From contig QEXY01000127.1 of assembly GCA_003130875.1 (NCBI GenBank), positions 1-43,922 on the forward strand: 43,922 nucleotides of DNA. Direction: 5' to 3'. The translations under genes were made by a program, and so were the position numbers. The notes under the pieces were generated by a model. It had not been told where the DNA came from. It made no database searches and saw only the letters and a program-made list of their open reading frames with translations. The first letter of the stretch is position 1, and every line of letters starts with the position of its first letter. Source of the DNA: Ardenticatenia bacterium (GTDB lineage: Bacteria; Chloroflexota; Anaerolineae; 4572-78; NAK82). Below are positions 1 to 43,922 of the stretch, in pieces.

Positions 1-525
<525 letters not shown>

Positions 526-599
526 CTTGTGAGATGTATGCACCGCTTCAAGCGTTCTATTCAGTTGTTAGGGTACTACCGAATTCTTCCAGTCGCTGG

Positions 600-652
600 C
601 AAATATCAAATACCTGTTCGTCGTTTCGTTGTCCCTCGGTATTTGATATTTG
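600..652 (+). other. Long perfect hairpin in the 23S-5S spacer
   Basis: A perfect 15-bp inverted repeat (600-614 with 638-652) encloses a 23-nt loop and is followed by TAATTTTT. It is AT-rich, so it is less stable than a typical terminator stem. It may be a double-stranded processing site that releases 23S from 5S, or a weak terminator that is anti-terminated in rRNA transcription. The structure is seen; the role is inferred. Confidence 0.6.
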
Positions 653-667
653 TAATTTTTGAAAAGT

Positions 668-782
<115 letters not shown>

Positions 783-789
<7 letters not shown>

Positions 790-802
790 ACTTTTCTTTT
801 TT
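783..802 (+). terminator. Probable rRNA operon terminator overlapping the 5S 3' end
   Basis: The 3' arm of the extended 5S terminal stem runs directly into a T-rich tract (CTTTTCTTTTTT, 791-802). The stem plus T-run has the form of an intrinsic terminator. It sits about 20 nt before the ribosome binding site of the next gene, so some read-through into that gene is possible. Confidence 0.45.
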
Positions 803-830
803 CTATCTTCGCTCTACTGTGGAGGGATCC

Positions 831-2015
831 ATGCGACCTGATCATCTCGGCCCCGGTACTCTGTCCGTCTGGGCAGGTGAAGAAGAATACCTGATGCAGC
901 ATGCGACCCAAGTGCCTGTCGTGCATAGCGTCTCCTTCGGCTATCGCGATGTGGATGAGTGGTTGCAAGTAGCACGCGGGCAAAAGCCAGGACACATCTA
1001 CGGACGTAATACCAATCCCACTGTACAGGTCTTCGAAGAGAAGGTGCGCGTGTTAGAAGGCGCCGAGGCAGCCACTAGCGCAGCCACCGGTATGGGTATC
1101 ATCAGCAGCACTCTGTTCGCCCTGTTGTCTCCAGGCGATCGTGTCGTCTCCATCAAAGATACTTATGGAGGCACCAATAAAATCTTCACTGAGTTCTTGC
1201 CCCGCTTTCATGTGGAGGTGACCCTGTGCAATACCACGGATCACGAGGCGATCGAGGCTGAGATCGCCCGTGGTTGCCGTTTGCTCTATCTCGAAAGCCC
1301 CACCAATCCCACGGTTAAGGTGGTAGATTTGGTGCGTCTGGCGGCAGCTGGACATGCAGCGGGTGCTATTGTGGTGGTGGACAACACGTTTGCCACGCCG
1401 ATCAATCAAAATCCCCTGCAGTTGGGGGCTGATCTGGTAATCCACAGCGCTACCAAGTTCCTGGGCGGCCACGCCGATGCATTGGGCGGTGTGGTGTGCG
1501 GCCGCAGGGAACTGGTTCAACAGATTTATCATTTCCGCGAAATCAACGGCGCCTCCTTAGATCCTATGGCGGCTTATCTGCTGTTACGCGGTATGAAAAC
1601 GCTTCACCTACGCGTGCGTCAGCAAAACGAGAGCGCACTGCGCATCGCGCGCTTCCTGGAAAGGCATCCGGCGGTGGCACGCGTGTTTTATCCCGGGTTG
1701 GAGTCGCATCCTGGCCACGAGATCGCCAAGCGGCAGATGCGTGGCTTTGGCGGTGTTTTGAGTTTTATGCTGAAAGACAACACCTTCGACGCTGTGCGCC
1801 GCTTTTTGCCGCGCCTGCGTTATGCTCATCCGGCGGCTAACCTGGGCGCTGTCGAGACGGTGGTGGGACCGCCGGCAACTACCAGCCATGTGGAATGCAC
1901 ACCTGAAGAACGCGCTGCTATGGGCATCCCCGAAAGCTTGATCCGTTATTCCACCGGTATCGAGGACTGCGATGATTTGATCGCCGACCTGGATCAGGCG
2001 CTCAAAGCAGTATGA
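831..2015 (+). CDS. Cys/Met-metabolism PLP-dependent enzyme (cystathionine gamma-synthase/lyase family)
   Basis: A 394-residue fold-type I PLP enzyme of the Cys_Met_Meta_PP family, which carries out gamma- or beta-replacement or elimination on cystathionine, O-acyl-homoserine or related amino acids in the cytoplasm. Visible signatures are the YGRNTNPT substrate/phosphate segment near residue 62, the ESPTNP motif, the VVVDNTFATP strand with the PLP-ring aspartate, and SATKFLGGH with the Schiff-base lysine at about residue 209. The length matches the family. The open frame extends upstream into the 5S gene, but ATG 831 is chosen because GGAGGG lies 5 bases before it. Cystathionine gamma-synthase, gamma-lyase and O-acetylhomoserine sulfhydrylase cannot be separated on motifs alone. 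No other methionine or cysteine gene is adjacent. Confidence 0.9.
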   Translation: MRPDHLGPGTLSVWAGEEEYLMQHATQVPVVHSVSFGYRDVDEWLQVARGQKPGHIYGRNTNPTVQVFEEKVRVLEGAEAATSAATGMGIISSTLFALLSPGDRVVSIKDTYGGTNKIFTEFLPRFHVEVTLCNTTDHEAIEAEIARGCRLLYLESPTNPTVKVVDLVRLAAAGHAAGAIVVVDNTFATPINQNPLQLGADLVIHSATKFLGGHADALGGVVCGRRELVQQIYHFREINGASLDPMAAYLLLRGMKTLHLRVRQQNESALRIARFLERHPAVARVFYPGLESHPGHEIAKRQMRGFGGVLSFMLKDNTFDAVRRFLPRLRYAHPAANLGAVETVVGPPATTSHVECTPEERAAMGIPESLIRYSTGIEDCDDLIADLDQALKAV

Positions 2016-2053
2016 AGGGGGCGGTGCGCGAATGCGCGAGACGATCCAAGAGA

Positions 2054-2093
2054 CAAAATGGCCGGCACTCTTCGTGACGTGCCGGCCATTTTG
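2054..2093. terminator. Bidirectional intrinsic terminator between convergent genes
   Basis: A perfect 15-bp inverted repeat (2054-2068 with 2079-2093) has a GGCCGGCAC core and a 10-base loop. It carries A-runs and T-runs at its outer ends (CAAAAT / ATTTTG), so it would terminate from either side. It sits between the PLP enzyme (plus) and xylulokinase (minus), exactly where a shared terminator is expected. Confidence 0.85.
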
Positions 2094-2116
2094 CTGTCCT
2101 GAGCTTCAGGGGGTCC

Positions 2117-3664
2117 TTATGCACCGCCGGCATGACGGGCAACGACTTCGGCCAGCGCTTTGAACTCGGGCGCTAAAACGGCATAGAGGGCACGGTAGCG
2201 TGGGTAATAATCCGCATATACCGGTGTTGCCGCGCTGACGCCAGTTTCTCCGGAGACGCGCACCACAGTTTGACAGGCGGTTGCAACGTCCTGGTAAACT
2301 CCAGCACCCACGCCGGCCAACAGGGCGGCACCATAAGGGGCTCCTTCGGTGACGTTGACGGTCACTAGCCCCATATTGAACACGTCGGCGAGGATCTGAC
2401 GCCACAATGCACTACGTGCCCCACCTCCCAGCGCAATGATCTGTCGGATGGGTAAACCGAGGTTTTTCATGAGTTCCAACGAATCGCGGAGTCCGTAGCT
2501 AACACCTTCCAGGACGGCACGTGTCATGTGGGGCTTGCGATGGCGCAGTGAGAGGCCAAAGAACACACCGCGTGCATCAGGATCTGGGTAGGGTGTTCGC
2601 TCGCCGGTGAGGTAGGGCAGGAACAGGAGCCCTTCACAACCTGCGGGTACTTGGGCTGCTTTCTCGGTCAGAATGTCGTAGACATCCCGGCCCGTTTCAG
2701 TCGCTTGAGCCATTTCGGTGTCGCCCAGCGCGTCGCGGAACCAGCGGAAGCTGCCAGCGGCGGAGAGCATCACGCCCATAAGGTGCCACATCCCCGGAAC
2801 GGCGTGACAAAAAGCATGCAACTTGCCCTGCGGCTCCACACGATACGTATCGGAGGCAGCAAAAACGACTCCCGAAGTGCCCAGTGACACCGAAACGATC
2901 CCTTCGCGAATGACCCCTACACCGACATTGGCGGCAGCGTTGTCGCCGCCTCCGCCGACGACGGGCGTGCCCTCAAGCAGGCCGGTCAGCCTTGCTGCTT
3001 CCGCATTGATGTGTGCACTGACCACGGGGGATTCGGTCACCTCTGGCAGCCACTCACGAGGTATATCCAGTGCCTTGAGCATATCTTCCGACCAGCGGCG
3101 CTGACCGACATCGAATAGAGAGGTGCCAGAGGCGTCTGAGACATCACTGAAGAAACCGCCTGTGAGGCAATAGCGCACATAATCCTTGGGAAGCAAAACT
3201 TTAGCGATGCGCTGATACACTTCGGGTTCATTTTCACGCACCCAGAGGATTTTGGGTGCGGTGAATCCAGGGAGGACAGGATTGCCTGTCCAGCGCAGCA
3301 GATTTTGGATGCCAACTTGCTTTGTGATCGTGGCACATTGCGGTGCCGTGCGCTGATCGTTCCACATAATGCAGCGGCGCAGCACCTGACCTTGAGCATC
3401 CAGTGCGACCAGGCCATGCATCTGACCGGTCAAGCCGACGCCAGCCACCTGTTGGGCCGAGACCTCGGCTTTCTCCAGCGCCTGACGGATGCTGGCAATG
3501 GTGGCTGTCCACCAATCGGACGGGTCTTGTTCCGACCAGGCCGGATAGGGGGTGTACATAGGGTACTCGTTCGTGATACTGGCCTTGACAGTGCCATCTG
3601 AGTCGATCAAGACTACCTTGCTTCCGGTGGTGCCAACGTCAATACCGATGAGATAGGGTGGCAT
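2117..3664 (-). CDS. xylB: Xylulokinase (FGGY family)
   Basis: This 515-residue FGGY sugar kinase most likely phosphorylates D-xylulose to xylulose 5-phosphate, feeding the pentose phosphate pathway in the cytoplasm. The N-terminal half begins with the IGIDVGTTGSK phosphate-binding loop and has GLTGQMHGLV and a PKDYVRYCLTG segment. The C-terminal half has GGGGDNAAANVG and the FGGY-type loop IALGGGARSALWRQILADV. The GQMHG segment is characteristic of xylulokinase rather than glycerol kinase. Two in-frame ATGs compete: one at 3670 has only one base between AGGAG and the codon, while ATG 3664 has a 7-base spacing, so 3664 is preferred. It follows the HNH gene by about 12 nt and is probably co-transcribed. 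No xylA is seen nearby. A second, divergent FGGY kinase lies at 27326-28867. Confidence 0.9.
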   Translation of the reverse strand: MPPYLIGIDVGTTGSKVVLIDSDGTVKASITNEYPMYTPYPAWSEQDPSDWWTATIASIRQALEKAEVSAQQVAGVGLTGQMHGLVALDAQGQVLRRCIMWNDQRTAPQCATITKQVGIQNLLRWTGNPVLPGFTAPKILWVRENEPEVYQRIAKVLLPKDYVRYCLTGGFFSDVSDASGTSLFDVGQRRWSEDMLKALDIPREWLPEVTESPVVSAHINAEAARLTGLLEGTPVVGGGGDNAAANVGVGVIREGIVSVSLGTSGVVFAASDTYRVEPQGKLHAFCHAVPGMWHLMGVMLSAAGSFRWFRDALGDTEMAQATETGRDVYDILTEKAAQVPAGCEGLLFLPYLTGERTPYPDPDARGVFFGLSLRHRKPHMTRAVLEGVSYGLRDSLELMKNLGLPIRQIIALGGGARSALWRQILADVFNMGLVTVNVTEGAPYGAALLAGVGAGVYQDVATACQTVVRVSGETGVSAATPVYADYYPRYRALYAVLAPEFKALAEVVARHAGGA

Positions 3665-3676
3665 AGCCATTCTCCT

Positions 3677-4177
3677 TCAGCGCAGATATTTATCCCATAC
3701 CTGGCGGGCATCGCTGCCCTCCACCAGTGCTAATGCGATGTAACGTGGGCGCGTCGGCTGAGAAAGCAGAGCCATGCCGGCCTCTTCCGGTGTACGATTG
3801 CCTTTGCGCCCGTTGCAGCGCTCACAGGCCGTGACCACATTCTCCCAGCACGTATGACCACCGCGTGAACGTGGGATCACATGGTCCACTGTTAAATCCC
3901 TGCGGGCTGGTTGGCGTCCGCAGTATTGGCAGGTGTAGTGATCGCGTGCCAACACAGTGCGTCGTGTGACCGGCAAGGAGACTTTGTAGGGGATGCGCAC
4001 ATAATAAACCAGACGGATCACGAGCGGCACTCGAATGGTGAAATTCGCGGCGCGCAGCTCGGCCTCAGCAGCCTCGACAATCTCGGCTTTTTCCTTCAGA
4101 AGTAGGATAACTGCCCGTCGCATTGAGACCACGCTGATGGGCTCATAAGTGGCGTTCAGGACGAGGACGCTTCCCAT
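3677..4177 (-). CDS. Stand-alone HNH endonuclease domain protein
   Basis: A 166-residue protein of the compact HNH type common in Chloroflexi, cyanobacteria and Deinococcus. The first 70 residues (VLVLNATYEPISVVSMRRAV) are the conserved N-terminal region of this subfamily. The C-terminal half holds the zinc-supported beta-beta-alpha metal finger: CQYCG, then the catalytic DHVIPRSRGG, then ACERCNGRKGN. All four zinc cysteines and the HNH aspartate/histidine pair are present, so it should be an active metal-dependent nuclease, but its target is not known. AGGAG lies 9 bases before the ATG. It is the first gene of a pair with xylB; the functional link is unclear. Confidence 0.85.
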   Translation of the reverse strand: MGSVLVLNATYEPISVVSMRRAVILLLKEKAEIVEAAEAELRAANFTIRVPLVIRLVYYVRIPYKVSLPVTRRTVLARDHYTCQYCGRQPARRDLTVDHVIPRSRGGHTCWENVVTACERCNGRKGNRTPEEAGMALLSQPTRPRYIALALVEGSDARQVWDKYLR

Positions 4178-4496
4178 TCTTGAGCACTCCTGTGGGTGGA
4201 CAACAGCGTGTGTGGCAGTTGGAAACAGGTGCTTCTTCTTACTCCCTCTCTGAGCTAGTCGTGAGGTGTCATGTGCTCGCGTTTACAATATCTTAACTAA
4301 TCTGCCAATGTACAGATTGGTGACAATTATAACGATGCCGTTCTAGATAGCAAAGATGGACGTGTCAATTGAGCCGCGGGGTGATGGATTTCGGCTCGTG
4401 AGTTCGTCATAGTCTTTCACGCTGTGTATAATTATCTCCTGCCGAAAGGTATCTCGCTGTGGCAATTCGAACTTCTCAAGTTTCTGAGACAGACTG
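4178..4496. other. Divergent intergenic region (HNH / glycosyltransferase)
   Basis: This 319-bp AT-richer gap separates divergently transcribed genes and should hold both promoters. For the plus strand, TATAAT at 4427-4432 with a weak TTCGTC (4403-4408) 18 bp upstream is the best candidate. It contains one short inverted repeat (AATCTG / CAGATT, about 4299-4318). For the minus strand no convincing -35/-10 pair was found. No coding region or RNA gene was recognised. Confidence 0.4.
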
Positions 4497-5861
4497 ATGC
4501 GAATCCTGATTATCAATTACGAGTTTCCGCCGGTCGGCGCAGGCGGGGGCCAGGCATCCCAGAAAATCGCCGAGTCTTTGGTCGAGATGGGGCACATTGT
4601 GCGGGTGGTCACCTCGCGGCCCTCCCAAATATACTCTCTGATGGGTTCCGTCAGCCTTCTCTTGGGTTTCGGTTTCTGGGTATACCTCACCTATGCCAAG
4701 ATCAGCTGGGGCGAGGACATCAGCGACCACGGGTTTACCATCCTCGGCACGTTGTTGTTACTCTCCGGTTTCATTCTGCACACGATGGGATTGGTGTGGG
4801 AGCTGATTATGCCCATCCGTGGTCTGAAACGTGTCGAGTTCATCCATGGAGTAGAAGTGCACCGGGTGCCCGTCTTTCGTCAACGTCAAGACTATTGCTC
4901 CACATTTGAGATGACCACCTTTTTGCTCAGCGCAGCCTGGTATTGCCTGTTTAACGTGCGAGAATTTCGACCTGACATTGTACACGTATTTTTTGGTGTA
5001 CCAGATGGTCCGCTTGGTTGGTTGCTCAAGCGCCTATATAAACTGCCTTATGTGATTTCTCTACGTGGTGCCGATGTGCCCTCGGATGAAGTCAAGCGCT
5101 TTGCTCGACACTACAGGTTGTTGCGTCCCTTTATCACGTACCTGTGGCGTGATGCCGATGCTTTGGTCGCTGTCAGCAATGGACTGCGCGGCCACGCGGA
5201 GAAAATTGCACCCGATATCCCTATTCAGGTGATCCCCAACGCCATCGATCTAAGCCAGTTCACCCCGCCACGTCAGCGCGACACTCAGGGGCCGGTGCGG
5301 CTTTTGTATGTAGGGCGCTTCACGGCTGCTAAGAATGTGGAGACTTTGATCGAAGCGGTGCACATCCTATCGCAGCGCGAAGTGGGTGATTTTGAGCTCG
5401 AATTGGTAGGAGAAGGAGATCAACGGCCCAAGCTCGAACGTCTGGTGGCGGAGTACGGCCTGGCACGACGCGTGCATTTTTCAGACTGGGTGCCACGCGA
5501 ACGCATTGCTGATCACTACCGGCGCGCCGATATCTTTGTCACGGCCACGACTTGGGAGGGTATGCCCAACACGGTGCTGGAAGCGATGGCATGCGCTTTG
5601 CCCATTGTCGGTACCCAGGTGCCGGGATTGCAAGAGCTGGTGCAGGATAGCGTCAACGGTTACTTGGTGCCCCCTCGAGATCCCATCGCACTGGCCGATG
5701 CCCTGGCATTGCTGATCGATAATGGCTATGAGCGACGCCGTATGGGGCGTCAGAGCCGTCTCATAGCAGAACGACAGTTTGCCTGGGAGTATATTGCGGC
5801 CCAGTATGTAGAAGTCTATCACCAGGTGCTGGAAAGATGCGGCAAGAGTGCCATACACTAA
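4497..5861 (+). CDS. GT4-family glycosyltransferase with an inserted transmembrane hairpin
   Basis: A 454-residue retaining glycosyltransferase of GT-B fold. The N-terminal Rossmann domain opens with NYEFPPVGAGGGQ (residues 7-19), which binds the acceptor side. The C-terminal domain has YVGRFTAAKN (271-280) and the donor-binding E-x7-E motif in WEGMPNTVLEA (E354, E362). Between beta-strand VRVVTSRP and the strand GVEVHRVPV, where relatives have a short loop, about 65 residues are inserted. They form two clear membrane segments (about 47-66 and 80-103). The frame is open throughout, so this is not a frameshift. The hairpin would hold the enzyme on the membrane, fitting its neighbours, three membrane GT39-like proteins. 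The ribosome binding site is poor. The sugar and acceptor are unknown. Confidence 0.88.
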   Translation: MRILIINYEFPPVGAGGGQASQKIAESLVEMGHIVRVVTSRPSQIYSLMGSVSLLLGFGFWVYLTYAKISWGEDISDHGFTILGTLLLLSGFILHTMGLVWELIMPIRGLKRVEFIHGVEVHRVPVFRQRQDYCSTFEMTTFLLSAAWYCLFNVREFRPDIVHVFFGVPDGPLGWLLKRLYKLPYVISLRGADVPSDEVKRFARHYRLLRPFITYLWRDADALVAVSNGLRGHAEKIAPDIPIQVIPNAIDLSQFTPPRQRDTQGPVRLLYVGRFTAAKNVETLIEAVHILSQREVGDFELELVGEGDQRPKLERLVAEYGLARRVHFSDWVPRERIADHYRRADIFVTATTWEGMPNTVLEAMACALPIVGTQVPGLQELVQDSVNGYLVPPRDPIALADALALLIDNGYERRRMGRQSRLIAERQFAWEYIAAQYVEVYHQVLERCGKSAIH

Positions 5862-5924
5862 CCTCCCACACTCAATAGCCGTGCATCGAGCGCCAGCCAA
5901 ACAGGCCGGGAGTCGCCGTTCTGA

Positions 5925-8069
5925 ATGATGCTTTGGATGCATAACACCCCATCGGAAAAGCGGCACGATGTGCCAAACTCTCCTTCCAAATCATGCCTTG
6001 GAGCTCGATTCTCCCTGGGACTGATCGGGATCCTGGTGGTTGCGTCAGCGTTGCGTCTGGCTTATGCCTGGCACAGCCATCTCTTCTTCGATGAGTACGT
6101 CACCATTTTGGCGGCGCGAGCCATCCTGCAAAGTGGCTTGCCTGTGTTACCCTCCGGGTTGTTTTATGAACACGGGCTGTTGTTCAGCTATCTGGATGTG
6201 CCCTGGGTGGGGTTGGCACACTGGTTGGAAGATTATGGCAACAATGGGCTGTTTCTGTTGGCACGCTTACCCAGTGTGCTGATCGGAATGGTGACCGTAT
6301 GGCTTGTCTATCGAGTGGGCCAGCATTGGTTCAGCGTACGCGTTGGCCTGATCGCGGCAGCCTTGTTGGCAATCGCTCCGCAGGCAATTGTGTGGGATGG
6401 ACGAGCAAGGATGTACAGCCTCGCTCAGCTGTTGGCAGTGGGGCTGGCGGTTTTGGTTTATCAGGGCAGCTGGGGTGTAGGGAATAGGCGTTTGCGTTGG
6501 TTGGCGCTCCTTGTGTTGATGGCGCTTTTGCTGACCCATTTCGGTGCGCTGATCCTGGTGCCGCCGTTGGCGATTGGGGCAATAGCGGTGAGTTGGCTGA
6601 CACGTCCTTTCAATGGACGTCCTTGGTTTCTACGACTCAGCGGAGTGGCCGAAGCGCTCGCTCTGGGTGTGGTGTTGATGCTGGCGGTCTTGGTGAAACG
6701 TCTCGGCCAGCCACTGGGTGCAGCGCCGCTGGGGGACATGGAAGCTGCGGAGCTGACTCGTGAGTTGCTCAACACGGTCACCTATCAAGCCGGACTGGTG
6801 CTCGATGGCAGCAGTGCGATGAAATTTCTGGCGCGCGCGTTCGGTGTGCCGCATCATGTCTGGCTGAGCATTGTGGCGGTGTGGGGCGGCATAGCCATGC
6901 TGGTGCTCTGGCTCCATCGCTGGGCACACGATCTAAGGCGTCCGAAACGTTCCGGCCAAGCGCCTTACCTGTGGCTCCTCAGCGTAATTCCGGTTGTGGA
7001 GATGATCACACTGCTGGAGCCGTGGCGGCGCAATCCGCGTTACCTAGTGATGATGTTGCCATGGTTCTACTTGATAGTTGCGGTCGGTTGGGAGGTGGCA
7101 CTACGACTGCTCACCGAGCAGCGTGAACGTAGTGCAGGAGATCGGATGCTGCGCATGGGTGGTTGGCTGGCGGTGGCAGTGTTGATATTGCTCCACGCGC
7201 ATGGCACGTGGCTTGATTTGCAAGTCGCTTTCCGCACACCGGAGCCGGCCTATGAGCAGGCATTTGCCTATGTCCGTGACGCATGGCAGGACGGAGATGT
7301 GCTGATGACGATGAACACCCCGGGCGCGGCACTCCTGGTCGGGCGTGTGAGTTATTTCGCCGCACAGGATGACGCGGAGCAGTTCCTTTTGCGCTCCAGC
7401 GCTGAGGCATCACATCGTTCACAGCGACAGGTTGACCGGTGGGTGGGTGCACCCTGGTTAGGTACCGCAGAAGAACTGATGCGCACGCTAAACGAACATT
7501 CGCGCGCTTGGTTTGTAACCGACACGGTCCGTCTGCCGGTTTATTATCGCGGTGACTGGTTGGCAGTGCTTAAGACGCAGATGGAGCGGGTGTGGTCGGA
7601 CGATGAGGCATTGGTGTTCGTAACTCGAGCAGAGCGTTTACCGTTGTCGATGGCGCCAGCGGTAGAGGTCAATGCCCTGTTGGGAGATGCGATCCATCTG
7701 CTGGGATATAGCAATGAGCGTAGGACAAAGCGCACACCGGGTGACCAGTATATGGTGACGTTGTTCTGGCGGGCAGACACGCGCCAGGCGATGGACTACA
7801 CCGTTTTCGTCCATCTGCGCGATGCCACGGGGACCACCGTGGCACAACATGATGGTCAACCGCTCGACGGTGACTATCCCACCAGCCGTTGGCGGCCGGG
7901 TGAAGTTGTGATCGATCCTCATCTTGTGGTATTGCCGTCAAGCTTGCCCTTGGGAGAATACACCGTTTGGGTGGGCATGTATCGATTGGATACCATGGAA
8001 CGATTGCCTTTGAGAAATGATAACTCTGGAGAGAATGCCGTGCTTTTGGAGCGCATCTTGATCCGATGA
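5925..8069 (+). CDS. GT39-like multi-spanning membrane glycosyltransferase (paralogue 1)
   Basis: A 714-residue integral membrane protein of the PMT/ArnT/GT39-GT83 superfamily, which moves a sugar from a polyprenyl-phosphate carrier to an acceptor on the outer side of the membrane. After the first membrane helix comes the acidic FFDEYVT motif (D56, E57), the catalytic acid pair of this superfamily. WDGRARMYSLAQL follows in a later loop. About ten membrane helices fill residues 30-420. The C-terminal 270 residues are soluble. Their last 130 or so form a beta-rich domain (FWRAD, YTVFVHLRD, GEYTVWVGMY, NDNSGENAVLL) also found in the next paralogue and partly in the third. The start is uncertain, since several ATGs are clustered and the ribosome site is weak. 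It overlaps the next gene by four bases. Confidence 0.85.
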   Translation: MMLWMHNTPSEKRHDVPNSPSKSCLGARFSLGLIGILVVASALRLAYAWHSHLFFDEYVTILAARAILQSGLPVLPSGLFYEHGLLFSYLDVPWVGLAHWLEDYGNNGLFLLARLPSVLIGMVTVWLVYRVGQHWFSVRVGLIAAALLAIAPQAIVWDGRARMYSLAQLLAVGLAVLVYQGSWGVGNRRLRWLALLVLMALLLTHFGALILVPPLAIGAIAVSWLTRPFNGRPWFLRLSGVAEALALGVVLMLAVLVKRLGQPLGAAPLGDMEAAELTRELLNTVTYQAGLVLDGSSAMKFLARAFGVPHHVWLSIVAVWGGIAMLVLWLHRWAHDLRRPKRSGQAPYLWLLSVIPVVEMITLLEPWRRNPRYLVMMLPWFYLIVAVGWEVALRLLTEQRERSAGDRMLRMGGWLAVAVLILLHAHGTWLDLQVAFRTPEPAYEQAFAYVRDAWQDGDVLMTMNTPGAALLVGRVSYFAAQDDAEQFLLRSSAEASHRSQRQVDRWVGAPWLGTAEELMRTLNEHSRAWFVTDTVRLPVYYRGDWLAVLKTQMERVWSDDEALVFVTRAERLPLSMAPAVEVNALLGDAIHLLGYSNERRTKRTPGDQYMVTLFWRADTRQAMDYTVFVHLRDATGTTVAQHDGQPLDGDYPTSRWRPGEVVIDPHLVVLPSSLPLGEYTVWVGMYRLDTMERLPLRNDNSGENAVLLERILIR

Positions 8070-10138
8070 AAGCAAACAACGAATTGGCGTCCTGTCCTCG
8101 ACCCTTCAAGTCGACGTGTCACCCAGTTCTCTGGTCCACGATGGGATTGTTGTGGGTGGCCTTTCTGCTCCGCGTGGATCGGATTGTGGCGCGTGTGTTT
8201 CATGTGGACGAGTACATCAGCATGCTGGCAGCGCAGATGACGGCGGTTCAAGGTGCGCCTGTGTTGCCATCTGGGATTTTGTATCCGCAGGGCTTGTTAA
8301 CCTCGTATTTGGCGATACCCTTTGTCTGGTTGAGCAATGGCGTGCAGGAAGAGCTGCTGCGTTGGCCTTCGCTGCTGATAGGGGTGTTCACCGTGGCCAG
8401 CTATTATGTGGTAGCGCGCCGTCTGTTCGCCTCAAGCGCAACGGGGTTCTTTGCGATGGCGTTTGCCGCGTTGGATATGCTGATGATCCTCTGGTCCAGC
8501 CGAGTGCGCATGTATGCGCTGGCAAGTCTGTTTGTGATTTGGGCGCTCTATTTCGTCATTCGGGGTGTAGTGATTCATCCTAGAGCGAGCACCTGGCTGG
8601 CTGCTGCGATATGTTTTCTGGGAGCTGCTATCTCTCACTCTGTTATCGTTATTGCGCTGCCGATGTGGGGATTGGCTATATTGATCACGATAGGGCTTCG
8701 GGGTGAACGTCCAAGTGCTAAGAGTATAAGAACCAGCCTGGGACGGGATGGGCTCACCTGGTTTGCGATCATTATAATGGTGTTGGTCGCATTAGTATTT
8801 GGGGTGATCGGTCAGGAAGCATTCTTGACCCCGGATCAAGAGAGCAAAGATGCCCTATGGATCGACTTTGCCGCATTAATCGGCAAGTTTCTGTCGCCCG
8901 GGATCAGCTGGGAGCGAGTGGACGATTTTGTCTATTGTTTCACGGCGGACACCTATGTTCCGCTGACGGCGTTGGCGAGCGTAGCGGTGCTGATGGCGTT
9001 GGTGACAGTGGTGCGAAAGCGCGCCACCCCGCATCAGCTTGCCACGTTGTTTCTGGCATGCGTGTTCTTGTTCACCATTGCTGGGCTGGGTTTCCTCGTC
9101 ACCTCGACGTGGCGGAAGACGCGCTACCTTTTCATTCTGTGTCAGCCTGCTTTCATGCTGTTGGCAGCTGATGGATTGGCGCGGTTGGGCGCGCTGGCCG
9201 GATCCTGGTTGAGGGTGCGTTCCCGCTGCCTCTCGGACGTCGGAGTGCTCATCGGGGTAGCGCTTATCGTGGTTGCGTGGGGCTCTGATACATGGGACGG
9301 GTTAGGAACACGGGGCACGGGCGATTATGACATGGCATTCGCCTGGGTGAAGGAGCAGTTGCGGGAAGGCGATCGTGTGATGACGGTACATCCCTCGGCA
9401 GCTTATCTCTATCTAGGGCATGTGGATTACTACGCGGCAGGGGGGCGAGCGCGGGTGCTGTACGATGAGGAAAGCGAAGAGACGGTAGACCGTTATGTGG
9501 GGGCGACGTCGGTGGAATCGGTAGAGGCACTCAATCGGGTATTGGCCGAGTCGACAGGGCGCTTGTGGTTTGTGGTCGATCGCAAACGTCTGTTTCGTCG
9601 TTACGATCCGTTGTTCACGCAGCAGGTCTTTGCCCAAATGGACATTGTTTATCGCAGTGGCGGTGTCTTCGTATTTCTCAGTCACCGGTACCCGCGCCCT
9701 GTGCCGGTGCAACCCCCAACGGAGATCCGGGCTCGCTTCGACGATCTTGTCGAGCTCGGTGGTTATTCCGTTGACTGGAGCGCAATGGCACCCGACAATT
9801 CAGTGCCACTGGTACTTTACTGGCGTCCTTTAACTGCTGATGTGCCACGACCTTTCAAGGTGTTTGTGCAGCTGCGAAATGGACAGGATGAAATTGTCGC
9901 ACAGGTGGATCATTATATCTTCGAAGGGTGGCTCAGCGTGGACGTGTTGCGTGATCTAATGGGACAGGGAGAATGGTTGCGTGATGGGGTACAGCTCACC
10001 ATACCCAGCCCGCTGTCACGGGATCGCTATCGATTGCTGGTCGGTTTGTATGACGAAATGACGGGTGAGCGGGTGCCAGTGCAAAATGACACAAGTGGCG
10101 AGAATGCTGTAGTGCTCACATGGCTTGATCTCCTATGA
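8066..10138 (+). CDS. GT39-like multi-spanning membrane glycosyltransferase (paralogue 2)
   Basis: This 690-residue paralogue has the same plan as its upstream neighbour: one N-terminal helix, the acidic pair in FHVDEYISM (D48, E49), a conserved LWSSRVRMYALASL loop, about ten helices, then a soluble C-terminal region. That region ends with the same beta domain and nearly the same closing motif (QNDTSGENAVVL). Its ATG overlaps the TGA of the preceding gene (ATGA), and its own stop overlaps the next start in the same way, which indicates translational coupling. The proteins are related but diverged, so the duplication is old. Donor and acceptor are not predictable. Protein O-mannosylation, or transfer to an envelope polymer, are both possible. 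Confidence 0.85.
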   Translation: MKANNELASCPRPFKSTCHPVLWSTMGLLWVAFLLRVDRIVARVFHVDEYISMLAAQMTAVQGAPVLPSGILYPQGLLTSYLAIPFVWLSNGVQEELLRWPSLLIGVFTVASYYVVARRLFASSATGFFAMAFAALDMLMILWSSRVRMYALASLFVIWALYFVIRGVVIHPRASTWLAAAICFLGAAISHSVIVIALPMWGLAILITIGLRGERPSAKSIRTSLGRDGLTWFAIIIMVLVALVFGVIGQEAFLTPDQESKDALWIDFAALIGKFLSPGISWERVDDFVYCFTADTYVPLTALASVAVLMALVTVVRKRATPHQLATLFLACVFLFTIAGLGFLVTSTWRKTRYLFILCQPAFMLLAADGLARLGALAGSWLRVRSRCLSDVGVLIGVALIVVAWGSDTWDGLGTRGTGDYDMAFAWVKEQLREGDRVMTVHPSAAYLYLGHVDYYAAGGRARVLYDEESEETVDRYVGATSVESVEALNRVLAESTGRLWFVVDRKRLFRRYDPLFTQQVFAQMDIVYRSGGVFVFLSHRYPRPVPVQPPTEIRARFDDLVELGGYSVDWSAMAPDNSVPLVLYWRPLTADVPRPFKVFVQLRNGQDEIVAQVDHYIFEGWLSVDVLRDLMGQGEWLRDGVQLTIPSPLSRDRYRLLVGLYDEMTGERVPVQNDTSGENAVVLTWLDLL

Positions 10139-12171
10139 CAAGAGAAACCCAGCGTCGAGCAATTGAGTGGGGGATACCTATTTTCATCTTCGTTGCCGCT
10201 TTGGCACCCCGCTTGCCTGGACTGAACCTCTTCCTCACCACAGATGAACCGTTCAACATTCGGCAATCTACTGCCGTTGTAGCGGCCTTTCTGCAGGGAG
10301 ATTTCCGTTCTACCTATTGGCACTTTTATCCTGGACTGACAATTGCTTGGCTGAATGGATTGGGACTGCTGTTCCAGTGGCTCTGGACCGGTACCGCGGA
10401 ACCGTTTATGCAGTTTATACAGCGCGATGTTGTCGAGCTGGTCGGCGCTGCGCGCCTTCCGTACGCGATCTTGGGTGCACTTTATGCGGTCGCAGTATAC
10501 ATGTTTGCCAAACGTCTGTTGGGACATCGCGTGGCGTTGGTCGGGGCGCTTCTGGTGGCGTGGGACCCGTTCGTGCTGGCGCATACGCGTGTGACGCACG
10601 CGGATGCGCCAGCGGCCGTGTTTATGGGGTTGGGAGTATTGGCCCTCTTGGTGCACCTGCGCGATCCCGTCATGCGTGAACAGGTCATCAGCCGTTGTTT
10701 GTTGCTCTCGGCGATAGGGGGTGGATTGGCGATGTTGAGCAGGTCGCCGGGGCCCTTTATTGTACCCTTTGTCATTTGGGTAGGCATAGGGGATGCGCTG
10801 GTGTGTCACGCCCATGGCAGCCGAGACATTCTCAGGAGGCGTTGGATTCAACTGTTCATCTGGTGTGTGCTAGCTGGTATAGTTTTCGTGGTGCTCTGGC
10901 CTGCATTATGGGTGGATCCGTTTGGCACGTTGCAGCGCATGGTCGAAGAAACCTTTGACAAGGTGGAAGCGGGTCACCTGGTCTTCTTCATGGGGCAGCC
11001 TACTCTGGATCCAGGGCCCTGGTTCTATCCCTATGTGATCGCTTTTCGTCTCACGCCGATCGTTTGGATCGGTCTGTTCATCGGTGTGGTCGCCTTGGTA
11101 TGGATCGGGCTGTGCCAGAAACGCAATGTCAAGATTCGCTGCGAGGAGATGGACCTTTGGTCCGTTGGTCTGATGGGGTTGTTCGTGCTCACCCTTTTGG
11201 CTTTTGCAAATCTCAGCCCGAAGAAGCAGGATCGTTACCTGCTGGTGCTGTTCCCGTTTCTCGATTTGCTGGCAGCCTGGGGACTTGTGTGGCTGGGTGA
11301 ATGGGGCATCACGTGGTCAAATCGTTCGCGCCGTTTCATGATTTGGGGCATTTCCGGCTTGTGGGCGGTTCTGGTGGCGTTCCACGCCTATCCGGTCGTA
11401 ACCCACTATCCTTACTATTTAGCCTACTTCAATCCCATGATGGGAGGATTGCCGCGTGCTGTCGAGACCACGTTGGTCGGATGGGGGGAGGGGATGGAAC
11501 AGGTGGCTGCCTACCTGAACGTGCAGCCTGATGCGGCGAGGACATATGTGGCGGCGGTGCCGGCGCATATATTGTTACCCTACTTCCGCGGCAGCGGTGA
11601 AAATTTCTATACCAATGACGTGGCACTGCGAGCTGACTGGGTGGTGCTCTATGTGTCACAGGTGCAGCGGTTGGCTCCCAGTCCTGAGATTGTGCGCTAC
11701 TTTCGCGCGCAACGGCCGGAACACGTGGTGGAACTATTTGGAGTACCTTATGCCTGGGTGTATCGTGGTCCGAAGCTTATCACCGCTACCCCGCCCCTTG
11801 GATTGCACAGGGTGCAGAGTGTACCATGGGAGGAGGCTCCTCTGCGGTTGGTCGGCTATCAGGTGGAGAGACAAAATGACTCGGTTGTGGTGACACTGGG
11901 CTGGTATGCGCCGGCAAGCGTCCCGCTCGATTATACTGTGAGTGTGCGTCTCATCGGAGCGGATGGTCGCTGGCTAGCGCAACACGACGGCTGGCCGGCG
12001 GGCGGGCTGTTACCCACCCGTCAGCTGCGGCCAGGTGACTATGTGCGTGATATGCACGTCCTCGAACCTGGGACGGATCAACCGGTGCACTCGGTACAAG
12101 TGGTGGTCTATGATGCTGCCAGCAACGTGCCCTTGGGTGCTCCGGTCGATCTTCCACTAAAAGATGGATGA
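10135..12171 (+). CDS. GT39-like multi-spanning membrane glycosyltransferase (paralogue 3)
   Basis: This 678-residue protein is the third of the tandem set. It has the acidic pair in LTTDEPFN (D37, E38) after helix 1, and AHTRVTHADAP in the loop where the other two have R-x-R-M-Y. That difference suggests a different substrate or a closer relation to ArnT-like families with DxD/H residues. SNLSPKKQDRYLLVLFP-type sequence (FANLSPKKQDRYLLVLF) marks a conserved cytoplasmic loop of the superfamily. The C-terminal 130 residues are beta-rich (VTLGWYAP, DYTVSVRLIGADG) and resemble the same domain in the other two. It is coupled to the upstream gene by an ATGA overlap. The operon ends here, facing the nif3-like gene. 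Confidence 0.85.
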   Translation: MTRETQRRAIEWGIPIFIFVAALAPRLPGLNLFLTTDEPFNIRQSTAVVAAFLQGDFRSTYWHFYPGLTIAWLNGLGLLFQWLWTGTAEPFMQFIQRDVVELVGAARLPYAILGALYAVAVYMFAKRLLGHRVALVGALLVAWDPFVLAHTRVTHADAPAAVFMGLGVLALLVHLRDPVMREQVISRCLLLSAIGGGLAMLSRSPGPFIVPFVIWVGIGDALVCHAHGSRDILRRRWIQLFIWCVLAGIVFVVLWPALWVDPFGTLQRMVEETFDKVEAGHLVFFMGQPTLDPGPWFYPYVIAFRLTPIVWIGLFIGVVALVWIGLCQKRNVKIRCEEMDLWSVGLMGLFVLTLLAFANLSPKKQDRYLLVLFPFLDLLAAWGLVWLGEWGITWSNRSRRFMIWGISGLWAVLVAFHAYPVVTHYPYYLAYFNPMMGGLPRAVETTLVGWGEGMEQVAAYLNVQPDAARTYVAAVPAHILLPYFRGSGENFYTNDVALRADWVVLYVSQVQRLAPSPEIVRYFRAQRPEHVVELFGVPYAWVYRGPKLITATPPLGLHRVQSVPWEEAPLRLVGYQVERQNDSVVVTLGWYAPASVPLDYTVSVRLIGADGRWLAQHDGWPAGGLLPTRQLRPGDYVRDMHVLEPGTDQPVHSVQVVVYDAASNVPLGAPVDLPLKDG

Positions 12172-12239
12172 GCGTATAGACGCATACTACCCAGAGGACG
12201 GCTCACTGGGAGGAAGAACTTTCTGCCGGCACCAATTCG

Positions 12240-13007
12240 TCACACCGGATTGTGCAGATCTACGAAGTGCACTGTCACGTCTAACTCGCGGCGCACTACG
12301 TCCGACAGAGCCATAATGCCCAGCCGCTCGGTTGGGTAATGGCCGGCAGCCACCAGATTGATGCCGGCCTCGCGGAACAGCTCGCGGCACCATTCGCGCG
12401 GCTCACCAGTGATAAAGAGGTCCACACGTTGGGCAATCAGCCACTCCATATCGCCTGCCCGCGGCGCGCCGCTGCCACTTAGCGCTACGATGCGCCTCAC
12501 CTGTGTCGGCCCAAATGGGTATTGGACTCCCGGCTGCAGGAAGAGCTCACCACAGCGCGCGAACAGTTGATCCCGTTCCATCGGCCTGGCAAACTCACCA
12601 ACCCATCCCCAGCCATCCGCGGTATAGGGCGCAATTGGCTGCGCACCCAGTTGTTTGAGGATCTGAGCGTTGTTGCCCAGCTCGGGGTGGCTATCCAGAA
12701 GATAATGATAACCGATCAGGGAGAGCGAATGCTCGAGCAAGAACTGCAGCCGACGTGTAAAGATGCGATCGAAGTGGACGCTGGCCGGCATGTTGAGCGA
12801 ATGGTGCACGATCAAAGCATCCGCGCCCATCCGAACCGCTTCTTCGAAGAACAGCAGGCTGGCGCTGACTCCCGTCACCACTACCTGCACTTCGTCGCGT
12901 CCGCGCACCTGCAATCCGTTCGCCATATGCGGGTCGATGCGTCCCACTTGGGGGGAGTTCCCCAGCAAAGTGTCCAGAAAGCTGACCAGGCGATCCAGGG
13001 TGACCAT
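12240..13007 (-). CDS. Nif3-like dinuclear metal centre protein
   Basis: A 255-residue member of the NIF3/YbgI (DUF34) family, toroidal hexamers with a two-metal site. The family is linked to GTP cyclohydrolase-like and metal-chaperone roles, but the true function is unsettled. The metal ligands are visible: the IVHHSL pair of histidines near residue 67 (usually I-x-H-H-P-L; the proline is replaced here by serine) and the C-terminal AGHYPTERLG with histidine and glutamate near 220-225. Its length is that of the short family form without the inserted CutA-like domain. GAGGGGG precedes the ATG by about 6 bases. It faces the GT39 cluster across 68 bp, with no strong terminator seen in that gap. 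Confidence 0.85.
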   Translation of the reverse strand: MVTLDRLVSFLDTLLGNSPQVGRIDPHMANGLQVRGRDEVQVVVTGVSASLLFFEEAVRMGADALIVHHSLNMPASVHFDRIFTRRLQFLLEHSLSLIGYHYLLDSHPELGNNAQILKQLGAQPIAPYTADGWGWVGEFARPMERDQLFARCGELFLQPGVQYPFGPTQVRRIVALSGSGAPRAGDMEWLIAQRVDLFITGEPREWCRELFREAGINLVAAGHYPTERLGIMALSDVVRRELDVTVHFVDLHNPV

Positions 13008-13037
13008 CGAAGCCCCCTCACGTTTTGGTAAAACAGT

Positions 13038-13067
13038 TTGGGCTCTTTAACCTCTGCATGATAAAAT
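13038..13067 (+). promoter_or_regulatory. Extended -10 promoter for the small CxxC protein
   Basis: TTGGGC (13038-13043) is followed after 18 bp by TAAAAT (13062-13067), preceded by TG one base before it (an extended -10). The predicted transcript starts about 25 nt before the AAAGGAG ribosome site of the next gene. It is a prediction from sequence only. Confidence 0.5.
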
Positions 13068-13100
13068 ATGGTGGAGATCTCGCGAAAGGAGCATCCTTTC

Positions 13101-13370
13101 TTGATACGGGTCACGTGTTTCCGATCTCGCCGCCGCTTCGAGCTCGATCCGGTGTGGGTCGGCGTAGAGCTGCAGAGAAATAAAGCGCAGAGGAAGGCGA
13201 TTCGCCATTTTCAAGCGCACTGCCCAGCCTGTCGCGCGATTAACAAGATATCGGTGGAGGAAATGCGCAAGGATCTGGAAGCTGCATCCGAAGCGATCGC
13301 GGCCGCTCTCGCCCAGCAGGCAGAGGCAGAACCTTCCCCTGACACCTCTCAGTCTCCCACGGCAAGATAG
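13101..13370 (+). CDS. Small uncharacterised protein with a CPAC zinc-type motif
   Basis: An 89-residue protein with no assigned function. The N-terminus (IRVTCFRSRRRFELDPVW) looks like half of a zinc ribbon, and residues near 47-50 give CPAC inside HCPACRAINKIS. The first knuckle has only one cysteine here, so metal binding may be incomplete. The rest is a charged helix (about 55-75) and a polar Ser/Pro/Thr tail. A TTG at 13101 is preferred over the in-frame ATG at 13068, because AAAGGAG (13085-13091) lies 9 bases before the TTG and nothing suitable precedes the ATG. It is divergent from nif3-like and convergent with rpsU. I recall similar small proteins in Chloroflexi, but that is memory, not a search. 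Confidence 0.6.
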   Translation: MIRVTCFRSRRRFELDPVWVGVELQRNKAQRKAIRHFQAHCPACRAINKISVEEMRKDLEAASEAIAAALAQQAEAEPSPDTSQSPTAR

Positions 13371-13423
13371 AACGCAATAGCGATGTCATGACGAGGGCGA
13401 AGCAGCCCCTGTTGCGCTGCGGC

Positions 13424-13458
13424 AAAAAACGGGAGGATGACGTATCAACCCTCCCGTT
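13424..13458 (-). terminator. Intrinsic terminator after rpsU
   Basis: A 9-bp perfect stem (13428-13436 with 13450-13458, AACGGGAGG/CCTCCCGTT) is followed on the minus strand by a run of T complementary to the A-run at 13424-13429. It is correctly placed about 45 nt after the rpsU stop to end the rpoC-rpsU transcript. Confidence 0.8.
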
Positions 13459-13501
13459 CCATTTCCGCTTGAAAATCTGAGTATCTCGAGAAACAGGTCT
13501 C

Positions 13502-13729
13502 TTACGCCTGGCGCGCCTGTTTCATTTGACGACGCAGCATCTTGCGTCGTGCTTTGCGGATCGCGCGCTGCTTCTCCAGGCGTCGCTGCTCGCCCTTCGA
13601 GACATACCATCGCTTCTTGCGATAAGTGCTCAGAATGCGGTTCTTCACCACTTCCTTGCGAAATCGCTTCAGGAGACTCTCCTGCGATTCGCCTGGACGG
13701 AGGATCACCGTCATCCGCGCCGTCTGCAT
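13502..13729 (-). CDS. rpsU: Small ribosomal subunit protein bS21
   Basis: A 75-residue basic protein of the bS21 family, which binds the 30S subunit near the anti-Shine-Dalgarno end of 16S rRNA and aids initiation. The core is recognisable: VILRPGESQESLLKRFRKEV, then the RKKRWYVSKGEQRRLEK region (relatives have R-x-x-x-F/Y-x-x-P-S-x-x-R/K), then an Arg/Lys-rich C-terminal helix. ATG 13729 follows GGAGGTGA at a 9-base spacing; the in-frame ATG five codons later (13714) is a weaker alternative. It starts 50 nt after the rpoC stop on the same strand with no terminator between them, so it is probably expressed with rpoC. That linkage is unusual. Confidence 0.9.
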   Translation of the reverse strand: MQTARMTVILRPGESQESLLKRFRKEVVKNRILSTYRKKRWYVSKGEQRRLEKQRAIRKARRKMLRRQMKQARQA

Positions 13730-13779
13730 GCAGCTCTCACCTCCTTTCTCCTCCGAATTGTTTTGCCCTTGCCCATCGA

Positions 13780-16700
13780 TCAATATTCGTCGTCTTCAAG
13801 GGCAGTTTCCTCCCCGATATCTTCCAGATCAGCGCTCGCATCGACCTCAGCCGGCACCCCAGCACGTTCTTCTAGAGCAAGACCAAGGCCGACAGACGCA
13901 AGCTGTGGCTTCGCCCGCTCTGCAGCACGGGCTGCTTCCTTTTGCTTGCGCACTATGTAGCCAGTGCCGGCCGGGATCAGCTTGCCGATGATGACGTTTT
14001 CTTTCAGCCCATACAGATCGTCTCGCTTGCCCTCGATCGCTGCTTGCGCTAACACGTTGATGGTATGCTGGAACGAAGCAGCAGCCAGGAAGCTTTCGGT
14101 ATTGAGTGCTGCCTTGGTGATACCCAGCAGCACAGGCCGACCAGTTGCCGGACGCTTGCCCTCGGCAATAAGCTGATCATTGATCTTCTGGAACTTGAGG
14201 CGATCCACCAGCTCACCCGGCAAATAGTCACTGTCACCGGTCGAGGTGACGCGCACGCGATTGGTCATCTGGCGGATGATCAGCTCAATGTGCTTATCAT
14301 GGATCGAGACACCTTGGGAACGATATACCTTTTGAATTTCTTCCAGCAGGTATGCCTGAGCGGCTTCACGTCCCAAAATGCGCAGGATGCGGTTGGGATC
14401 GAGCGAGCCATCGGTCAACTGTTGGCCTGTTTTGACCATTTCGCCAGGTGTGACGCGTAGTCGCGCTGCCGAGGCGACTTCGTATTCACGCTCGTCACGA
14501 TAGGTCCAGTGGATGGTGATCTTGTGCCCATCCCGCTCCACAATACCACCGTGCTCCGCCAGGAGCTCGCGGTCGCCACGCTTGGCGAGACGGGTGTGGG
14601 CCGGCACCTCCTCACCATCTTCCACCAGGATAGCCCAGTTGCCCGGCACCTCGTACACGTCGTGACGCACCTCTTCCTGGACGACGCGCAGCAATCGAGC
14701 GCCATCCTCTTTCACAACGAGTTCCACCCGACCGTCGATATCTGAGATGATCGCTTCGCCCTTGGGCACCCGCGCCTCGAACAATTCCTGCACACGCGGC
14801 AACCCGTGGGTGATGTCCTCCACATTAGCGACGCCACCAGTATGGAATGTGCGCAATGTCAACTGCGTACCAGGCTCGCCGATGGACTGCGCCGCGATGA
14901 TGCCGACTGCCTCACCCAGCTTCACCAGACCACCGCGCGCCAGATCGCGGCCATAACACATCACGCAGATACCGTGCTCCAGCTCACACGTCATCGGAGA
15001 GCGTACATAGACGCGTTCCACACCCGCATCCACGATCGCCTGTACCTGCTCCTCTTCGATCATCTCCCCACGGTTCACCAGGATTTCGCCGGTCTTGGGA
15101 TGCACGATGCGCTCTGCTGCGATGCGTCCGATGATGCGCTCTTCGAACGACTCGCCGACCGCCTTGGATCGGTCGGCATCGATCCAGAACCCGGCTTGCG
15201 TTCCGCAGTCGATGTCATTGATGATCAGTTCCTGTGCCACATCCACCAAGCGTCGCGTAAGATAACCGGCGTCCGCTGTGCGCAGCGCTGTGTCGGCCAG
15301 ACCTTTGCGTGCACCGTGAGTGGAGATGAAGTACTCCAGCGCCGTCAGACCCTCGCGGAAGTTCGAGCGGATGGGCAACGGGAAGATACGCCCTGCCGGG
15401 TCGGCCATCAGACCGCGCATACCGGCCAGCTGACGGATAGGCTGGAATCCGCCCTTGGTGGCGCCCGAATCTGCCATCAGGCGCAACGGACTCTGCGCGT
15501 CGATGGACTGGCGCACCGCCTCCGTGACCTGGTCGGTCGCCTGGGTCCATAGCTCGACCGTCTTGACGTATTGCTCCTCTTCCGTGATCAACCCACGTCG
15601 GAATTGCTGTTCCACCTGGGCCACTTGCTGTTCCACCTGCTCCAGGATTTGATGTTTCACCTTGGGCACGGTGATGTCCGAGACGGCGATGCTCGTTCCG
15701 GACTTGGTGGCATAGCGGAATCCGACCGCTTTGATCTGATCCACCAGTCGGGCCGTCTCCTCAGGCCCCAGGAGCTGGTAACAACGCCCTACCAGGTCCT
15801 GCAGCTCACCCTTGTCGAGCACCTTGTTCACATAGCGGAGACGCTCAGGCAGGATGCTATTGAAAATGGCACGTCCCACTGTCGTATCAATTAGCTCAGG
15901 CCGTCCGCCATCGCCTGAGGTTACCATGACCTTGATCTTGGCGTGCAGGTCTACCTTGCCTAACGAATAGGCCAGGGCAACCTCATCCAGGCTGGCGAAG
16001 ACCTTTCCCTCACCCGGCTTGCCGTCTTCGGCCATGGTCATGTAATAGACACCCAGCACCATATCCTTGGTGGGGCCGACGACCGGTTTGCCGTTGGCAG
16101 GCAACAGCAAGTTCTTGGTGGAGAGCATCAACTCGCGGGCCTCTTCCACTGCTTTCTGAGACAGGGGGATGTGCACCGCCATCTGGTCACCATCGAAGTC
16201 TGCGTTGAAAGCAGCACAGACCAGCGGATGGATCTGGATCGCATTGCCCTCCACCAATACAGATTCAAACGCCTGGATGCCCAGGCGGTGCAGTGTGGGC
16301 GCCCGGTTCAGGAGTATAGGACGGGTTTTGATAACCTCTTCCAAGACCTCCCATACCTCAGGGCGCTGTTGCTCGATAACACGCTTGGCCCCTTTCACGT
16401 TGTTGGCGTAGTTGTATTCGACCAACTTCTGGATCACAAATGGTTTGAAGAGCTCCAAAGCCATGCTCTTGGGCAACCCACATTGGTGCAGCTCGAGCTC
16501 AGGACCGATCACAATGACGGAGCGACCAGAGTAGTCCACGCGCTTACCCAGTAGATTGCGGCGGAAGCGACCTTGCTTACCCTTGAGCATATCCGAGAGG
16601 GACTTCAGCTGGCGTCGGCCACGCGCCGAGATCGCCTTGCCACGCCGGCTGTTGTCGATCAGCGAGTCGACCGCTTCTTGCAGCATACGCTTCTCGTTGC

Positions 16701-18096
16701 GCACGATCACGTCCGGCGCACCCAACTCCAGCAAGCGCTTGAGACGGTTGTTGCGGTTGATCACCCGGCGGTAGAGATCGTTGAGGTCGCTCGTCGCTAA
16801 GCGTCCTCCGTCCAGCTGCACCATCGGACGCAGGTCCGGCGGGATAACCGGCAACACAGTCAGAATCATCCATTCCGGTCGGTTACCGCTGCGGCGCAAC
16901 GACTCGACGACGCGCAGCCGCTTAACCGCCTTTTTGCGGATCTGCTTAGAGCGGCTGCTGCGAATTTGAGAGCGCAGTTCGCGCGCGAGCTTATCCAGGT
17001 CCAGGTTGACACAAATTTCGCGCAATGCCTCAGCGCCCATGCCGGCCTGGAAGATGTGTCCCCATCGGTCGGACAATTCACGATATTGGCTCTCGTTGAG
17101 GAACTGCATCTGCTGGATGCTCATGAGCTCGGCACGTTCTTCTTCCAGGCGTGTGATCAGCGTCTCAATCTCGCGCTCTACTTCGTTGCTCAGACGCTCG
17201 ACCTCTTGTTCGTGAGCAAAGCGCAGACGGTCGATCTCGGCCTGGATGCGCTCGCGTTCGCGCAGCAGGTCCTCTTCAGCAGCTGCCTTGATAGCATTCA
17301 GTCGCGCTTCCACCATTTCGTTCAAGCGGGTAAGATGATCGCGCGTGACCACTTCACCTGCCGAGACCAGGACCTCGGGCGCATGCGGATTGTGCCCATC
17401 GGTGGGAAACTCGAGCACCACCTCCATCGTTCTGCCGATCATAGACTCGAGTTGGCGCTGCACCTCTTGGGCACTCTGCATCACTTGCTCGATCTCACGC
17501 GCTTGGCGCTCTTCGATCTCCTGCTGATAAGCCAGCTCGCGTTCTCGCAGCTGGTCGACTTGCTGATCCAGAGTAGCCCGTAATGCGTCGACCTGTTCCT
17601 GTCGCGCACGCTCCAGCCGTGCGCGTTCCCGATTTAGCTCATCGTCCAGACGCTTCAGTGCTTTGGCACGTGCCTGTTCATCCACATGGGTGATGATGTA
17701 TTGGGCGAAGTACAGGACGCGGTCCAGGTTGCGACGCGAGATGTCGAGCAACAACCCTAAGTATGAGGGCACGCGGCGCGTGTACCAGATGTGTGCCACC
17801 GGTGCCGCCAGTTCAATATGGCCCATACGCTCACGGCGCACCGAAGAACGAGTCACCAAGACGCCACACTTCTCGCATGTGATCCCACGATAGCGGATCT
17901 GCTTGTACTTGCCACAGTAACACTGGTAGTCCTTGGTCGGCCCAAAGATCACTTCACAGAAAAGGCCGTCCTTTTCAGGGCGCAAACGGCGATAGTTGAT
18001 CGTCTCCGGCTTGGTAACTTCGCCGTACGACCAGCTGCGAATCTGCTCTGGTGACGCTAAGCTGATGCGCAGAGCGCGAAAGTCCTTTACCTCCAC
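13780..18096 (-). CDS. rpoC: DNA-directed RNA polymerase subunit beta'
   Basis: A 1438-residue beta' subunit. The zinc site C59-x-C61...C74-x2-C77 is intact, as is the active-centre NADFDGD motif with the three Mg-binding aspartates (633, 635, 637). The second zinc cysteines appear in DCGTQAG and [11 protein letters not shown], and the [20 protein letters not shown] bridge-helix/trigger-loop entry is present. Between about residues 138 and 345 is a long insertion made largely of heptad-rich coiled coil (Arg/Glu/Gln-rich) around a small beta segment. It lies after the N-terminal zinc finger and before the clamp region. The longer frame (ATG 18132) is rejected in favour of GTG 18096, which has GGGAGG 6 bases upstream and begins [11 protein letters not shown], a typical beta' start. 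rpoB is not upstream. Confidence 0.97.
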
Positions 18097-18279
18097 GGCT
18101 GTCCTCCCAAACAGATGAAAAAAAATCCTCACTCAACTTACCGATCAAGTCCAGACGCACCGTCGCGAGGCATGACAAAATGGCGCTCCTCTTCTGGGCG
18201 CCTTTGAACACGATTGTCAAATCTGCGTAGATGACTTGTGATCTCGCCTTGAATTCGGCGTATGTAGCACAATACATTC

Positions 18280-18308
18280 ATTATAATACAAAATGCAGAT
18301 TTTGTCAA
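18280..18308 (-). promoter_or_regulatory. Consensus sigma70 promoter of rpoC
   Basis: On the minus strand TTGACA (18303-18308) and TATAAT (18280-18285) are separated by exactly 17 bp, a perfect match to the consensus. It implies an rpoC leader of about 175 nt. The leader contains a GGCGC...GCGCC stem (about 18182-18202) followed by ATTTTGT, a possible attenuator. The promoter shows that rpoC is transcribed on its own and not from an rpoB-led operon. A 90-bp MITE begins 12 bp upstream of the -35 box. Confidence 0.85.
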
Positions 18309-18320
18309 AGAGAGGGTGTT

Positions 18321-18410
18321 GAGGGTGTTGAAAAACTCTTTAGTTACTCGCTTTATTGGCCCATTTTCCTATGAAAATCTGAGCGGTCAAGGGACTTTTT
18401 CAATACCCTC
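18321..18410. repeat. 90-bp MITE, copy 1
   Basis: The element has 15-bp terminal inverted repeats (GAGGGTGTTGAAAAA and its near complement, one mismatch) and an inner ATTTTC-CTAT-GAAAAT palindrome. Over 90 bp it is almost identical to copy 2 at 32802-32891. It has no coding capacity and the ends look like insertion-sequence termini, so it is a miniature inverted-repeat element. The first nine bases are duplicated just outside (18312-18320). No clear target duplication is seen. Confidence 0.85.
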
Positions 18411-18551
18411 CGTAGTGCGTGCGCCAGGAGGTCGTTGCTGGGCGATTGAGGTGATCTTGACAAAAGGCGGCGCTCCTCATATCCACGGGTTGTGGCAATA
18501 CCTGCACTAGATGGAGCACCGTATGGCCGAACGGGCTATGGGGAAGGATAC

Positions 18552-18850
18552 ATGATGCACTTAGTGAAAGCAAGAGAGCAGTTGGTGTGCGCGGGTCATG
18601 AGTTGGGCAGCACTAGCGCCACGGCGCGAACGTGGCGCACCGTGCATCCGGTGGCACGCAGAGGGATGGTGCGCTATCAGGCTGAGTGAGCGGCAGAGCT
18701 GCAGAACCGTACTTGACGCCCGTACACTGCACCACGCCGCACGCCGGCAGAGTGGGAACAGTGGGTGATGCAGGCGCGCCAGAAGACAGGTCTAGGGGCG
18801 ACGTCTGGTGTTGTACTTGCAGCAGCGCTATAAGGGGGAGGTGAAAGGAC
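18552..18850 (+). pseudogene. Decayed transposase fragment (helix-turn-helix type)
   Basis: Reading plus frame from ATG 18552 gives a helix-turn-helix-like start (KAREQLVCAGHELG, then ATARTWR). In the same frame, across stop codons at 18687 and 18711, comes ELQNRT-stop-RPYTAPRRTPAEWE followed by ARQKTGLG. After a one-base frameshift near 18800 it continues as RRLVLYLQQRYK. This succession (DRS/T-x-RPH-x-SPR, then R-x-TG-x-GPRRL) is that of the N-terminal part of IS481/IS3-like transposases. The catalytic domain is missing. It lies 140 bp from MITE copy 1, between rpoC and era, and may be the trace of an insertion that disturbed this region. Confidence 0.6.
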
Positions 18851-18910
18851 GGGCTCCCAACCGAATGCACATAACCCCATACAAAACGCTGAGCACCCTT
18901 GTCGACTACT

Positions 18911-19882
18911 CTATCCTCCACCTCGCAGAAGGTAGCCCAAGCGGTGCAAGTCGGCTTCGTTTTTGCGCCACTTGGGCCACACCTTGACCCACAGATCGAG
19001 ATAGACGTGCTTGCCCAACAGCTGTTCGATCTCTCGTCGTGCGCTCTGACCGATGGCCTTGAGCATACGCCCGTCCTGCCCGATGACGATGCGCTTTTGC
19101 GAGTCGCGCTCGACGTACAGTGTCGCGCTGATGTAAGTGGTGTGCTCGTCGCGCTCGCTGAATTCATCGGTCACCACTGCCAGGGCATGGGGCACTTCTT
19201 GATGCAGGTGGTGCAGCGCCGCCTCGCGGATCAGCTCGGCGACCATGAAGCGCTCCGTTTGGTCGGTGACCTGATCGGACGGATAGTAGGCCGGGCCGGT
19301 GGGCAGGTGGGCGATGATGTGTTGCAACAGTTCATCGCGACAGTCGCCGCGCGTCGCCGAGATTGGCAGCCAGACGGTAGGTCTTACCAGTTCCACGTAG
19401 GCGGAGGCATATGGACTTTCCCCCGTGGGCAGCAGGTCGATCTTGTTGAGCGCCAGGATCACTGGCTGGCCACGCGCGTGCTGGCGGATCGTCTCGGTCA
19501 CCAGGGTGTCCTCCGAAGTGGGCGACTCGCTGGCATCCACGACACACAACACCACGTCGGCATCCTTGAGCGTGCGTGTCGCTGTCTCGACCATCGCCTT
19601 GCCGAGCAAATGGCGCGGCTGGTGGATTCCTGGCGTGTCCATGAAGATCACTTGCGCCCTGTCATCGGTGTAGATGCCCAACAGTCGGTGACGCGTTGTC
19701 TGCGGCTTGGGGCTGACGATGGCAACCTTCTGCCCCAGCCAGACATTCATCAGCGTGCTCTTGCCCACGTTGGGCCGCCCCACTACCGCTACGAAGCCAG
19801 AACGAAAGTCGGGTGGCGTTATGGGCAGCACCTGTTCAGGAGTAGTTTCGTCGGGCAATACATTTCCTTCGCTCTCATCCAT
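18911..19882 (-). CDS. era: GTPase Era
   Basis: A 323-residue Era GTPase, which binds the 3' end of 16S rRNA and checks late 30S assembly. The G domain has GRPNVGKST (G1), DTPG (G3) and NKID (G4), and the effector region QTTRHRLLGI is typical. The C-terminal KH domain has the VIGQDGRMLK loop and ends with VKVWPKWR. The N-terminus carries about 27 extra polar residues before the G domain. ATG 19882 is chosen because a promoter-like TATACT lies only about 10 bases upstream, so the longer start at 19948 would be outside the transcript; no Shine-Dalgarno is seen, so translation may be nearly leaderless. It is divergent from hutU. Confidence 0.93.
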   Translation of the reverse strand: MDESEGNVLPDETTPEQVLPITPPDFRSGFVAVVGRPNVGKSTLMNVWLGQKVAIVSPKPQTTRHRLLGIYTDDRAQVIFMDTPGIHQPRHLLGKAMVETATRTLKDADVVLCVVDASESPTSEDTLVTETIRQHARGQPVILALNKIDLLPTGESPYASAYVELVRPTVWLPISATRGDCRDELLQHIIAHLPTGPAYYPSDQVTDQTERFMVAELIREAALHHLHQEVPHALAVVTDEFSERDEHTTYISATLYVERDSQKRIVIGQDGRMLKAIGQSARREIEQLLGKHVYLDLWVKVWPKWRKNEADLHRLGYLLRGGG

Positions 19883-19891
19883 CGCCGCCAG

Positions 19892-19919
19892 AGTATAGCA
19901 TAAACTGCTTAGACACAAA
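19892..19919 (-). promoter_or_regulatory. Putative era promoter, nearly leaderless
   Basis: TATACT (19892-19897, minus) with TTTGTG (19914-19919) 16 bp upstream is the best pair. Transcription would begin 3-4 nt before ATG 19882. The -35 match is weak. Confidence 0.4.
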
Positions 19920-19932
19920 ATACCGCTTTGCA

Positions 19933-19962
19933 TTGCCTCCCGTGACACACACCGGGTATAAT
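19933..19962 (+). promoter_or_regulatory. Putative hutU promoter
   Basis: TTGCCT (19933-19938) and a perfect TATAAT (19957-19962) are separated by 18 bp. The leader would be about 50 nt, ending in AGGAGGG just before the hutU ATG. It sits back-to-back with the era promoter. Confidence 0.6.
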
Positions 19963-20020
19963 CGCCCCTGGGACAAACTGATAACCTTTCACTTTAAGCG
20001 ATACCAGGAGGGACGCATCA

Positions 20021-21688
<1,668 letters not shown>

Positions 21689-21703
21689 CCCTGAGGAAGT
21701 GAT

Positions 21704-21743
21704 AAACCCTTACACCGCAGAGGACGCAGGGTTTTGTTTTTTT
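21704..21743 (+). terminator. Probable hutU terminator
   Basis: A 7-bp stem (AAACCCT 21704-21710 with AGGGTTT 21728-21734) runs into TTTTGTTTTTTT. Overlapping it, ACCGCAGAG (21714-21722) can pair with CTCTGCGGT (21761-21769). The CACCGCAGAGGACGCAG stretch resembles a REP-like motif that I recall as frequent in environmental bacterial genomes. Confidence 0.6.
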
Positions 21744-22357
21744 ACTATAAGAAGAAAATTCTCTGCGGTTTCGGTGTGCTCTGCAGTGCGACAAAGCACT
21801 GGCGGGCACTGCGTCACTACCTTCAGCCTCGGAGTTGACTCGAATACGTTTTCGGGCGCGTAAATAGTCGCTCGGACGAGGATATGCCTTGGCATATGCA
21901 TAACCTCATCCGCACTGTGAGATCCCCCAATACATCCATCCTCTATCGACCCCCCCTCCTGTGCTGGGTGGTACCTATGGCCCATTGAGGCTCAACAGTC
22001 GCTATGATAAAATCCAGGCTAAAACGACTTGCAAAGTAGTGTTTCCCTGGGCACACGGACTTGGGATCTTGGCATACTTCTTCGACGCAGTGGATGTACA
22101 GGCGATGGTGTCATAGCGGGCAGGCTTCCCAATATGGTTGGCGTCCGTGTTGGCGTCCGTCATACCGACCCGACCTCTTGGCATCGCTGGACGCTTCATC
22201 GATCTCAGAGCAGGTTGCGTCCCTGCAGTAATTGTTCATAGACAACCGGCCTCCAGCGGAACCACACCCCGGCGCGCGCTTACACCCTGTCATAGGTCAC
22301 CGGACTGCACTGCCGCCGGAAATAGTGTGGGGGTACATGGATATGAGGAGGAAAATA
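21744..22357 (+). promoter_or_regulatory. Long upstream region of the secreted-protein pair, with putative promoter
   Basis: This stretch of about 610 bp holds no gene I can support. TTGAGG (21985-21990) and TAAAAT (22008-22013), 17 bp apart, form a plausible plus-strand promoter that would give an mRNA leader of about 340 nt before ATG 22358. A 12-bp near-perfect tandem duplication (22138-22149, 22150-22161) lies in the leader. I recognise no riboswitch class. The short ORFs here lack ribosome sites and look random. Confidence 0.4.
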
Positions 22358-24433
22358 ATGATGGCGAAGCGAATGACAAAATGGCTGATCAGAGCAGTGC
22401 TTGGCATGATGTTAGCTAGGATTCTGTCTGGAATGCCACTGGGTTTGCCGGAAGGGGGTGTGCTGGCCGTGCTGGGACCACCGGCGTCCGCGCAACAGAA
22501 TGAGACCTCAGAGCTGCGCGTCTGGCTGCCCATCATCTTCAAAAGTGGTGGCAGCACTCCGGATCAACCAGGCGAATGGAGCCAGCATGCTCACGATGCT
22601 CAACACACCAGCTACACCGCTCAGGTGGTGAGCTATCCCTGGCGTTTGCGCTGGATTTGGAACGGTGTGGACGCCAGCGGCAGGGTGCTTAAGGTGACCA
22701 GTAGCGGCTCCATTCCACGCAACGTCCAGCCGGTCACTGGCGGCGGACGGGTGTACATCGCTGCTGGCAGCGACGGCGTCTTCGCCCTCGGCGAGGCAAC
22801 CGGTCAACAACTCTGGCGACGCAGCGGCATCGGCGATGTGCGCTCCACCGTGGCCTACGATGCCACCACCCAGGCCGTCTTCGTCGTATCAGCCAACGGC
22901 CGGCTCTACAAACTTCGCGCTAGCGACGGCGAAGTCATCGGTCAGTTCAACGCGAATCAGACCAGCGACCTGCCCATGCCGCCGGCGCTCATTCGTGACC
23001 GCGTCTTCTTTGCTATGGGCGGATCGGTCTACGCGGTTGACAAGAAGACGATGCAACCCATCTGGGCTTACAATGCTGGTGCAACAGTGGCCGTGCCGCC
23101 TGCCTATTCCCCTTCGCGCGATCTGGTGGTCATCGCTACCGAGCCCGATCTGTACGTACACGCCATCCGCAACACGGATGGCACGCGCCAATGGCGCATC
23201 CGGCCGGTGTACAGCAGTCCCAATTCTGATGACCGCCCCGAGTATCGCTACGGCTGGCCGGTGGTCGCCGAGGGCGCAGGCTATGTGCTGATCAAGGTGC
23301 GGCTGAATTGGGGGACCTTATGGCGCAATTGGCCGCAGACCAACAGCGGGATGCGCCAGCTTTTGACCGAGAACCCTGGCGATCAGGCGCTCTTTGTCCT
23401 AGATCTGGACGACGGCCAAGTGCCCTTCATCGCCAATGTGGGACACGGCGGCTATGGAGACCAAGATTACCTGCCCATGGGGCCACAGCCGGTGGTCAAG
23501 CGCCTGGCGAATGGCAAGGATGTGGTATACACCATCATCCGTGCCAAGCGTGCTCACTACGATTCGCGCTGGGACTCGCATTTTGGCGAGATGGTGTTGG
23601 ACAATGCCACTGTAAGCGGGTTGCAGGGCGGTGACGTGCGCTTCATCCGGTTCGACTGGCCGCCAGGCTGGGAGGCACCTTACCTGCTTACCGATGAACA
23701 GCCCAATGTCTCCATGGCGGGCGATTATCTATTTGGTGGCCACTGGGAAGCTGGTTTTGCTATGCGCATCCTGGACCGCTCCGCGGCACGGGGTAGCTTT
23801 GAATCCCCCATTACTACCCAGCGCCTTGCCACTGTTGCCACCTCCCAGGACAATCCCGGCGTGTGTGCCTTCAGCGCTGGACACTACTGCCCCAGCGGCC
23901 TGGAGAACACGCGCCCCTACGATTTCGGCTTCTACATCTACTATAACCAGGGTAACGTATACGACCGCTATTGGAGCGAATATGCCACCTGGGTGGTGAG
24001 CAATCAGAACGTCTACTTCCGCAGTTGCGACGGGGCGGTCATCGCGCTGACAAGTGGCAATCCGCAAGCGGCGGCTGCGACAAGCGCTCCGGACGTGGTC
24101 ATGGTGACATCTCCGCCGCCTGCGGACGTGATGCCCGTGGCAACCATCCCCCACACTGAGGCGCGTGCCTGGGACGGGCGTATGGTTGTCGTCACCGGCA
24201 CCCTGCGTTACGTCTTCAACAATGGCAAACAGGTGCTGTTGGGCTTCGCCAATCCCCACATTGGCGCCTTCAAGGCGATCATCCGTCGGGCGGATTGGGT
24301 GCGCTTCGACGTGCTGCCGGAGCAGCACTATCGCATCGGACAGCAGGTAGCAGTCGTCGGGACGATTGCCTGGTATCAAGGTGACCCGGCCATCTACGTC
24401 ACCAGCCCGGAGCAGATTCGGGTCGAGGAGTAG
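22358..24433 (+). CDS. Secreted PQQ-type beta-propeller protein with C-terminal OB-like domain
   Basis: A 691-residue exported protein. Residues 1-45 form a signal peptide with a twin-basic start and an ASAQQ cleavage region. At 55-63 comes VWLPIIFKS, a motif shared with the next gene product. Residues about 100-350 have repeated blades of the PQQ/WD-like quinoprotein type (GRVYIAAGSDGVFALGEATG, LYKLRASDGEVIG, VYAVDKKTMQPIWAY). The middle part (350-600) is aromatic-rich and unassigned. The last 100 residues (VVVTGTLRYVFNNGKQVLL... YRIGQQVAVVGTIAWYQG) resemble the OB-fold of extracellular nucleases and DUF-type binding modules, without catalytic residues. ATG 22358 follows GAGGAGGAAAATA; the longer frame is rejected. 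The role is probably surface binding or scaffolding. No quinone enzyme motif is seen. Confidence 0.75.
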   Translation: MMAKRMTKWLIRAVLGMMLARILSGMPLGLPEGGVLAVLGPPASAQQNETSELRVWLPIIFKSGGSTPDQPGEWSQHAHDAQHTSYTAQVVSYPWRLRWIWNGVDASGRVLKVTSSGSIPRNVQPVTGGGRVYIAAGSDGVFALGEATGQQLWRRSGIGDVRSTVAYDATTQAVFVVSANGRLYKLRASDGEVIGQFNANQTSDLPMPPALIRDRVFFAMGGSVYAVDKKTMQPIWAYNAGATVAVPPAYSPSRDLVVIATEPDLYVHAIRNTDGTRQWRIRPVYSSPNSDDRPEYRYGWPVVAEGAGYVLIKVRLNWGTLWRNWPQTNSGMRQLLTENPGDQALFVLDLDDGQVPFIANVGHGGYGDQDYLPMGPQPVVKRLANGKDVVYTIIRAKRAHYDSRWDSHFGEMVLDNATVSGLQGGDVRFIRFDWPPGWEAPYLLTDEQPNVSMAGDYLFGGHWEAGFAMRILDRSAARGSFESPITTQRLATVATSQDNPGVCAFSAGHYCPSGLENTRPYDFGFYIYYNQGNVYDRYWSEYATWVVSNQNVYFRSCDGAVIALTSGNPQAAAATSAPDVVMVTSPPPADVMPVATIPHTEARAWDGRMVVVTGTLRYVFNNGKQVLLGFANPHIGAFKAIIRRADWVRFDVLPEQHYRIGQQVAVVGTIAWYQGDPAIYVTSPEQIRVEE

Positions 24434-24449
24434 CGGAAAGGAGAAAGTT

Positions 24450-25901
24450 GTGTTCCCTGAGCGTTCCTTCCATCGTTTTTGCGTTGCATGTTGTGGGCGC
24501 ATGGTGTTGCTGGTGCTGCTGTTCGTGCTTGCGGCATACATCCCAGTTGCGGCCCAGCAGCCGAGCGCGGCTATGGTCTACCTGCCACTAGTGATGAAGA
24601 GCCACTGCGACGTCGAAGCACTTCCGCGCATCAACGCACCGCGCTTCTCGGGCGAGATCCGCTTCGAGCAGACTGCCATCGCCTGGTTCGGAGGCGTTTC
24701 GCCCACCCAGAACTACGCCGACATCCGCGTCGGTTACAACGCCAACGAACTCTACGTCTATCTGGCCATCTTTGACCGTGCCTTGTGGTACGACGAATCA
24801 CCCACACGGCAGACGCTGACCCAGTGGGACGCGGTCACGTTGCTTTTGGACACCGCCGGCGGCAATACACTTTCCTCCAGCACGTGGCGCTTCGTGGCTC
24901 AGCTCTACGGTGATCCGAGCCCCGAGCGACGAGCGGCCTATCGAAGCAGCCCATCCGGTTGGCAGGTGGTCAATATCTCGTTTCAGACCCGACCGGGCTG
25001 GCGCGGCAATGCTCTCAACAACGACGGCGATAGCGACCGTGGTTGGGCTATGGGCTTCACCATCCCCTTTCGCAACCTGGGACTGACAGGCGAACCCGCA
25101 CGTGGGACGCGCTGGCGCATGGCGGTCATCGTCCACGACCGCGACTCACGCGCTGGACCGCCCATCGGCGATCAATTCTGGCCGTCCACCGCCTCATTGA
25201 GCGAACCAGCCTGCTGGGGCTTCTTGCACTTCGGTCTACCGAGTTACACCGCCACAGCCCGCCCCAGCGGGTCGCGTGTCATCTACCGCCCCACCCAGAA
25301 CAGTCCGCTGGTGCCCGACGCCGATGTAGGCGGGACGATTGCCAACCAGTGCCCTGGTGACGAATATCACATCTGGAACGAGTGGGGCAATCGAAATTAT
25401 GGCCATGCTCCGGATTTCAACATCCAGAATCAATCGGATGTGGCCGACTGGCCCTGCTTTGCCAAGTACTATGTCACGTTCCCGCTGGACAGCATTCCGC
25501 GCGGCAAGACGATCATCTCGGCGACGTTGACGTTGTACCAATTTGGCAACGCCGGCGGTCTAGGACAAGCCCAGTTTTCTTGGATTCAGGTGCTCACCGT
25601 CGCAGAGGACTGGCAGGAGGACACCATCACCTGGAACAACGCACCACTGGCCTATGAGAACATCGGCGGAAGCTGGGTACCACCTCTTGTCAGCCACCCG
25701 GGCTGGCCAGGTGTTCCGCGCCGGTGGGACGTCTCCTATGCGGTGGCACGGGCCTATGCGCGCGGCGAGCTGCTGCGCCTGGCCCTCTATGAGGCCGACT
25801 CGGCCTACCACAGCGGCAAGTACTTTGTTTCCTCCGACACGGGAGACTGGAACGAAGCTGGCCGTCCTCGTCTGGAGGTGGTATGGGGGGAGAACCGTTA
25901 G
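24450..25901 (+). CDS. Secreted protein with CBM9-like and DNRLRE domains
   Basis: A 483-residue exported protein. A hydrophobic signal segment (residues 19-35) ends in VAAQQ, followed by the VYLPLVMKS motif at 43-51. Residues about 60-260 match the carbohydrate-family-9-binding fold (INAPRFSGEIRF, ADIRVGYNANELYVYLAIFD, WDAVTLLLDTAGG, GFTIPFRNLG). Residues 290-480 match the DNRLRE type of beta domain (YYVTFPLDSIPRGKTIISATLTLY, AEDWQEDTITWNNAP). Both families occur in surface or polysaccharide-binding proteins; no catalytic domain is present. The start is GTG 24450, with AAAGGAG 6 bases upstream, 16 nt after the previous stop. The two genes form an operon and probably act together outside the cell on a polysaccharide, but the substrate is unknown. 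Confidence 0.78.
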   Translation: MFPERSFHRFCVACCGRMVLLVLLFVLAAYIPVAAQQPSAAMVYLPLVMKSHCDVEALPRINAPRFSGEIRFEQTAIAWFGGVSPTQNYADIRVGYNANELYVYLAIFDRALWYDESPTRQTLTQWDAVTLLLDTAGGNTLSSSTWRFVAQLYGDPSPERRAAYRSSPSGWQVVNISFQTRPGWRGNALNNDGDSDRGWAMGFTIPFRNLGLTGEPARGTRWRMAVIVHDRDSRAGPPIGDQFWPSTASLSEPACWGFLHFGLPSYTATARPSGSRVIYRPTQNSPLVPDADVGGTIANQCPGDEYHIWNEWGNRNYGHAPDFNIQNQSDVADWPCFAKYYVTFPLDSIPRGKTIISATLTLYQFGNAGGLGQAQFSWIQVLTVAEDWQEDTITWNNAPLAYENIGGSWVPPLVSHPGWPGVPRRWDVSYAVARAYARGELLRLALYEADSAYHSGKYFVSSDTGDWNEAGRPRLEVVWGENR

Positions 25902-26130
25902 CGCCATCCGAGAAAAGACGGATGCACACCCTCGCTCCAAGCGGACGCCGGAACACTTGCTCGATCAGTAATGGAAAGAGGCAGTGTGGCAACAGTTCGG
26001 TGGCCGGCTCTCTGGCGGTGAGACCGTCCGGTCCCTCGGAGCGGGACCACTTTCATGGGCTGTTCTTTCACGTCACCAAGTGGCGCACGCCGGCCACGAG
26101 ACGCTGCGGGATGAATCCTACAGCTAGTAA

Positions 26131-26178
26131 CGGCTCAGAGCCGCTAAGGCTTGCGTGCCAGTCTAGGGCTTCAGCCCT
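26131..26178. repeat. REP-like pair of GC-rich palindromes
   Basis: Two short perfect palindromic hairpins follow each other: CGGCTC-A-GAGCCG (26131-26143) and AGGGCT-TC-AGCCCT (26165-26178). They are 21 bases apart, in the gap between convergent genes. Such paired GC-rich palindromes after genes are typical of REP/RAYT-type repeats. Only one copy is visible in the window. Confidence 0.45.
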
Positions 26179-26230
26179 GCGGGTAGCAACATATGCCACT
26201 GGAGCTGCACAACAACACCGCGCCGGATCC

Positions 26231-26255
26231 AAAAACTGCTCATGACAATGAGCAG
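26231..26255 (-). terminator. Intrinsic terminator of the carbohydrate operon
   Basis: On the minus strand, a perfect 8-bp stem CTGCTCAT / ATGAGCAG (26236-26243, 26248-26255) with a 4-base loop is followed by five T. It lies 30 nt after the aldo/keto reductase stop. Confidence 0.85.
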
Positions 26256-26284
26256 GACCAGCCGACCGAGTGGATGGCTTTGCT

Positions 26285-27289
26285 CTACTCGCGTTTGCGC
26301 GTGTAGCGGGCGATGAAGTTGTACGGCGAGGGCAGCGGGATCTGGCTGACCGCGTCCAGTCGGGCCAGTTCCTCCGCGGTGAGTGCCCAGCCGGCGCTGC
26401 CCAGATTCTCCTCCAGCTGCTCCAGCGTGCGCGCGCCAATGATCGGCGCAGTGACACCCGGCTGTTGTAACAGCCAGTTCAGCGCCACCTGCGCTGGTGT
26501 CTTGCCGCGCGCCGCAGCGATCTCGCGCAATGCGTCGATGATGCGCCAGGTGCGTTCGCTCTCGCGTTGCTCCGGCAGGTCATCCCAGCGGTCGGCGCGC
26601 CCGACACGGCTGTCGGGGGGCGGTGGCTCGCCGCGCCGATACTTGCCGCTCAGCCAACCGCCCGCCAGCGGCGACCAGCAGATGACCCCGATGCCCTCTT
26701 CGCGACACAGTGGCAAGAGCTCCCACTCGGTGCTGCGCACCAGAAGGCTATATTCGGGCTGTAGGCAATCAAAGCGCGCCCAGCCGTGCTGCGCGCTCAG
26801 CATAATGGCGCGCATCAGCTGCGAAGGCGTGTAGTTGGAAGCGCCCAGGTAGCGCACCTTGCCAGCGCGCACCAAGTCGTCCAACGCACGCAGTGTCTCG
26901 TCCAGAGGTGTGGAGGCATCCCAGCAATGCGTCTGATACAGGTCAATGTAGTCAGTCTGGAGGCGGCGCAGGCTGGCGTCGATCTGTTCCATAATGTGTT
27001 TGCGTGACAGACCGGTGTCGTTGGGGCCGTCTCCCGTCGGGAAGAAAACCTTCGTGGCGATCACCATCCGGGAACGGTTGCCGCGCTTCTTGAGCCAGTT
27101 GCCGAGCATCGTCTCGGACATGCCTTTGTTGTAAATATTGGACGTGTCGAAGAAATTGCCACCGGCGGCGACGAAGCGGTCTGCCAGGGCATGGGCTGTC
27201 GCCTCATCTGCGCCCCAGCCAAAGGTCTGGGTGCCCAAACACAGCTCGGATACTTTGAGGCCAGTACGTCCCAGAAAACGATATTGCAT
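26285..27289 (-). CDS. Aldo/keto reductase
   Basis: A 334-residue NADPH-dependent oxidoreductase of the (beta/alpha)8 aldo/keto reductase superfamily, of the bacterial YajO/GSP69-like type. The catalytic tetrad is visible: Asp in FFDTSNIY, Tyr in IYNKGMSE, Lys in VIATKVFF and His in YQTHCWD. The C-terminal cofactor segment [16 protein letters not shown] binds the NADPH phosphate. GAGGAGAGGG precedes the ATG. It is the last gene of the solute-binding/permease/FGGY kinase operon, with 36 nt separating it from the kinase. A role in oxidising or reducing the imported sugar or polyol before or after phosphorylation is likely but inferred. Confidence 0.9.
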
Positions 27290-27325
27290 CGGATCCCTCT
27301 CCTCTTCTGATAATGTGACTACGGG

Positions 27326-28867
27326 TTATGCGTTGCGGATGCTCAGTGTGTGTAGTCGATCGAAGACGGGCACCAGCGCATCATAGGCTGCCAGGAAGAC
27401 GGGATATAGATGTTCGTAGACTGCCTGGGCATCCGGACTGGGGGTGTGACGGTCGACGATTTCGAGCAGCTCATGGACAACATTGAAGTCGCGGAAGAGC
27501 CCCACACCGACGCCAGCAGCCACCGCCGCGCCTAGCGAGGTTGCCTCCTCGAGCAGTCGCGGCCGCAGCACCGGTCGCCCGTACACATCAGCGAGGATCT
27601 GTCGCCACAGCTTCCCCTTGGCGCCACCGCCGATCACCGTCACCTCGTCAATGCGCGCCCCGGCTTCCAAGAAGGAGAGCAGGATGGTACGCAGATTCAT
27701 GCTGATGCCCTCCAACACGGCACGGATCATATCAGCGCGGGTGTGCGTAATTTGCAGGCCGATGAAACCACCGCGCGCCTTGGGATTCCAGTGCGGACTG
27801 CGTTCGCCTTGCAGATAGGGTAGGAAGATCAATCCGTGCGCGCCCGGCGGGCTCTGTTCCGCGCGCTGGTTCATCACTTCATACACATCCATACGCTTCT
27901 GTTCGGCTTCCTTCGCCTCATACCAGCACACCTGACGGCGCAGCCACTGGTAGGAGCCGCCAGCGGCTTGCATGGTACCGCAAGGCAGGAACATGCCCGG
28001 CACCATGTGTGCCCAATTGAAAATGCGCCGACCAGCGTCGTAGATAGGGCGACGGCTGGCAAAGGAAATCCACGACGAGGCGCCGATATAGTTATAAGCA
28101 GGGCCCTCCTCGATGGCGCCGGCGCCCACCGCCGCGCTGGCGCCATCTCCCCCGCCGATGACCACCGGAATGCCCGGTACCAGGCCGAGCGCCTCCGCCG
28201 CCGCCGCGGTCAGCTCGCCCACCACATCGGTGGAATCGTGCACTTCAGGCAACAGCCCTTCGTCCAGCTGCACTGCCTCCAGAATCGTGTGCGACCAGCG
28301 CCCCTCTTCGAGATGATAGAGGTTCATGCCACTGGCATCGGAGCGGTCGGTGACGAAGGCGCCTGTCATCCGCATAGCGACGAAATCCTTTACGTGCAAG
28401 AACTTGTACGCCTGGGCGAACACATCCGGCTCATGGTCGCGCACCCACATGATCTTGGCGCCGCTGTAGGTGGGGCTGATACGGTGACCGGTGATGCGAT
28501 AAACCTGCTCCTCGCCCAATGCAGCCGCCAGACGGTCGGCCTGTTCCACTGCGCGTTGGTCGGCCCAGATGATGCAGCGCCGCAATGGACGTCCGTGCGC
28601 ATCGACCGGCAGGCAGCCCATCATCTGACCGCTGAAGCCGATGACGGCCACATCTTGGGGCGCCACCCGGGCGTCGGCCAATAGTTTCTGGGTCGTCTCG
28701 ATCACCGCGCGCCACCAATCCTCGGGCTCCTGTTCCGCCCAGTGGCCATAGGGATGGAAGGTTTCGTAACCGCTGAAAGCACTGGCCAACATAGTGCCTT
28801 CGGCGTCGAAGAGGGTGGCTTTGTTGCCAGTAGTGCCCAGGTCATGAGCCAGGATATAGCGCTTCAT
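27326..28867 (-). CDS. FGGY-family carbohydrate kinase (xylulokinase-like)
   Basis: This 513-residue kinase has the two actin-like domains of the FGGY family: LAHDLGTTGNKATLF at the N-terminus, GFSGQMMGCLPVD, VKDFVAMRMTG, the IGGGDGASAAVGAG loop, and the C-terminal TVIGGGAKGKLWRQILADVYGRPV. It is related to the xylulokinase at 2117-3664 but has GQMMG in place of GQMHG. The histidine of xylulokinases is thus replaced, so the substrate may be another ketose or polyol. GAGG lies 7 bases before the ATG. It sits between the permease genes (47 nt) and the aldo/keto reductase, so it probably phosphorylates the imported sugar. Confidence 0.88.
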   Translation of the reverse strand: MKRYILAHDLGTTGNKATLFDAEGTMLASAFSGYETFHPYGHWAEQEPEDWWRAVIETTQKLLADARVAPQDVAVIGFSGQMMGCLPVDAHGRPLRRCIIWADQRAVEQADRLAAALGEEQVYRITGHRISPTYSGAKIMWVRDHEPDVFAQAYKFLHVKDFVAMRMTGAFVTDRSDASGMNLYHLEEGRWSHTILEAVQLDEGLLPEVHDSTDVVGELTAAAAEALGLVPGIPVVIGGGDGASAAVGAGAIEEGPAYNYIGASSWISFASRRPIYDAGRRIFNWAHMVPGMFLPCGTMQAAGGSYQWLRRQVCWYEAKEAEQKRMDVYEVMNQRAEQSPPGAHGLIFLPYLQGERSPHWNPKARGGFIGLQITHTRADMIRAVLEGISMNLRTILLSFLEAGARIDEVTVIGGGAKGKLWRQILADVYGRPVLRPRLLEEATSLGAAVAAGVGVGLFRDFNVVHELLEIVDRHTPSPDAQAVYEHLYPVFLAAYDALVPVFDRLHTLSIRNA

Positions 28868-28914
28868 CGGAGAACCTCGTTTGGTGGGAAGGACAAGTGC
28901 ACCCGTGCATTTGG

Positions 28915-29790
28915 CTATTTAATGGCCCCGACGATCAACCCGCGTGTGATGTAGCGCTCGATCAGCAGCGCGATCACGATCATCGGCGCGATGGTGAGCA
29001 AGGACAGCGCCGAAAGAAACCACCATTGGGGGCCATAGGACTGACTTCCCGCGCCGGCGACGAACATAGGCATCGTCGTCGCACGGCTGAAGGTCAACAT
29101 CAGAGCAAACAAGTAGTCGTTCCATGAGAACATCATACAGAACAGGAAGGTGGCGATCAGGCCCGGCGAGGAGAGCGGCAGGACGATCAGGCGAAACGCC
29201 TGCAGACGCGAGGCGCCGTCAATTAGGGCGCTCTCCTCCAGGTCGCGGGGCAGGTTGGCGAAGAAGTCGCGCATAATCCAGACGGCAAAGGGCAAGTTGA
29301 ACACCGTGTAGATTAGGATCATACCGGCGTGGGTGTCTACCAGCCCCAGCACGCGGTACATAATCAGATAGGGCAGGATCACCACCACCGGCGGGAGCAT
29401 GCGCTGGGAAATGATCCAGAAGGCGATGTCGTTGTTGCGCCATTTGAGCACTGGTATAAAGTAGTTGAAGCGGGTGAGGGCATAGCCGGCCAGTGAGCCG
29501 ATCCCCACTGCCAGTGCTGCGCTGGTAGGCGCCATAATGGCGCTGTTGAGCCAGCTGCGGATCACCTGGTTCTGCATCGGACCAACCAGCAGATATTTCC
29601 AGGCGTTGAGCGTCGGCTGGAAGTCGATCCATGGGAAGTAAGTTGGCCCTTGGAAGACGGCGACCGGCAGCTTGACCGAGGTGATCACCAGCCAATAAAT
29701 CGGAAACAGACATACCACCGTCCATATGGCCAAGAGCAGGTAGGTGATTCCCAGTTTGATGCGTCGCGTCTGGCGCATTGTCATTTGCAT
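28915..29790 (-). CDS. ABC sugar transporter permease, MalG type
   Basis: A 291-residue inner-membrane permease with six predicted helices. The cytoplasmic EAA loop that docks the ATPase is present as EESALIDGASRLQAFRLIVLPLSSPG. The N-terminal helix followed by a periplasmic KLPVAVFQGPTYFPW segment and a long second half are typical of carbohydrate-uptake CUT1 permeases. GAGGTG precedes the ATG. It is 9 nt downstream of the partner permease. The C-terminus (ERYITRGLIVGAIKG-like) is the usual one for the family. Confidence 0.92.
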   Translation of the reverse strand: MQMTMRQTRRIKLGITYLLLAIWTVVCLFPIYWLVITSVKLPVAVFQGPTYFPWIDFQPTLNAWKYLLVGPMQNQVIRSWLNSAIMAPTSAALAVGIGSLAGYALTRFNYFIPVLKWRNNDIAFWIISQRMLPPVVVILPYLIMYRVLGLVDTHAGMILIYTVFNLPFAVWIMRDFFANLPRDLEESALIDGASRLQAFRLIVLPLSSPGLIATFLFCMMFSWNDYLFALMLTFSRATTMPMFVAGAGSQSYGPQWWFLSALSLLTIAPMIVIALLIERYITRGLIVGAIK

Positions 29791-29799
29791 CGCTACACC

Positions 29800-30747
29800 T
29801 CACTCGGCTGCCTGTATGGCGCGTTGGCGTACTAATTTCAAGAACAAAGTTGAGCTGATTACCACCATAATGAGCAGAGAGTAGGCAATGGCCGAGGCAT
29901 AGCCCAGGTTGCCGTTTTTCATCCCCACCAGATAGGCATACAGGGTAACCGGTTCGGTGGCGGTGCCCGGGCCACCTCCTGTCATCACCGTGACGATGTC
30001 GAACAGCTTGAACGCCTCCAGCGCCCGTATCAGGATGACCGTGACCGAGACCGGCGCCAGCATAGGGAAGGTGATATGGCGGAAGATCTGCCAGTCGTTC
30101 GCCCCATCGACCCGCGCCGCTTCATATACCTCCGGAGGAAGAGACTGCAGACCGGCGAGCAGCACGATCATCATGAAGGGCGTCCATTCCCATGTATCCA
30201 CCAGGATCAGGGAGGGCAGCGCCAGCGAAGGGTTGCTGAACCAGGGGATCTGCGGCCCACCGAGCAATTTGATGATGTGATTGATCGGCCCCTGCCCCTC
30301 GTTAAACAGCATGCGGCCGGCATAAGCCACGGCCGCAGGAGTCAACATCATAGGCATCAGGAAGACCACCCGGAAGAAGCGACGGAAGCGGATGTCCTGG
30401 TTGAGCAACAGAGCTACCCCCAGACCCACCAGGTATTCCAGCGACACCGCCCCCACGACGAAGGTGAGAGTGACGCGCGCGGTATTCCAGAAACGGGCAT
30501 CATTGACCAGTGTGACGAAGTTCTCAAATCCAATAAAGCGCACGCCACCGGTCAAGCGGCTTAGATCCCAGCTGAGAAAGGCGAGTGCCAGGGAGAAGAA
30601 TAAAGGGAAGAGCGAAAAGAGCAGGATAAGGATTACCGCCGGCAACAGGAAGATGTGCTTGCTGGGATCAGAGGAGAGGCGTGCTGCCCGTACCGTCTCA
30701 CGCGGAGCAGAAACTTTGGCCAACTGGCCAGCTACATCCGTGGACAT
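29800..30747 (-). CDS. ABC sugar transporter permease, MalF/UgpA type
   Basis: A 315-residue permease with six predicted helices after a 30-residue cytoplasmic N-terminus (first helix HIFLLPAVILILLFSLFPL). The EAA motif appears as YEAARVDGANDWQIFRHITFPMLAPV. The motif VMTGGGPGTATEPVTLYAY near the C-terminus is typical of CUT1 MalF/UgpA permeases. ATG 30747 is chosen with GGGGG 5 bases upstream; a GTG two codons earlier is the alternative. It follows the binding-protein gene across 158 bp that contain a stable hairpin. Confidence 0.92.
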   Translation of the reverse strand: MSTDVAGQLAKVSAPRETVRAARLSSDPSKHIFLLPAVILILLFSLFPLFFSLALAFLSWDLSRLTGGVRFIGFENFVTLVNDARFWNTARVTLTFVVGAVSLEYLVGLGVALLLNQDIRFRRFFRVVFLMPMMLTPAAVAYAGRMLFNEGQGPINHIIKLLGGPQIPWFSNPSLALPSLILVDTWEWTPFMMIVLLAGLQSLPPEVYEAARVDGANDWQIFRHITFPMLAPVSVTVILIRALEAFKLFDIVTVMTGGGPGTATEPVTLYAYLVGMKNGNLGYASAIAYSLLIMVVISSTLFLKLVRQRAIQAAE

Positions 30748-30827
30748 AAACACCCCCGCAGGTTGAAAGTTCTAGGTAACACTATGATACATAAGATGGC
30801 CTATATCACAACTTTAAGGATTAAATG

Positions 30828-30859
30828 CATTCCCCCTCCCTCGGTGGGGAGGGGGAATG
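30828..30859 (-). other. Strong hairpin between binding-protein and permease genes
   Basis: A perfect 13-bp inverted repeat with a 6-base loop (30828-30840 with 30847-30859) has a C-rich/G-rich stem. No T-run follows on the minus strand, so it is more likely a stabiliser or partial attenuator than a full terminator. It would allow more binding protein than permease from one transcript, as known for other binding-protein operons. Confidence 0.6.
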
Positions 30860-30905
30860 ACGCATGGATGTTACCTTCGGAAGAAGATGCGGGTGCTCCG
30901 ATGGA

Positions 30906-32471
30906 TTATTCGGTGGGCAGGCCCAACATCTCCCGATATTGCTTCTTCTGCTGCTCGCGGCCCAGGCGGTCGGTGATGGCATTCCACTGCTTGGCCACCT
31001 CGTCCAGCGCGGTCTGCGGGTCGACCTCGCCGGCGACGGCACGGGCCAGCTGAGTGTCGAGCGCGTCGAAGTACTCCGCAGCGCCGGTGATGCGCAGGTC
31101 CACCACCGCGTTGGGATGGTTGATGATATCGCGCACGGCGTTGAGGTACTCACTCGCCTCCTGCTCGGTCATGCCGATCTTCAGCCACGGCTCCAAGTTG
31201 TTCAGGTCGCTGAAGAAGTGCGGGTTGACGCCCGAGCCAGGATAGGTTACGAGCAGCTGGCTCATGTTCTGATTGCCCATGAAGGCGGCGAAATCGAAGG
31301 CGCACTCAGGGTTCTTGGTCGTCTTGGTAACCGACTGCACCCAACCGCCGAAGGCCAGGAAGGGCGCCTGGTTGAGGTTGCCTGTCACCTTGGTGGCATC
31401 GACCCACTCACCGCGACGGCTATCCCAGTATTTCTCCGTGCCGGGTTCGAGTGCAGAACCCCACTTACCCACCACGACGGAGGAGTTCACATCGGCAGCC
31501 AACGGCCCCACATCGCCCCAGTCAATTGCCAACACCAGCTTGCCGGCCGGGAAGTTGCCGCGGATGTCGCCCACGTCCCAGTTGATCACGTCGGGCGGTC
31601 CCACCTTGGCGAGTGACACGTATAGCTTCAGCCCTTCGACGAAGCCGGGGTTGTTGATGCGCGGCTCCATGGTATCCGGGTCGAAGAAGTAAGCCGGATC
31701 ATCCGGTGCCTTGGCGAAGGCGGCGGCCACACCCAGGTAGGTCCAGTAGGACTGCGCCTTGCGCTTGAAGGCGGTGCCGGCGCCCCAGATGACCTGCCCA
31801 TCGATCTCCTTACCGTTGAAGAACTCGGCAACATCGTAGTATTGCTTCCAGGTGTTGGGCGGAGCGGGCAGATCGTAACCGTACTTAGCCTTGAACTCGG
31901 CCTGCCACTTGGGGTCAGTCAGCAGGTCACGGCGATAGTACATCATGTGGGCGTCGCCGTCATAGGGCAGCCCATAGACCTTGCCACCCCAAGAGAGGAT
32001 GCGGTCGCGGTAAGTGGGGATCAAATAGTCATAGCCGACCTGATCCTGCACCTTCTGGGGCACCTCGAGGACGTAGCCCGGCCCCATAATATCACCGGCC
32101 CAATCGGACGCGTAGATGATGATGTCAAACGGGCTGGCGCCGGAGATGAAGCCGGTGCGAATCTTCTCGAACAGGTCACCGAAGGGGAATTCCTGCAACT
32201 CGACGGTGCCACCTGTCTTTTCACCCCATAGCTGCCAGAAGTTCTGCACCGGGCTGGCGATCTGTGGGCCGACCTGGGTGCCGACTACCAGATTGACACC
32301 CTTGCAGTCGATCTCGCCGATGCCGTTGGGGAACAGATTGTTGGGGTCGGCCAGCTTCGTTTGCGCATCGGGTGGGACGGGACGTTGTGCCAACGCCTCG
32401 GGCGCCGCCAAGCCAGCCAACATCGAAAGGATTGCAAGTAGACCCAGGACATGTGAAAGCTTCACTTTCAT
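30906..32471 (-). CDS. ABC transporter extracellular solute-binding protein (sugar type)
   Basis: A 521-residue family-1 solute-binding protein. A signal peptide (residues 1-28) ends in ALA before QRPV, with no lipobox cysteine; it must be held some other way or remain soluble outside. The fold is the two-lobed type (NLVVGTQVGPQIASPV, FEKIRTGFISGASPFDIIIYASDWAGDI, GLPYDGDAHMMYYRRDLL). It is somewhat longer than typical (about 420-450). ATG 32471 follows GGAGG at 7 bases; a TTG two codons earlier is rejected. It heads an operon with two permeases, a kinase and an oxidoreductase. No ATPase gene is linked, so a shared MsmX-like ATPase elsewhere is inferred. Confidence 0.9.
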   Translation of the reverse strand: MKVKLSHVLGLLAILSMLAGLAAPEALAQRPVPPDAQTKLADPNNLFPNGIGEIDCKGVNLVVGTQVGPQIASPVQNFWQLWGEKTGGTVELQEFPFGDLFEKIRTGFISGASPFDIIIYASDWAGDIMGPGYVLEVPQKVQDQVGYDYLIPTYRDRILSWGGKVYGLPYDGDAHMMYYRRDLLTDPKWQAEFKAKYGYDLPAPPNTWKQYYDVAEFFNGKEIDGQVIWGAGTAFKRKAQSYWTYLGVAAAFAKAPDDPAYFFDPDTMEPRINNPGFVEGLKLYVSLAKVGPPDVINWDVGDIRGNFPAGKLVLAIDWGDVGPLAADVNSSVVVGKWGSALEPGTEKYWDSRRGEWVDATKVTGNLNQAPFLAFGGWVQSVTKTTKNPECAFDFAAFMGNQNMSQLLVTYPGSGVNPHFFSDLNNLEPWLKIGMTEQEASEYLNAVRDIINHPNAVVDLRITGAAEYFDALDTQLARAVAGEVDPQTALDEVAKQWNAITDRLGREQQKKQYREMLGLPTE

Positions 32472-32754
32472 TGTCAAACCTCCTCTGTGAGTGTCAGTTG
32501 ACTCATCTCAGCTGGATCGCTTCGACTGAATGTCCTGCAAATGTATCTCGGGGAAAGATCATACAGGTGACCGCGCCACACCTGCCGTCCGCCCATGGTG
32601 AGTAATCCCCAACCCCATGCAGCGGATTTCCCAAGTCCATAGATGCGCGGCATTTACGCTTTTCGCCCCTTTGTCTCACCTCCTTCCTTATGCAAATATG
32701 ATGGCTACGTGGCCGACGAGACGCCCCAGATAGAAAAGGGCCACTGCTTAAACT
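32472..32754 (-). other. Long 5' leader of the solute-binding protein mRNA
   Basis: If the promoter at 32761-32789 is real, the transcript has a leader of about 280 nt. It contains a strong Shine-Dalgarno-like stretch (GGAAGGAGGTGAG on the minus strand, around 32678-32690) with no ATG at a suitable distance. No known riboswitch was recognised. An open minus frame crosses the leader (32503-32772) but lacks a suitable start. Confidence 0.4.
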
Positions 32755-32760
32755 ACTTAA

Positions 32761-32789
32761 ATTATAGCACAAACTGGCTCATGGGGCAA
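32761..32789 (-). promoter_or_regulatory. Promoter of the carbohydrate operon
   Basis: On the minus strand TTGCCC (32784-32789) and TATAAT (32761-32766) are separated by 17 bp, with TGC directly before the -10 (extended -10). MITE copy 2 begins 12 bp upstream of the -35, the same spacing as at the rpoC promoter. Confidence 0.75.
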
Positions 32790-32801
32790 GTACACGCGAT
32801 T

Positions 32802-32891
32802 GAGAGTGTTGAAAAACTCTTTAGTTACCCGCTTTATTGGCCCATTTTCCTATGAAAATCTGAGCGGTCAAGGGACTTTTTCAACACCCTC
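32802..32891. repeat. 90-bp MITE, copy 2, with target duplication
   Basis: It is nearly identical to copy 1 and has the same orientation. Terminal inverted repeats are GAGAGTGTTGAAAAA and TTTTTCAACACCCTC. The hexamer CGCGAT lies on both sides (32795-32800 and 32892-32897), which suggests a target duplication made on insertion. Confidence 0.85.
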
Positions 32892-32900
32892 CGCGATAAT

Positions 32901-32990
32901 GGAGATGTTGAAAAATCCTTAAATTACTCTCTTCATCATCTCATTTCCCTGCTAAACTCTGAATAGCTCCGGGACTTTTCGAACACCTCC
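32901..32990. repeat. 90-bp MITE, copy 3 (diverged)
   Basis: Starting 10 bp after copy 2, this stretch has the same length of 90 bp and matching ends (GGAGATGTTGAAAA ... TTTTCGAACACCTCC). It retains blocks such as TTACTC and GGGACTTTT at the same positions. The middle has diverged. It is an older member of the same family lying beside the newer one. Confidence 0.7.
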
Positions 32991-33096
32991 AAACGAGGGC
33001 GAGCACATCTCTATAGAGCGAGTGTATTCCTTTCCCTGGCACTCCAGACTAGGCCGCAACGCGGCACAAGCCAACAACGTCTATGTGCGTATGACC

Positions 33097-34386
33097 TTAT
33101 GCCATGGCGGGGCTGGCTTCACTCGCTAACGCCATGCGCAGCCAGCTGTCCAGCTGGTTCAGCGCCACTACCGCTTGGCTGCCCTGTGCCATCGCACGCA
33201 CTGTCGCCCCGCCTGCCTGAATCTCCTCCTCCCCCAGGATGACCGCATAGGCTGCCCCGATGCGGTCGGCATGCTTCAACTGCGCTTTCAGACTTCGGTC
33301 GCCAAATGCCAGCACGCTGCGGATGCCCGCATCACGCAACTGCTCCACCAGGCGTACTGCCGTCAGCTTGGCCGTCTCGCCCAGGTAGCACACCATAACC
33401 TGTGGCGTGACCTCCTCCGGCACCGGTAAATTCAGCTGGCGCATTGCCAGTACGATGCGCTCGATTCCGCTGCCGAAGCCAATGCCTGGCGTGGGCGAAC
33501 CACCCAGCTCGGCGATGAGTCCATCGTAGCGCCCGCCGCCACAGATGGTGTCCTGAGCCCCTAGCCCAGCAGCCTTGATCTCAAAGACCGTCTTGGTATA
33601 GTAGTCTAACCCGCGCACGATGCGATAGTTGATGCGATAGGGGCGTTCCAGCACATCCAGATAACGACGCAGTTGGGCGAAGTGTTCGGCACACTCGGCA
33701 CAGAGGTGCTCGATGATATGCGGCGCGCGCTCGAGCAAAGGTTGCGTCGCTTCCTCCTTGCTGTCGAGCAGGCGCAGCGGGTTCTTGCACAGCCGCATAC
33801 GATCCACCTCGGGCAGTTGATCCGCCAGCGGAGTGAAAAAGTCTACCAGCCGGCGCACATAACCCGGCTTGCACTGCGGACAACCGGTCGAATTGATCTC
33901 CAGGCGCAGGTCGCGGAAGCCCAAATCGCGGAAGAGATGCCACGCCACGCTGATCACCTCGACGTCCACCGCGGCGTCCTGCTCACCGATCACTTCCACG
34001 TCGAACTGGGAGTGCTGACGATAGCGGCCAGCCTGGGGCTTTTCGTGGCGGAAGAGCGGTCCAGTCGTCCACACCTTAAGCGGAGTAGGCAGAACATGCA
34101 GGCCGTTCTCAATATAGGCCCGCATAATTCCAGCGGTGAACTCCGGACGCAGGCTCACCATGGTGCCGTCGCGGTCCTCGAAGGAATACATCTCCTTCTC
34201 GACGATGTCTGTGCCCTCGCCCACACCACGCACGAAAAGGGCGGTCACTTCCATAACCGGCACATCAATGCGTCGATATCCATAGAGATCAGTGACGTGT
34301 TGGATGCGCTCGAGCACGTAGCGCCAGTAGCGCTGCTCTTCAAAGAGCACATCGTTCATCCCGGTGATGCGCGTATAACGTGCCAA
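33097..34386 (-). CDS. hisS: Histidyl-tRNA synthetase
   Basis: A 429-residue class II synthetase that charges tRNA-His in the cytoplasm. Visible are motif 1 (YRRIDVPVMEVTALFVRG), motif 2 (PLFRHEKPQAGRYRQHSQFDVEVIG), the histidine-specific RGLDYYTKTVFEI, motif 3 (GIGFGSGIERIVLAM) and a C-terminal anticodon-binding domain. The insertion domain has two cysteine pairs (TGCPQCKPGY and LCAECAEHF) of the kind seen in zinc-bearing relatives. The start is TTG 34386 with GGGAGG 6 bases upstream; the nearby ATG is out of frame. A promoter lies about 40 nt upstream. Confidence 0.95.
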   Translation of the reverse strand: MARYTRITGMNDVLFEEQRYWRYVLERIQHVTDLYGYRRIDVPVMEVTALFVRGVGEGTDIVEKEMYSFEDRDGTMVSLRPEFTAGIMRAYIENGLHVLPTPLKVWTTGPLFRHEKPQAGRYRQHSQFDVEVIGEQDAAVDVEVISVAWHLFRDLGFRDLRLEINSTGCPQCKPGYVRRLVDFFTPLADQLPEVDRMRLCKNPLRLLDSKEEATQPLLERAPHIIEHLCAECAEHFAQLRRYLDVLERPYRINYRIVRGLDYYTKTVFEIKAAGLGAQDTICGGGRYDGLIAELGGSPTPGIGFGSGIERIVLAMRQLNLPVPEEVTPQVMVCYLGETAKLTAVRLVEQLRDAGIRSVLAFGDRSLKAQLKHADRIGAAYAVILGEEEIQAGGATVRAMAQGSQAVVALNQLDSWLRMALASEASPAMA

Positions 34387-34424
34387 GGCATGCCTCCCAA
34401 CTAGCGATAAAGCAGGTCAGGGCG

Positions 34425-34453
34425 ATTATAGTCCTGGCACACCGAATCGCCAA
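34425..34453 (-). promoter_or_regulatory. hisS promoter
   Basis: Minus strand TTGGCG (34448-34453) and a perfect TATAAT (34425-34430) are separated by 17 bp. The leader would be about 30 nt, long enough only for the ribosome site, so no T-box element is present. The remaining part of the gap to 34640 holds nothing I recognise. Confidence 0.75.
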
Positions 34454-34640
34454 GGCAATGGATTGTGAGAGGTGGAGGAAAGTCTTTCAATCGCTCGGTA
34501 GAATAAGGTGATGCAAGGGAGTTGCTGAAAAGTTTTTCGAGTTCTCATTTTCTCTCATCTTGGCAAGTGGACACGTCGCCTCCTCGTTCTCTCAGGCTTT
34601 GCCGGTGTACTCGTCGGGTCGCAGTGAAATGTCAACTTGC

Positions 34641-35696
34641 CTAGCCAGACGGAGATCGGGTGCTCGGCCTTGCGTTCTTTTCAGGATCTGGGGTGCTCTC
34701 CATGGGTATGCGCTCCAGCCACCACATGGCATACAAGGCCAACATCAACACGGCTCCGCACAACATATACGCTTCCAGGATGTTGGCGTGGGTCACGAAT
34801 TGCGCCACCATCCCCGACATTCCGCTCACTAGGTAAAGCAGCATCACGGTCTCGCGCTGGGTAAAACCTCTGCGCATGAGACGATGCGATATGTGATCTT
34901 TGCCTGCCGTGGCGGGATGGATGCCACGTCGCAGGCGTGAAACGACCACCAATGTCATATCAAAAATGGGGAGCGTCAGGACCAGCACCGGTACCATCCA
35001 TGTGACGGTGGGGCTGTTGCCCGGAAAACGCAGCTTGATCCCCAGCGTTGCTACTATGAAGCCGAGAAAAAGGCTGCCTGTGTCCCCCATGAAGATGCTG
35101 GCCGGGTTGAGATTGTAGAACAGGAAGCCCACACTGGCACCCAGCAAAGCTGCTGCGAGCCCGCCTACCAGATACTGACCACTTTGCACCGCCAAAAGCA
35201 GGAAATGACCGGCGGCAATTGCGACAATGCCACCTGCCAGACCGTCCACGTTGTCCAAAAAATTGATGGCATTTGTGATCCCCACCACCCACACGATGGT
35301 GACAGCCCAATTCAGCCACTCGGCTGGCAGGAAGGAGACCTGCACACCGAAGAGGATCAGGAACGCTGCTGCACCAACCTGGCCCAGCAGTTTATAGATG
35401 GGACGCAGTCCCCACCGGTCGTCCAGCGCACCCAGGATGGACACCCAACTGGCGCCAATCAAAATGCTGGCCAGCTGCTCTATCCCATATCGGCCTTCGA
35501 AAACCAGCAAAGCGATTAGGACAGCGCTCACCATAGCGATGCCGCCGAAACGCGGCATCGGGCGGGCGTGGATTTTACGGGCAGAAGGATGGTCTACGAA
35601 CCCCCAATGGACGCCAGCGCGCCGTGCCAAAGGGGTGGTCACAACCGCGACCAGTAACGCTGCGGTGAAGATGACCAACAATGTGGTCAATGTCAT
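34641..35696 (-). CDS. WecA/TagO-type polyprenyl-phosphate sugar-1-phosphate transferase
   Basis: A 351-residue integral membrane enzyme with about ten helices. It loads an amino-sugar 1-phosphate onto undecaprenyl phosphate to start an envelope glycan. Motifs of the MraY/WecA family are in order: DHPSARKIHARPMPRFGG, LGALDDRWGL (the DD pair), NAINFLDNVDGLAGG, FMGDTGSLFLGF and the cytoplasmic HISHRLMRRGF loop. The short HISHRL loop and DHPSARKIH start fit WecA/TagO rather than MraY. Its ATG overlaps the TGA of the ligase-like gene, so translation is coupled. No wec or rfb cluster surrounds it; the operon is the epimerase, the ligase-like protein and this gene. Confidence 0.92.
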   Translation of the reverse strand: MTLTTLLVIFTAALLVAVVTTPLARRAGVHWGFVDHPSARKIHARPMPRFGGIAMVSAVLIALLVFEGRYGIEQLASILIGASWVSILGALDDRWGLRPIYKLLGQVGAAAFLILFGVQVSFLPAEWLNWAVTIVWVVGITNAINFLDNVDGLAGGIVAIAAGHFLLLAVQSGQYLVGGLAAALLGASVGFLFYNLNPASIFMGDTGSLFLGFIVATLGIKLRFPGNSPTVTWMVPVLVLTLPIFDMTLVVVSRLRRGIHPATAGKDHISHRLMRRGFTQRETVMLLYLVSGMSGMVAQFVTHANILEAYMLCGAVLMLALYAMWWLERIPMESTPDPEKNARPSTRSPSG

Positions 35697-38600
35697 GGCG
35701 AACTGCCCTCCCTACGGGCCTGGAGGTCTGCCACCAGCTTTTCCAGATCAGCCTTTTGCTCCGCCGGAGATTTGTGCAACGCTAATTGAGCCTCTTCGAG
35801 CGCTTGATCCACCTGCCCCAACTCGCGATAGACCAGTGCCAGCTGACGGTGTACGGCATAGTCATCGGGTGTGAGCTGGGCCAGTTGTTGATACACGCGC
35901 AATGCATCATGCAGACGACTCTGTTCCAGATAAAGTGCGCCAAGCGTGGTATATGCTCCGGCGAGGTCGGGCTGGGCTTCGATAGCCCGTTCATAAGCCG
36001 TGATCGCCTCGGTCACCCTGCCCGCGGTTTGGTAGAGCTCTCCGAGCAACATCCACGTCAGTCCCAGTTCCTTCTGGGGTGTCTGTTCGGGGAGCTGCTG
36101 GGCTTCTTGAATGGCCTGCTCGATCCGCCCCGTGTCCCGGTACAGGAGCACCAGATTGCGACGACTGATATAGTCATCGGGTGCGATCTGCAGCACGATC
36201 TGGTTCTCCTGAATGGCTTCCTCCAGACGTCCCATCCGAGCATAACAATACGCCAGGTTGCTATGTACGCGGGCATTTTGGGGATCTATGTGCAACGCGC
36301 GCCGATACGCTTCGACAGCGCTCGCCCAGTCCTCCAGCATCACGTACTCGTCGCCCAGCGCGATGGCTGTTTGCACATCAGCCGGATCCACCGCAAGGGC
36401 ATTCTGGTAAAAGCGCAAAGCGTTGTCGCGGTCGCCGAGCTTGCTGTAGAGGCGTCCCAGAATACGCAATATCTTGGGATCATCGGGACGCTCCATCAGA
36501 GCTTCCCGGTAAGCAGCCACAATCTCCTGAAGTTGATCGGGATGTGCTTTGTAAAACTCAAGGCGCTGATTGAAGAACTGGTCGGCGAAGCTCTCCGGCG
36601 CGATCAGAATGGCCGCGCGATGGGCACGCGCCGCCTCCGCTGCACGCCCCAAGGCACCATAGGTATCGCCCAACAGCATCTGGGTTTGTTCAAACTTCGG
36701 ATCAATCGCAGCGGACTTGACCAGGATCGCTTCCGCGTCCTGGTAGCGCCCCAGCATATAGTAGACTTGTGCCCATAAGTTGTAGTAGATGACATTCTGA
36801 GGAGCTAAATAGGTCGCTTTTTGAAAGTACTCGATTGCCCGGTCAAAGCGTGCTTGCCGCTGAGGGTCTTCGGCAGGGGTGTTCTGCGCCCAAGTCAGGT
36901 ACCAGCGTCCCAAGTTGCCCGTGTTGTCAGGGTTATAGGGGTTGATTTCGCGCGCTCGCAGGGCAATTTGTTCCCCTATCTGCCAGCTGCGCGCACGTGT
37001 CTCCGGAGAGAGCCGAGCATCCTGGCCTTGTAACTGATATGCCAGTGCCAGCATCAGATAGTAGAAATCCTCGTCCGAATCCAGGTCCACTGCCCATTGG
37101 TGCAATGCAATGGCCGGCTCATGGAGCCCTTGGCTGCGGTATTGTTCTGCCTGCTTCAGCACGATATCGGCGCGCACAACATCCACGTTTTTGAACAGAA
37201 TGGCGGCGCCGGCCGCGATGACCAACAACGGGTAAAGCCACCAATTCGCTGGTTGCCAGGCACGCCGCTGAGACCACCACGGCGCGGCGAGCATCAGCGC
37301 GATCAGCACCATCACGAAGAATACAAAGAGACAGAAGACCATATAAAGCCAGAGCGCGACTTCGGCAGATTGGAAGGCCGATTGGAGCGTGTTGCTGCTC
37401 GACACCACGCGTGGATGAAGCTGCCAGCGATGGATGATCACGTAAAACGCGCTATAACCCAGCGAGGTAGCGATGAGTAACAACACAGCGCGCCCCAGGC
37501 GCACAGGTGTCTGCCAGATCTGAAGGCGCGTGGTAACTTCGCCCAACCCAATGGCCAGCGCAACCAACCACGTAATGGCGAACATCCACACGAGGCTGAA
37601 ATTGTTGCGTGCGAGGTCGAATTGTGCGGTCACAAAGTCGAAGATCATCGCCACCAGGATAAGCGAGACGACGAGCCCAAATGCGCCCAGCCAGGTGCTC
37701 CAATCCTCGACAACGACCGATCGGGGCGTCGGAGGATGAGCGTTATCCACTGTTAACTCGCTGCGCTGACGGGTTCGCTTCTTGTGTCGCTTGACGGATC
37801 CGGAGACGCTTTTTGTCCCTATTTCCAATTCTGGGGTTATCTGAGGCACTTCTACCTCGCTCGCAGTCTGCAATCCCCTGGACAACCAAGCCACCACTAC
37901 TCCGGCATAGATCCAGAAATAGACGTAGGTCGCGGCGATGGAGAAAACGAAGTGCACTTCTACGAAGTGAGCGAGCAAAGCAGCCAGGATACCGATCAGT
38001 ACGATGTGTTGGCCTATAATGTCCATTTGTGTCCGCACCGACGGCAGCTGCTTGGGTTGAGATTCCGGTGCGAAGTTAGCATGGAAAATCTTCGCAGGGG
38101 GAGCGCTGCGTTCCAGAAATGCCTGCCATATCAGGAATAGGAACATCATCCCGATCATGCCTGCCGGCAGACCGACGGCTGAAAGGACGAAGCTGCCGGC
38201 GACCAGACGAGGAGTGATCGCGCCGATCAAACCGCCCACACCGATCAAGACAACCAACCGACGCCCCGCAGCGCTATCCGGCACCCAGCCTACCGCTTTC
38301 AACAAATAGTAGAAGAGGCTGAAAATGAGCCAGTAGTACGCTATAAAGCCCCAAAAGCCAAGCATTGCCAGGAAATCGAAGGTTTCGTTGTGTGAGCGAT
38401 CGGCGGAGCTGCCGCGTGCCTCGACATGGGCCAATTCGGGTGGGTAGACACGCGCGAACGCATTGAACATCGACTCAGGGCCATAGCCGATCAGCGGGCG
38501 CAATCTGTGAAAATGGTCGGTGAACTCTCCGGGAATGCCGAGAGGTTCCTCTAGTGTGATGAGATTGAGAACCCCTTCCCAAATGAGGGCACGCACTTTG

Positions 38601-39820
38601 CCGGTGCCTTCGCCGGGCTGGAAAAGTTGCGCAAGTCGTCCGACCATCGGGACCACCCGTACATTGTTGAGGGGTGATCCGCTTACGTTGATGGCCACCA
38701 AAATCGCTGCCATCGCAAATGCCAACACGGTCCAATTAAGCCATAGCTGCCAGACCCTTCGGCTTAGGACAATACGTACCACAATGGCCAGTATGTTGAG
38801 CAAGACACCCCCCAGCATGCCCAGCGCCATCATAGCGCCATGGTCCAGGCGTGCCTCTCCCACGGTAACAGGCCCTAATACCGCGAAGGCGGCGACACCC
38901 GCCGCACTTCCTAACAAGAGGAACAGCAACACCTCTCCTGCGCTGAACGCAATCCACTTCAAAAAGGGCATCTTTGCTTTGGCATGTTGTCGGTACACGG
39001 ACAAAAGTGCCAGGAGAATAAAGAAGAAGATCCCGGCCATTAAGCCGAGCATAGGCCCACGGCTGCCGCTGAAGATAACCGCGATGATGTCTACGGCGAG
39101 GATAAAGATGTAAACCGCTGCCAATATCGTGTTGCCCCAGCTAACCCGTTCCTCTTGCAAGATAGCGCGCATTGCATTCAGCGTGCGTGACAAGGTGGGA
39201 GGAATCGCCATGATCAAGTAGCTAGCCAGGAAAATGGCATTGCCCAAAGTGGAGGCGACACGCGTCTGGACATCACCAGCCCAGGGCAACGGATCAAGTC
39301 CATAGCGCTGGATGATCCCATATAGCCCCACTGGCAAGCTGGTCAGAATGATGGTGGTCATGAGGCGATCCAGCTGAGCTCGTGTGCGCAGATGAGACGC
39401 TACCAAGGCGAAGATCACGATGTAGGACAAGGCCGTGTACGTGCCTTGCAGACGCTGGTACGAGCCCCAAAGCGCGACCGTAGGACTGATAGACAGTGCC
39501 GTGCTCACAAGATAGGCGAGTATGACCAATAGAAGAGGGGCCAACAGCGGCACGCGGAACAACCTCTGCACCCAGGTGGGAGAACCGGCATTTGCCTCGG
39601 ATGTGGGTTGTGAGGAACGTGCTCGTCCCAATCCCTGCTCAGCCACCTTGATGAGCCACGCCAGCGCCATCACAACAGCGATGGAGCGCATCAAAGTGAT
39701 CTTATCGGGCTCAAACGTGCGTGCTGAGTAGATGTTGAACCAGAGCGGGACAAGCACGACGGCCGCCAGCCATCCCGCCTCGATCACCCTATCGCAGAGG
39801 AGGCTGAGACGCGTGGGCAT
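35693..39820 (-). CDS. O-antigen-ligase-like membrane protein with C-terminal TPR array
   Basis: A 1375-residue protein. Residues about 1-570 have about a dozen helices, with the Wzy_C/WaaL-type region near 440-470 (GYGPESMFNAFARVYPPELAH). A second membrane part follows (about 610-870). Residues about 890-1370 hold some nine to ten tetratricopeptide repeats (NPYNPDNTGNLGRWYLTW, DPADVQTAIALGDEY, DPQNARVHSNLAYCYARMGRLEEAI and similar). Such proteins join or polymerise carrier-linked glycans outside the cell; TPRs would bind partner proteins. The fusion is much longer than simple ligases (about 400). AGGA precedes the ATG. It overlaps the WecA-like gene and follows the epimerase by 23 nt. Confidence 0.85.
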   Translation of the reverse strand: MPTRLSLLCDRVIEAGWLAAVVLVPLWFNIYSARTFEPDKITLMRSIAVVMALAWLIKVAEQGLGRARSSQPTSEANAGSPTWVQRLFRVPLLAPLLLVILAYLVSTALSISPTVALWGSYQRLQGTYTALSYIVIFALVASHLRTRAQLDRLMTTIILTSLPVGLYGIIQRYGLDPLPWAGDVQTRVASTLGNAIFLASYLIMAIPPTLSRTLNAMRAILQEERVSWGNTILAAVYIFILAVDIIAVIFSGSRGPMLGLMAGIFFFILLALLSVYRQHAKAKMPFLKWIAFSAGEVLLFLLLGSAAGVAAFAVLGPVTVGEARLDHGAMMALGMLGGVLLNILAIVVRIVLSRRVWQLWLNWTVLAFAMAAILVAINVSGSPLNNVRVVPMVGRLAQLFQPGEGTGKVRALIWEGVLNLITLEEPLGIPGEFTDHFHRLRPLIGYGPESMFNAFARVYPPELAHVEARGSSADRSHNETFDFLAMLGFWGFIAYYWLIFSLFYYLLKAVGWVPDSAAGRRLVVLIGVGGLIGAITPRLVAGSFVLSAVGLPAGMIGMMFLFLIWQAFLERSAPPAKIFHANFAPESQPKQLPSVRTQMDIIGQHIVLIGILAALLAHFVEVHFVFSIAATYVYFWIYAGVVVAWLSRGLQTASEVEVPQITPELEIGTKSVSGSVKRHKKRTRQRSELTVDNAHPPTPRSVVVEDWSTWLGAFGLVVSLILVAMIFDFVTAQFDLARNNFSLVWMFAITWLVALAIGLGEVTTRLQIWQTPVRLGRAVLLLIATSLGYSAFYVIIHRWQLHPRVVSSSNTLQSAFQSAEVALWLYMVFCLFVFFVMVLIALMLAAPWWSQRRAWQPANWWLYPLLVIAAGAAILFKNVDVVRADIVLKQAEQYRSQGLHEPAIALHQWAVDLDSDEDFYYLMLALAYQLQGQDARLSPETRARSWQIGEQIALRAREINPYNPDNTGNLGRWYLTWAQNTPAEDPQRQARFDRAIEYFQKATYLAPQNVIYYNLWAQVYYMLGRYQDAEAILVKSAAIDPKFEQTQMLLGDTYGALGRAAEAARAHRAAILIAPESFADQFFNQRLEFYKAHPDQLQEIVAAYREALMERPDDPKILRILGRLYSKLGDRDNALRFYQNALAVDPADVQTAIALGDEYVMLEDWASAVEAYRRALHIDPQNARVHSNLAYCYARMGRLEEAIQENQIVLQIAPDDYISRRNLVLLYRDTGRIEQAIQEAQQLPEQTPQKELGLTWMLLGELYQTAGRVTEAITAYERAIEAQPDLAGAYTTLGALYLEQSRLHDALRVYQQLAQLTPDDYAVHRQLALVYRELGQVDQALEEAQLALHKSPAEQKADLEKLVADLQARREGSSP

Positions 39821-39843
39821 ACAAGGTCATCCTGAACGTATAC

Positions 39844-40812
39844 TCAATCGAGCTGGTGTTTGAACCATTCGATCGTTTGCCGAAGCCCCTCTTCCAGTGG
39901 CACCTGTGCCTCAAAACCGAGCAGTTCACGTGCCCGGCGCACATCCGGCACACGGCGCCGTGTTTCCTCGAAGTAAGGCCCATATGCTTCACGATATGGG
40001 ATGTGCACAATGTCGACACGTGCGCCGGTGATCTCCCGGACCATCTGCGCGAGGTCACCAATCGCGGTCTCGCGGTCCGTGCCGATGTTGAGCGCCTTGC
40101 CCTCCGCCTTGGATGACGAGACTGTCATCAGTGTGCCACGCACCGTATCGCTGACAAAGGTGAAACACCGCGTCTGGCGACCATCGTCATAGACCGTGAT
40201 GGGTTGTCCGGAGAGCGCTTGGCCGATGAAGCGTGCCACCACACTGCCATAGCCGCGCGGGTCCAACCGTGGCCCATAGGAGTTGAAAAAGCGCACAACA
40301 CTCACCGGCAGTCCTTGCCGATGATAGGCGAAGGCAAGGTGTTCGTCCAGCGCCTTGCTCAGGGCATAGGACCAGCGACCGACAGCTGTGGGGCCTAACA
40401 GACTGTCGTCTTCCTCACTCAAAGGCACCTTCTCTGACTTGCCGTACACCTCGGAGCTAGAGGCAATCACAACACGTCGCCAGTATCGGTAACATGATTC
40501 GAGCACAACCTCTGTGCCCCGCACATTAGTGACAATACAAAGCAAGGGGTTCTCCACCACATATTTGACACCCACTGTAGCTGCCAAATGGAAAACGACA
40601 TCGCATTCGGCGATCAAGCGATCGACCAAAGAGGCATTCAGGAGCGAATCGCACACAAAGCGAAAGTGAGGATTTTCAAGGTGGTGTTGGATGTTGGCGA
40701 TTTTGCCAGTGCTGAGATTGTCGAGGACAGTCACCTGGTATCCGTTCGCGAGCAGCTCATCCACCAAATGCGAACCGATGTAACCGGCCCCGCCCGTCAC
40801 TAAAGCGCGCAT
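39844..40812 (-). CDS. NAD-dependent nucleotide-sugar epimerase/dehydratase
   Basis: A 322-residue extended SDR enzyme. The N-terminal LVTGGAGYIGSHLVDELL is the NAD-binding glycine motif. The active-site residues are in IASSSEVYG (Ser) and WSYALSKALDEH (Y-x3-K). VRFFNSYGPRLDPRGYGSVV is the substrate region typical of UDP-glucose 4-epimerase/UDP-glucuronate decarboxylase relatives. It supplies an NDP-sugar for the envelope glycan of the operon. ATG 40812 is preferred to the longer frame (40866) because GGAGGG lies about 9 bases upstream and the protein begins directly with the Rossmann strand. Confidence 0.9.
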   Translation of the reverse strand: MRALVTGGAGYIGSHLVDELLANGYQVTVLDNLSTGKIANIQHHLENPHFRFVCDSLLNASLVDRLIAECDVVFHLAATVGVKYVVENPLLCIVTNVRGTEVVLESCYRYWRRVVIASSSEVYGKSEKVPLSEEDDSLLGPTAVGRWSYALSKALDEHLAFAYHRQGLPVSVVRFFNSYGPRLDPRGYGSVVARFIGQALSGQPITVYDDGRQTRCFTFVSDTVRGTLMTVSSSKAEGKALNIGTDRETAIGDLAQMVREITGARVDIVHIPYREAYGPYFEETRRRVPDVRRARELLGFEAQVPLEEGLRQTIEWFKHQLD

Positions 40813-40856
40813 AGACGACGTCCCTCCGTGGAAGGTGAGATGGTGATCTGAACGTA

Positions 40857-40885
40857 ATGGTAGCACGTCCCAAAATATCGGTCAA
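40857..40885 (-). promoter_or_regulatory. Promoter of the envelope-glycan operon
   Basis: Minus strand TTGACC (40880-40885) and TACCAT (40857-40862) are separated by 17 bp. The leader would be about 40 nt. The -10 match is moderate. A tandem repeat lies just upstream (40898-40923). Confidence 0.55.
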
Positions 40886-40897
40886 CCGGGCTTTCGG

Positions 40898-40923
40898 AAG
40901 CAGATATCTGAAGCGGATATCTG
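40898..40923. promoter_or_regulatory. Tandem 13-bp repeat with GATATC cores, possible operator
   Basis: Two adjacent 13-bp copies differ by one base (AAGCAGATATCTG, AAGCGGATATCTG). Each contains the palindrome GATATC, and together they form a 9-bp stem (40900-40908 with 40916-40924). They stand 12 bp upstream of the -35 of the epimerase promoter, the usual place for an activator. No regulator is adjacent. Confidence 0.5.
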
Positions 40924-40955
40924 CCGGACATTGCAAGCGCAAGTATATCTTCTCT

Positions 40956-41498
40956 TTACACCAATGCTTCTCCACACGATCCGCGGTATCCACACACCAG
41001 GCAGCGACGGGTTTCGTTGTGATTGCGATGGACTTCGGCGAGGTCGATCAGGTCGGCGCGCATCGCATCTAAAGTCTCCAACAGTGTATGCCGCAAATCA
41101 AGAGTATACGGCACCTGAAACATCCGATCGGGATATTTGATAAAACCATAAGGAGGGGAGTGGCCTTCCGTTTCCTCTACTAATAAGCAGTACGCTGCCA
41201 GTTGGAGCACGTGGGAGGGATAAGGGTGGGGCGGGGTCTTGCTTGACTTGACCTCCACCGGGATGAGGCCGGCGCGTGTCGCGATCAAGTAGTCGGGTTG
41301 GCCCACCAACTGAAACTTTTTAGAGAAGAGGGGCTTACCTGGCATTCCTAAGCTTTCCACATCGGCGGAGACGATGCGTCCCTCTGGAAGATAAGCAGCG
41401 CGCCGGTGACGGGCGTATATCAGGAGCCATCCCCCGCCGAGCAACAGGGATAACATCACCAGCGCCCCTATTAGCTGCCACCCGTTCGTATCAGGCAT
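40956..41498 (-). CDS. Cas4-like PD-(D/E)XK nuclease, C-terminal half, membrane-anchored
   Basis: A 180-residue protein. Residues 7-28 form one membrane helix, followed by RHRR. The rest is the catalytic part of a Cas4/RecB-type nuclease: GQPDYL (D69), VEVKSS (E82, K84), LQLAAY (Q99, Y103), then C166-x2-C169-x5-C175. The last three cysteines are those that bind the 4Fe-4S cluster in Cas4. The fourth cysteine and the N-terminal helical part are missing here but are encoded by the gene at 42348-42671, with an L,D-transpeptidase gene in between. It starts 22 nt after the transpeptidase stop, without a clear ribosome site. It is the last gene of the ssb-translin operon. As a separate protein it may be inactive or need the N-terminal partner. 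Confidence 0.75.
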   Translation of the reverse strand: MPDTNGWQLIGALVMLSLLLGGGWLLIYARHRRAAYLPEGRIVSADVESLGMPGKPLFSKKFQLVGQPDYLIATRAGLIPVEVKSSKTPPHPYPSHVLQLAAYCLLVEETEGHSPPYGFIKYPDRMFQVPYTLDLRHTLLETLDAMRADLIDLAEVHRNHNETRRCLVCGYRGSCGEALV

Positions 41499-41520
41499 CG
41501 CAATATGGTACGTGATAGAA

Positions 41521-42351
41521 TTAATTCTGCGGTGCCGTGCCGGCCGGCTTGATCACCCCGTGGTAAGGTGTGATCTCGATGGGCACTCCCACTGGATTCC
41601 AGGCAGCTAGCCATTCGGCATCCTTGGGTGCGATACGCACACAACCCTTGGAAGCGGGCTCTACCCCCAATGCATCGAGACGATCGTAGATTTTTTCATC
41701 GCCGTTGGGCACGTAGGGCACGCTATGGATCAGGATCGAACCGGTGGCGCCTGGAAAGAGATACCAGATATAATCAGCCCACAGGTCGCTGTTACGGAAT
41801 CTCGCCTTGCCCCAGAAAGGTCCAACCACTCCGCGCCAGGCTGGGGTAAAAGAATCCTCGTACGGAGCGCCTGTGCTGACAGGGATGACGCGGATGAGGT
41901 GGCTGTCCTCGTACACAAGCATCGCCTGTCTGTCCTGATCCACCACGAGATATCGCCCTTCCGGAGGCGGGGTCAGCGTCAATGCGATATTGGGAGATAG
42001 GGTGGACAACGCTCCGTCGCGTTTGGGCAGCGTAAGCGTGAGCTGCGGTGACGGAGTTGGCGTGTGCGTCGCAACGACATGTTGCGTTGTTGTAGCTGCT
42101 GGTGGTCGGGTAGCTGGCGCAGTCGGAGATGGCACGCGTGCTGATGATATCCGTGTTGCCGAGGGCTCCGGCGCAGGAACTTGGACTTCCTTAGAGGAAG
42201 TCGCCTCAACCGTTATCATCGGTTGCGCGATCGTACGATTTCCCGCCAGCAGGTTCCACAGAATCCCACTCTGAATACCGAATCCCCACACACCGAATGT
42301 CACCAGTGCCAGAGAGGCGACGATAACACGACGTTTCCATTCCACTTTCAT
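41521..42351 (-). CDS. L,D-transpeptidase (YkuD domain), membrane-anchored
   Basis: This 276-residue protein cross-links peptidoglycan stem peptides or attaches proteins to them outside the cell. An N-terminal signal anchor (about residues 8-30) is followed by a Ser/Thr/Pro-rich linker (50-130). The YkuD domain comes next: YLVVDQDRQAMLVYE at its start, ILIHS with H209, and ASKGCVRI with catalytic C237. The motif H-x-n-S-x-G-C-x-R is complete. ATG 42351 overlaps the stop of the upstream gene (ATGA), so translation is coupled. The longer frame would run back over that gene. It is placed between the two halves of a Cas4-like protein. Confidence 0.9.
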   Translation of the reverse strand: MKVEWKRRVIVASLALVTFGVWGFGIQSGILWNLLAGNRTIAQPMITVEATSSKEVQVPAPEPSATRISSARVPSPTAPATRPPAATTTQHVVATHTPTPSPQLTLTLPKRDGALSTLSPNIALTLTPPPEGRYLVVDQDRQAMLVYEDSHLIRVIPVSTGAPYEDSFTPAWRGVVGPFWGKARFRNSDLWADYIWYLFPGATGSILIHSVPYVPNGDEKIYDRLDALGVEPASKGCVRIAPKDAEWLAAWNPVGVPIEITPYHGVIKPAGTAPQN

Positions 42352-42671
42352 CGCGCTGCCGTCCCGCATGAGCCCAGGAGGGTTAAAATGCCGACTGCTA
42401 GACCTAATCCGATCAGAACGTATGAAATCTTTTGCCAACGGTGTGTTGCGCTAACCGACCAGCCGAGGTAATTATGGAACTGGATTCCGCCTCTCAATCG
42501 GGATGGATCATCAGGCTGGCATCCGAGCACGCGCGCAAGCCACCAAGCCCGTCGACAGAACACATAATAGCCCACCTCGCTGGCCCGCAATATCAGGTCG
42601 CCATCGTAAGATGCTGGCGCTGCAATTTCAGCTCTGCCAGGTTGATGATGCGATCGACGGAGCTGGCTCAC
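42348..42671 (-). CDS. Cas4-like protein, N-terminal half, with C-terminal membrane helix
   Basis: A 107-residue protein. Residues 28-66 (LRASEVGYYVFCRRAWWLARVLG ... GGIQFH, quoted in part) match the N-terminal region of Cas4-type proteins: S-x-[IV]-x-x-Y-x-x-C-x-R, with C39 as the first Fe-S cysteine, and G-x3-H (H66) as the first nuclease motif. Residues 81-101 form a membrane helix and the protein then ends. The catalytic DEK part is absent here and lies in the gene at 40956-41498. The start is GTG 42671, overlapping the translin stop (GTGA), and its own TGA overlaps the transpeptidase ATG. Thus it is translated within the operon and is not simply debris. Confidence 0.7.
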   Translation of the reverse strand: MSQLRRSHHQPGRAEIAAPASYDGDLILRASEVGYYVFCRRAWWLARVLGCQPDDPSRLRGGIQFHNYLGWSVSATHRWQKISYVLIGLGLAVGILTLLGSCGTAAR

Positions 42672-43357
42672 AACGTCTCTGCTTCCACTGTTTCTGATAC
42701 ACTATGGGCCATTTCTGTGGAGCTGGCCAATCCGCTGCGTGTACTGAACTCACGTAGCGCTGCTTTCAACTCTTCCTGACGCACTGCAACGGTAAGGTCA
42801 CCGCGGGTGCGCTCAAGCACAGCACGCACCGTATCGGTACTGCGCCGCAATCCTCCGGTAACGGCCTCTGAAAAGTCCAGTGTGATTAGCAACGTATACA
42901 CTTCGTCCATAATCTCCAGCAGACGTTCACCCGTGGCAATGTCGTCCTGGCGCAATCGGTCCAACACATAGCGACGCAATTCGCCCATCGCTTCGGCCAG
43001 GCCGTTCAGATAGGCGGGTGCCCCAACCCCGAGCGCTTGCGGTGTGGGGATAGATTGACCGGTGATCAGCGCATATGTCAGGTGCGCTTCGCTCAGCTCC
43101 TTTAACGCGTCTTGCGTATAGCCAGCGTAATAGAGATCGGGATGAGCGGCAATTTCGCCTGTCATCTCCTGTGCTGCTATCCGTGCTGCTTGGAGCAATT
43201 GTTCCGCTTCCGCTTTCTCGCCGCGATGGACGGCGCGAATGGCATGAGCACAATAACGTGTCAGCTGGCGTGCACGGTGCAATGTCTCGTCACGCAACCG
43301 CTCTTTGATCTCAAGTTCGTTGCGAATCGCTTCCACGATGGAGTGCAAATGGTTCAT
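42668..43357 (-). CDS. Translin-family protein
   Basis: A 229-residue, almost wholly helical protein of the translin/TRAX family, which binds single-stranded nucleic acid as ring-shaped octamers; in eukaryotes TRAX carries RNase activity in C3PO. Visible family features are RQLTRYCAHAIRAVHRGE (30-48), YLNGLAEAMGELRRYVLDRL with the acidic residues that are catalytic in TRAX, DEVYTLLITLDF, and TGGLRRSTDTVRAVLERTRGDL near 170-190. Family members are known in archaea and some bacteria, but their role there is not settled. It begins 6 nt after the ssb stop and its own stop overlaps the next GTG. The context with ssb and Cas4-like genes points to DNA or RNA processing. Confidence 0.85.
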   Translation of the reverse strand: MNHLHSIVEAIRNELEIKERLRDETLHRARQLTRYCAHAIRAVHRGEKAEAEQLLQAARIAAQEMTGEIAAHPDLYYAGYTQDALKELSEAHLTYALITGQSIPTPQALGVGAPAYLNGLAEAMGELRRYVLDRLRQDDIATGERLLEIMDEVYTLLITLDFSEAVTGGLRRSTDTVRAVLERTRGDLTVAVRQEELKAALREFSTRSGLASSTEMAHSVSETVEAETL

Positions 43358-43363
43358 TCTGTC

Positions 43364-43792
43364 TCAATACATCAGGTCATCCGGTGCGTCAGCATCGGGA
43401 AATGCCTCGATATCGTCGACCGGAGCGGATGGTCCAGCCCCCTCGCCCCGAATCCATAAAAATTTGATCCTCTCGACAACGACTTCATATCCAGCCCGCG
43501 CCTGTCCATTTTGTCCCGACCACACCCGCGGACCGCCGGTCTCCTTATCAGGAGACAATCGCCCTTCGACGTAAACCAATTGTCCCTTGGAAAGATATTG
43601 ATTGATCGTCTCTGCTTGTTTGTTCCAGGCAGTACAACGAAACCAAACCGTTTCGTCAACCATCGAACCGTCTGCGCTGGTGTAGCGCCGGTTCGCGGCG
43701 ACGGAAAAGTGTGTGACCGGCCTTCCAGTGGGGCTGTAACGCAGCTCCGGATCATTACCCAGTCGCCCGATAATCGTGACCTTGTGATACAT
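43364..43792 (-). CDS. ssb: Single-stranded DNA-binding protein
   Basis: This 142-residue SSB has an OB fold (VTIIGRLGNDPELRYSPTGRPVTHFSVAANRRYT, quoted in part; WFRCTAWNKQAETINQYLSKGQLVYVEGRL) that binds ssDNA as a tetramer. After residue 115 comes a short acidic tail ending DAPDDLMY. It keeps the acidic, hydrophobic-end character but not the usual DDDIPF, and the linker is very short. GGAGG lies 10 bases before the ATG. It heads the operon that continues into translin, the Cas4-like halves and the L,D-transpeptidase. It may be a second, specialised SSB; replication SSBs are more often next to rpsF/rpsR, which are not seen. Confidence 0.93.
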   Translation of the reverse strand: MYHKVTIIGRLGNDPELRYSPTGRPVTHFSVAANRRYTSADGSMVDETVWFRCTAWNKQAETINQYLSKGQLVYVEGRLSPDKETGGPRVWSGQNGQARAGYEVVVERIKFLWIRGEGAGPSAPVDDIEAFPDADAPDDLMY

Positions 43793-43846
43793 ATTGAAGT
43801 GCCTCCTCTCCTCGAGTGAAAGACGTCCTTCATTTGCTTAGAAAAC

Positions 43847-43875
43847 ATAATACCCCACCCTATGATATGTGTCAA
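43847..43875 (-). promoter_or_regulatory. Promoter of the ssb-translin-Cas4-like operon
   Basis: Minus strand TTGACA (43870-43875) and TATTAT (43847-43852) are separated by 17 bp, close to the consensus. The leader would be about 50 nt. No LexA-like box or other operator is evident in the remaining bases up to the window end. Confidence 0.8.
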
Positions 43876-43922
43876 TCCGTGTCGAATGCTCAAACGCCTG
43901 CACGATCGCTTTCTTGTTTCAC

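Follow-up and report, generated by a model that had tools for sequence, protein, structure and literature searches.

A family of 90-bp MITEs in this genome lies at a fixed distance upstream of unrelated promoters, and the best explanation overall is that the transposase directs insertion to promoters, probably by tethering to the RNA polymerase holoenzyme (probability about 0.85). Steering of the insertion itself is close to certain; the tethering step, the hypothetical part of this explanation, stands at roughly even odds. The window, i.e. the whole 43,922-nucleotide stretch of DNA that was analysed, corresponds to a single contig (C85) in a 3.49-Mb draft assembly of 195 contigs. Two MITE copies lie in it, together with the following features, read from the sequence where no other basis is given.

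13780..18132, minus strand: rpoC (RNA polymerase beta' subunit; NCBIfam TIGR02386, 1733 bits), downstream of the promoter beside copy 1
18280..18285, minus strand: -10 box TATAAT of the rpoC promoter; the orthologous place in the same-genus genome G001 reads TATATT
18303..18308, minus strand: -35 box TTGACA of the rpoC promoter; TTGACA is conserved in G001
18312..18320, plus strand: partial left terminal repeat, 9 bp extra (GAGGGTGTT), abutting copy 1
18321..18410, plus strand: MITE copy 1, 90 bp, with TIRs GAGGGTGTTGAAAAA / TTTTTCAATACCCTC
30906..32477, minus strand: putative sugar ABC transporter substrate-binding protein (weak NCBIfam match, E 7e-5)
32761..32766, minus strand: -10 box TATAAT of the putative sugar-binding gene promoter, conserved in G001 and G002
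32784..32789, minus strand: -35 box TTGCCC of the putative sugar-binding gene promoter
32795..32800, no strand: left TSD of copy 2, CGCGAT, followed by one extra T
32802..32891, plus strand: MITE copy 2, 90 bp
32892..32897, no strand: right TSD of copy 2, CGCGAT (6 bp)
32899..32992, plus strand: degenerate older MITE-like copy, 65% identical, directly beside copy 2

The first-pass annotation had described two near-identical MITEs in the same orientation, each at the same distance from a promoter, and its measurements proved exact. Both copies are 90 bp long and differ by 3 mismatches (97% identity); in both, the -10 box (ATTATA on the plus strand) lies 41 bp from the element start, the -35 box lies 12 bp from the element, and the spacer between the boxes is 17 bp. 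As to the genes served by these promoters, the naming of rpoC is firm, and that of the sugar-binding protein, which comes from the weak match listed above, is putative. Inspection of the flanks of copy 1 revealed no recognisable TSD.

Comparison with a relative lacking the element, which the same annotation had proposed, was informative: G001 has a conserved rpoC promoter (TTGACA, TATATT) and no element there. The -10 box of the sugar-binding promoter is likewise present in G001 without the element. In G002, of the same genus, the orthologous sugar-binding -10 box has another element end 40 bp away (L179, ∼2380–2430), which resembles the 3' end of the likely parent IS described below. The degenerate copy beside copy 2 lies ∼46 bp from the same box, as calculated from the coordinates after subtracting copy 2 and one TSD, and is consistent with an earlier insertion at this promoter. 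Judging from copy 2, the degenerate copy and the element end in G002, insertion at the sugar-binding promoter seems to have occurred three or more times within the genus.

In the 3.49-Mb draft genome the element core has 80 matches at no more than 3 mismatches. Pattern searches combined with retrieval of regions from the draft, the contigs of which are broken at repeats, gathered 81 unique copies with their flanks. The element is 90 bp long, has no coding capacity, and is bounded by 15-bp terminal inverted repeats (GAGGGTGTTGAAAAA and TTTTTCAACACCCTC) that pair with each other in the predicted fold (z -3.6). An exact TSD of 5–9 bp, with a mode of 7, was present in 49 of the 66 copies for which both flanks were available; the copies are therefore independent insertions, and they went into promoters that were already there. 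No convincing correlation was seen among the MITE copies between promoter distance and TSD length. Pairing the ends that lack a TSD, as a means of detecting recombination between copies, yielded one pair. At two places (C39:44 / C52:3348 and C143:98 / C150:4250) one and the same target flank was seen with a MITE and again with an IS end, which we read as strain mixture or an assembly-graph artefact.

To locate promoters, each flank was scored, starting at the element end and moving away from it, with a fixed set of textbook sigma70 frequencies and a threshold of at least 8 bits, all promoters thus being predicted ones. The main sample consisted of the 60 copies flanked on each side by 220 bp or more, the better side being taken. 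A promoter with its -35 box starting 1–17 bp from one end was found in 46 of these copies (77%), while null windows gave 4.4%; the main register alone accounted for 34 of the 60 (57%; null, 2.3%; MWU P 3e-24). At random window points a promoter scoring 8 bits or more lay within 1–17 bp on either side in 1.6% of cases, which rules out chance, as had been suspected from the two copies in the window; the fixed distance seen at those two sites thus held genome-wide. The main peak places the -35 box at 12–14 bp and the -10 box at 35–37 bp from the element end. There is also a second, broader register (-35 at 2–8 bp, -10 at 25–31 bp) in which the -35 box overlaps or adjoins the duplicated target bases. 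Examples of copies in this register, ∼7 bp nearer the promoter, are L008, L009, L030, L064 and L097.

The signal is confined to the immediate neighbourhood of the element. Among left flanks, 46 of 70 had a promoter scoring 8 bits or more whose -35 box began at 1–20 bp, and later 20-bp windows out to 120 bp had 1–4 of 70; for right flanks the count was 18 of 68 at 1–20 bp and 1–4 in later windows. When the left-arm promoters were binned by distance, 35 fell in the 11–15 bp bin and 0–4 in any bin beyond 20 bp. It was the left MITE end that faced the promoter in 31 cases and the right end in 9 (P 7e-4). About a quarter of the copies had no promoter above the threshold, several or many of these showing weak boxes at the main position. 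Promoter-like sequences were seen on both sides of L005, L006, L031, L074, L077, L078, L096, L032 and L062. Such two-sided copies possibly mark divergent promoters; the left promoter of L062 is spurious, being produced by an IS end next to it, and at least one weaker call, the left one of L005, may be due to chance.

Several observations bear on whether the predicted promoters are genuine. The flank alignment contains an extended -10 motif (T.TGnTATAAT), which is absent from the scoring matrix. The strongest motif at 13 bp is TTGAC, and 22 of its 25 occurrences at 11–16 bp are followed by a -10 box scoring 4.3 bits or more; further out, this is so for 5 of 21. Whole promoters are therefore targeted and not the word TTGAC, recognition of which by itself is ruled out by the same comparison. 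In addition, the promoter arm was more often the one with the longer ORF pointing outward (71% versus 43%, P 0.002).

The likely source of the transposase was found at contig ends, where solitary copies of the terminal repeat run into a larger IS with an ORF that starts with a DUF772 domain. In all, 22 IS ends were found in which the first 15 bp are identical to the MITE and are followed by the DUF772 transposase ORF; this candidate parent IS is known from its ends, its full length being unassembled in the draft. Since the terminal repeats are shared, the MITE is probably moved in trans by this IS of the same genome. The N-terminal transposase fragment matches DUF772 with an E value of 4e-20, and the nearest NCBIfam models are those of the IS1182 and IS5 families. 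The best IS1182 model, NF033551, gave 82 and 93 bits on fragments, its cut-off of 270 being meant for the whole protein, and IS5 models match too. No match of the N-terminal fragment to any Mutator model was obtained by profile comparison. A search of the genome itself for PF01609 returned nothing because the interior of the IS is unassembled.

The IS shows the same preference as the MITE: at the corresponding position, 12 of 21 IS flanks had a promoter scoring 8 bits or more, and very few control windows did. The 22nd end, L172, was set aside because its promoter match is an adjacent MITE. Four IS copies could be paired by eye through their TSDs (L160/L164, L165/L171, L175/L168 and L157/L166); in every pair one flank, and only one, carries a promoter. 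The IS insertions also duplicate 5–9 bp of target, and more in one case.

The association extends to other species. MITE cousins with 70–78% identity occur in two genomes of the same genus, and in 7 of their 9 delimited loci a promoter lies at 11–15/34–38 bp (-35/-10), compared with 2 of 85 control windows. Two genomes belonging to other families of the same class each carry a related IS with a promoter at this position: in G610 the IS (L191), the transposase of which is 53% identical, has it at 13/36 bp, and in G040 the IS L132 has it at 15/38 bp. The G040 relative bears the C-terminal domains DDE_Tnp_1/DDE_Tnp_1_6. The IS end L129, also of G040, has no promoter at its end. Within the genome under study, an older, 44%-identical IS (L208) shows the same spacing, with the -35 box at ∼13 bp counting four terminal bases; it adjoins a putative ndk gene. 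In Firmicutes, three distant relatives of the IS (44–46% over the N-terminal domain) had no obvious end promoter when one copy of each was inspected by eye. A named-genome scan with the N-terminal transposase fragment found distant relatives only, and in the more distant relatives within the phylum TIR-bounded ends were not delimited.

Taken with the genome-wide copies, the TSDs and the parent IS, the cousins in other species support one of the alternatives offered for the two window copies, in which the transposase is guided to a set position ahead of promoters. In the mechanism that would account for this, the non-autonomous MITE is mobilised by an IS with a DUF772/DDE (IS1182/IS5-like) transposase. 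Insertion leaves one element end ∼12 bp ahead of the -35 box, at roughly -47/-48 relative to the predicted start, in unrelated promoters of sigma70/sigmaA type, and both boxes stay intact. The transposase would contact the holoenzyme, through sigma region 4 or the alpha-CTD, or alternatively the geometry of promoter-bound DNA, and strand transfer would then fall just upstream of the polymerase footprint. Known promoter geometry places an insertion at this distance at the upstream edge of that footprint. Contact with the holoenzyme is the most natural form of the mechanism because the target is a complete bipartite promoter and the insertion lies at this upstream edge. The benefit for the element might be a safe haven, in which coding DNA is avoided and the host promoter is kept alive.

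The same trace would be left if the transposase read the promoter DNA directly, recognising TTGAC and an AT-rich -10 box, or a supercoil-driven melting or bend, with no part played by RNA polymerase. TTGAC is, after all, the strongest motif at 13 bp, some DDE transposases do choose their targets by structure, and IS1272, of the IS1182 family, replaces inverted repeats (PMC5678879). On the other hand, what lies to one side of the insertion is a bipartite motif in which 16–18 bp separate the boxes and the -10 is extended, just as sigma recognises, and TTGAC alone, even in the same upstream DNA, is rarely accompanied by a -10 box, unlike TTGAC near elements. We regard direct reading as possible but rather unlikely.

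An explanation of another kind would have the element insert at random, with only the copies just upstream of promoters being retained, either as harmless or because the terminal T-tract of the element acts as a UP-like element or insulator. The AT-rich terminal 15 bp are common to the MITE and its likely parent IS, and both might thereby affect promoters in the same manner; insertion of ISs upstream of genes is, moreover, a widespread occurrence (PMC9208149). The positions, however, are concentrated within a few bp, as the histogram of the left arm makes plain; convergent or distal intergenic DNA would be equally harmless; and a bias of orientation such as that of the MITE also speaks against retention. 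Furthermore, a promoter accompanies the youngest copies (76% of those with 0–1 mismatch from the consensus) as often as older ones (71–75%), the two most diverged copies both having one, so selective retention, and with it the suggestion that retained copies are activators or insulators, is not needed. It is a very improbable source of the pattern, though a secondary, putative regulatory effect of the element on host promoters may exist. It had also been suggested that the promoter region moves with the element, as the identical spacing at the two window sites would allow. Spacer and flank sequences outside the boxes are all different, TSDs stand between element and promoter, and G001 has the rpoC promoter without the element; the empty site and the TSDs refute this idea, leaving it a negligible chance. 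Transposase-directed insertion at promoters is therefore the reading we favour.

Promoter homing of a comparable kind has been described for TnGBS, ISLre2 and part of the ISKra4 group, in which Mutator-like transposases insert 13–17 bp upstream of sigmaA promoters (Guerillot et al. 2014, PMC3942029). Their orientation is set by the asymmetry of the inverted repeats, and contact with the RNA polymerase initiation complex was proposed by the same authors (PMC3942029). The present element resembles this group (p-MULT 3/4) in its fixed distance upstream of sigmaA-type promoters (-35 at 12–14 bp) and its orientation bias (31:9). It differs in that the transposase has DUF772 and an IS1182/IS5-type DDE domain and is not Mutator-like, which places the element outside that group; its TIRs are GAG.GTGTTGAAAAA, the gap to the -35 box is slightly shorter (mostly 11–13 bp) with a second, nearer register present, and the main carrier is a 90-bp MITE. 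The N-terminal DUF772 domain, along with the C-terminal DDE domains of the G040 relative, is shared with the IS1182 family (IS1272 and relatives) and IS5-type transposases. IS1272 itself targets and replaces inverted repeats and makes no TSDs (PMC5678879), whereas the targets here are sigma70 promoters instead of palindromes, and TSDs of 5–9 bp are present. No report of promoter targeting by the IS1182 family was found in the open-access literature searched.

Like the Correia/NEMIS MITEs, which are short, non-coding, TIR-bounded, multi-copy and intergenic, often lying near genes (review PMC10969869), the element described here is short, non-coding, TIR-bounded, multi-copy and intergenic; Correia elements, however, bring their own promoters, whereas this one adjoins a host promoter at a fixed distance. 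In yeast, the integrase of Ty3 contacts TFIIIB/TFIIIC (cited in PMC3942029). The likeness is one of working, integration being tied to the transcription initiation apparatus, and no homology is claimed, Ty3 being a eukaryotic retrotransposon linked to Pol III.

Promoter homing thus appears to be new for a transposase group unrelated to the Mutator-like one, the only group for which it was known before in the open-access literature searched. The chances are evenly balanced that a DUF772, IS1182/IS5-like lineage has independently evolved recognition of the polymerase-promoter complex, by which it inserts itself and its MITEs immediately ahead of -35 boxes in several families of one class. That homing to bacterial promoters arose in a second, unrelated DDE group suggests that this complex is a recurrent safe haven. 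The MITE and IS insertions could serve as natural promoter markers where no transcriptome is at hand, and if the transposase does contact polymerase, it could be put to use in placing DNA at active promoters.

Two minor observations were made. A duplicated terminus of 8–9 bp (GAGGGTGT(T)) lies outside the element end in two copies, L034 (C37:11457) and the window copy, at 18312–18320. The first 787 positions of the window hold, on the plus strand, the 3' portion of a 23S rRNA gene together with a 5S rRNA gene.

Follow-up and report, generated by a model that had tools for sequence, protein, structure and literature searches.

Two co-inherited genes of Chloroflexota encode the halves of a probable membrane-anchored Cas4-type nuclease

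The window, a stretch of 43,922 nucleotides from contig QEXY01000127.1 of an Ardenticatenia bacterium, contains two short genes whose products very probably form an ancient, obligate two-subunit, membrane-anchored nuclease of the Cas4 type (RecB-like PD-(D/E)xK, 4Fe-4S), with the gene break located in the outward-facing loop of a membrane hairpin. Both products are homologous to parts of Cas4, their motif residues are conserved, the two genes are strictly co-inherited as separate ORFs and one joint fold is predicted for the pair. A sequence-only reading of the window had already proposed that a Cas4-type Fe-S nuclease is divided between the 107-aa product (N-terminal part) and the 180-aa product (C-terminal part), which carry one membrane helix each and act in trans. 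Co-inheritance, motifs and the joint model all support this proposal.

The genes of interest lie on the minus strand in the order single-strand DNA-binding protein (SSB; 43364..43792, PF00436 108 bits), translin-like protein (42668..43357), N-half (42348..42671), L,D-transpeptidase (LDT, YkuD type; 41521..42351) and C-half (40956..41498), followed by an epimerase and a glycan gene group. The N-half (107 aa, GTG start) comprises A-S-E, C39, W43, G62-x3-H66, a membrane helix and a C-terminal tail predicted to face outside. On the same strand, the segment from C39, the lone N-terminal cluster cysteine, to the G62-x3-H66 motif occupies 42474..42557, and the helix (residues 82–100, Kyte–Doolittle value 2.2) occupies 42372..42428. 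The C-half (180 aa) begins with a membrane helix (residues 9–27, 41418..41474 on the minus strand, Kyte–Doolittle value 2.3), followed by the nuclease core D69, E82-x-K84 and Q99-x3-Y103 (41190..41294, minus strand) and by C166-x2-C169-x5-C175 (40974..41003, minus strand), which are three of the four presumed 4Fe-4S ligands. All ORFs and residues named in the earlier reading were found where it had placed them. The joints are clean, as it had noted: the translin-like gene and the N-half share a GTGA overlap, the N-half and the LDT gene an ATGA overlap, and a 22-nt gap separates the LDT gene from the C-half. Both membrane segments start with W-Q in the window, as had been pointed out, but this feature is not conserved in the aligned relatives.

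The relationship of the C-half to Cas4 is evident from protein family models. It matches PF12705 and PF01930 (29.9 bits for PF01930, above the cut-off), and its score of 58 bits against TIGR00372 falls under the equivalog cut-off of 65. The N-half has no match in Pfam or NCBIfam, and its single-sequence similarity to Cas4 is weak (E about 0.008). Out of 5027 PADLOC models, however, it matches three, all of them Cas4 and all at the model N-termini. Automated annotation would thus name the C-half "Cas4" and overlook the N-half. The two products fall on successive parts of the same models: in PDLC01447 (161 positions) the N-half covers 5–41 and the C-half 31–158, and in PDLC02083 (186 positions) the corresponding ranges are 6–42 and 68–184. 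Profiles built from relatives lead to the same structures. The C-half profile finds Cas4 structures 7mi4, 8d3l and 4r5q at the top of a PDB search, and the best PDB match of the N-half profile is Cas4 8d3l, residues 3–53 (E 0.0046). As a positive control, two ordinary single-chain Cas4 proteins of Chloroflexota (L183 and L184) contain, in a single ORF, matches to both profiles in the expected order, so that homologues spanning both halves, whose absence would have spoken against the earlier reading, do exist. A Pfam Cas4 scan of the organism's own genome returned no other Cas4 above the cut-off; the same scan also missed the C-half of the window.

Taken as a pair, the products carry the complete RecB-type motif set, with H66 in the N-half and D, E-x-K and Q-x3-Y in the C-half. 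At the level of sequence, the 1+3 cysteine pattern is present as well (C39 in the N-half, C166, C169 and C175 in the C-half). In an alignment of 26 N-half relatives, A30, S31, C39, W43, G62 and H66 do not vary, and H69 is nearly constant by column. Among 29 C-half relatives, D69, E82, K84, Q99, Y103, C166, C169 and C175 are invariant. Since the motif residues do not vary in these alignments, the resemblance to Cas4 is not due to chance. Comparison of the window with a congener gave pN values of 0.28 for the N-half and 0.22 for the C-half, with a saturated pS of about 0.74. By this measure both halves are under purifying selection, in line with the earlier impression that the genes are maintained.

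The structure of the pair was predicted with AlphaFold2 for a neighbouring pair, L075, rather than for the chains of the window. In L075 an in-frame stop lies between the halves and was read as Trp; this was a device for folding both halves jointly, and no readthrough is claimed. The alignment combined seven such pairs with separate N-only and C-only rows. The model obtained represents one Cas4 fold (mean pLDDT 95.7, pTM 0.90) with two long helices, H35–78 and H84–112, which form a predicted transmembrane hairpin. A Foldseek search with this model placed the Cas4 structures 8d3l, 7mi5 and 7mi4 first (E 7.7e-7 to 8d3l), followed by Dna2 and ACE1; the Dna2/MGME1 structures 5ean and 8xa9 were among the matches. 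When the C-half of the window was modelled alone, pLDDT was 87.1 and pTM 0.71, and the cysteine-bearing end reached 54–70, compared with pLDDT 94–95 for this end in the L075 pair model. Although different proteins and alignments were used in the two runs, the predictions fit a cluster domain that is completed by the N-half. The distribution of charges agrees with a hairpin: positive residues precede the N-half helix in 21 of 26 relatives and follow the C-half helix in 28 of 29, in each case on the presumed inner side. Hydropathy and charge thus suggest that both soluble parts are inside, which would place the gene break in the short loop that connects the two helices on the outside.

The distribution of the halves was studied in 399 Chloroflexota genomes of at least 90% completeness, with presence thresholds of E about 1e-45 or better for the C-half and about 1e-14 or better for the N-half. 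The N-half was found in 115 genomes and the C-half in 115, and these are the identical 115 genomes, with none discordant. The pairs are spread over several classes and occur, for example, in Thermoflexus, Caldilineaceae, Anaerolinea, Chloroploca and Viridilinea. At the thresholds used, every high-scoring pair consists of separate ORFs, so the single polypeptide typical of Cas4 is replaced by two. A contig scan with the lone C-half sequence gave no match, and the alignment-based scan gave 80 loci. Where a C-half had no N-half nearby, the latter was located elsewhere in the genome in all 18 cases checked. In about 15 pairs the halves are on separate contigs or more than 100 kb apart; on one 3.3-Mb contig of G034, the C-half is located at 244,706 and the N-half at 3,051,891. 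The genes of close pairs either overlap or lie a short distance apart, in frames that vary between genomes. Genome CALGMA01 contains two C-halves and two N-halves (L146, L151), one pair being of the Chloroflexales type and adjacent, and the other being separated.

Two further explanations of the split were rejected. Readthrough or frameshifting is ruled out as a general joining mechanism, given that frames differ and that whole genes or megabases can separate the halves. A sequencing or assembly error, which the earlier reading had named as a possible flaw, is ruled out by the recurrence of the arrangement in many independent assemblies, some of them single-contig. Of the two origins that this reading had offered, the ancient two-subunit form is supported by the separate, strictly co-occurring halves.

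The joint loss of the halves can also be traced. In four genomes from four families (G045, G048, G054 and G059; loci L186–L189), the translin-like gene is followed directly by the LDT gene, and neither half was found even by the most permissive profile search. The order in G059, translin–LDT–HisRS–NAD kinase, resembles the intact order minus the N- and C-halves that flank the LDT gene. The loss of two non-adjacent genes together, with the gene between them kept, provides independent evidence for a joint function of the halves. The weak single-sequence resemblance of the N-half to Cas4 and its lack of a Pfam match could suggest an unrelated small membrane protein with a Cas4-like motif and no partnership with the C-half. 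Such a coincidence is extremely unlikely in the face of the 115/115 co-occurrence, the co-loss, the fact that Cas4 is the sole family matched, the joint fold of the L075 pair and the natural fusions described below.

The LDT of the window possesses a YkuD domain (PF03734, 55.4 bits) and the catalytic S-x-G-C-x-R motif in the form SKGCVR. Its position between the halves had led to the suggestion that a single-chain membrane Cas4 gene was split when a cell-wall gene entered its linker. The clean joints in the window would fit such an insertion, as would the presence of an LDT gene between the halves in the window and in 23 further loci, which makes 24 of the 121 loci surveyed (duplicates are included in this and the following locus counts). 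Against this, the N-half is followed by the C-half with no LDT gene between in 66 loci, and the remaining configurations include 29 loci, some at contig ends, with a C-half and no nearby N-half. Most pairs are therefore adjacent without the transpeptidase, which answers in the negative the question of whether it is always present in split pairs. Other genes may occupy the slot. A HEAT-like repeat protein (about 210 aa) is encoded there in an Anaerolineaceae-type genus and a relative (L206, L208–L213), as two tandem copies in L210, and L072 has an NADPH-dependent FMN reductase gene at 3623–4195(+). Mapped on the C-half tree, the slot LDT is scattered and requires at least eight changes, with well-supported branches forcing at least two; a single entry followed by frequent loss, or several entries, could explain this pattern. 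An insertion as the cause of the split would require all LDT-less pairs to be secondary losses after one event predating the whole phylum. With pairs split with nothing between them, with other genes between them or far apart, this origin is very unlikely.

Functional coupling is a separate matter, since the earlier reading had also considered a wall enzyme as part of the system. An operonic wall-plus-nuclease system, in which the LDT might, for example, remodel the wall during DNA uptake, could account for the recurrence of the same LDT family at this position in several families and in a genome of another class (G068). The slot, however, lacks an LDT in most relatives, the LDT gene is found elsewhere in the genome in G016, G019 and G051, and it is kept beside the translin-like gene where both halves have been lost. 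Coupling of this kind is thus quite unlikely and, the LDT being no constant element between the halves, that part of the earlier reading does not hold. The TRANSPEPTIDASE is a passenger: the LDT does not belong to the nuclease and is an optional neighbour without a required role.

The wider neighbourhood was examined by clustering, which revealed no constant partner of the pair. In Anaerolineae, the genes near the pair encode translin, DUF3467, SSB, LDT, HisRS and NAD kinase. The translin-like gene is upstream of the halves in 72 of the 121 loci and is a frequent, non-obligatory neighbour; in the window it scores below the cut-offs of PF01997 (21.1 bits vs 25.9) and of the PRK14562-type NCBIfam model (278 bits vs 291). 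Its best-matching NCBIfam model is named haloacid dehalogenase. Of 61 related genomes, 57 carry the gene, often in the absence of the Cas4 pair. In Chloroflexales (L116, L126, L129, L132, L137 and L139) the pair is located downstream of an M50 (RseP-type) protease gene and not beside translin, with uppS-, cdsA- and frr-like genes further upstream of the protease. The cas1 gene is found in 76 of the 115 pair-bearing genomes, an enrichment confounded by kinship; in the genome of the window it is on another contig than the pair. No cas1 match was obtained in the other 39 of the 115 genomes, and the pair is not adjacent to cas1 where this was checked. Hence, the pair is not a conventional CRISPR adaptation gene.

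Natural fusions are found in one large-genome genus, which appears to be Ktedonobacteria-like. L180 (353 aa; 853–1911(+)) and L198 (379 aa) contain the N motif, the hairpin and the C-half in one ORF. The sequence-only reading had suggested a search for single-chain forms with a central membrane segment, and these proteins answer to that description. Since other members of the genus and the family are split, the fusions look secondary, and the fact that they carry the same hairpin supports the hairpin topology. Their active sites are decayed, with KPDY changed to RPAY or KPAY and E-x-K to D-x-K, and the cysteines are kept. Across the genus (L180, L198, L199–L201; two members fused), the nuclease D and often the E are replaced and the Fe-S cysteines retained. 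Because these members have lost D and E yet keep the cysteines, the Fe-S and membrane part may be more important than cleavage in some lineages. The replacement of D69 and E82 in this genus could even suggest that the pair as a whole is a two-chain Cas4 fold devoid of nuclease function, serving as a membrane Fe-S/DNA-binding or structural protein. This is unlikely, given that none of the residues H, D, E, K, Q and Y varies among the 29 C-halves and 26 N-halves aligned, the window included.

The two-subunit nuclease is envisaged as follows. The N-subunit, ending in a membrane helix, would supply the G-x3-H helix and the first cysteine of the cluster; the C-subunit would begin with a membrane helix and supply the remaining three cysteines together with D, E-x-K and Q-x3-Y. 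The subunits would meet in the cytoplasmic membrane, where their helices would pack as an antiparallel hairpin with the soluble parts inside. C39 would then join C166, C169 and C175 around a 4Fe-4S cluster, and H66 would join D69, E82 and K84 at the metal site. The active site and the iron–sulphur centre thus probably form only once both proteins meet and, if membrane assembly completes the metal site (H, D, E and K) and the cluster, neither subunit alone should be a nuclease. By analogy with the Cas4 family, the assembled protein is expected to bind the cluster, to possess nuclease activity and to act on DNA, and the predicted topology would let it process or degrade DNA ends at the inner membrane surface. 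The SSB and translin-like neighbours in many Anaerolineae, together with a Cas4-like nuclease of Synechococcus elongatus (PMC10653904), hint more faintly at a role on incoming or damaged DNA ends. More speculatively, the pair might be a phylum-wide obligate two-subunit nuclease that is switched on by membrane assembly and serves as a checkpoint for DNA entering or touching the membrane, which we consider possible and propose tentatively.

The Cas4 proteins of the known structures and papers compared are single-chain, and here two membrane proteins would share one 4Fe-4S nuclease. The break cuts through both the predicted active site (H vs D, E and K) and the cluster (1+3 cysteines), and it is kept in all 115 genomes. 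This offers a natural test of an Fe-S cluster shared between chains and of whether assembly controls a nuclease. The pair also represents a concrete candidate for solo-Cas4 function in a large phylum and would place a nuclease at the membrane. According to Hudaiberdiev et al. 2017 (PMC5704561), solo-Cas4 genes occur in many Chloroflexi and are monophyletic; the C-half is probably what was counted there. By a term search of that text, "split" and "N-terminal" are absent, and "membrane" appears only in a gene name (MrcB). A literature search, most subscription journals lying outside its scope, found no split or membrane Cas4.

Among solo Cas4-family nucleases, the closest parallels are the S. 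elongatus protein, the loss of which helps RSF1010 transfer or maintenance (PMC10653904), and the Argonaute-associated ACE1 (9iac, 9iab). Both act on incoming DNA, and ACE1, a match of the L075 pair model in Foldseek, is a single-chain PDB structure; no split or membrane anchoring was found for either in the sources consulted. The RecB-family nucleases Dna2 and MGME1 share the fold and are single chains, and Dna2 is fused to a helicase, unlike the pair. CRISPR-associated Cas4 (PF01930/PF12705, TIGR00372; 8d3l, 7mi4/7mi5, 4r5q) is the system whose models and structures both halves match, and the pair has the same order of C, G-x3-H, D, E-x-K, Q-x3-Y and three C, as well as the same predicted fold. 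In contrast to it, the pair is encoded by two genes, has a membrane helix in each half at the break between H and D, and is not located beside cas1/cas2. By motifs, models and fold, the pair is a member of the Cas4 nuclease family that departs from it solely in the single-chain feature.
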